A stretch of DNA of 35,741 nt from an uncultured Bacteroidia bacterium (GTDB lineage Bacteria; Bacteroidota; Bacteroidia; Bacteroidales; UBA932), in the NCBI GenBank assembly GCA_902788175.1, contig CADAJF010000021.1, positions 1 through 35,741 of the forward strand. The letters are read 5' to 3'. The position numbers were made by a program, and so were the translations under genes. The notes beneath the pieces are model-generated. The model was not told the DNA's origin. It worked only from the letters and a program-made list of their open reading frames with translations, and ran no database searches. This document shows, piece by piece, positions 1-35,741 of the stretch; within the stretch, counting starts at the first letter, position 1, and the number at the start of each line of letters is the position of its first letter.

Positions 1-1761
1 GGGACGGCCGTCTGTCTCGGGGGCATCCACCAGCGAGAGCTGGGACACCAGGCGGCGTACCGTCACAGAGGCCTTGACATAGAGGGAATCGTCCGAGACC
101 ACCGGGATGTGCTGCTCTACCAGGGCGGCGGCAACAGCGGCCCCCTCCGCTTTACCGCGAACGAGGATGGCCACATCCGACCACTGCGCTCCCCGCTCCC
201 GAAGCGTGTCTATAGTCTGGAGTATCTCGGCCAGCTGATCTTCGGTAAAGCAAACCTCTACCGAGCCGGGAGAGGTGTCCCGGAAACGAGCTTCCTGCTC
301 TACATCGGCGTACAGGGAAGAGATGCTGCCGGGGGCCGAAGGGTCTTCCCCGCCCTGGCGGTCCAGCTCTGCGGCGGCGTAGGCGAAGAACTCGTTGTTG
401 AAGCCCACGATTTCCCGGCAGGTGCGGTAATTACCCTTGAGCGAAGAAACCTTCACGCGGGAAAAATCCCGCTCTACCTGGCTGCCCAGGAGGTTCCAGT
501 CGCTTCCCCGCCAGCGGTAGATGCTTTGCTTGACATCACCCACCACCAGGGAATCGTGCCCTTCGCTCTCGCTCCCCTGCAACAGCGGCCTGAAGTTCTC
601 CCACTGGATAAGGGCCGTATCCTGGAATTCGTCCAGGAGGAAGTCCTCGTAGCGGACGCCCAACTTCTCATAGATGAAAGGGGTATCCGTGCCGTCTATG
701 ATATGGTGCAGGATGGTGTTGCTGTCATCGATGCACAGGACGTTTTTCTCTTTCTGGATTTGCTGGAAAGCCTGGTACAGTTCCCCGGCTACGCCCAGGC
801 CATAGAGCTGCCCTTGCAGCAGCCAGGCCGTCCGGTAAACCCTGTACGGGGCCCCGAAACAAGCCGCGAACGCCTTCAGCGGAGCATCCAGCACGCCCTC
901 CACTCTTTTAAGCAGATGGGCTTTGCTTTTGGCAAACCACTGCTCCGGGGTATCCACTTTATTCATCAGCGAATCCTTGGGCCGTACTACCGGATTGGCG
1001 GGCGGGCAGTAGCCGTGCAGGCACTTCATAAAGCCCCGGTTGCTATCCTGAGGGTCCACCCCGCAGCTTTCCAGCACCTTCAGGCACGCGGTGGCGGCCT
1101 CTTCCACCTGTTTTTTGAAAGACTCCTCTACCTTTTGGCAGGCCTCCCGCAGGCTGTCCAGCCTTTCACGGGTAATGGCAGCAGGAGGAGCAGGCAGGGT
1201 TTGCAGGCTTTGCGCCACTTCCGTCAGGCGCCCTTCCAGATAAAAACGGCCGTCTTGCTTGAGATCCTCCCGGACACTTCTGGTAAGCCATTCCAGCAAG
1301 GGGCGGTCCTCCTCCGAGAGGGAATCCAGCAGCCGGTCTACGCTCTCCGCCACCAGTTCCTGGCGGTCCAGCTGCACCTGGTAAGAGGAGAACTGGCCAA
1401 TCTCCCGTGAAAATGCCCGGAGAGCTTGCTGGAAAAAGCGGTCTATGGTAGAGACGGCAAAGGCGGAATAGTCGTGCAGGATGGACGTGAGCTGCTGCCC
1501 GGCCCGCCGCTGCAAAGTGGCGATATCCCCCAGCCCTTTCAGTTCCTCCAGATACGGGGACTCCTGCGGGGTTTTGGCCAACTTGAACAACTCCTTCAGG
1601 ATACGGCGCTTCATCTCGTCCGTGGCTTTGTTGGTAAAAGTCACGGCCAGCACATGCCTATACGCGTCTTGCTTATCACTCCCCACGAGCAGGCGAATAT
1701 ATTCCAAGGCCAGATGATAGGTTTTGCCGGACCCGGCCGATGCCTTCAGTATCTTAATCAT
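1..1761 (-). CDS. UvrD/RecB-like ATP-dependent helicase (exonuclease V/AddA type), 3' part outside window
   Basis: The first 587 codons are present and the frame is still open at the window edge. It starts at the ATG whose complement is 1759-1761. The protein begins with a Walker A motif ASAGSGKT at residues 7-14. It continues with TNKATDEMKRR (motif Ia region), Walker B plus motif II as LLDEFQDT, motif III as GDVKQSIYRWRG and motif IV as GNYRT. This is superfamily 1A DNA helicase architecture. The ASAGSGKT start and long insertions fit the RecB/AddA-like helicase-nucleases of Bacteroidota, which process double-strand ends. The nuclease domain would lie beyond the window, so whether it is present cannot be judged. 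Its promoter sits immediately upstream. It could instead be a nuclease-less UvrD paralogue. Confidence 0.9.
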   Translation of the reverse strand, partial: MIKILKASAGSGKTYHLALEYIRLLVGSDKQDAYRHVLAVTFTNKATDEMKRRILKELFKLAKTPQESPYLEELKGLGDIATLQRRAGQQLTSILHDYSAFAVSTIDRFFQQALRAFSREIGQFSSYQVQLDRQELVAESVDRLLDSLSEEDRPLLEWLTRSVREDLKQDGRFYLEGRLTEVAQSLQTLPAPPAAITRERLDSLREACQKVEESFKKQVEEAATACLKVLESCGVDPQDSNRGFMKCLHGYCPPANPVVRPKDSLMNKVDTPEQWFAKSKAHLLKRVEGVLDAPLKAFAACFGAPYRVYRTAWLLQGQLYGLGVAGELYQAFQQIQKEKNVLCIDDSNTILHHIIDGTDTPFIYEKLGVRYEDFLLDEFQDTALIQWENFRPLLQGSESEGHDSLVVGDVKQSIYRWRGSDWNLLGSQVERDFSRVKVSSLKGNYRTCREIVGFNNEFFAYAAAELDRQGGEDPSAPGSISSLYADVEQEARFRDTSPGSVEVCFTEDQLAEILQTIDTLRERGAQWSDVAILVRGKAEGAAVAAALVEQHIPVVSDDSLYVKASVTVRRLVSQLSLVDAPETDGRP

Positions 1762-1767
1762 TTCCTA

Positions 1768-1775
1768 CAAAAATA
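1768..1775 (-). promoter_or_regulatory. -7 box of the helicase gene (TATTTTTG)
   Basis: On the minus strand TATTTTTG fits the Bacteroidota -7 consensus TAnnTTTG. It ends six bases before the helicase ATG, so transcription would start about at the start codon and the mRNA would be nearly leaderless. No clear -33 TTTG is visible. Confidence 0.45.
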
Positions 1776-1844
1776 CAAAAAACTCCCGAATAATCCGCCA
1801 CTCCCCCGCTTCAACATGCCCCTTTCCACCTGTGGCACGTCACC

Positions 1845-2090
1845 CCGGGGGGCACACGATAGCCAATTCGCCCCCCGAAGCCACCTGGAACGTGGCCGCG
1901 GGGCACTGGAGGGGCGTTTTGCCCCCGGAGCTCAGCAGAGACCTGGTCCGGGGGGCGCTGGAGGGGCGTTTTGCCCCCGGAGGTCGGCAGAGACCTGGTC
2001 CTGGGGCACTGGAGGGCCGATTTGCCCCCGGAGCTCAGCAGAGACCTGGTCCGGGGGCGCTGGAGGGGCATTTTGCCCCCGGAACTGCCA
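1845..2090. repeat. Left palindromic repeat array (5 units, ~51-52 bp period) beside the RAYT gene
   Basis: This gene-free stretch holds five copies of a unit built on inverted arms GGGG(GG)C ... GCCCCC(C). The arms pair at 1847-1853/1870-1876, 1900-1904/1921-1926, 1950-1956/1973-1978, 2003-2007/2024-2029 and 2053-2058/2075-2080. Unit starts are 51-52 bases apart. Units 2-5 are very alike, including a linker around CAGAGACCTGGTC. The first unit is more diverged and resembles the right-hand array (3195-3345). The array ends about ten bases from the stop of the transposase-like gene. Short palindromes flanking a Y1 transposase gene are the hallmark of REP/RAYT loci. Confidence 0.85.
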
Positions 2091-2099
2091 GGGAGAGTT

Positions 2100-3008
2100 T
2101 TATGATGAGTTGGGGACGGGGAAGAACTGGTTCACTTGGTCTATCGGAAGGCGAAGGACCTGCGCAACCTGTTTGTTGGAGCTCATCAGCTCTGCTTTCA
2201 TCCGGCGGGCTGCTTCCAGGCGCTGCTCAGGGAGGAGCAGGTTGACTGTCCGGACTTTGTACCAGTCCGCTACTATCCGGAAGACATCCTCATTGGGCAG
2301 TTGGATGCACTCACCTATCCAGCGGGCAGTCTCTGCATCCGCCTCCACTTTCCGCGCCAGCATATGAAAGTATTGCCGGGCCGATTCAAAAAAGGCCTCG
2401 GCCCGCCGATAATCCACAAAACTGGCACGGAGAATAGCGCCATCCAGAACGCGCCAATCCACGGAAAGGACATCTCCCCGGGACTGGGTAATCTTCCGTT
2501 TCTCCCTGTAAGTGAGCTCGTTATAAGACACCCCTGCAGAATAGTAGGAAAGGTTCTCATTGAACATCAGTTGCGCACTGCTCCAGCGGTATCCGGATGG
2601 AGTCACGTCCCGTCCGGCCACATAAGGGTTCCGGAAGATATACAGAATGGCATTCCTCAGGGCCTTTAAATCGCCGATTGCCTTAATCTGTATATCCCAG
2701 CGGGCCAGAGAGGGATTGCCGCGTTTCAGTTGGTATCGGCTCATAGCCTTCCTTAAATGCTCGGTAAAGACAAGCACTTTCTCATACGCTCCTTCCAGCA
2801 GAAAGTGAAGGTGATTGTTCATCTCTACTTCGCCCAGAAGCCTTAGCGGTAAACCCGCCAGCGAGACTGCCGTCATGTTGGTCCCGTCTATAAACTCCTG
2901 CTCGCTTGTGAACAAAAGCCAGGGCAGATTCTCTGTAGTCACCATGTAAAACGGACCTCCCTGCCTAAAAAGACGCTCGCACTCATTTTCTCGTTCCCAA
3001 TATCTCAT
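2100..3008 (-). CDS. REP-associated tyrosine transposase-like protein (RAYT, Y1/HUH family)
   Basis: This 302-residue protein carries the Y1_Tnp (IS200-like) signature. The HUH motif is His66-Leu-His68 in MNNHLHFLLEG. A candidate nucleophile Tyr92 lies in AMSRYQLKRG. The downstream block ILYIFRNPYVAG...YRWSSAQ corresponds to the usual 'yI..NPv.agl...ypwSS' stretch. The last 100 residues end in a helix-turn-helix-like segment (SNKQVAQVLRLPIDQVNQFF), common in RAYTs. Such proteins bind and cut REP palindromes as single strands and are usually domesticated single-copy genes rather than active insertion sequences. Arrays of palindromes lie on both sides. The 'GhlWq.rf' stretch normally following the Tyr is replaced here by RWDIQIKAI, so this is a divergent member. 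The reading frame is intact. Confidence 0.85.
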   Translation of the reverse strand: MRYWERENECERLFRQGGPFYMVTTENLPWLLFTSEQEFIDGTNMTAVSLAGLPLRLLGEVEMNNHLHFLLEGAYEKVLVFTEHLRKAMSRYQLKRGNPSLARWDIQIKAIGDLKALRNAILYIFRNPYVAGRDVTPSGYRWSSAQLMFNENLSYYSAGVSYNELTYREKRKITQSRGDVLSVDWRVLDGAILRASFVDYRRAEAFFESARQYFHMLARKVEADAETARWIGECIQLPNEDVFRIVADWYKVRTVNLLLPEQRLEAARRMKAELMSSNKQVAQVLRLPIDQVNQFFPVPNSS

Positions 3009-3194
3009 AAGCCTTTTTATGCAAAGGAACGCATACTTATCCGTTTTAGGAAATAAAACACGGATAATCGCGAAAAACGCCCATCCAACGCGACAGAAGG
3101 CCGATTCACACCCCCGCCCCCAGCGTTTTTCTGCCCCAAAACCACTATCTTTTCACCTGTCCGGTCCAACAAAAAGAGCAAAAACCTCCCACGC

Positions 3195-3345
3195 CCGGGG
3201 GCACCAGAGCCACATTCTGCCCCCCGAGGCCAACAAAAACGCAGCCGGGGGGCACCAGAGCCCCATTCCGCCCCCCGAGGCCAGAAAAAACGCAGCCCGG
3301 GGGGCAGCAGAGCACCAATTTGCCCCCCCGAGGACAGCAAGAAGC
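3195..3345. repeat. Right palindromic repeat array (3 units, ~50-52 bp period) beside the RAYT gene
   Basis: Three units with arms GGGGG(G)C / GCCCCCC pair at 3197-3202/3219-3225, 3247-3253/3270-3276 and 3299-3305/3322-3328. Loops read ACCAGAGCC.CATTC or similar, and A-rich linkers (AACAAAAACGCAGC type) separate them. The orientation matches the left array: the CAC..GAG..ATT loop reads the same way on the + strand. The remaining bases of 3009-3194 between the RAYT start and this array are AT-richer and hold the RAYT upstream region, with nothing else recognisable. Confidence 0.85.
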
Positions 3346-3361
3346 GGTGCGGCAGGGCATG

Positions 3362-3396
3362 AAAAAGGCCTGACCGGAGGGGTCAGGCGCTTTTTT
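3362..3396. terminator. Intrinsic terminator downstream of dnaK (bidirectional)
   Basis: A perfect 8-bp stem, GCCTGACC (3368-3375) with GGTCAGGC (3381-3388), has a five-base loop. It is followed by a T run on the minus strand (3362-3366) and on the plus strand (3391-3396). It lies 13 bases beyond the dnaK stop and ends dnaK transcription. It could also stop plus-strand readthrough from the repeat region. Confidence 0.9.
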
Positions 3397-3408
3397 GGGG
3401 GGATGGGC

Positions 3409-5316
3409 TTACTGCTCGTCGGGGCCTTGGTCCTGGGGACCGGGCTGGGGGCCGCCGCCGAAGGGACCCTGAGGGCCACCCTGGAACGGGCCTTCGGGAC
3501 CGCCCTGAGGGCCACCGGCCTGCTGACCGGCCTGGTACATCTTCTCGAAAGCCTTGTTCAGGGCCTCGGAGTAGCGGTCGATGTCCGCGATATTCTGGGC
3601 CTTCACGGCCTCCTTGAGGAGGTTGCAGTTACTCTCTACCTCGCCTTTGATATCGGCGGGGACCTTATCTCCGTTTTCCTTCAGGAATTTCTCTGCCTGG
3701 AAGGTGAGGGCATCGGCCTGGTTGATTTTGTCAATACGCTCCTTCTCTGCTTTGTCTGCGGCTTCGTTGGCCTTGGCCTCGTCGCGCATGCGCTGGATTT
3801 CGGCGTCTGACAGGCCGCTGGAAGCCTCGATGCGGATGTGCTGCTCCTTGCCGGTGGCCTTGTCAACGGCGCTCACGTTCAGGATGCCGTTGGCGTCGAT
3901 GTCGAAGGTAACTTCGATCTGGGGCACGCCGCGGGGTGCGGGAGCGATGCCGTCCAGGTGGAAGATGCCAATCTGCTTGTTGTCCTTGGCCATGGGGCGC
4001 TCGCCCTGGAGGACGCGGATTTCCACGCCGGGCTGGTTGTCTGCCGCGGTGGAGAAAATCTGGCTCTTCTTGGCAGGAATAGTGGTATTGGACTCGATGA
4101 GTTTGGTCATCACGCCGCCAAGGGTTTCGATACCCAGGCTGAGCGGAGTGACATCCAGCAGGAGGACGTCCTTCACGTCACCGGCCAGCACGCCGCCCTG
4201 GATGGAGGCGCCGATAGCCACTACCTCGTCCGGGTTCACGCTCTTGTTGGGCTCCTTGCCGAAGAACTTCTTCACCAGCTCCTGAACGTAAGGGATACGA
4301 GTGCTGCCGCCCACAAGGAGAACCTCGTCGATGTCCGAGGGGTTGAGGTGAGCGTCGCTCAGGGCCTGGCGGCAAGGGGCGATGCTGCGCTGGAAGAGAG
4401 CGTCCGAGAGCTGCTCGAATTTGGCGCGGGTGAGCGTCTTGGCCAGGTGCTTGGGCACGCCGTCCACGGGCATGATGTAAGGGAGGTTGATCTCCGTGGA
4501 GGTCTGGCTGGAGAGCTCGATCTTGGCCTTTTCTGCGGCCTCTTTCAGGCGCTGGAGGGCCATCGGGTCCTTCTTGAGGTCCAGGCCGCCGTTCTCGGAG
4601 GCGAATTCTGCGGCCAGCCAGTCAATGATGACCTGGTCGAAGTCGTCGCCGCCAAGGTGGGTGTCACCGTTGGTGGAAAGCACCTCGAATACACCGTCTC
4701 CGAGCTGGAGGATAGAGATGTCGAAGGTACCGCCGCCAAGGTCGTACACGGCCACCTTCATGTCCTTGTCCTTCTTGTCCAGGCCATAGGCCAGGGCCGC
4801 TGCGGTGGGCTCGTTGATGATGCGCTTGACATCCAGACCGGCGATGCGGCCGGCTTCCTTGGTTGCCTGGCGCTGGGAGTCCGAGAAATATGCAGGGACG
4901 GTAATCACAGCCTCCGTCACTTCCTGGCGCAGGTATTCCTCCGCCGTCTTCTTCATCTTCTGGAGTATCATGGCCGATATCTCCTGCGGCGTGTACATCT
5001 TGCCGTTGATGTCCACGCGGGGGGTGTTGTTCTCACCGCGGACCACCTTGTAGGGGACGCGGCCAACCTCCGTATTCACCTGATCGTAGGTTTCGCCCAT
5101 GAAACGCTTGATGGAGAACACGGTGTTGCTGGGGTTGGTGATGGCCTGACGCTTGGCCGGAGAGCCTATCTTACGCTCACCGCCATCGGTGAAAGCCACC
5201 ACGGAAGGGGTAGTGCGCTGCCCCTCGTTGTTGATGATGACGGTGGGCTGGTTGCCCTCCATCACCGCGACGCAGGAATTAGTAGTTCCCAGGTCAATGC
5301 CGATAATCTTTCCCAT
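3409..5316 (-). CDS. dnaK: Molecular chaperone DnaK (Hsp70)
   Basis: This 635-residue protein is full length for DnaK. The ATPase domain opens with [11 protein letters not shown] and carries the phosphate-2 loop [12 protein letters not shown] near residue 195 and [12 protein letters not shown] near 335. The interdomain linker [14 protein letters not shown] is followed by the substrate-binding beta domain and helical lid. The last ~35 residues are an unusual Gly/Pro/Gln-rich tail ending DEQ. DnaK folds nascent and stress-damaged proteins in the cytoplasm with DnaJ and GrpE, neither of which is adjacent. It seems transcribed alone: a strong terminator follows, and the preceding gene on the same strand ends in its own terminator at 5379-5410. 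No convincing heat-shock operator (CIRCE) is visible in the 5317-5378 upstream region, which is AT-rich. Confidence 0.98.
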
Positions 5317-5378
5317 AGTAATGTGTTTTAAAAAATATTCTTATTCAACCTTTCCTGTTTCCGCACGGGGTTGCCCGC

Positions 5379-5410
5379 AAAAAACAGGCGCCACCCTTTT
5401 GGGCGACGCC
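5379..5410 (-). terminator. Intrinsic terminator after the OmpP1/FadL-like gene
   Basis: Minus-strand arms 5410-5401 and 5396-5387 pair over ten bases with two G-T wobbles and an AAAA loop. A T-rich run follows (5384-5379). It closes the lipoprotein/porin operon and separates it from dnaK. Confidence 0.8.
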
Positions 5411-5471
5411 TTAGATTTATCGAACTTCGTGCCAGCCGCCGATGGCTGACAAAATGGCAGGTTTTGGGACA

Positions 5472-7148
5472 CTAGAAGCGCCAGCCTGCTGTTAGGACTA
5501 CGTCCGTAAGAGTGGATTTGACCTCGATTTCCGGGGTGAGGATATCAGGATCGATGTACTTATCCGTGAAGTCCGAGTAGTCGTAATAGTAATAAGGGAC
5601 GATATACTCTTTGGGCATAAAGCGCAGGCGGACGGCAGCATCCAGGTAGAAGGAGCCGAAGGAATAGCCGGCGCCGAAGGACACGTTGGTCTTGGCCAGA
5701 GAGAACTTCTCCTTGAGGGTGAGGGGCGTAAGCGACCAGTCATCTTCCAGCCAGTTCTTCTGGCCGTAGGTGATCCAGTTGTACCCTACCCGGAGGGAGA
5801 GTTCCGGCGTGGGCTTGATTTCCCCGCCAACACGAATCTGGTGCGCAAAGCCCAGGGCATCCTCTATGTCCTGATTGGCATAAGTGAGGTAAGTGGGTGT
5901 GGAGCCGTCTTCCCCGCTATAGCGGATGGAGCCGTAGTTGACCAGCTCATAGTCTGCGCTGAGGACAGCCAGGCTGCCAAAGCTATAGGCAAGGCCGGCA
6001 TTCACGCGCATGGGCTGCAACATACTGTAGCCCCAGCTGTCTTCCGGGCTGGTAGACGGGACCAGCGACTTGCCAGTAAGGATTACCTCACCGGAATAGG
6101 CCTGGCGGGCCACAAAGCGCGTGAGCGTGGGAGACTGCACGGCCGCTGCCAGGCGAAGGCCTCCTGCAGGACGCCACAGCACACCCAGCTTTGCGTAAAC
6201 GCCGGTTCCGCGCAGGGAATAGTTGTGCTTCATCTGGAGGGAGGAAAAACGCCCGCGAGAGCCGTCTGTATAGACAATCTCCGGGAAATCGCCTTCATTT
6301 TCCGGCAGTTCCTGGAAGTACTCCGCCATGGCGTAATTGAGGTTCACAAAGCCCAGATTGGCGCCGATATAGAAACGGTCCTCATAATTGGCAGCAAAGT
6401 TAAAGACAATGTCATTTTTGCTGCCGCTTGTCTGCTGTCCGTACCTTTGCACCACTGGAGCGGCCAGCCAGAAATCGCCGGAAGCGTCCCGTAGTTCTGT
6501 TACCGCCTGGTAAATATTGTTCATGCCGGGCACGCCGTTGAACATGCCGCTGCGGTAAGCCACCATATCCACCCATTTGGGCATGCGGGAGAGGTCGCTG
6601 CCGGAATACCACCAGTCCTCCGTGCCCAGTACTGTTTCCGTGTACCCTTCGGCCGATGAGGCCAGCGCAGCCGCATAAGAAGTATCCTCGTTGATGCCGG
6701 AGGCCTTGATGCGACCGGTGTAATTGTTGGTGCCGCTCATCATCAGGCCGAAGACAGTGCGCTTCCAGCCCGTACGGCGACCGGTGTCAAAGGAAAAAAT
6801 CATCCCCAGGTTAGGCAACCCAAAGCGTCCGTATGGCGTGGTGACGGCATCGCCGAGACCCACCGGAACGCTGCTGCCGGGTGCCACCACTCCCGTGGAA
6901 CCTGCCAGGGAGAACGTAAAGCCGGGGCTTATCACAAACTGGGAATAGCCTGCCACGGCCGATCCGGCCGGGTTGAGCACCAGGGAACCGGGATCCCCGC
7001 CAATGGCGGTTACTGCGTTACCCATGCCCAGCGTACGGGCCGTACCCAGGTAATTGTTTTCCGTAAAGAAACGGGCATCCTGCCAGTCTTGGGCAGAAGC
7101 CGTCACTGCGACGGCCATGCCAAGCGCCAGGGTCATTATCTTTTTCAT
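5472..7148 (-). CDS. OmpP1/FadL-family outer membrane protein
   Basis: This 558-residue protein has a Sec signal peptide (MKKIMTLALG...VTASAQ, cleavage near residue 19). Next comes the family's amino-terminal hallmark ARTLGMGNAVTAIGGDPGSL near residues 36-55, an N-terminal hatch segment followed by NPAG. The rest alternates short polar and aromatic stretches, as expected for a beta barrel, and ends in an aromatic residue (TAGWRF), the usual outer-membrane C-terminus. FadL relatives carry hydrophobic compounds across the outer membrane, but the substrate cannot be told here. It lies 24 bases after the lipoprotein gene on the same strand, so the two are probably cotranscribed. Bacteroidota members are sometimes labelled 'hemin receptor' without support. 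Confidence 0.88.
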   Translation of the reverse strand: MKKIMTLALGMAVAVTASAQDWQDARFFTENNYLGTARTLGMGNAVTAIGGDPGSLVLNPAGSAVAGYSQFVISPGFTFSLAGSTGVVAPGSSVPVGLGDAVTTPYGRFGLPNLGMIFSFDTGRRTGWKRTVFGLMMSGTNNYTGRIKASGINEDTSYAAALASSAEGYTETVLGTEDWWYSGSDLSRMPKWVDMVAYRSGMFNGVPGMNNIYQAVTELRDASGDFWLAAPVVQRYGQQTSGSKNDIVFNFAANYEDRFYIGANLGFVNLNYAMAEYFQELPENEGDFPEIVYTDGSRGRFSSLQMKHNYSLRGTGVYAKLGVLWRPAGGLRLAAAVQSPTLTRFVARQAYSGEVILTGKSLVPSTSPEDSWGYSMLQPMRVNAGLAYSFGSLAVLSADYELVNYGSIRYSGEDGSTPTYLTYANQDIEDALGFAHQIRVGGEIKPTPELSLRVGYNWITYGQKNWLEDDWSLTPLTLKEKFSLAKTNVSFGAGYSFGSFYLDAAVRLRFMPKEYIVPYYYYDYSDFTDKYIDPDILTPEIEVKSTLTDVVLTAGWRF

Positions 7149-7172
7149 AGTAGAAACTCTGTGGATTAAGGG

Positions 7173-8480
7173 TTATCGGCGACCACCGCCGGAAGAACGG
7201 GAGCCACCGCCACCGCCGGAATAACTGCCGCCGGAAGACGAACGGGAACTGCCGCCGCCGGAATAACTGCCACCGGAAGAGGAGCGCGAGCTGCTGCCAC
7301 CGGAGTAGCTGCCGGAAGAAGAGGAGCGGGTACTGCCCGAAGAAGACGAGCGGGAAGAACTGCCACCGCTGGAAGGCCGATAGTTGGTGCTTCCCGAAGA
7401 GGGACGGACAGAGCCAGAGGAACGGGTGCTGCCGCTGGAGCGGGTGGCGCTGCTGCCGGAAGAACGGGTGCTGCTGCCGCTGGAGCGGGTGCTGCTGCCG
7501 CTGGAGCGGGTGGCACTGCTGCCGGAAGAGCGGCTGCCGCTGCTGCCGGAATAGCTGCCCGTAGAACGGGTGCCGCCACCGCTGGAGCGGGTGCTGCTGC
7601 CGCTGGAACGGGAGGCGCTGCCGGAAGAGCGGCTGACCGCCGTTGCGCGGGTGGAAGGCGAGGCGCTGCGCGAAGAAACCACGGAACGGGAAGTGGAGGC
7701 CGAACGGGCGGCAGAACTGACCTTGGAGGAGGCGCTCCTTAGGGGCGAAGCGCTGCGGCTGGCCGTCATGCTGCGCCCTGCGGAGCGGGAGACGCCGCCC
7801 CTTGCCGCATACTGGCCGGCATACGGGTAATTGGCCCTGCCGGGGTGCAGTATGCTGCCGCCGCCCCAATAGTGGTTGCCATAATAGCCGCCGTAGTAGC
7901 CGCCATAATAATAGGGGTGATGGTGGTGCCAGTGATACCAGGAACCATAGTACCAAGAACTGTAATACCACGGGCTGCCCCAGTAATAATAATCATGGTA
8001 GTACCAGGGATCGTAAGCCCAGGAGCTGTAATACCAGGGGTCATGCCAGTAGCTCCAGGAGCTGTAGTACCAGGGCCTGTACCAGGAACGGAGGTGCCAG
8101 GAATTGTAGTACCAGGGGCTGCCCCAATAATAGTAGTCCCGGAAATACCAGGGGCGGTAGGCCCAGGAATAGTCGTAGAGCCAAGTGGGAGTATCCACTA
8201 CCGTGAGGTAGGAATTCTCATGCAGGTTGAAGAGCACGGACTTGCCCGGAGGTACCACCAGGGTATCCCCTTCGCTGCTGATTATATACGCTTGGGATTG
8301 CTTGCTTTCTGCAAGGAGATTGTCCAGTTCTGTTTCCGTGGTGGCCAGAACGGTTTCACGGACGGGAACAGGGCGGGAGTACACACCGTCATCATAGACT
8401 TGTGTCTGAAGCTGGCTCACGGAAGAGCAGGACAGGGCGGCAAAGGCCGCCGCAGCATAGGCCAAAAAACTCTTTTTCAT
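7173..8480 (-). CDS. Trp/Tyr-rich, Ser/Arg/Gly-repeat lipoprotein of unknown function
   Basis: This 435-residue protein starts with a lipoprotein signal peptide; the lipobox FAALSC puts the lipidated Cys at residue 18. Residues ~20-100 form an ordinary-looking segment (VYDDGVYSRPV ... SEGDTLVVPPGKSVLF). Residues ~100-215 are extraordinarily rich in Trp and Tyr, with repeats of WYYSSW, DPWYY and YYYWGSPWYY, then HHHH and GGYYGGYYG. Residues ~230-435 are low complexity, built from RSSGS/TRSSG repeats, highly basic, with almost no acidic residues. A strong AAGGAGG precedes the start, which is rare in this phylum. It precedes the FadL-like gene in the same operon. Bacteroidota proteins of this kind have been mislabelled as vitellogenin-like. 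It is probably anchored in the outer membrane; the function is unknown. Confidence 0.85.
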   Translation of the reverse strand: MKKSFLAYAAAAFAALSCSSVSQLQTQVYDDGVYSRPVPVRETVLATTETELDNLLAESKQSQAYIISSEGDTLVVPPGKSVLFNLHENSYLTVVDTPTWLYDYSWAYRPWYFRDYYYWGSPWYYNSWHLRSWYRPWYYSSWSYWHDPWYYSSWAYDPWYYHDYYYWGSPWYYSSWYYGSWYHWHHHHPYYYGGYYGGYYGNHYWGGGSILHPGRANYPYAGQYAARGGVSRSAGRSMTASRSASPLRSASSKVSSAARSASTSRSVVSSRSASPSTRATAVSRSSGSASRSSGSSTRSSGGGTRSTGSYSGSSGSRSSGSSATRSSGSSTRSSGSSTRSSGSSATRSSGSTRSSGSVRPSSGSTNYRPSSGGSSSRSSSSGSTRSSSSGSYSGGSSSRSSSGGSYSGGGSSRSSSGGSYSGGGGGSRSSGGGRR

Positions 8481-8513
8481 AGTCAGAACCTCCTTAAATC
8501 CAATAAAAATAAG

Positions 8514-8521
8514 TATCTTTG
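8514..8521 (+). promoter_or_regulatory. -7 box of proS (TATCTTTG)
   Basis: TATCTTTG is a perfect match to TAnnTTTG. Transcription would begin near 8527, giving a leader of about 97 bases before the proS ATG. No clear -33 TTG is seen at the expected distance. Confidence 0.6.
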
Positions 8522-8524
8522 CGA

Positions 8525-8536
8525 CCGGATATCCGG
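8525..8536. other. 12-bp perfect palindrome CCGGATATCCGG at the proS transcription start
   Basis: The palindrome lies 3 bases after the -7 box of proS, between divergently transcribed genes. It could be an operator or a 5'-end hairpin of the proS mRNA. The rest of the proS leader (8537-8623) shows no T-box or other recognised element. Confidence 0.4.
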
Positions 8537-8623
8537 CTTAACAGGGTAAACGTGCAATTTCTGTACCTTTTCCCCTTTGCCCGGCAATATTAAGCACAAA
8601 AACGGAAAAAAACAATAAAGATT

Positions 8624-10102
8624 ATGGCAAAAGAGGTAACAAGCAGGACCGAAAACTACTCCCAATGGTACAATGACCTGGTAGTAAAAGCAGACCTGGC
8701 GGAACAAAGCGCTGTCCGCGGCTGCATGGTCATCAAGCCCTACGGCTACGCCATCTGGGAGAAAATGCAGCACATCCTGGACGGCATGTTCAAGGAAACC
8801 GGCCACAAGAACGCCTATTTCCCGCTGTTCATTCCCAAGAGCTTTTTCAGCCGTGAGGCGGAGCACGTGGCCGGATTCGCCAAGGAGTGCGCCGTGGTCA
8901 CCCACCATCGGCTCATGAACGCCCCGGACGGAGGCGGCATAGTGGTGGACCCGGACGCCAAGCTGGAAGAGGAACTTATCGTACGCCCCACCTCGGAAAC
9001 CATCATCTGGAACACTTACAAGAACTGGGTACACAGCTGGCGGGACCTCCCCATCCTGTGCAATCAGTGGTGCAACGTGGTCAGGTGGGAAATGCGCACC
9101 CGCCTTTTCCTCCGCACCGCGGAATTCCTCTGGCAGGAGGGCCACACCGCCCACGCCACCGCCCAGGAGGCAGAGGAAGAAAAGACCCGCATGGTGAACG
9201 TCTATGCCAAATTCGCCCGTGAGGTGATGGCCCTTCCCGTGGTGGTGGGCCACAAGAGCCCCGGAGAGCGTTTTGCCGGCGCCCTGGACACCATGACCAT
9301 CGAAGCTCTCATGCAGGACGGCAAGGCCCTGCAGGCCGGCACCTCCCATTTCCTGGGCCAGAACTTCGCCAAAAGCTTCGATGTCACCTTCACCAACAAA
9401 GAAGGCAAGCAGGACTATGTCTGGGCCACTTCCTGGGGCGTGAGCACGCGCCTGATGGGTGCCCTCATCATGGCCCACGGCGACGACAACGGCCTGGTAC
9501 TCCCCCCTGCCCTGGCTCCCATCCAGGTAGTGATGGTACCTATCTATAAGAGCGAGGAAGAGCGCAGCGCCGTGCTGGACAAAATGTTCGAGCTGAAGAA
9601 AGCGCTGGAAGCCAAGGGCCACAGCGTGGAGGTGGATGACCGCGACACCCTCCGCCCCGGTTTCAAATTCGCCGAGTGGGAACTCAAGGGCGTCCCCGTA
9701 CGCCTGGCCATGGGCCCCAGGGACCTGCAGAACGGCACCGTGGAAGTAGCCCGCCGCGACACCCTGGAAAAGAGCTCCGAACCCCTGGAGGGCCTGGAGG
9801 AAAGGATTATCGGCCTGCTGGAGGATATTCAGCAGAATATCTACCGCAAGGCGCTTGCTTTCCGGGAGGCCTCTACCCGCAAGGTGGAGAGCTGGGAAGA
9901 GTTCAAGGAAGAGATCGAGAAGGGCGGCTTCCTGCTTTGCCACTGGGACGGCACCGCAGAGACGGAGGCCCGCATCCAGGAAGAGACCAAGGCCACCATC
10001 CGCTGCATCCCCGTGGACAGCACTGTGTGCGAGGAGGAAGGGAAGTGCATCTATACGGGCAAACCTTCCAGCCGGAGGGTCATCTTCGCCCGTTCCTATT
10101 AA
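8624..10102 (+). CDS. proS: Prolyl-tRNA synthetase, short (archaeal/eukaryotic-type) form
   Basis: This 492-residue class II aminoacyl-tRNA synthetase charges tRNA-Pro. It carries [17 protein letters not shown], motif 2 [20 protein letters not shown] near residue 155, the [14 protein letters not shown] stretch, and motif 3 region [22 protein letters not shown]. Then follow the anticodon-binding domain and a C-terminal domain with four cysteines (about residues 439, 460, 470, 475) that resembles the zinc site of this ProRS type. The protein is too short, with motifs 2 and 3 too close together, to hold the ~180-residue INS editing domain of E. coli ProRS. It is transcribed divergently from the lipoprotein gene. 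The DUF3078 gene follows after 45 bases. Confidence 0.97.
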
Positions 10103-10119
10103 TGAATCACCCCCCCGGA

Positions 10120-10134
10120 GGGTTCCGGGAACCC
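10120..10134. other. Hairpin GGGTTCC-G-GGAACCC between proS and the DUF3078 gene
   Basis: A perfect 7-bp inverted repeat lies 17 bases after the proS stop and is followed by A's on the plus strand, so it is not an intrinsic terminator for proS. It may stabilise the 3' end or influence translation of the following gene, which starts 13 bases later. Confidence 0.4.
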
Positions 10135-10147
10135 AAAAAGCAAGGAA

Positions 10148-11170
10148 ATGAAAAAGTTTCTGACTACCATTGCCCTTCTGTCTGCCATGCTGGCAGCTCG
10201 GGCCCAGAACACGCAGGAAGCAGCCGCGGCGGCTGCAGCAGCGCTCAGCGCCGCGGAAGACGTTCCGGAAGTAGTGGAAAAACCAAAGTACTGGACCAAT
10301 ACCGTCCTTACCAACATCAACTTCGGGCAAACCTACCTGAGCCAGTGGGCCGCCGGCGGCTACAACAACGTAACCCTGGCTGCCAACATTGACGCCAGCG
10401 CCAATTATGCCAAGGACAAGCTGCTGGGAACCAACCGCTTGCAGCTGGACTACGGCTTCCTTTACAGCGCAGACAAACCCATCCTCCAGACCAACAAGGA
10501 CCGCATCTACTTCGAGTCCAAGTGGGGCTATGAAACCCCGGTGAAGAACCTGGCCTATTCCGCCAGCCTGGACTTCAAGACCCAGTTCGACAACAACTAC
10601 ACTTACGGCACGCCCAAAAGCGACGGAGAGACTGAACCCACCCGCCAGAACTGGCTGGATGCCAGGGTGCTCAAGTCCGGTCTTTTCGCCCCCGCATACC
10701 TGAACCTGGGTGTGGGTCTGCTCTGGACCCCTGCCCCGTGGTTCTCGCTCAACTTCGCTCCCCTTTCCGGCGGCGGCGTGTTCGTGGGCATTCCGGAGCT
10801 GCGCAAGACTTACGGTATGGACCTGGTGGAAGGTAGTACGGACCAGTACAAGCCCTTCCGTCTGGAATTCGGTGCCCAGCTGAAAGTGGACATGGCCTGG
10901 GTCATCAACGACGTCTTCTCCTACACCACCCAGTTCACCGCTTTTTACAACTACCTGACTCCCAAGGTGGAGCCCCGCCTCACCTGGGACAACAAGATTT
11001 TCTGGAAGCTGCGCAAGTACTTCGCCCTCACCCTTTCCACCAACCTGATCTATGACCCCCGGGTACTGGTGCGTGACACCACCGGAGACGGAAAGCCGGA
11101 CTACAAAGGCGTGCAGTTCAAGGAGTACCTGGAGTTTGGTTTCACCTACACCTTCTCCAACAAGCGCTAG
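10148..11170 (+). CDS. DUF3078 domain protein, probable outer membrane or periplasmic
   Basis: This 340-residue protein has a Sec signal peptide (MKKFLTTIALLSAMLAARAQ) and an Ala-rich linker. It then shows the DUF3078 pattern: KYWTNTVLTNINFGQTYLSQWAAGG near residues 45-70, LDYGFLYS...KDRIYFESKWGYE, and a C-terminus ending in aromatic/basic strand residues (FGFTYTFSNKR). The even spread of aromatic residues and the strand-like ending suggest an outer membrane barrel. The family is found mainly in Bacteroidota and its role is unknown. The start is supported by the signal peptide and the AGGAA just before it. The tilS gene begins 14 bases after the stop. Confidence 0.85.
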   Translation: MKKFLTTIALLSAMLAARAQNTQEAAAAAAAALSAAEDVPEVVEKPKYWTNTVLTNINFGQTYLSQWAAGGYNNVTLAANIDASANYAKDKLLGTNRLQLDYGFLYSADKPILQTNKDRIYFESKWGYETPVKNLAYSASLDFKTQFDNNYTYGTPKSDGETEPTRQNWLDARVLKSGLFAPAYLNLGVGLLWTPAPWFSLNFAPLSGGGVFVGIPELRKTYGMDLVEGSTDQYKPFRLEFGAQLKVDMAWVINDVFSYTTQFTAFYNYLTPKVEPRLTWDNKIFWKLRKYFALTLSTNLIYDPRVLVRDTTGDGKPDYKGVQFKEYLEFGFTYTFSNKR

Positions 11171-11184
11171 AAGAGAGGAAGACC

Positions 11185-12255
11185 ATGCTCCTTGTGGCCG
11201 TCAGCGGAGGAATAGACTCCATGTGCCTTAGTGAAAAGGTCCGTCTGGAAGGCGGGCCTTTCGCCATTGCACACTGTAACTTCGGCCTTCGCGGAGAAGA
11301 AGCCGACGCCGATGAAAACTTCGTGCGCGAATGGGCCGCGGCCCACGGAGTCCCCTGCCATGTCCGGCGCTTCGAAACGCAGGCCTATGCCGCCGCCCAG
11401 GGCATCTCGGTGGAGATGGCCGCCCGTCGCCTTCGCTACCACTGGTTCGGGGAGCTTTGCCGGGAGTTCGGCTACAGCGGCGTGGCGGTGGCGCACAATG
11501 CCAACGACAACGCGGAAACCCTGCTGCTCAATCTCTTGCGCGGCACCGGACTCAGAGGCATTACCGGCATGAAGGCTGCCGGTTTTCTCCCGGATCCGGA
11601 GTTCGCGGACATCCCCCTGTCAAGGCCCCTGTTGGGCATGACCCGCGCCCAGGTGGAAGCCTTCGCCGCAGAGCACGGGCTCTCCTGGCGGGAAGACTGC
11701 ACCAACGCAGAAAACCAGTTCAAACGCAATAAGCTCCGCAACCTGGCATTCCCCGTTTTCCGGGAAATCAATCCCCGCTTTGTAGAGACCCTGAACCGGG
11801 ACATGGAGCGCTTCGGGGAAGAGCTGGAGGCGCTGGCGGCCCAAAACGCCCCTGAAGGCGCACCGGAGGGCGAAAAAGCGGAGAACAGGATAGGCCCTGT
11901 CTGGGCTGTTGAGGAGGATTATACCATCAGCGTAGAGCCCTGGGACGGAACGCAGGAAGTCAAACAGCCGGCGGGCATGCTCATCCTGGATGCCGGCAAA
12001 ACCGGAGACTTCCTGGAAGGCCGATGGGAAAGCGGCGACTGGATTCGGCCTTTAGGCGCTCCCGGAAAGAAAAAAATGCAGGACTGGTTCACCGACCACC
12101 ACATTCCGGCCTGCGAAAAACCTTTTGTGCCGCTGCTGAAAAGTGCCGCAGACCCGCACCATGTGCTGGCCGTCATCCCCTACTGCATAGACCACAGCGT
12201 CCGCGTCACCTCCACCACCCAAGAGATTCTTCGTATTTCCATAAAAAATGCTTAA
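11185..12255 (+). CDS. tilS: tRNA(Ile)-lysidine synthase
   Basis: This protein converts the wobble cytidine of tRNA-Ile(CAU) to lysidine, using ATP and lysine, so that AUA is read as isoleucine. The PP-loop SGGIDS is at residues 7-12. It is followed by IAHCNFGLRGEEADADENFV, VAHNANDNAETLLLNLLRGTGLRGITGM and WREDCTNAENQFKRNKLRN, all diagnostic TilS blocks. At 356 residues it is shorter than many relatives: the PP-loop strand begins almost at the first Met, and the C-terminal region is compact, though it retains DWIRPLGAPGKKKMQDWFTDHHIP. An upstream non-ATG start cannot be excluded, but it would overlap the DUF3078 gene. Confidence 0.95.
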   Translation: MLLVAVSGGIDSMCLSEKVRLEGGPFAIAHCNFGLRGEEADADENFVREWAAAHGVPCHVRRFETQAYAAAQGISVEMAARRLRYHWFGELCREFGYSGVAVAHNANDNAETLLLNLLRGTGLRGITGMKAAGFLPDPEFADIPLSRPLLGMTRAQVEAFAAEHGLSWREDCTNAENQFKRNKLRNLAFPVFREINPRFVETLNRDMERFGEELEALAAQNAPEGAPEGEKAENRIGPVWAVEEDYTISVEPWDGTQEVKQPAGMLILDAGKTGDFLEGRWESGDWIRPLGAPGKKKMQDWFTDHHIPACEKPFVPLLKSAADPHHVLAVIPYCIDHSVRVTSTTQEILRISIKNA

Positions 12256-12260
12256 CTTTG
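12230..12260 (+). promoter_or_regulatory. Promoter of gpmI (TTCG-19-TAACTTTG)
   Basis: The -7 box TAACTTTG is at 12253-12260, with a TTCG at 12230-12233 nineteen bases upstream. It overlaps the end of tilS and would start a leader of about 60 bases. Confidence 0.55.
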
Positions 12261-12264
12261 TAAA

Positions 12265-12310
12265 TTCCCTAACGGGAACCTGCCCGGGCGAAAAGGCAGG
12301 ACCAAGGGAA
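12265..12310 (+). promoter_or_regulatory. Structured leader of gpmI with two exclusive pairings
   Basis: TTCCC (12265-12269) can pair with GGGAA at 12274-12278, making a small hairpin. It can also pair with GGGAA at 12306-12310, making a long arm that encloses a second stem, CCTGCC (12279-12284) with GGCAGG (12295-12300). The loop of the second stem is CGGGCGAAAA. The leader ends 19 bases before the ATG. No known riboswitch class is recognised. Confidence 0.45.
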
Positions 12311-12329
12311 AGCATTGATTAATAAGCAT

Positions 12330-13850
12330 ATGAACCATAAAGTTTTACTTATGATACTGGATGGTTGGGGCGAAGGCCGCCACGACTATTCCAACGCCAT
12401 CTGGACACAAGGCACACCGAATATTGATGCGCTGCGGGAAAAATATCCCTCCAGCCACCTCCATGCCTGCGGAGAGTATGTGGGCCTCCCGGACGGCCAG
12501 ATGGGCAACTCGGAGGTTGGTCACATGAACCTGGGCGCAGGCCGCGTGGTGTACCAGGACCTGGTAAAGATCAACATCGCCTGCCGGGAGCATAAACTCC
12601 TGGAAAACAAAGAGATAAAGGCCGCCTACGACTATGTCAAACACTCCGGCAAGAAGCTGCACCTGATGGGCCTCACCTCCCACGGTGGCGTACACAGCTC
12701 CCTGGACCACGTGTATGAACTGCTGCGCGTAGCCAAAGAAGAAGGCCTGGAGAAAGTCTATGTCCACGCCTTCATGGACGGCCGTGACACAGACCCCCGC
12801 AGCGGCCTTGGCTTTGTGAAGGAGCTGGAGGAAAAGATGGCCGCCACCACCGGCAAGGTGGCTTCTGTCTGCGGCCGCTTCTACGCCATGGACCGTGATA
12901 AGCGCTGGTCCCGCGTGAAGGAAGCCTGGGACCTTCTGGTGGAAGGCAAGGGCGCCGCATTTGAGAGTGCCCAGGAAGGCATCCAGGCCAGCTACGAAGC
13001 AGACGTCACCGACGAGTTCATCAAACCCATCGTCATCACCCGGGACGGAAAACCCGTTGCCACCATCGAAGAAGGCGACGCCGTCATCTTCTACAACTTC
13101 CGCAACGACCGAGCCCGCGAGCTCACCACCGTCCTCACCCAGCAGGACATGCCGGAAGAAGGCATGCACACCCTTCCGCTGCACTACTGCTGCCTCACGC
13201 CCTACGATGCCTCCTTCACCGGCGTTCACGTCCTCTTTGACAAGGAGCTGGTGCAGGATACGCTGGGAGAAACGGTTTCCAAGGCCGGAAAACACCAGCT
13301 GCGCATAGCAGAAACAGAGAAATACGCCCACGTTACCTTCTTTTTCAATGGCGGCAGAGAGACCGTTTTCGAAGGCGAGGAACGCATTCTGGTGGCTTCC
13401 CCGAAGGTTCCCACCTATGACCTTCTTCCCCAGATGAGCGCCCCGGAAGTGGCAGAAAAACTCATCGCCCAGATTCGCAGCGAGAAACAGGACCTGATTA
13501 TCCTGAACTTCGCCAACGGGGACATGGTGGGCCATACGGGCGTTTACAACGCCGTCACCCGCACGGTGGAGTGCATAGACCGCCTGGTGGGCAAGGTAGT
13601 GGAAGAAGCCATCGGCCACGGTTATGTGGTGCTTCTTACGGCAGACCACGGCAACGCGGATTTTGAAGTAAATGAAGACGGGACGCCCAATACGGCACAT
13701 TCTTTGAACACAGTTCAGTTCGTTGTGATGAATGCCGGTCCCGAAGTGAAAAACGTCCGGGACGGTGCCTTGTGTAACGTGGCACCTACCATCCTGAAAC
13801 TCATGGGCATTCCACAGCCGGAGGCCATGACGGCCCAGCCGTTGATATAG
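12330..13850 (+). CDS. gpmI: 2,3-bisphosphoglycerate-independent phosphoglycerate mutase
   Basis: This enzyme interconverts 3- and 2-phosphoglycerate in glycolysis. The chosen ATG gives [14 protein letters not shown], 506 residues, the usual length. A TTG five codons upstream is less likely. The first metal ligand Asp lies in LILDGWG-type sequence, and the phosphoryl-acceptor Ser is in [19 protein letters not shown]. Other blocks are [36 protein letters not shown] and [10 protein letters not shown], which hold the alkaline-phosphatase-superfamily Mn ligands. The gene has its own promoter and leader, and lpxD starts three bases after the stop. Confidence 0.97.
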
Positions 13851-13853
13851 CGT

Positions 13854-14846
13854 ATGGAATTAAGCGCCAGATTCATAGCACAGCTCCTCAGGGGCACCGT
13901 AGAGGGCAACGAGAACGCCGTTGCCACCCGTTTTGCCAAAATCGAGCATGGCAAACCCGGCGCTCTTTCCTTCTACGCCAACCCCAAGTATGAGGAGTAC
14001 GTCTATTCCTCTGAAGCGACCATCCTCCTGGTGGACAAGACCTTCCAGCCCAAACACCCCGTCAAGCCCACCCTGGTCAGGGTAGATAACGCCTACAGGG
14101 CCATCGCAGATCTCCTCAAGTACGTCAGCGACAAAAAGAAGAAAGCACGCCGGCACCGCAGCCTGAGGGCCCGCTGGTTCTGGACCACCCGTTTTGGCAA
14201 GCGCGTGTACGTGGGTGCTTACTCTTTTATCGGCCACCACACGGAGGTAGGCGACGAGTCCATCATCCATGAGCACGTGTATATCGGGGACAATTGCAAG
14301 ATAGGCAAACGCTGCATCTTCTATCCCGGCGTACGCATCTATCCCGGCATGGTGATCGGAGACGACGTCATCCTCCACAGCGGCGTGGTCATCGGGGCCG
14401 ATGGATTCGGCAATGCCCCCCGCGAGGACGGAAGCTGGGAGAAAATCGAGCACCTGGGGAACGTGGTCATCGGCAACGACGTAGAGATTGGCGCCAACAG
14501 CACCGTGGACCGGGCGCAGATGGAATCCACCATTATAGGCAACGGCGTGCGCATTGACAACCTTTGCATGATAGCGCACAACGTCATTATCGGCGACCAT
14601 ACCGCCATGGCGGCCCAGACGGGCATTGCCGGCTCTACCGAAATAGGCAAATACTGCATCTTCGGCGGACAGGTAGGCATTGCCGGGCATCTGAAAATCG
14701 CAGACCATACCACCATCCTGGCGCAGGGTGGCGTGATTGGCCATATCCGTAAAGAAGGGGAAATGCTGGTGGGCTCACCGGTGATTCCCGTCAAACAGTA
14801 TATGAAAGCATACGCCCTGTTCAGACGCGCCGCCCGGGAAGATTAA
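13854..14846 (+). CDS. lpxD: UDP-3-O-(3-hydroxyacyl)glucosamine N-acyltransferase LpxD
   Basis: This is the third enzyme of lipid A synthesis; it adds the N-linked 3-hydroxyacyl chain. The protein has 330 residues. The N-terminal uridine-binding domain ([16 protein letters not shown] near residue 40) precedes a left-handed beta helix of hexapeptide repeats from about residue 115 ([28 protein letters not shown]...). The catalytic His is expected in NLCMIAHNV (His242), matching His239 of E. coli. It ends in a short helical region. It forms a tight run with lpxC (8 bases) and lpxA. Confidence 0.97.
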
Positions 14847-14854
14847 TAGAGAAC

Positions 14855-15694
14855 ATGCAGACAAACCAGCATACACTTTCAAAGGCCTGCCATTTTGAGG
14901 GAAAAGGCCTCCACACGGGCGCACCGGTGAGCATGAAGCTCCTCCCCGCCCCTGCCGGCAGCGGCATCCGCTTCCGTCGCACAGACCTTCCCTCAGAGCC
15001 GGAAATCCAGGCCCTGGCGGAGTACGTAAGCAATACCACCCGCAGCACCACCCTCTCCCAGGGGGAAGTGCACATCATGACGGCAGAGCACCTGCTGAGT
15101 GCCCTCACGGGCATGGGCGTGGACAATGCCCTGGTAGAGCTTGACAGCGCAGAGGTTCCCATCCTGGACGGAAGCGCCCGCCCCTACGCGGAAGCCATCC
15201 TCCAGGCCGGCCTTGAGGAGCAGGACGCCCCGCGCCGCTATATCGAGCTCCCTTACACCCTTGAGATAAAGGACAGCCGCACGGATTCCTGGATTCGCCT
15301 CGAGCCTGCCAAGGCCCCGTCGGCCCACATCACCATCGATTTCTCTTCGGAGGTACTGGGTGTACAGGAGGCCAGTTGGAACGAGGAAACGGATTACGCC
15401 ACCCAGATTGCCCCCTGCCGTACCTTCTGCTTCTACAAGGAGGTAGAGCCCCTCCTCAAAGCCGGGCTCATCAAAGGAGGAGACCTGGAAAACGCACTGG
15501 TTATCACGGAAGAAGGCTATATGGGCAATCCCCAGCTCCACTTCGAAGACGAGTGCAGCCGCCACAAACTGCTGGACCTTCTGGGAGACTTGAGGCTCTC
15601 CGGAGGCTTCCTCTGTGCCCGCATCCAGGCCCACAAGCCTGGCCATACGTTGAACACTAAAGCTGCAAAAGCCCTCCGGGCCTTGCTCAAATAA
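14855..15694 (+). CDS. lpxC: UDP-3-O-acyl-N-acetylglucosamine deacetylase LpxC, stand-alone form
   Basis: This zinc enzyme catalyses the committed step of lipid A synthesis. The 279-residue protein has all key residues: Glu78-His79 in TAEHLLSAL, His237 and Asp241 in SRHKLLDLLGD, and His264 in KPGHTLNTKAAKAL. Two LpxC domains are recognisable (residues 1-125 and 130-279). Bacteroides-type genomes usually carry a longer protein in which LpxC is fused to the FabZ dehydratase. Here the frame stops after the LpxC part and lpxA starts six bases later, so there is no FabZ domain. Confidence 0.96.
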   Translation: MQTNQHTLSKACHFEGKGLHTGAPVSMKLLPAPAGSGIRFRRTDLPSEPEIQALAEYVSNTTRSTTLSQGEVHIMTAEHLLSALTGMGVDNALVELDSAEVPILDGSARPYAEAILQAGLEEQDAPRRYIELPYTLEIKDSRTDSWIRLEPAKAPSAHITIDFSSEVLGVQEASWNEETDYATQIAPCRTFCFYKEVEPLLKAGLIKGGDLENALVITEEGYMGNPQLHFEDECSRHKLLDLLGDLRLSGGFLCARIQAHKPGHTLNTKAAKALRALLK

Positions 15695-15700
15695 CTTTTT

Positions 15701-16498
15701 ATGACCAAAATCCATCCCATGTCCTATGTACACCCGGAAGCTATCCTGGGTGAGAACGTCGAGGTGGGTCCTTTCGCGTACATCGACCAGCATGTCCAGA
15801 TTGGAGACGGCTGCCGTATCATGAACGGGGCAACCATCCTCAATTATGTCAAAATGGGCAAAGACTGCACGGTCTTTCCCGGCGCCGTGGTGGGCGCCAT
15901 CCCGCAGGATCTCAAGTTTGAAGGAGAGGAATCCTGGGTAGAGATTGGAGACCGCGTGTACATCCGCGAGTGCGCCACTATCAACCGGGGTACCAAAGCC
16001 AGCGGCAAGGCCGTCACCCGCATAGGGAACGACACCCTCCTGATGAGCTACTCCCACATTGCCCACGACTGTACCATCGGCAACCACTGCATCATTGTAA
16101 GCTACGTGGGCCTGGCCGGGGAAACCGATATCCAGGACTGGGGCGTAGTGGGCGGCAAATCCGGCTCGCACCAGTTCTGCCGGGTGGGTACCCACGCCTT
16201 CGTGGGCGCCAATGTCAAGATTACCAAGGACGTTCCCCCCTATGTGCTGGCCGGCCGTGAGCCCATCGCCTTCGAGGGCGTGAACCGGGTGGGCCTGCAG
16301 CGCCGCGGCTTCACGGAGCAGCAGGTAAACGAGATCAAGGACATATACGACACCATCTATTTCAAGGGCATGAACGTAAGCCAGGCGGTAGAGTATATAG
16401 AGGCCAATTTCCCGGCCACGGAGCAGCGTGACACCATCTTGCGCTTCATCCGCGAGTCAGAGCGGGGCATCATCCCCAAGATCCGCCCTACCCGCTAG
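15701..16498 (+). CDS. lpxA: UDP-N-acetylglucosamine acyltransferase LpxA
   Basis: This is the first acyltransferase of lipid A synthesis, acting on UDP-GlcNAc and 3-hydroxyacyl-ACP. The 265-residue protein begins with IHPMSYVHPEAILGENVEVGPF, a run of hexapeptide repeats. It has PQDLKFEGEESWVEIGDRVYIRECATINRGT and the catalytic His122 in YSHIAHDC (E. coli His125), then a C-terminal helical region (GVNRVGLQRRGF...). Its stop overlaps the GTG start of the WbqC gene by one base. The order lpxD-lpxC-lpxA supports a lipid A gene cluster; lpxB is not in the window. Confidence 0.97.
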   Translation: MTKIHPMSYVHPEAILGENVEVGPFAYIDQHVQIGDGCRIMNGATILNYVKMGKDCTVFPGAVVGAIPQDLKFEGEESWVEIGDRVYIRECATINRGTKASGKAVTRIGNDTLLMSYSHIAHDCTIGNHCIIVSYVGLAGETDIQDWGVVGGKSGSHQFCRVGTHAFVGANVKITKDVPPYVLAGREPIAFEGVNRVGLQRRGFTEQQVNEIKDIYDTIYFKGMNVSQAVEYIEANFPATEQRDTILRFIRESERGIIPKIRPTR

Positions 16499-17130
16499 TG
16501 CTGCTTTCCACGGCATATTTCCCGCCGGTGGCCTGGCTGGCCCTGGCCGCACGTGATTTTACCCTGTCTCCGGACAGGGTTTTGCCTTCTGTGGTGCTAC
16601 TGGAAGCCTTTGAGAACTACCAGAAACAGAGCTACCGCAACCGCTGCTATATCCTGGCCTCCGACGGCCCCCAGATGCTGCAGGTGCCGGTTGTGCACGG
16701 ACCTTCCATGGCCATCCGGGAAGTGAGGGTAGATTACTCCACGCCCTGGGTGCTGCGCACGCAACGCGCGCTGGATACGGCCTATGAGAGCGCTGCCTAC
16801 TATGAGTATTACCGGGACGGGGTGTTTGGCCTGCTGGAAAAGCAGCCGGAAACCCTTTGGGAGCTGAACCTTTCCACCATCCGTTTCCTGCTGGAGAAAA
16901 CCGGCATCGCCTGCGAGCTCTCCCCCACCACCGGCTTCGCCGCCCCGGACACCCTCCCGGACGATTACCGTTACAGCATCCATCCCAAGCTTCCTGGGAA
17001 CGCGGCGGCCGAGCGGCCCTACTACCAGGTTTTCCGCGACCGCCTGGGCGGCTTTACCCCAAAACTAAGCTGTCTGGACCTTCTTTTCAATGAAGGCCCA
17101 GACAGCATACTCTGGTTGAAGTCTCTATAG
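16498..17130 (+). CDS. WbqC-family protein
   Basis: This 210-residue protein starts at a GTG overlapping the lpxA stop (TAGTG). It begins [16 protein letters not shown] and continues [31 protein letters not shown], the conserved WbqC core. It also has [26 protein letters not shown]. Members occur near polysaccharide and lipopolysaccharide genes; no enzyme activity is established. The arrangement behind lpxD-lpxC-lpxA fits an envelope role. It converges on infB: the last six bases of each gene overlap and no terminator lies between them. Confidence 0.85.
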
Positions 17131-19881
17131 ACTCCGCTTGATTTCCACAACCTGGAAGGCCTCGATGATGTCTCCGGGGTGGATGTCGTTGTAGCGCTCC
17201 AGGCCACAGCCGCATTCCATGCCCGCCATCACTTCCTTGGCGTTGTCCTTGCCGCGCTGCAGGGAAGCCAGGGCACCGGTGTACACCACAATGCCGTCGC
17301 GGATGAGGCGCACCTGGGCCTTGGCCACCAGCTTGCCTTCCTTGACCTGGCAGCCGGCGATGGTACCCACCTTGGAAATCTTGAAGGTCTGCTTCACCTC
17401 CACGGTGGCGGTTACCTCTTCCTTCTTCTCCGGCTCCAGCATACCCTCGATACCTTCCTTCACTTCGTTGATACAGTCGTAGATGACGGAGTAGAGGCGG
17501 ATTTCGATGCCTTCCTTCTCCGCGGCCCGGCGGGCTTCGGCGGAAGGACGTACCTGGAAGCCGATGATGACGGCGTCGGAGGCTTCGGCCAGCAGGACGT
17601 CGCTCTCGCTGATGGCACCCACGGCCTTGTGGATGACCTTCACCTGCACTTCCTCGGTGGAAAGCTTGATGAGGGAATCCGACAGGGCTTCCACGGAACC
17701 GTCCACGTCACCCTTGACAATGACATTGAGCTCCTTGAAGTTGCCGATGGCGATACGGCGGCCGATCTCGTCCAGGGTAAGGTGCTTCTGCGTCTTGATG
17801 CCCTGGATACGGATGAGCTGCTCGCGCTTCTGGGCGATGGACTTGGCTTCTTTTTCGTCGGCCATCACGTTGAATTTTTCACCGGCGGCGGGGGCGCCGT
17901 TGAGGCCCAGGATGCTCACGGGCGTGGAGGGACCGGCGCTTTCCACCTTCTGTCCGCGCTCGTTGAACATGGCCTTTACGCGGCCGTAATAGCTGCCGGA
18001 GATGATGACGTCTCCCACGCGCATGGTACCGTCCTGCACCAGCACGGTGGCCAGGTAGCCGCGGCCTTTGTCCAGCGAACTCTCGATGACGGCACCGCTT
18101 CCCAGCTTGGAAGGATTGGCCTTGAGCTCCAGCAAGTCAGTCTCGAAGAGCACCTTATCCAGGAGCTTGTCCACATTGATGCCCTTTTTGGCCGATATTT
18201 CCTGGCACTGGTACTTGCCGCCCCAGTCTTCCACCAGGAGGTTCATCTCCGAGAGCTGGCGGCGGATGGTGTCCGGGTTGGCGCCGGGCTTGTCTATCTT
18301 GTTGATGGCGAATACCATGGGAACGCCGGCTGCCTGTGCGTGGGCAATGGCTTCCTTGGTCTGGGGCATGACGGCGTCGTCGGCGGCCACGATGATGATG
18401 GCCAGGTCTGTCATCTGGGCACCGCGGGCACGCATGGCGGTAAAGGCCTCGTGGCCGGGGGTATCCAGGAAGGTGATGTGACGGCCGCTTTCCAGCGTGA
18501 CGCTGTACGCGCCGATGTGCTGGGTGATGCCGCCGGCCTCACCGGCAATGACGTTGGAATTGCGGATATTGTCCAGCAGGGAGGTCTTGCCGTGGTCCAC
18601 GTGGCCCATGACGGTAATCACCGGAGGACGCTCCATCAGGTCTTCCTCGCGGTCCGGTTCCTGCTGCTCGATTTCCTCACTGAGCTCTGCGGTCACGAAT
18701 TCCACCTTATAGCCGAATTCCTCCGCTACCAGCACCAGGGTTTCTGCATCCAGGCGCTGGTTGATGGACACCATCATACCCAGAGACATGCAGGCGCCGA
18801 TGACCTTCACCACGGGGGTGTTGTTCATCAGGGTGGCCAGGTCGTTGACCGTTACGAACTCCGTCACTTTCAGGACCTTGTTCTCTGCGGCAGCGGCTTC
18901 CATCTCCTCCTGCGAACGGATGGCGGCTATCTCGCGCTTCTCCTTGCGGTGCTTGGCGCCGAAGCTCTTGGTCTCGTTCATGCGGGCGTAGGTTTCCTTC
19001 ACCTGCTTCTGGATTTCCTTCTGCATCTCTTCCTGCTCGGCTTCTGTCATGGCGGGCTTGAAGCGGTCGCCTTTCTTGCGGCCCTTGCCCTGGGAAGGGG
19101 TGTCGGCTTTCTTCTTGTCCTCCTTTTTCTTGGGGGCTTTTTCTGCCTGGACCTTGGTCACGTCCACTTTCTGCGAGCCGCTGCTCTTGATGCGCTCGCG
19201 CTTTTTGCTGCGCTTAGGATCGAACTGGGAGAGGTCTATCTTGCCGACCACCTTGAAGGGAGCATCGGCGGCGGGGGCTTCCGAGGGAGTTTCCGCAGGG
19301 GTCGGGGCGGGTTCTTCCTTCGGGACTTCCGGCTGGGGCTCCTCTATAGCAGGTTCGGTGACAGACTCCGGTTCCACCACGGGCTCCGGCTCCGGCTCGG
19401 GGGCAGGAGCAGGTTCCGGCTGGGGCTGAGGCTCCGGCTCGGGTTCCGGCTGGTGCTCCTCTATTACAGGTTCGGTGACAGGCTCCGGTTCCACCACGGG
19501 CTCCGGCTCCGGCTCAGGGGCAGGAGCAGGTTCCGGCTGGGGCTGAGGCTCCGGCTCGGGTTCCGCCACGGGAGTGCGGGAGAGGTTGTTGCTCTTGATG
19601 ACCGTCACGCGTTCGGGCTCGTACTCGTCCTCTTCCTCGTCCTGCTTGCGGGACGCCTTGTCCAGGATTTCGGTGAGTTTGACGTCCACCTTTTCTGCGG
19701 CCTCCTTCAATTCCAGGTCCTTGCCGAACTTCTTATGCAGTTCCGGAAGGTACTCGTCCGATATCTTCAGATTGGGATTGGCATCTTCGATACCGGCACC
19801 TTTGGAATTGAGGAAATCCACCAGGGTGTCCAGCCCGATGTTGAATTGTTTGATAAGTTTCGATAGTCTGATTTCTGCCAT
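17125..19881 (-). CDS. infB: Translation initiation factor IF-2
   Basis: This GTPase brings fMet-tRNA to the 30S subunit. It has 918 residues. The N-terminal domain (residues 1-~95) is followed by a long Pro/Glu/Gln spacer (~105-200) with a duplicated 39-residue block, then a Lys-rich stretch and the IF2_N region. The G domain starts at [18 protein letters not shown] (near 420), with DTPGHEAF and NKIDKPGAN. Domains II, III and C-terminal IV follow ([16 protein letters not shown]). It is the last gene of rimP-nusA-infB, starting 27 bases after nusA. The acidic spacer is unrelated in sequence to that of E. coli and is expected to be disordered. Confidence 0.98.
19339..19572 (-). repeat. 117-bp in-frame tandem duplication in infB
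   Basis: 19339-19455 and 19456-19572 are near-identical with a few differences, encoding two 39-residue Pro/Glu-rich blocks (…VVEPE.VTEP.IEE…). The length is a multiple of three, so the frame is kept. Confidence 0.85.
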
Positions 19882-19908
19882 AGATGACCCCTTTTTTGTT
19901 CTAAGTGA

Positions 19909-21177
19909 TTAATCCTCAAACTCTTCGTGCAGGATGCGAAGCACCTCTTCCACGGTTTCGTCTTCCAGGTCCGCGCGGGAAGCTATATCGGCCGGAGCAA
20001 GTGCCATGACGCTGCGGGCGGTGTCGCAGCCGATGGACTGCAGGCGCCCGATAACCCAGGCGTCGATGACGTCGGTGAACTCGCTGAGGAGGACGTCGTC
20101 TTCCTCTTCCTCGTTTTGCGGCAGTTCACGCCAGACCTCGATTTCGCGGCCCACCAGCATGCCGGCCAGCTTGATGTTCACGCCTCCCTTGCCGATTCCC
20201 TTCTTCACTTCGTCGGCCTGCATATATACCTTGATCTTGTCTTCCGGGGCTTCGCCCAGGTCTATGCGGGAGATGCGGGCGGGATTCAGCGCACGCTGGA
20301 TCATGAGCTGCGGGTTGGTGCTCCACTGCAGGACATCGATATTCTCATTGCGCAGTTCCCTGACGATACCCATGATACGGGAACCCTTCACGCCGATACA
20401 GGCACCGATAGGGTCGATGCGGTCGTCGTAGGATTCCACGGCCACCTTGGCGCGCTCGCCGGGGATGCGGACCACCTTCTTGACGGTGATCAGGCCGTCG
20501 TAAATCTCGGGGACTTCCATCTCGAAGAGTTTCTCCAGGAAGCTGTCAGTGGTGCGGGAAAGGACAATGTAGGGCGTGGTGTTGTTCTTCATCTCCACGC
20601 TCTTGATGATGGCGCGGACGCTGTCGCTCTTCTTGAAGCGTTCGCCGGGAATCTGCTCGCTCTTGGGCATGCGGAGCTCGTTGCCGTCCTCGTCCAGGAT
20701 CAGGACCTCGTTCTTCCAGGTCTGATAGACCTCTCCGGTGAAGATTTCGCCCACGCGCTCCGAGTACTTCTTGAACACGTTGGCTTTCTCGATATCCATG
20801 ATACGGCCCTGGAGGTTCTGGCGGATGTTCAAGATGCCGCGCCGGCCGAAGGAGGCCAGGGAAAGTTTCCGGGCGAAGGTGTCGCCGATTTCATAGTCGT
20901 CGTCGCCGGTTTCGGCTTTGATCTGATCCAGGGTGATCTGGGTAACGGGGTCTTCCACCTCCTCCACTACCTCGAAGTTCTGGTAGATTTCGCAGTCTCC
21001 TTTGTCCACGTTGATGATGACGTCGAAGTTGTCTGCGCTGCCGTAGGTTTTTGCGAGCTGGGTGAGGAACACGTCCTTCAGCACGCCCAGCATCACCGGG
21101 CGCTCGATGCTCTTTTCTTCCTTGAAGTCCTTGAAGGCATCAATCAAGGTTACTTCTTTCTCTTTTTCTTTAGCCAT
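19909..21177 (-). CDS. nusA: Transcription elongation/termination factor NusA
   Basis: NusA binds RNA polymerase and RNA and modulates pausing, termination and antitermination. The 422-residue protein has an N-terminal polymerase-binding domain (1-~135) and an S1 domain (VGEIFTGEVYQTWKNEVLI, ~140-200). The KH domains follow (AVESYDDRIDPIGACIGVKGSRI and KKGIGKGGVNIKLAGMLVG), then a short helix-hairpin-helix-like tail (VIGRLQSIGCDTARSVM...). It lacks the acidic C-terminal repeats of E. coli NusA, as usual outside proteobacteria. It is the second gene of the operon, 19 bases after rimP. Confidence 0.97.
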   Translation of the reverse strand: MAKEKEKEVTLIDAFKDFKEEKSIERPVMLGVLKDVFLTQLAKTYGSADNFDVIINVDKGDCEIYQNFEVVEEVEDPVTQITLDQIKAETGDDDYEIGDTFARKLSLASFGRRGILNIRQNLQGRIMDIEKANVFKKYSERVGEIFTGEVYQTWKNEVLILDEDGNELRMPKSEQIPGERFKKSDSVRAIIKSVEMKNNTTPYIVLSRTTDSFLEKLFEMEVPEIYDGLITVKKVVRIPGERAKVAVESYDDRIDPIGACIGVKGSRIMGIVRELRNENIDVLQWSTNPQLMIQRALNPARISRIDLGEAPEDKIKVYMQADEVKKGIGKGGVNIKLAGMLVGREIEVWRELPQNEEEEDDVLLSEFTDVIDAWVIGRLQSIGCDTARSVMALAPADIASRADLEDETVEEVLRILHEEFED

Positions 21178-21196
21178 TGGTTAACGATATACTGTA

Positions 21197-21610
21197 TTAT
21201 TTGAATTCCACGACGGGCCTGACAGAGTTGATGATGCTGAAGGAGATGCTTTCCCCATCCACCACCACGGCTTCCTCCGTTACGGCATCCAGGATGCCTT
21301 TTTGCTTCTTGCCCCCTTTCATCCATACGTCCACTTTGCTGCCCAGGGCTTTCTGGTACTGTTTGAGCACCTTGAAGGGGCGGTCCAGGCCGGCGGAGGA
21401 TACGGTGAGGGCATAATCCTCCACATCCTGGTCGAAGGCGGCATGCACCATGCGGTCAATGGCGGCACAGTCTTCCCAGTCCACCACGCCTTCATCTTTC
21501 TCGATGACAATCTCTATGTCATTCTCCTTGGAGACGCTTACTTCCACCAGGAAACAGCCCCGCTCTGCGACGGCCGGCTCCACTGCCTGTATAATCTGTT
21601 CTTTGTCCAT
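21197..21610 (-). CDS. rimP: Ribosome maturation factor RimP
   Basis: RimP is needed for 30S assembly. The ATG at 21610 (MDKEQIIQAVEPAVAERGCFLVEVSVSK) gives 137 residues and the typical RimP N-terminus. The open frame extends upstream, but that part overlaps the hairpin and promoter and has no family similarity. DCAAIDRMVHAAFDQDVEDYALTVSSAGLDRPFK is the diagnostic block (..Y.LEVSSPGLDRPL.. in relatives), followed by the C-terminal SH3-like domain. It is the first gene of rimP-nusA-infB. Confidence 0.95.
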   Translation of the reverse strand: MDKEQIIQAVEPAVAERGCFLVEVSVSKENDIEIVIEKDEGVVDWEDCAAIDRMVHAAFDQDVEDYALTVSSAGLDRPFKVLKQYQKALGSKVDVWMKGGKKQKGILDAVTEEAVVVDGESISFSIINSVRPVVEFK

Positions 21611-21650
21611 AATCCTAACTTGGTCCCGGCTTGAGCGGGAGTCTCTATAC

Positions 21651-21679
21651 AAAAAAGATAGGGGACGTCGTCCTCTATC
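21651..21679 (-). promoter_or_regulatory. Terminator-like hairpin (possible attenuator) in the rimP-nusA-infB leader
   Basis: On the minus strand GATAGAGGAC (21679-21670) pairs with GTCCCCTATC (21666-21657) around a three-base loop. Six T's follow (21656-21651). It lies between the rimP promoter and the rimP ATG, so every transcript from that promoter must pass through it. It can equally end readthrough from the MauE/DoxX gene upstream. Confidence 0.7.
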
Positions 21680-21692
21680 TCGTTCACGGGTG

Positions 21693-21724
21693 CAAAGATA
21701 GGCAAAAAAATCCAAATTGCCAAA
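21693..21724 (-). promoter_or_regulatory. Promoter of the rimP-nusA-infB operon (TTTG-20-TATCTTTG)
   Basis: Minus-strand TTTG (21724-21721), a 20-base spacer, and TATCTTTG (21700-21693) match the Bacteroidota consensus perfectly. Predicted start is near 21687, giving a leader of about 75 bases. Confidence 0.8.
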
Positions 21725-21730
21725 TCCCGC

Positions 21731-22900
21731 CTACAGCAGGAGCAAAACGCCGGCAAGGGCCACGCAGAAGCCCTGCATGCGAAGGCGGCGCCGCACGATG
21801 TAATGGGTGGAAAGATCCACCGGGTCTGCGGCAAAATCTGCGGCAAGGTCCTCCGGGAAATGCCCTTCATCCCACTTGTTCACCAGTTCCCCTTCATTGA
21901 AGAAGGTGCCGCCGCCATTGGAACGGTTGAGGGTTATGAGGGTCTTGTAATCGGCAAAATAAGTGGGGATGTCCCAGGAAACTTCTTCCGGGAGGGCCGA
22001 TACCAGCACCAGGGGCGTTCCGCCGGCTGCAAGCACCGCCTCATACTGCTCGCGCAGGGTCTCCCATTTGAGCCGGGACGGATCATAGACGGAAAAAACC
22101 ACGGTGCAGCCCTTGGCGGCCAGGCGGTCCTGATACTCCCCTTCCGCGTCCCGGAAGCTTAGGACGGGATAATCCGTGAGCTGGGCGCCTGCCGCGCGGA
22201 ATACGGTATCCACGCCCACGAAGGTCCAGGTGGAATCCGGGAGCTGGTCCAGCGTGAAACTGCTCTGTTCCCCGTCTTTTTCGTAGATATATGCGGCTTT
22301 GTATTCCGGTGAGCTGGTTACATCCTCGTCCAGGGAGGCGTAGAGCTCCACGCCCCAGTCATACTCGGTAAAATCTGCAATAGGAAGGTGCGTATTACTG
22401 TAATACAGGGCCAGAAGGACGCCTAAAAAGGCCACTGCCGCTGCTACAATCCGGTCTCCCCTGGCTTTTCCGAAGTCATGGAAAGGCGTGAAGGCAACCA
22501 CGGAGAGTACCATCAGGACGACGTTTTTCCAGAAGCTCTGGGCATGGGTCAGGTGCAAGGCCTCGCCGAAGCAGCCGCAGTCCATGCTGGGATTGAGTAT
22601 CCACAGTACCAGGGTGATGACGGTAAAGAAGGCCAGCAGGGCGTATGTACAGAGGGCAGCGGCTTTCCGCAGCACGCCGGTAATGAGCGCTATACCCAGC
22701 GAGGTCTCGAAAAGGGCCAGCAGCACGCCCAGCACCCGGGCGGCGGGATTCAGGGCCGGCACCTGGAAAAAGCGAAAATACTCCTGCAGGATGAGCATGG
22801 TGCCGGTGGGGTCCGCCACCTTCAGAAGCCCGGAGACCAGGAAAGTGACACCCACCAGAAAGGCGGCGAAACGGCGGAAACGCTGGTAGGAGGCTTTCAT
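21731..22900 (-). CDS. BT_3928-like membrane protein with DoxX/MauE domain
   Basis: This 389-residue membrane protein has four hydrophobic segments in the first ~150 residues (FLVGVTFLVSGLLKVADP, VLGVLLALFETSLGIALITG, LLAFFTVITLVLWIL, NVVLMVLSVVAF). The family motif MDCGCFGE comes after the third, followed by a further segment near 155-170. The C-terminal ~200 residues are extracytoplasmic, with a thioredoxin-like feel but no CxxC, and a last hydrophobic stretch (GFCVALAGVLLLL) ends the protein. MauE/DoxX proteins take part in redox or disulfide metabolism; the exact role in Bacteroidota is unknown. Its ATG overlaps the tmk stop by one base (TAATG), so translation is probably coupled. Confidence 0.85.
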   Translation of the reverse strand: MKASYQRFRRFAAFLVGVTFLVSGLLKVADPTGTMLILQEYFRFFQVPALNPAARVLGVLLALFETSLGIALITGVLRKAAALCTYALLAFFTVITLVLWILNPSMDCGCFGEALHLTHAQSFWKNVVLMVLSVVAFTPFHDFGKARGDRIVAAAVAFLGVLLALYYSNTHLPIADFTEYDWGVELYASLDEDVTSSPEYKAAYIYEKDGEQSSFTLDQLPDSTWTFVGVDTVFRAAGAQLTDYPVLSFRDAEGEYQDRLAAKGCTVVFSVYDPSRLKWETLREQYEAVLAAGGTPLVLVSALPEEVSWDIPTYFADYKTLITLNRSNGGGTFFNEGELVNKWDEGHFPEDLAADFAADPVDLSTHYIVRRRLRMQGFCVALAGVLLLL

Positions 22901-23577
22901 TACAGATAAGGGTCTATGACCGCACGCACACGCGCGAAGATGCTGTCCGGGGGAAGCATTTCCCCGTTTTCTCCGGAGCAGTCGATACGCTGGAAACGGC
23001 TGTCCAGCTGCGTCTGGGCAAGGTACATGGCGCGTACATTGCGCTGGAAATCGATGGAAGCCTCATGGATATCCTGCGCCCCGCCCAGGTAGCGGCGGTC
23101 TGCCCCGCTGCGAGCGTGGGAAAGACTCTGCTCCACAAAGCAGATAGGCACGTCCAGAAAGAGGTTCAGGTCCGGTACGGGAAGCTGGAAAAGCTCATAC
23201 TCCGTGTGGAAAATCCAGTCCCGCAGGCGTTTACGCTCAACCATGTCCTGCAGCTTGGAGCATTGGTACGCAATGTTGGAATACACGTAGCGGTCCAGCA
23301 AGACGGTCTTCCCATCCTCCAGGGCCTGGCGGATGGCCGGGGCTGCCCCGTGACGGTCTTCGGCGAAAAGCAGGGCCACCAGCTGCGGATGCACGGCTTC
23401 ATTGGCGCCGAAGTCCCCCCGCAGGAAGCGGCTGATAAGTTCCCCGTACACGGGAGCGTTGTAACGCGGGAAATGGATGTAGTCCAGCTCCCCGCAGCGC
23501 TGCGCGAGATATTCTTTGAGCCGGGTTACTTGTGTAGACTTCCCAGCTCCATCTAAACCCTCTAAAACGATTAGCAT
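22900..23577 (-). CDS. tmk: Thymidylate kinase
   Basis: This kinase phosphorylates dTMP to dTDP. The start at 23577 gives MLIVLEGLDGAGKSTQV with the P-loop at residues 7-15; the frame extends upstream but without similarity. Other blocks are HFPRYNAPVYGELISRFLRGDFG, LLFAEDRH, the DR(Y/H) motif LLDRYVYSNIAYQ and LNLFLDVP. The LID region follows the last of these. At 225 residues it is a little longer than E. coli Tmk (213). A consensus -7 box ends seven bases before the ATG, so the message may be leaderless. It shares a transcript with the MauE/DoxX gene. Confidence 0.96.
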   Translation of the reverse strand: MLIVLEGLDGAGKSTQVTRLKEYLAQRCGELDYIHFPRYNAPVYGELISRFLRGDFGANEAVHPQLVALLFAEDRHGAAPAIRQALEDGKTVLLDRYVYSNIAYQCSKLQDMVERKRLRDWIFHTEYELFQLPVPDLNLFLDVPICFVEQSLSHARSGADRRYLGGAQDIHEASIDFQRNVRAMYLAQTQLDSRFQRIDCSGENGEMLPPDSIFARVRAVIDPYL

Positions 23578-23583
23578 AGGATG

Positions 23584-23591
23584 CAAAGATA
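23584..23591 (-). promoter_or_regulatory. -7 box of tmk (TATCTTTG)
   Basis: Minus-strand TATCTTTG ends at 23584, six bases from the ATG's first base, so the expected transcription start coincides with the start codon. It sits directly after the T run of the preceding gene's terminator. Confidence 0.6.
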
Positions 23592-23593
23592 GT

Positions 23594-23612
23594 AAAAAAC
23601 TACAACTTGTAG
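23594..23612 (-). terminator. Short terminator overlapping the stop codon of the NlpC/P60 gene
   Basis: The minus strand reads CTACAAGTTGTAG then six T's (23599-23594). The stop codon TAG is part of the 3' arm. The stem is only 4-6 bp, so termination may be partial. Confidence 0.45.
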
Positions 23613-24547
23613 AGGGGATTGGTGAGGGTGGTTGTGAACTGCGGGTCCGTGAGGGGGAAGATGCGGCTGGCAAAAAGGTAGCGGCCGGTGTTGTAGGCAT
23701 CGTAGAGGGGATCCTCCGGGCGGAAACTGCCCACTTTCACCATACCCAGGGAGTGGATGAAACGGCCTTCGCCCAGATAGAAACCTACATGGGAGACGCG
23801 GGGCTTGCCCTCGTTCCATCGGCCAAAAAAGACCAGGTCCCCGGGCAGAAGAGGGTCCAAGCCTTCTATGCGCTCTCCCGTGCGGGACTGCGGGCCTGCA
23901 TCGCGCGGGCCGATGATATCATGCATGAACAGCACCGCGCGCACAAAGCCGCTGCAGTCCATCCCCTTGGGGGACATGCCTGCCCAGATGTAGGGGTGGC
24001 CCAGCATGCTCCTGGCCGTGCGAAGGATAGCTTCGGGGCTCTGGTCCAGGTGCTTACGCCAATCTTCCTCCTGCTGGGCAAGGCTTCTGTGCACATAACC
24101 CTGCCGGCCGTCCGGGAAGCCTACGCGGAGCCATCGGCCCTGCCTGCCCAGGTACTTGAGCCGGCAGCCGGCCACAATGTCCGAGATGGTTTCGCTGCGC
24201 TCCGAAGCCTGGCTGTACACCAGCCCCGTAAGCGCCGTCACCACCACCTTGGGTGCGGCGTTCCACGCATGGAGCTCCTGGGCGCTCATGCGCGTGATGG
24301 CGGCATAATGCACCCAGCCGGTGTACTCATCCGGGCTTTGCACCTGCGGCCAGGGGAAAGGTACATTCTCCCCTTGGCCGATAATGCGCACTGGCGTTCC
24401 CAGCAGGGCCTGGGAGACCATCTCTGCGTCAAAATCAGGCGTACTGCGCATGTTGCAGACGGAAATACTCACTACGCCGTACTCTTCCTGGGCATGGGCG
24501 CCCAGCCAGCACAGCATCATCAGCAGCAAAGAAAACAGTCTTTTCAT
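23600..24547 (-). CDS. NlpC/P60-family murein endopeptidase with SH3-like domains
   Basis: This 315-residue exported protein has a signal peptide (MKRLFSLLLMMLCWLGAHAQ). Two SH3b-like regions (about residues 24-85 and 100-160, the latter with LGRQGRWLRVGFPDGRQGYVH) precede an NlpC/P60 domain from ~170. The catalytic Cys198 is in GMDCSGFVRAV, His253 in RVSHVGFYLGEGRF, and the third polar residue is likely His265. This layout matches YkfC-like D-gamma-glutamyl-diaminopimelate endopeptidases that cut stem peptides and release L-Ala-D-Glu. The start at 24547 gives a proper signal peptide, and a -7 box ends four bases upstream. A dipeptide epimerase, the next step for the product, is encoded at 31034. 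Confidence 0.92.
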   Translation of the reverse strand: MKRLFSLLLMMLCWLGAHAQEEYGVVSISVCNMRSTPDFDAEMVSQALLGTPVRIIGQGENVPFPWPQVQSPDEYTGWVHYAAITRMSAQELHAWNAAPKVVVTALTGLVYSQASERSETISDIVAGCRLKYLGRQGRWLRVGFPDGRQGYVHRSLAQQEEDWRKHLDQSPEAILRTARSMLGHPYIWAGMSPKGMDCSGFVRAVLFMHDIIGPRDAGPQSRTGERIEGLDPLLPGDLVFFGRWNEGKPRVSHVGFYLGEGRFIHSLGMVKVGSFRPEDPLYDAYNTGRYLFASRIFPLTDPQFTTTLTNPLYKL

Positions 24548-24551
24548 ACCC

Positions 24552-24559
24552 CAAAGATA
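24552..24559 (-). promoter_or_regulatory. -7 box of the NlpC/P60 gene (TATCTTTG)
   Basis: Minus-strand TATCTTTG lies directly behind the ten-T run of the pnp terminator and ends four bases before the ATG. Transcription is predicted to start at or within the start codon (leaderless). Confidence 0.6.
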
Positions 24560-24560
24560 C

Positions 24561-24586
24561 AAAAAAAAAAGACATCCGAAGATGTC
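24561..24586 (-). terminator. Intrinsic terminator of pnp (UUCG loop)
   Basis: On the minus strand GACATC-TTCG-GATGTC (24586-24571) is followed by ten T's (24570-24561). This is a perfect 6-bp stem with a stable UUCG tetraloop, 18 bases after the pnp stop. Confidence 0.92.
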
Positions 24587-24604
24587 TCTTTTTCTCAGTT
24601 TCGA

Positions 24605-26935
24605 TTAGAATACGTCAGGCTCGCCGCCCTTATGCTCCTCGCTGTCGAAGCGGGGCTTGCGGGGGCGGTTGTCCTCGCGGCGAGGGCCACGGTCATTGCC
24701 GCGGCGGTCGCCCACACCCTTGCGGTCGCCTTCACGGCGGGGTCCGCGGTCACCGCCTTCGCGGCGCGGGCCACGGCCCTTGGGCTCCACATAACCTTCC
24801 GGTTTCTCGGTGAGGGCGCGCATGGAAAGGCGCATCTTGCCGGTCTTGGCATCGATTTCGAGGAGTTTCACATCTACCTCGTCGCCTACTTTCAGGACGT
24901 CTTCCACTTTCTCGGTCTTGGTCCAGGCAATCTCGCTCACGTGCAGGAGGCCTTCTTTGCCGGGCAGGATCTCGATGAAGGCTCCGAATTCCAGGATGCT
25001 CACCACTTTGCCGTGGTACACCTCACCGGGTTCGGGAACGGCGCAGATGCCCTTGATCTTCTCCAGGGTGGCGTCCATGGCAGCCTTGTCGGTGCCGAAG
25101 ATATCCACCACACCCTTGGTGCCGCCGCCTTCGCAGGGCACTTCGTCAATGGTAATGACGGTACCGAATTCCTTCTGCATGCCCTGGATGGTCTCGCCGC
25201 CCTTGCCGATAACCGCGCCGATAAACTCGGCCGGGATCTCGATCTGGACGATGCGGGGCACGAAGGGCTTGTAGTCCTCGCGGGGAGCGGGCATGGTCTT
25301 GAGCATCTCGCCCATGATGTGGAGGCGTCCCTGACGGGCCTGCTCCAGGGCCTTCTCCAGCACTTCGTAGGACAGGCCGTCCACCTTGATGTCCATCTGG
25401 GTGGCGGTGATACCGTCCTTGGTGCCGGTTACCTTGAAGTCCATGTCACCGAGGTGGTCTTCGTCGCCCAGGATGTCGGTGAGGATGGCGTAACGGTCGT
25501 TGGGACGGGTCTCGTCCGTGATCAGGCCCATGGCCACACCGGCCACCGGCTTGGTGATCTTGACGCCGGCGTCCATCAGGGCCAGGCAGCCGCCGCAGAC
25601 GGAGGCCATGGAAGAGGAACCGTTGGATTCCAGGATATCGGAAACTACGCGTACGGCGTAGGGGAATTCAGGGGCCGTGGGAATCACGGGCTTGAGGGCG
25701 CGCATGGCCAGGTTGCCGTGACCAATCTCGCGGCGGCCGGTGCCGCGCTGCGGCTTGGCCTCACCGGTGGCGAAGGGCGGGAAGTTGTAGTGCAGGACAA
25801 ACTGCTGGTCATCCTGGATCAGGACCTCGTCCATCTCCTTCATGTCCATCTTGGTACCCAGGGTGACGGAAGCCAGGGACTGGGTTTCGCCGCGGGTGAA
25901 AACGGCGCTGCCGTGGGCGCAGGGCAGGTAATCCACCTCACACCAGATGGGACGTACCTGATCCGTGGCGCGGCCGTCCAGGCGCTTGCCCTCGTCCAGG
26001 ACCAGGTTGCGCATGGCCTCTTTCTCCACGTCGTGGTAGTAGCGGTCAATCATGGCGCCCTTCAGCTCCAGGTCTTCCTCGGAGAAGGTGGCCTTGAACT
26101 CGTCGCGGATGGCGTTGAAGCCTTCCTCGCGCTCGTGTTTGGGCTTGGCGCTGCCGGCCAGGGCATAGCACTTGGCATAGCAGGCTTCGCGCACGGCCTT
26201 GCGGAGGTCTTCGTCCTCCTCGTCGTGCGGATAGTCGCGCTTATTGACGTCCGTGCCCAGCTCGTGCATCAGTTCCTTCTGCACGCGGCAGTGTTTCTTT
26301 ATTTCTTCGTGGGCGAACTTGATGGCCTCCAGCATGTCGTGCTCGGAGACTTCGTTCATCTCGCCTTCCACCATCATGATGTTCTCTTCTGTAGCGGCCA
26401 CCATCAGGTCAAGGTCTGCGCGCTTGTTTTCCTCGAAGCCGGGGTTGATGACAAACTGTCCGTCGATGCGGGCGACGCGCACTTCGCTCACGGGACCGCC
26501 GAAGGGCAGGTCGCTGGAGGCGAGGGCGGCCGATGCGGCCAGACCGGCCAGGGCATCCGGCTGGATGTCTTTCTCTGCGGAGATGAGGATGACGTTCACA
26601 AAGACTTCCAGGTGGAAATCAGAGGGCCAAAGCGGGCGGATGGGGCGGTCCACCAGGCGGGCGATGAGCACCTCATAGTCAGAGGGGCGGCTTTCGCGCT
26701 TGAGGAAACCGCCGGGGAAGCGGCCAGCGGAGTAGTACTTCTCGCGATAATCTACGGTGAGGGGCATGAAGTCCGTTCCCTCTTTCACCTCCGTAGCGCA
26801 GGTGACGGTGGCCAGCAGCATGGTGCCACCCATTTTGACAACAGCAGAACCGGCAGCCTGTTTGGCCAGTTTTCCGGTTTCGATCTCGATTACCCTACCG
26901 TCGGGCAATTCAATGGTCTTTTTGATAATGTTCAT
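24605..26935 (-). CDS. pnp: Polyribonucleotide nucleotidyltransferase (PNPase)
   Basis: This phosphorolytic 3'-5' exoribonuclease degrades mRNA. It has 776 residues. Two RNase PH-like domains (first from residue ~10; second from about 325, with [11 protein letters not shown] and [17 protein letters not shown]) flank a helical domain. The KH domain follows ([20 protein letters not shown], near 570), then S1 ([21 protein letters not shown], near 640). The last ~65 residues form a basic RGPRREG-type repeat tail, probably a disordered RNA-binding extension. It lies downstream of rpsO, the conserved rpsO-pnp order. No promoter of its own is seen, and a terminator lies between the genes, so expression may depend on readthrough. 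Confidence 0.98.
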
Positions 26936-26967
26936 CTGTTTACGTCTTTGTTACGTCTTATATCGAT

Positions 26968-26986
26968 TACCCGGACCGTCCGGGTA
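26968..26986 (-). promoter_or_regulatory. Leader hairpin of pnp with CGG triloop
   Basis: The minus strand reads TACCCGGA-CGG-TCCGGGTA, a perfect 8-bp stem ending 32 bases before the pnp ATG. The core GGACGGTCC is the same as in the rpsO leader hairpin. A short direct repeat of ACGTC/AACA type lies between it and the ATG. Confidence 0.6.
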
Positions 26987-26994
26987 TCTCTTTA

Positions 26995-27041
26995 CTAAAA
27001 AAGGGGAGAGCATATGCCTTGCATAGTACTCTGCCCCCGTT
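26995..27041 (-). terminator. Terminator between rpsO and pnp
   Basis: The minus strand has a long imperfect stem: GGGG, GAG and TATGC pair with GCATA, CTC and CCCC around an AAG loop. Six T's follow. The internal mismatches suggest incomplete termination, letting some polymerase reach pnp. Confidence 0.7.
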
Positions 27042-27058
27042 TTTTCCTATCCTTTTGC

Positions 27059-27334
27059 TTATCGGCGGAGACCCAGCTCCTTGACGATAGCCCTGTATCT
27101 CTCGATGTCCACTTTCTGAAGGTAGTTCAGAAGCTGACGGCGCTTGCTGACCAGGCGAAGAAGGCTGCGGCGCGTTGCCACGTCTTTCTTGTTCTTCTTC
27201 ACGTGCTCAGTAAGGTGAGCGATACGGTAGGAAAATAAAGCAACCTGACTCTCAGGGGAGCCGGTGTCCTTATTGGACTTCCCGTACTTCGCGAAAATCT
27301 CTTGCTTTTTCTCAGGCTGTAAGTATTCTGCCAT
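27059..27334 (-). CDS. rpsO: Small ribosomal subunit protein uS15
   Basis: This primary 16S-binding protein of the 30S platform has 91 residues when started at the ATG at 27334 ([18 protein letters not shown]). The extended frame upstream has no similarity. Diagnostic stretches are [27 protein letters not shown] and [18 protein letters not shown]. It has a consensus promoter and a ~48-base leader with a hairpin, and is followed by a terminator and pnp. S15 controls its own synthesis through mRNA structures in several other bacteria; whether it does here is unknown. Confidence 0.98.
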
Positions 27335-27364
27335 GATGCAATGAGTTTTAATGGTTTCACTTCC

Positions 27365-27379
27365 GCGGGACCGTCCCGC
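27365..27379 (-). promoter_or_regulatory. Leader hairpin of rpsO with CGG triloop
   Basis: The minus strand reads GCGGGA-CGG-TCCCGC, a perfect 6-bp stem ending 30 bases before the rpsO ATG. It shares GGACGGTCC with the pnp leader hairpin, while the outer stem bases differ but still pair. Confidence 0.6.
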
Positions 27380-27388
27380 AAAAACGCG

Positions 27389-27420
27389 CAAATATACGCA
27401 TTATTTTTCAAAGAAACAAA
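27389..27420 (-). promoter_or_regulatory. Promoter of rpsO (TTTG-20-TATATTTG)
   Basis: Minus-strand TTTG (27420-27417), a 20-base spacer and TATATTTG (27396-27389) match the Bacteroidota consensus perfectly. Expected start is near 27383. Confidence 0.8.
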
Positions 27421-27473
27421 ACTTCCCTGCCGATTCCCATCGGAAGGAGGTACGCCCACCCCGCCCGGGGGTA

Positions 27474-28004
27474 TCAGCCGATAAGTGTCAGGTGTTTGGT
27501 GGAGAGGTATTTGTCCAGCAGGTGGCGGGTGCGGATTTTTACGAAGCAGGTGGCGGTGCCGTCGGTGCAGGCGAACCACTCCCCTTGCGCCACCTGCCGG
27601 TCCATCACCAAATGGACGGAACTGGCCGAAGGGAGGATGGCGCTCAGGATGGTGGTTGCCCCCACTTTCACGCCCGTCAGTTCCCACAGTTTTTCCGCCG
27701 ATGCAAAGGACACCCGGGGGATGCCCAGCGAGCCGCAAAAATCCCTTGTTACGAAGGGTTTGTCGTCCGTTGTCACGTAAAGGTAGAACTCTGTCTGCTG
27801 CCGGTTGCAAAGGAAAATGGTCTTTACAATCCGGACGCCGATTTTGGCATCAATGTGCAGGCAGTCTTCCATCGTGATGCCGGGATCTGTGTCCACGCGT
27901 TCAAAGGGGATTTCCAGCGCAGCAAAAGTCTCGTAAACCTTCCGCTGAAGCTCCGATCCAAACTCCTTCGGCGGAGTTGTGATGATATCACTGACCTTGA
28001 ACAT
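27474..28004 (-). CDS. YbaK/ProX-type aminoacyl-tRNA deacylase (ProXp-ala-like)
   Basis: This 176-residue protein starts at MFKVSDIITTPPKEFGSELQRKVYETFAALEIPFERVDTDP. The N-terminal 'lgi.f..v.h.p' block of the family is followed by HIDAKIGVRIVKTIFLCNRQQTEFYLYVT, SLGIPRVSFASAEKLWELTGVKVGATT and the C-terminal DGTATCFVKIRTRHLLDKYL. This order fits the PrdX/ProXp-ala branch of the ProRS editing-domain family, which hydrolyses Ala-tRNA-Pro made in error. The usual GxxxP near the substrate pocket appears altered (GATTILSAI). It overlaps bcp by 17 bases, implying coupled translation. The downstream region to 27388 holds weak hairpins only. Confidence 0.85.
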   Translation of the reverse strand: MFKVSDIITTPPKEFGSELQRKVYETFAALEIPFERVDTDPGITMEDCLHIDAKIGVRIVKTIFLCNRQQTEFYLYVTTDDKPFVTRDFCGSLGIPRVSFASAEKLWELTGVKVGATTILSAILPSASSVHLVMDRQVAQGEWFACTDGTATCFVKIRTRHLLDKYLSTKHLTLIG

Positions 28005-28458
28005 CCTGCTCCAGAATCTGCCCCGCGGCGTTTTTGGTGTCCACTTTCTCAATCACCCGCTCCAGGATGCCGTTCTCGTCGAAGATGAATGTGCGGCGAA
28101 GAGTGCCCACAGAGGTCTTTCCGCACATCTTTTTCTCGCCCCAGGCGCCAAAGTCCTGCAGCATTTGGGTAGAGGTGTCTGACAGCAGACGGAACGGCAG
28201 TTCATGCTTGGCACGGAAGCCCGTATGCGACTTGGCGCTGTCCTTGCTCACGCCCACCACGTTGTAGCCGGCTGCAGTAAGGACAGCGTAATTGTCCCGC
28301 AGCGAGCAGGCCTCGGCCGTACAGCCAGGCGTATTGTCCTTGGGGTAAAAGTAGATGATGGTTTTTTTGCCCTTGCCGATGAATTCTTCCGACTTTACGG
28401 GTTTTCCGTCCTGGTCCATGACCTCGAACTGCGGCATTTTGTCTCCCGGTTTCAGCAT
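27988..28458 (-). CDS. bcp: Thioredoxin-dependent peroxiredoxin BCP
   Basis: This protein reduces hydroperoxides at the cost of thioredoxin. It has 156 residues from the ATG at 28458 (MLKPGDKMPQFEVMDQDGKPV). The peroxidatic Cys46 lies in YPKDNTPGCTAEACSLRD and the resolving Cys51 is five residues later, as in atypical 2-Cys BCP. The conserved KSHTGFRAKHELPFRLLSD and TFIFDENGIL follow. It is the middle gene of sstT-bcp-deacylase on the minus strand, 34 bases after sstT. Confidence 0.95.
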   Translation of the reverse strand: MLKPGDKMPQFEVMDQDGKPVKSEEFIGKGKKTIIYFYPKDNTPGCTAEACSLRDNYAVLTAAGYNVVGVSKDSAKSHTGFRAKHELPFRLLSDTSTQMLQDFGAWGEKKMCGKTSVGTLRRTFIFDENGILERVIEKVDTKNAAGQILEQDVQGQ

Positions 28459-28492
28459 AACTATCCTTGAATTAACGTGTGAAGATGCGAGC

Positions 28493-29698
28493 TTATTGTT
28501 TCTGTCTTTCCCGCTTGCGCTCTGCGGTGATGGTGAAGAAGGCATCGGCGCTGGAATTGAGGGCGGTTTCCACGGAATCCTGCACCACGCCGATGATAAA
28601 GCCCACCGCCACAGCCTGCATGGCTACGTCATTGCCTATTCCCAGGAATGAGCAGGCCATGGGAATCAGGAGCAGCGAGCCGCCGGCCACGCCCGATGCC
28701 CCGCAGGCACCCAGGGTGGCAATCACGCTCAGGAGCAGCGCCACGCCGAACCCCACCTGCACGCCCACGGTGTGGGCCACCGCCAGGGTCATGACGGTAA
28801 TGGTGACGGCAGCGCCGCTCATATTGATGGTGGCACCCAGCGGAATGCTTACGCTGTAGAAATTCTGGTCCACGCCCATGCGGCCGCAAAGGGCCATGTT
28901 GACGGGTATATTGGCTGCCGAAGAGCGGGTAAAAAACGCATTGAGGCCGCTCTCCTTCAGACATGCCCAAAGCAGGGGGTAGGGATTCTTCCCGGTGGTC
29001 AGGAATGACCACAAGGGATTGAGCAGCAGCGCGTTAAGCGACATGCAGCCCACCAGCAGCAAAATGAGCCTTCCATAAGTAGTGAAGATATCCAGCCCGT
29101 TTTCTGCCACGGCGGTGAAGACCAGGCCCAGGATGCCGAAGGGCGCGAACTGGATGATCCACTTGACCATCTGGGTTATCACGCCCGCAAAGTCCGACAC
29201 CACCCCGATGGTAGTCTGCGAGGCCAGGAGCCTGAGACCTACTCCGCCCAGGATGGACCAAAAAAGGATGCCAATATAATTAGCCGATGCGATGGAGGCC
29301 AGCGGATTGCTTACCATGTTCCCGATCAGGTTGGTAAAAACGTCCGTGAGGGCGCTGGGGGCGCCACCTTCCGCCACATCCTGCAAATGGAGCGTCACGG
29401 GGAAAAGCGTGCTGCCCGCCACCGCCAGCAGCGCAGCACCGAGGGTGCTTACAAGATACAGGGTAAGGACCGTCCGGAAGCGGGGGCCCAGCCCGCCGTT
29501 GGCTTTGGCAATGGAAGCCATCACCAGAACGGCCACCAGTACCGGCGCTACGGCCTTGAGGGCGCTTACAAACACCGTTCCCAGTATGCCGATACCCGTC
29601 CATCCCGGAACCGTGAGGCCCAGGACGGCACCAATCACCATACCGGTCAGAATGCGCAGCACCAGGCTGGTTTCAGTCCATTTGCGAAGAAGATTCAT
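28493..29698 (-). CDS. sstT: Serine/threonine:sodium symporter SstT (DAACS family)
   Basis: This inner membrane carrier takes up Ser/Thr with Na+. It has 401 residues, about the length of E. coli SstT (414). Hydrophobic segments alternate throughout. The SstT-type signatures are GNMVSNPLASIASANYIGILFW, NAFFTRSSAANIPVNM (first hairpin-like loop), VSIPLGATINMSGAAVTITVM, and ATLGACGASGVAGGSLLLIPMACSFLG near the second hairpin. A basic tail (ERKRERQKQ) ends in the cytoplasm. It is divergent from rpiB, with mirrored -7 boxes between them. Confidence 0.95.
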   Translation of the reverse strand: MNLLRKWTETSLVLRILTGMVIGAVLGLTVPGWTGIGILGTVFVSALKAVAPVLVAVLVMASIAKANGGLGPRFRTVLTLYLVSTLGAALLAVAGSTLFPVTLHLQDVAEGGAPSALTDVFTNLIGNMVSNPLASIASANYIGILFWSILGGVGLRLLASQTTIGVVSDFAGVITQMVKWIIQFAPFGILGLVFTAVAENGLDIFTTYGRLILLLVGCMSLNALLLNPLWSFLTTGKNPYPLLWACLKESGLNAFFTRSSAANIPVNMALCGRMGVDQNFYSVSIPLGATINMSGAAVTITVMTLAVAHTVGVQVGFGVALLLSVIATLGACGASGVAGGSLLLIPMACSFLGIGNDVAMQAVAVGFIIGVVQDSVETALNSSADAFFTITAERKRERQKQ

Positions 29699-29719
29699 AG
29701 AAAGTATGCGCTTAGGCTA

Positions 29720-29747
29720 CGAAGATACTACTTTTTTCTTATCTTCG
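29720..29747. promoter_or_regulatory. Mirrored divergent -7 boxes of sstT and rpiB
   Basis: CGAAGATA (29720-29727, read TATCTTCG on the minus strand toward sstT) and TATCTTCG (29740-29747, toward rpiB) form a perfect 8-bp inverted repeat around 12 bases. Each is one base off TAnnTTTG. The two promoters would overlap and may compete, or the repeat may be an operator. Confidence 0.5.
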
Positions 29748-29769
29748 CAGGATAATTGTCTTCTCAGAT

Positions 29770-30201
29770 ATGAAAATCGGTATTTGCAATGACCACGCAG
29801 GCGTGGAGTACAAGTTTAAACTGGTAAAAATGCTGCAAAAACGCGGCGTGGAGGTGGTGAATTTCGGCACGGACACGGAAAAGAGCGTCGATTATCCGGA
29901 CTTTGCCCATGCCCTGGCACAGGCCGTGGAAAGCGGCGAGGTAGAGCTTGGGATAGCCCTTTGCGGGACCGGGAACGGGATGGCCATGAGCCTGAACAAG
30001 CACAAGGGCATCCGGGCGGGGCTGGCCTGGGGAACGGCTATCGGCCACCTGGTGGCCCAGCACAACAACGCCAACGTGCTGGTACTGCCGGCCCGCTTCA
30101 TCAGCTACCGCCTTGCTTCGGCCATCGTTCGGGAATGGCTGGACACGCCTTTTGAGGGCGGCCGCCACCAGGGACGCATCGACAAGATTCCCTGCCGATG
30201 A
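29770..30201 (+). CDS. rpiB: Ribose-5-phosphate isomerase B
   Basis: RpiB interconverts ribose 5-phosphate and ribulose 5-phosphate. The 143-residue protein has DHAG at residues 8-11 and the catalytic Cys65 in GIALCGTGNGMAMS. It also has KHKGIRAGLAWGTAIGHLVAQHNNANVLVLPARF with His98, the expected ring-opening acid/base. The length is typical. Its last four bases overlap the start of truB (ATGA), suggesting an operon. Confidence 0.96.
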   Translation: MKIGICNDHAGVEYKFKLVKMLQKRGVEVVNFGTDTEKSVDYPDFAHALAQAVESGEVELGIALCGTGNGMAMSLNKHKGIRAGLAWGTAIGHLVAQHNNANVLVLPARFISYRLASAIVREWLDTPFEGGRHQGRIDKIPCR

Positions 30202-31010
30202 GTTTCTCCCCCGAGATCGCCGACTACCCGGAAGGCATCGTCCTGGCGGTGGACAAGCCGTATCGCTGGACATCGGCCGACGTAATCCGCAAGCTCAAGT
30301 TTGCGGCTATCCGCCACTTTGGAAAGAAAAACCTGAAGGTGGGGCACGCGGGAACGCTGGATCCGCTGGCTACCGGCGTGCTGCTGGTTTGTATCGGCAA
30401 TGCCTGTAAGCGGGCGCAGCAGCTGCAGGACCACGACAAAGAGTATATCGCGCGCATCCGCTTTGGCGCCACCACCCCCTCCTACGACCTGGAGAAAGAA
30501 GTGGACCGCCGCTTCCCTTTCGAGCATATTACGGCCGACAAAGTTCGCGACGCCCTGCCTGCCTTCCTGGGAGAACAGGAGCAGGTGGCGCCCCTTTTCA
30601 GCGCCAAAAGCGTGGACGGGGTACGCGCCTACGAACTGGCCCGCAAGCTTTACCGCAGCGGACGGGCGGCCGAACTGGATGCCGCCGCCCTGGACACCCT
30701 CCAGCGCAACAAAATCTGTATCAGCGAGTTGGAACTGATCTCGTTCGGAGAGTCTTCGCTTTTATCGGCCCCGGAAGATGGCCCTGGCGCCTCTTCCCGC
30801 ATCCACGTGGCCGATACTTCCGGACTGGGACTGCCGGAGGCGGAGATCCGCATTGCCTGCTCCAAGGGGACATACATCCGCGCCTTTGCACGTGATTTGG
30901 GCGAGGCACTGGGCTCCGGGGCACATCTGAGCGGCCTCATCCGCTCCCGCAGCGGTGATTATAGCCTGGAAAAGAGCCTTTCGCTTGAGCAGGCTCTTGC
31001 ACTGCTGTAG
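30198..31010 (+). CDS. truB: tRNA pseudouridine-55 synthase TruB
   Basis: TruB makes pseudouridine 55 in the T loop of tRNAs. The 270-residue protein has [15 protein letters not shown], and [19 protein letters not shown] with the nucleophile Asp55. Further family blocks are [40 protein letters not shown] and [20 protein letters not shown] ~25-residue insertion rich in Ser/Pro/Gly/Asp (around residues 190-212) separates ELELISF from [14 protein letters not shown], which is longer than in most relatives. It overlaps rpiB by four bases. Confidence 0.96.
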
Positions 31011-31027
31011 TTTTTTTGCTATATTTG
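30997..31027 (+). promoter_or_regulatory. Promoter of the epimerase gene (TTG-20-TATATTTG)
   Basis: TTG (30997-30999) lies inside the truB end, and TATATTTG (31020-31027) lies 20 bases on. The box ends six bases before the ATG, predicting a nearly leaderless mRNA. Confidence 0.7.
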
Positions 31028-31033
31028 GCCTGT

Positions 31034-32164
31034 ATGCAAAACAGGCGAGACTTTCTCAAAACCAGCTCCCTGGCACTTGCCGGGGCTGCACTCGTGGGTT
31101 GCTCCGGCGGTCCGCAGCGCTTCCATACGCTAAAAGGGGACGGACGGCTGCATCTCAGGTTCTTCCCCTATGAGTTGGAGCTTCGGCACACCTTCACCGT
31201 GGCCTCTTACAGCCGTACCAGTACGCCCGGCGTGCAAGTGGAAATCACCTGGGAAGGAGTCACCGGCTACGGAGAGGCTTCCATGCCACCCTACCTGGGG
31301 CAAAGCGTAGCCTCCGTTACGGCTTTCCTGGAGCGGGTCAATCTTTCGCAGTTCACGGACCCTTTCCGCCTGGAGGATATCCTCTCCTACGTTGACAGCC
31401 TCTCCTCAGGGGATTCTGCCGCCAAGGCTGCCATAGACATAGCCCTGCATGATCTGGTGGGCAAACTCATGGGGCAGCCCTGGTACCGCATCTGGGGCCT
31501 GGATCCCGGGAAGGCGCCCTCCACCACGTTCACTATCGGCATAGATACGCCGGAGGTGGTGCGAGAAAAGACGCTGGAAGCGGCCGGAAAGTTCAATATC
31601 CTGAAGGTAAAAGTGGGCCTGGACAGCGACGAGGAAATGATTCGCACCATCCGCAGCGTCACTTCCGTCCCTTTGGCGGTAGATGCCAACCAGGGCTGGA
31701 AAGACCGCTCCAAGGCTTTGGAAGAAATACACTGGCTGGCAGAGCAAGGCGTAGTGATGGTAGAGCAGCCCCTCCCCGTCTCTCAGATCGACGACACTGC
31801 CTGGCTCACGGAGCGCAGTCCCCTCCCCATCTTCGCCGACGAGAGCATCCAGCGCCTCCCGGACATCCTGCCCCTCAAGGGCGTTTTCTCCGGCATCAAC
31901 ATCAAGCTGATGAAATGCACGGGCATGCGGGAAGCCTGGAAGATGCTTACGCTGGCCCGCTCACTGGGAATGAAAGTGATGGTGGGCTGCATGACAGAGA
32001 CCTCCTGCGCCGTGTCCGCCGCTGCCCAGCTCTCCCCCGCCGTAGATTTCGCGGACCTGGACGGCAACCTCCTCATCTCCAATGACCGCTTCAGCGGCGT
32101 CAGGGTGGTAGAGGGACGCCTCACCCTTCCGGATGCACCCGGGATTGGCATTACACCTATTTAA
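31034..32164 (+). CDS. L-Ala-D/L-Glu (dipeptide) epimerase, enolase superfamily, lipoprotein-like
   Basis: This 376-residue protein has the muconate-lactonizing subgroup layout. The acid/base Lys pair is in KVKVG (Lys191, Lys193), the metal ligands are Asp218 (VDANQGW), Glu244 (VEQPLP) and Asp269 (FADES), and the opposing Lys291 is in GINIKLMKCTG. TCM-type EASMPPYLGQS and GCMTETS near the C-terminus match dipeptide epimerases, which convert L-Ala-D-Glu from murein to L-Ala-L-Glu. Unlike the cytoplasmic E. coli YcjG, it begins with a twin-arginine-like MQNRRDFLKTSSLALAGAALVGCSGG, ending in a lipobox at Cys23. It may therefore be exported and lipid-anchored, next to the NlpC/P60 activity. Confidence 0.9.
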   Translation: MQNRRDFLKTSSLALAGAALVGCSGGPQRFHTLKGDGRLHLRFFPYELELRHTFTVASYSRTSTPGVQVEITWEGVTGYGEASMPPYLGQSVASVTAFLERVNLSQFTDPFRLEDILSYVDSLSSGDSAAKAAIDIALHDLVGKLMGQPWYRIWGLDPGKAPSTTFTIGIDTPEVVREKTLEAAGKFNILKVKVGLDSDEEMIRTIRSVTSVPLAVDANQGWKDRSKALEEIHWLAEQGVVMVEQPLPVSQIDDTAWLTERSPLPIFADESIQRLPDILPLKGVFSGINIKLMKCTGMREAWKMLTLARSLGMKVMVGCMTETSCAVSAAAQLSPAVDFADLDGNLLISNDRFSGVRVVEGRLTLPDAPGIGITPI

Positions 32165-32175
32165 TTATCAATATT

Positions 32176-32358
32176 ATGAGCATTATCTACATCATTGGCA
32201 TCGTCCTTTCCGTCATTGCCGTATTGGACATCCTCAAGAAACCCATCTCCATGGGTGGAAAAATCATCACCTCCATCCTGGTTCTCATCACCAGCTGGAT
32301 TGGCCTGGCCGTCTATTTCCTCTACGCCAAGGACCACCTCACCGAGTGGTTCAAATAG
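32176..32358 (+). CDS. Small two-helix membrane protein of unknown function
   Basis: This 60-residue protein (MSIIYIIGIVLSVIAVLDIL...) has two hydrophobic helices (about residues 2-18 and 29-50) separated by KKPISMGGKI. A short polar end (YAKDHLTEWFK) follows. It starts 11 bases after the epimerase stop, so probably belongs to its transcript. It resembles the short membrane proteins with a PLDc_N-like hairpin found in many Bacteroidota; no function can be assigned. Confidence 0.75.
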   Translation: MSIIYIIGIVLSVIAVLDILKKPISMGGKIITSILVLITSWIGLAVYFLYAKDHLTEWFK

Positions 32359-32368
32359 CCTCCCAGGG

Positions 32369-32398
32369 TTGCAGAGTTAAAAATAATTTGTAACTTTG
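32369..32398 (+). promoter_or_regulatory. Promoter of tRNA-Ser (TTG-19-TAACTTTG)
   Basis: TTG at 32369-32371, a 19-base spacer and TAACTTTG at 32391-32398 match the phylum consensus. The tRNA begins 13 bases later. Confidence 0.7.
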
Positions 32399-32410
32399 CA
32401 GTCCTTCTCC

Positions 32411-32497
32411 GGTGGGGTGTCCGAGTGGTTGAAGGAGCCTGCCTCGAAAACAGGTGTACGTGTGAGCGTACCGGGGGTTCGAATCCCTTCCCCACCG
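32411..32497 (+). tRNA. tRNA-Ser (anticodon CGA)
   Basis: This is an 87-base class II tRNA. The acceptor stem GGTGGGG/CCCCACC pairs perfectly. The D arm reads TCC...GGA, and anticodon CGA (32445-32447) sits in the loop CTCGAAA. The long variable arm is GTACG-TGTGAG-CGTAC and the T loop is TTCGAAT. The discriminator is G, and CCA is not encoded. The anticodon stem has a C-A mismatch next to the loop (32442/32450). The two outer T-stem pairs are G-T. It reads UCG. Confidence 0.95.
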
Positions 32498-32558
32498 CAA
32501 AACGGTAGCAAAAACTGCGTCAAGCATGCTTGTACGCAGTTTTTTGATGCCGTTTTGC
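32497..32558. terminator. Long inverted repeat abutting tRNA-Ser (tRNA terminator)
   Basis: The outer arms GCAAAACGG (32497-32505) and CCGTTTTGC (32550-32558) pair perfectly. The inner arms AAAAACTGCGT (32510-32520) and ACGCAGTTTTT (32534-32544) do too, around CAAGCATGCTTGT, itself palindromic. A T run follows the inner stem on the plus strand, and on the minus strand too. It works as the tRNA terminator but is larger than needed. Confidence 0.8.
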
Positions 32559-32669
32559 AAAAGCCCGCCGCAGGCGGGAGGGATGCCGCGCAGCGGAATC
32601 CCAGGTGGGGATTTGCAAAAGCCCACCGCAGGCGGGAGGGATGCCGCGCAGCGGAATCCCGGGTGGGGA
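32554..32669. repeat. 58-bp tandem duplication with two hairpins per copy
   Basis: Copies at 32554-32611 and 32612-32669 differ at only a couple of positions. Each holds TTTGCAAAAG, a stem CCCGCC-GCA-GGCGGG (first copy perfect, second with one change), and a stem GGGATGCCGC/GCGGAATCCC with one mismatch pair. This looks like a mosaic REP-type element, distinct from the repeats around 1845-3345. No gene is credible across 32498-32681. Confidence 0.8.
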
Positions 32670-32681
32670 AGGGACAGCGCT

Positions 32682-32711
32682 AGAAAAAGCCCGGCAGGGT
32701 GGGCCGGGCTT
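32682..32711 (-). terminator. Intrinsic terminator of the NfeD-flotillin-HTH operon
   Basis: On the minus strand AAGCCCGGC (32711-32703) pairs with GCCGGGCTT (32695-32687) around seven bases. A T run follows (32688-32684). It lies eight bases after the HTH stop. Confidence 0.9.
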
Positions 32712-32718
32712 GGAGAGG

Positions 32719-32925
32719 TTAATCGTCGGGCTGGAATTCCAATAGGTCGCCCGGTTGGCATTCAAGGGCCTTGCACAGGCTTTCGAGCGTGGACAGGCGT
32801 ATGGCCTTGGCCTTCCCGGTTTTGAGGATGGACAAATTGGCTTCGGTGATGCCCACTTTGGCCGCCAGTTCGCGGGAGGTCATCTTGCGAAGGATCAACT
32901 TGTCAATATTCACTATGATAGCCAT
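32719..32925 (-). CDS. Small XRE/YozG-like helix-turn-helix regulator
   Basis: This 68-residue protein (MAIIVNIDKLILRKMTSRELAAKVGITEANLSILKTGKAKAIRL...) is almost entirely a Cro/CI-type HTH domain. The two HTH helices are SRELAAKVG and EANLSILKTGK. The following STLESLCKALECQPGDLLEF is the usual fifth-helix signature. It starts eight bases after the flotillin stop and ends at a terminator, so it is the last gene of the NfeD-flotillin operon. YozG-like regulators often sit next to membrane protein genes; its target here is unknown. Confidence 0.88.
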   Translation of the reverse strand: MAIIVNIDKLILRKMTSRELAAKVGITEANLSILKTGKAKAIRLSTLESLCKALECQPGDLLEFQPDD

Positions 32926-32933
32926 AGCGCATC

Positions 32934-34322
32934 CTACTTTTCAGCCTCTGTGGGCTGGGGCTGTTCGTCGGCCTTGGGGCCCTTCAGGAAGGAAGGGAGC
33001 TCCATGCCGGCCATGTTGAAGAGCTCGTTGAGCGGGGGAACGGACTTCATCATGCCGGAGATGAAGTTGGACGTGGCGGTTTTCCCGTCTGTGCCATTAC
33101 CGGTATCCCACACAGTGACCTTGTCGATGTTGATGCCCTTGACGGCTTCCACCTGGGTCTTCACAAGCTCGGGGAGTTTGTCGGCGATCATCATCAGGAC
33201 GGCCTTCTGGGCATCGCCTTCTGCGGCACCTACCAGGTTCTTGAAACCGTCGGCCTGCTTGGTGAGGATTTCCAGCATACCCTTTGCCTGGGCGTCCATT
33301 TTGGCGAAGATAGCGTCTGCCTCACCCTTTGCCTTGCGGCGAATCTGTTCGGCTTCGGCTTCGGCCTCGATGATTTTCTTCTGCTTGTCAATCTCTGCCG
33401 CCACCACGATATTGGCCTTCTGGGTGGCCTCTTCGCGCTGGGCGCGGGCAAGTTCGGCATCGCGCTCACTCTGATAGGCCTCTTCCAGGGCCTTTGCAGC
33501 CTGCACCTTTTCCGCGGCTACGGCCAGGCGGACTGCCTCTGCGGTCTTCTGGCGGCGAAGGGCGTCGGAGTTTGCGATCTCGATCTTGGCGCTGTTCTCA
33601 CCCTTGACAGCATCTGCATCGGCGGCGGCCACGTTGATACGGGTGTCTTTGTCGGCCATGGCCTTGCCGGTTTCACCGTAACGGTTCTGTTCCGCCACGC
33701 TCTTTTTGGCGTCGTTGATGGCCTTGGCGGCAGCTTCCTTACCCAGGGCCTCGATGTAGCCGGACTCGTCACGGATATCCGTCACGTTCACGTTGATGAG
33801 CTTGAGGCCAATCTTGCGGAGCTCGGCCTCCACGTTGGTGGAAACGTTGGCCAGGAATTTGTCGCGGTCCGCGTTGATTTCCTCAATATCCATGGTGGCA
33901 ATCACCAGACGCAGCTGGCCGAAGAGGATATCGGTGGCGATGTTCTGGATGCTGTCCACGGAAAGGCCCAGCAGGCGCTCTGCGGCGTTGGTCATGTTCT
34001 CCGGCTCCGTAGAGATACCCACGGTAAAGCGGCAGGGAACGTCCACGCGGATATTCTGCTTGGAAAGGGCGTTGGTGAGGTTGCACTCGATGGAAATGGG
34101 CTTGAGGTCCAGGAAGGCATAGTCCTGGAAAACAGGCCAGATAAAGGCGGCGCCGCCATGGATACAACGGGCCGATGTAATGGAACCGGTGGCATTCTTG
34201 CCGGTTTTACCATAGATGACAAGAATCTTGTCCGAGGGGCAGCGGCGATAGCGCTTGAGGATGGCCGCCAGGGTGACGAACACCACGGCCACCAGAATAA
34301 GGATAAGGTACAGCTGAGTCAT
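32934..34322 (-). CDS. Flotillin-like SPFH-domain membrane scaffold protein (YuaG/FloT type)
   Basis: This 462-residue protein begins with one membrane helix (QLYLILILVAVVFVTLAAIL) followed by a basic RYRRCPSDKILVIYG. The SPFH/Band 7 domain follows (about residues 30-190; GGAAFIWPVFQDYAFLDLKPISIE, VPCRFTVGIS, IVATMDIEEINADRDKFL). A long Ala/Glu/Lys/Gln coiled coil (about 200-340, AEAEAEQIRRKAKGEADAIF) and a C-terminal segment with Pro/Gly and DKVTVWDTGNG complete it, as in YuaG. Flotillins organise membrane microdomains in cooperation with an NfeD partner, which is encoded three bases upstream. It shares a transcript with the HTH gene. Confidence 0.95.
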   Translation of the reverse strand: MTQLYLILILVAVVFVTLAAILKRYRRCPSDKILVIYGKTGKNATGSITSARCIHGGAAFIWPVFQDYAFLDLKPISIECNLTNALSKQNIRVDVPCRFTVGISTEPENMTNAAERLLGLSVDSIQNIATDILFGQLRLVIATMDIEEINADRDKFLANVSTNVEAELRKIGLKLINVNVTDIRDESGYIEALGKEAAAKAINDAKKSVAEQNRYGETGKAMADKDTRINVAAADADAVKGENSAKIEIANSDALRRQKTAEAVRLAVAAEKVQAAKALEEAYQSERDAELARAQREEATQKANIVVAAEIDKQKKIIEAEAEAEQIRRKAKGEADAIFAKMDAQAKGMLEILTKQADGFKNLVGAAEGDAQKAVLMMIADKLPELVKTQVEAVKGINIDKVTVWDTGNGTDGKTATSNFISGMMKSVPPLNELFNMAGMELPSFLKGPKADEQPQPTEAEK

Positions 34323-34325
34323 AAT

Positions 34326-34934
34326 TTATACGGTATAAGTGTTGATTTCTTCTACAAGGACGGTATTGGAGTCCATGGTATCCACCACGCGGATAGGAGT
34401 GCCGGTGGGAAGGGGCTGCTCGCTCTCTGAGATGGCATCGTATTCCCGTACGGCACCGGAGATGGTGATTTGCACTTTTCCCATGCCGCTGCGTGCGGGG
34501 GGTATGGTAAGATACACCTTTCCTTCGCATCCGGCGGCCGATTTCTGCAGATTGATGTTTCCGCTCTGCTGCATGCCGGCGAGCCATTTGAAGAGGTACA
34601 TGACGGCCGCCACCAGTGCTACGCCGATAAGGGCCGACACGAAGATGAGGAGGGCCTTGGAAGGGATGCTCTCCTGCAGGAGGATGGCGCTCCAGCCAAA
34701 ACCCAGGATGAAGTTGACAAAGTTGCGGAAGGTGTAGAGATTGGAGCCTCCTTCTATATTGGAAAGGTCACTCCCGTCCATGGACGTATCTACATCCACG
34801 TCAAAGTCCGAGTCCGCGTCCGCTCCCACGAAAGTGAGGATGCTCTGGATGATGAAGATGAAGGAGGCGGCCAGGGTAACGCCCCACAGGATTTTCATAA
34901 CAAGGCTGAGATCAGCCCACCAAGTTGCGATCAT
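34326..34934 (-). CDS. NfeD/YuaF-family membrane protein, flotillin partner
   Basis: This 202-residue protein has a first membrane helix at ILWGVTLAASFIFIIQSILTFVG. A very acidic stretch follows (ADADSDFDVDVDTSMDGSDLS), then two further helices (NFVNFILGFGWSAILLQ, ALLIFVSALIGVALVAAVMYLF). The cytoplasmic OB-fold domain comes after (GCEGKVYLTIPPARSGMGKVQITISGAVREYDAIS...PTGTPIRVVDTMDSNTVLVEEI). This is the YuaF layout. NfeD proteins are encoded next to flotillins across bacteria and are thought to work with them. It is the first gene of the operon, with its own consensus promoter. Confidence 0.93.
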   Translation of the reverse strand: MIATWWADLSLVMKILWGVTLAASFIFIIQSILTFVGADADSDFDVDVDTSMDGSDLSNIEGGSNLYTFRNFVNFILGFGWSAILLQESIPSKALLIFVSALIGVALVAAVMYLFKWLAGMQQSGNINLQKSAAGCEGKVYLTIPPARSGMGKVQITISGAVREYDAISESEQPLPTGTPIRVVDTMDSNTVLVEEINTYTV

Positions 34935-34960
34935 AAGGCTTTAATAATTGGTTTCTTTTG

Positions 34961-34991
34961 CAAATATAGTAAATATTTATTGATTTGCAAT
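34961..34991 (-). promoter_or_regulatory. Promoter of the NfeD-flotillin operon (ATTG-19-TATATTTG)
   Basis: Minus-strand ATTG (34991-34988), a 19-base spacer and TATATTTG (34968-34961) fit the consensus, giving a ~20-base leader. The 34935-35069 region is very AT-rich compared with its surroundings and carries two divergent promoters. Confidence 0.7.
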
Positions 34992-35039
34992 AAATCTTGG
35001 TGTTTTTTTTGATTATTTTTTTACATGCTCTTTTTTTTT

Positions 35040-35047
35040 TATATTTG
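35040..35047 (+). promoter_or_regulatory. -7 box of the EF-hand-loop protein gene (TATATTTG)
   Basis: TATATTTG follows a T-rich stretch and ends 22 bases before the ATG at 35070. The -33 region is only T-rich. Confidence 0.6.
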
Positions 35048-35069
35048 GGGACACAAAACATTCATTACT

Positions 35070-35531
35070 ATGGCAAACATCAGCGATTTAATTCAGCAAG
35101 TTGTCGGCGCATCTGCCGGCAAGGTAGAAATTCCCGAGAATATCAAGAGCCAGGTCCTTGGCGGCCTTTCTGACTCCATCCTCGGTTCCCTTACCCAAAC
35201 CGCCACCAAGGCCGGCGGCCTGGAGGAAATCAAGAACCTGTTCACCGGCAAGGCAGACGCCGCCACCAGCGGCATCACCGCCCTGGCCGGCAGCCTCTTC
35301 GCCAAGAATGTGCTGGGCAAACTGAATCTGGGTAACCTGGGCACCACCCTGTCCGGCCTCATCCCCGGCATCATGACCAAACTCTCCAGCTTCATCAAGG
35401 ACCAGGACGGAGACGGTGACGTGGATCTCAACGACATTCTCCTCACCCTCAAGGGCGGCAGCGGTGCTGCCGGCGGCCTCCTCGGCGCTGCCACCAGCAT
35501 TCTGGGCGGTCTCTTTGGCAAGAAGAAATAA
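35070..35531 (+). CDS. Small Gly/Ala-rich protein with one EF-hand-type calcium loop
   Basis: I do not recognise the family. The 153-residue protein starts MANISDLIQQVVGASAGKVEIPE. It has a Gly/Leu/Ala-rich helical body (LAGSLFAKNVLGKLNLGNLG) and no signal peptide. Residues 111-122 read DQDGDGDVDLND, which places Asp at EF-hand loop positions 1, 3, 5, 7, 9 and 12 and Gly at 6, so calcium binding is likely. After the loop, a Gly-rich hydrophobic region (GGSGAAGGLLGAATSILGGLFG) ends in KKK. It has its own promoter and terminator and is therefore a single-gene transcript. It could be a dockerin-like or phasin-like protein; neither is supported by further motifs. Confidence 0.85.
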   Translation: MANISDLIQQVVGASAGKVEIPENIKSQVLGGLSDSILGSLTQTATKAGGLEEIKNLFTGKADAATSGITALAGSLFAKNVLGKLNLGNLGTTLSGLIPGIMTKLSSFIKDQDGDGDVDLNDILLTLKGGSGAAGGLLGAATSILGGLFGKKK

Positions 35532-35552
35532 GACAACCCACAGTACAGCAAA

Positions 35553-35584
35553 GGAGCCAGCCAACACGTGCCGGCTCCTTTTTT
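35553..35584 (+). terminator. Terminator of the EF-hand-loop protein gene
   Basis: GGAGCC (35553-35558) pairs with GGCTCC (35573-35578), followed by six T's. It lies 21 bases after the stop. Confidence 0.88.
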
Positions 35585-35642
35585 CTTTCCCCATCGGCAT
35601 GCTTTTAGCGCCCTGGCAATAGGATTTCTGCTTAATAAGGCG

Positions 35643-35650
35643 TATATTTG
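35643..35650 (+). promoter_or_regulatory. -7 box of the guanylyltransferase gene (TATATTTG)
   Basis: TATATTTG ends 12 bases before the ATG at 35663. No good -33 TTTG is seen at 19-21 bases. Confidence 0.55.
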
Positions 35651-35662
35651 CCTACTACAAAC

Positions 35663-35741
35663 ATGGAAAGAATGAATACGCATGTTGTCATTATGGCCGG
35701 TGGTATCGGGAGCAGGCTGTGGCCGCTCTCTACGCCGGATG
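35663..35741 (+). CDS. Mannose-1-phosphate guanylyltransferase, 5' end only
   Basis: Only 26 codons are present (MERMNTHVVIMAGGIGSRLWPLSTPD). The MAGGIGSRLWPLSTP stretch is the nucleotide-binding signature of GDP-mannose pyrophosphorylases, which make GDP-mannose for polysaccharides. A second in-frame ATG at 35672 could be the true start. The rest lies beyond the window, so relation to isomerase-fused (ManC) forms cannot be judged. Confidence 0.8.
   Translation, partial: MERMNTHVVIMAGGIGSRLWPLSTPD

Follow-up and report, generated by a model that had tools for sequence, protein, structure and literature searches.

Tandem same-direction arrays of ~51-nt hairpin units beside RAYT-like transposase genes in a genus of Bacteroidales

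The window (i.e. the whole stretch of 35,741 nucleotides analysed here) carries the gene of a RAYT-like Y1/HUH transposase of 302 amino acids (2100..3008, minus strand; HUH His66/His68, Tyr123 and a C-terminal extension), which lies between two arrays of plus-strand hairpin units. Five units are situated downstream of the gene (1848..1875, 1899..1926, 1951..1978, 2002..2029 and 2053..2080) and three upstream (3197..3224, 3248..3275 and 3300..3327), with a spacing of 51-52 nt. The five and three palindromic units that the initial annotation had placed around the gene are borne out by these coordinates and by self-matches of the flanks (gene-upstream flank: 48 at lag 51, best of 20 dinucleotide shuffles 12; gene-downstream flank: 64 at lag 103, i.e. 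two units, best of 20 dinucleotide shuffles 14). Its statements that both arrays point the same way (8/8 units alike) and that the units stand in tandem with a period of ~51 bp, rather than being paired as REPINs, hold as well, and the repeating unit is, as it had proposed, larger than the palindrome (28-nt hairpin plus 23-nt linker). The motifs that it had ascribed to all units stand in part: most units possess the GGGGGC..GCCCCC stem, two have CGGGGC and TGGGGC arms instead, and the loop motif CAC..GAG..ATT holds approximately; the linker, described as conserved, is alike inside an array and mostly 23 nt long, while its sequence differs between the arrays.

Across the window's orthologue group the unit is composed of an arm of 6, a loop of 16, a second arm of 6 and a linker of 23 nt (51 nt in all). 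Among hairpins of one shape having a neighbour within 70 nt, 24 spacings were listed, with 21 measuring 51 nt and one 52 nt; the other two (50 at C5 and 29 in L213) concern a different kind of hairpin. Linkers are similar inside arrays and dissimilar between most arrays, and their length hardly varies. Because most arrays start and finish with a whole hairpin, we regard the stem-loop-stem as the module, and not a hairpin with the linker as its loop. In 29 distinct hairpins from five genomes the stems pair in 90.4% of cells, and reach a covariation score of 0.317 (0.135 in shuffles, 0/500 as high; slid versions at most 0.094), with 33 cells changed on both stem sides (15.5 in shuffles, 0/500 as high); for the same 29 hairpins the pairs with any double change (4) and the further pair types (8) were not above shuffles, and covariation within the eight window units alone is uninformative. 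The constancy of the loop (RCYRGNG...TTTT) is partly built in, since the pattern used for collection required it; loops like it also turn up in gene flanks inspected independently of the pattern.

A Pfam search with the window protein returned no family at E 10, and the sole profile matched was NCBIfam REP_Tyr_transpos (weakly, E 0.087, below the family cut-off). Sequence profiles reach other members of the family at E <= 0.1 (REP_Tyr_transpos 31/64, Pfam Y1_Tnp 25/64), and a profile of 64 homologues searched against PDB leads to the ISDra2 transposase (E 0.007). The AlphaFold model of the window protein (mean pLDDT 93.5) has as its best PDB match in Foldseek 4er8 (E 1.3e-4, TM 0.56 by target length), i.e. 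the E. coli REP-associated tyrosine transposase with REP hairpin, and it also matches the TnpA of ISDra2 and IS608 (2xm3, 2a6m; E near 0.01). His66, His68, Tyr123 and Asn127 are invariant in 69 aligned sequences, window included, which upholds the HUH histidines given in the initial annotation and, together with the 4er8 match, supports the RAYT-type identity it had assigned. Its candidate Tyr92, on the other hand, is the wrong tyrosine: position 92 is less than 80% conserved in this alignment, and the tyrosine of the motif (YIFRN) is the invariant Tyr123, which motif and conservation point to as the probable catalytic residue. By its sequence and predicted fold, the window protein thus belongs to the Y1/HUH superfamily (HUH and one tyrosine on a TnpA fold). 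In the model the C-terminal extension (~150 aa, after residue ~150) is mostly helical, and its last two short helices take a helix-turn-helix-like shape that may bind DNA. Two homologues with internal stops (L052 and L102) were dropped from the alignments, and the 64-protein profile set comprises the 69 stop-free proteins minus L103, L108, L119, L120 and L134 (a deliberate omission).

Upstream of the start codon lies a dyad, TTATCCGTGTTTTATTTCCTAAAACGGATAA (3037..3067, minus strand), of the form TTATCCG..CGGATAA. TTATCC..GGATAA dyads are present at 12/87 distinct homologue loci and in 0/63 control windows, and could serve as an operator, perhaps for the helix-turn-helix-like C-terminus. An operator common to the family was rejected, since the dyad is found at just these 12 loci, which belong to closer relatives of the window gene.

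Homologues (E <= 1e-5) occur in 103/121 genomes of this genus of gut Bacteroidales (own included), with up to 12 per genome. The family profile recovered 2/197 genomes of the order at E <= 1e-20, both in this genus, and 46/296 genomes of the phylum at 1e-10; apart from the own genome's two full-length copies, the phylum matches listed fall within profile positions 7-203 of 308, and the match of the own paralogue on C2 reaches position 227 of 308. In a tree of the core, 69 family members stand apart from 28 other Y1 proteins with a support of 0.992, and those relatives that carry a name are MAGs of uncultured Bacteroidales or Bacteroidia, with ruminants as the source of many. The own draft genome (84.5% complete) holds no near-identical second copy of the gene, the next best having 31% identity. 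Two more Y1 paralogues in it (C17:37803-38696 and C2:22338-22940; L042 and L043) are accompanied by unrelated palindromes: units of the CCGTG..GCGCACGG type at some distance from the gene on C17 and, flanking the gene on C2 to either side, 13-bp GCCGCCTTGACAC..GTGTCAAGGCGGC stems whose spacers are longer.

The ~51-nt pitch recurs beside the genes of this family. At 71 loci (the window, the best paralogue and 69 rows of the homologue list, 40 of which were picked in list order with stop-flagged and some other rows skipped) we scored 140 flanks of up to 450 bp each (L070 and L119 having one flank too short), and 78 of them had a repeat score above 16 and above all 20 shuffles. The lag was 50-52 in 64 of the repeating flanks (exactly 51 in 48), a figure that rises to 71 with doubles included. 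A ~51-nt repeat or its double is thereby found on at least one side at 48/71 loci (on both sides in 23 of the 48); at the other 23/71 neither side gave a significant ~51-nt signal within 450 bp, and in 12 of these the upstream and downstream flanks have matches of 20 or more. Control windows 950-1400 bp away exceeded score 16 in 7/124 cases; the four with a lag of 50-52 may represent more distant arrays. The best match between upstream and downstream flank was direct at 39 loci and inverted at 5 (69 loci with both flanks).

Of the 52 loci that score above 16 with a lag of 50-52, 37 possess a stem of 7 bp or more that pairs perfectly (the other 15 have no 7-bp stem), and 34 were significant against shuffled units (p <= 0.05; 2.6 expected). 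The stem feet were of 50 different kinds among these 52 loci; as the pitch is common and the feet nearly all different, the length of the unit appears to be kept while its sequence turns over. A loop motif, AAA..GGC, occurs in 18/37 hairpins (3.8 expected) and, having been picked after inspection, is a lead only. That Y1 genes throughout the phylum share the 51-nt period was rejected, since only one of 28 loci outside the family shows it (L162, lag 52, score 19); the other outside loci above score 16 have lags of 99 (L143), 65 (L148) and 167 (L161). This outside set comprises 27 loci of other genera and one other gene of the own genome, with L003, L159 and L160 left out for want of a gene by motif. 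We also observed ~51-nt arrays in other genomes of the genus that the model of the window units matches weakly, in G009 (C39:46048-46460) and in G097, where units lie on both sides of that genome's own gene (C1:589973-590872; units within C1:589721-590970) and a two-unit array is found at C1:424339-424445.

A covariance model built from the eight window units and searched against the own genome gave 34 matches at E <= 10, with 18 at E <= 5.4e-6 and the next at E 0.0067. The 18 strong matches are the eight window units and ten more at five other sites: C20 (2 units), C8:4796-4952 (3 units), C8:10312-10416 (2 units), C5 (1 unit) and C26 (2 units). The initial annotation had stated that its reading would fall if the palindrome occurred nowhere else in the genome; in view of these ten further units, it is not confined to the locus. 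On reading, the C20 site proved to hold a hybrid unit as well, and C26 a third, degenerate one; the copy number of the units is low. No ORF of at least 120 aa overlaps the arrays at 3/5 sites; the ORFs that overlap at C8a (136 aa) and C26 (519 aa) have no Pfam match, unlike adjacent non-overlapping ORFs (FGE-sulfatase, MFS_1), and the five dispersed arrays therefore look intergenic. The array sites on C8 adjoin synteny breaks, and the species comparisons yielded no clean case of a target-site duplication or a precise empty site. CGTC/TGTC-tagged palindromes (like CCGTCATG..CCGGC) were seen by eye to adjoin 5/5 dispersed arrays of the own genome (C8:4780-4990, C8:10290-10440, C20:20376, C5:49410 and C26:13420) and 4/4 arrays of G614, and were seen at 0/3 arrays of G610 and at none of two of the three sites of G615. 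We rejected them as fixed partners of the arrays, given their absence from the G610 arrays and from the two G615 arrays inspected; a shared landing preference or co-mobilisation is possible. In the excerpts of PMC3733652, CGTC repeats are described as having no dedicated transposase.

The type of stem goes with the resident gene. A stem-agnostic pattern (variable stem positions left free) was applied to seven orthologue genomes (own included, the others having orthologues 56-78% identical), and a reversed-pattern control gave 0 matches in all 7. The own genome has GGGGGC stems in 9/9 matches, G610 and G611 have GTGTGC (7/7 and 2/2), G614 has GTGAGC (8/8) and G615 has GGGAGC (4/5, the fifth being GGGGGC..GCACCC), so that these four orthologue genomes, at 56-78% identity, carry a stem other than the own GGGGGC type. 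G612 and G613 gave no match, because the loops of the units beside their genes are devoid of TTTT. Of the 31 matches, 25 lie away from the gene's flanks (three at a distance of 2-2.5 kb), and 24 of the 25 dispersed ones bear the stem of the local gene's flanks (own genome included).

When extended to 121 genomes of the genus, the pattern was found outside the orthologue genomes in G058 only (2 matches, GGGAGC). G019, which has a 55% homologue, gave no match, and the reach of the pattern appears for this reason to end near 55-56% identity. The initial annotation had also stated that its reading would fall if the palindrome were equally frequent in related genomes lacking the gene, and with the pattern the units go with the orthologue (5/7 orthologue genomes, 1/120 others of the genus); the covariance model at E <= 0.01 recovered units in 19/121 genomes (G009 with 18 weak matches), and showed no real difference between genomes with a homologue (17/103, own included) and those without (2/18), which leaves it indecisive as a test of gene dependence. 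Shared ancestry contributes to the patterns of stem, gene and presence. By the stem type and by the presence of the pattern, the repeat family is specific to its gene; the weak covariance-model matches are less so.

Between close species the arrays differ in presence. The 78% orthologue of G610 (L173) is located behind dnaK, as is the window gene (dnaK 97.8% identical); no dnaK was found within 3 kb of L174, L176 and L177 (67-74% identity), and for L175 the comparison covers 206 bp upstream. Two genes enclose the C20 array of the own genome, and their DNA aligns at 81-82% with G610 C50, where 2.57 kb with other ORFs stand between the flanks matching the own C20 and a two-unit GTGTGC array (C50:29155-29233) is found near the right one. 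We take these two arrays to be homologous, because the bases preceding them are alike (cgccccaacctccGTGTGCAC in G610, cgccccaagttccGTGTGCAC in the own genome). The own array starts with GTGTGCAC...TTTGCCCCC, a GTGTGC/GCCCCC hybrid that is followed by GGGGGC units, and this favours an old-type left arm joined to a new right arm, with GTGTGC as the older type. A second two-unit copy in G610 (C50:22509-22587) runs the opposite way and is bordered by largely the same bases, and the own genome has in its place about 45 bp instead of 185, with the array absent; by eye, the two C50 copies have ~125 bp in common around the two units, with no gene. The G610 C44 array lies inside 3.1 kb with no match in the own genome, where the matching flanks adjoin. 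These differences are ones of presence and absence, and either species may have changed. The array-bearing spacer of G610 is bordered by a strongly conserved stretch (L245 ~2545-2760 in the own C20, L246 in G610 C50) which, from its motif, we take to resemble a cobalamin riboswitch.

Taken together, these observations make it probable, in our judgement, that the locus is part of a REPtron-like system, in which an undescribed, genus-level branch of RAYT proteins spreads REP units as same-direction tandem arrays. Y1 enzymes bind hairpins on one strand, and the two ends of IS608 and of ISDra2 are equally oriented. The protein would probably bind its own hairpin on single-stranded DNA (by a stem that varies with the lineage and a loop that is more constant), and would cut at a fixed place in each unit via Tyr123. 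Since hairpins on the same strand and in the same direction would act as do the ends of IS200/IS605 elements, which share one orientation, any two units could bound an excisable piece; whole multiples of 51 nt would thus be excised and circularise, and pieces of at least one whole unit would pass to other intergenic sites, or into or beside older arrays. Such unit-wise excision and insertion would explain the pitch, the common direction of the units, the occurrence of dispersed arrays of one to three units and the turnover of stems across whole genomes. Binding, cleavage, single-stranded intermediates and movement are steps that we infer, and slippage and gene conversion could contribute to the arrays as well. 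More tentatively, as a reading that we hold possible rather than probable, the repeats may be mobilised through single strands by a ruler, i.e. excised and inserted beside existing units in whole multiples of 51 nt, with drift in specificity overwriting old arrays genome-wide; if so, the GTGTGC/GCCCCC hybrid at C20 would preserve an intermediate stage of the overwriting.

Other explanations were weighed against the same evidence. The protein could be domesticated and immobile, its arrays being binding sites (for autoregulation, as terminators or in the nucleoid) that were spread by recombination and kept for a host function; the low identity of the paralogues, the intergenic appearance of the five dispersed arrays, the dyad before the start codon, the helix-turn-helix-like end of the model and the shared place of the 78% orthologue behind dnaK all speak for it. 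We nevertheless consider it unlikely, as the invariant HUH and tyrosine point to a nuclease activity that has been kept, arrays present in one species are missing from the corresponding place in another, whole genomes differ in their stems, and the orthologues L174, L176 and L177 have no dnaK within 3 kb. Hairpins of equal orientation to either side of the genes (39 direct of 44 matched loci), and orthologues that sit at other places, would also suit a single insertion sequence of the IS200/IS605 kind with multiplied ends, whose dispersed arrays would be solo ends remaining where the gene was lost. This we regard as quite improbable, given that the own draft genome has no near-identical copy of the gene, that the array sites on C20, C8, C5 and C26 gave no protein match at E <= 10, and that the stretch common to the two G610 C50 copies is, by eye, ~125 bp long and without a gene.

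Local duplication and recombination could build tandem arrays independently of the protein, and linkers that are alike inside an array and different between most arrays are what local duplication gives; a hybrid unit fits recombination too, and weak covariance-model matches exist in genomes lacking a homologue. That the arrays arose by nothing more than replication slippage and gene conversion, with the gene as a bystander, is in our opinion highly improbable even so, because a pitch of 50-52 is common beside different genes whose stem feet differ, far windows mostly do not have it, and the presence of the pattern and the type of stem go with the orthologue. A single genus offers dozens of gene-array pairs that have different stems and nearly one unit length, and close species hold old, new and hybrid units in corresponding regions, which amounts (within the few close species compared) to a natural record of joint change in an enzyme and its DNA target. 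Such pairs bear on the questions of how REPs are kept matched to their RAYTs and whether RAYTs continue to mobilise them, and they make swaps of specificity, the pitch and the direction of the units accessible to direct tests with purified proteins and 51-nt oligonucleotides.

By its anatomy the locus is RAYT-like. As in RAYT/TnpA-REP REPtrons, a protein with HUH and one tyrosine is flanked by palindromes of its own family, copies of these are dispersed in the genome and the repeat is gene-specific. Unlike the E. coli TnpA-REP, the protein has 302 aa with a long C-terminal domain, and unlike RAYT/REP systems in general the units are few and have no consistent GT[AG]G foot (by eye over the units listed, GTAG immediately precedes the stem in a single unit, at C26 of the own genome, and in no other). 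The inverted REP pairs of REPINs and BIMEs likewise find no counterpart in the window, nor in most of the family loci matched, where the units follow each other in the same direction. With the IS200/IS605 family (IS608, ISDra2) the system shares the core fold and equally oriented recognition hairpins, and differs in having arrays, not single ends, and in that the own genome lacks near-identical copies of the gene.

RAYT-like genes of Bacteroidetes, the pairing of REPs with genes and specificity per gene are already in print, as the excerpts of PMC6006769 record. Within the same excerpts, TnpAY1 subclass 2.6 (RAYT group 5) is a Bacteroidetes group with 'atypical secondary structures', copies elsewhere and no GT[AG]G, and in host, in structures at the gene and elsewhere and in the missing GT[AG]G the present family resembles it. 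Membership is ruled out, as far as that text goes, by length (median 179 in subclass 2.6, 309 in our 69 proteins), by the distance from HUH to tyrosine (median 82 and 58, the latter from 53/69 proteins, with end points that perhaps differ) and by the tyrosine motif (YIH[QN]NP and Y..RN[G/P/A/K], respectively). Of the class 2 signature Y---NP, the N is invariant and the P occurs in 13/53 motif-picked proteins, the window protein having NP. Subclass 2.1/TIRYT, in the excerpts of PMC6006769 and PMC3733652, offers a C-terminal helix-turn-helix (by profile there, by model shape here) and a common HUH-to-tyrosine range of 58-67 into which our family falls; REP-like sequences are not reported for subclass 2.1 in the excerpts of PMC6006769, and TIRs are inverted, unlike our mostly direct arrays. 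The excerpts of PMC8266576 describe no selected loop base for the E. coli TnpA-REP and essential loop bases in group 3 systems; if the loop is constant and the stem variable, the present family would be like group 3 in respect of the loop. Tandem 51-nt arrays are not described in the excerpts of PMC6006769, and a literature search (most subscription journals and supplements lying outside it) found no paper on such arrays with RAYTs. The RAYT/REP kind of system is itself already known, and what appears to be new here are its tandem, same-direction arrays of ~51-nt units.
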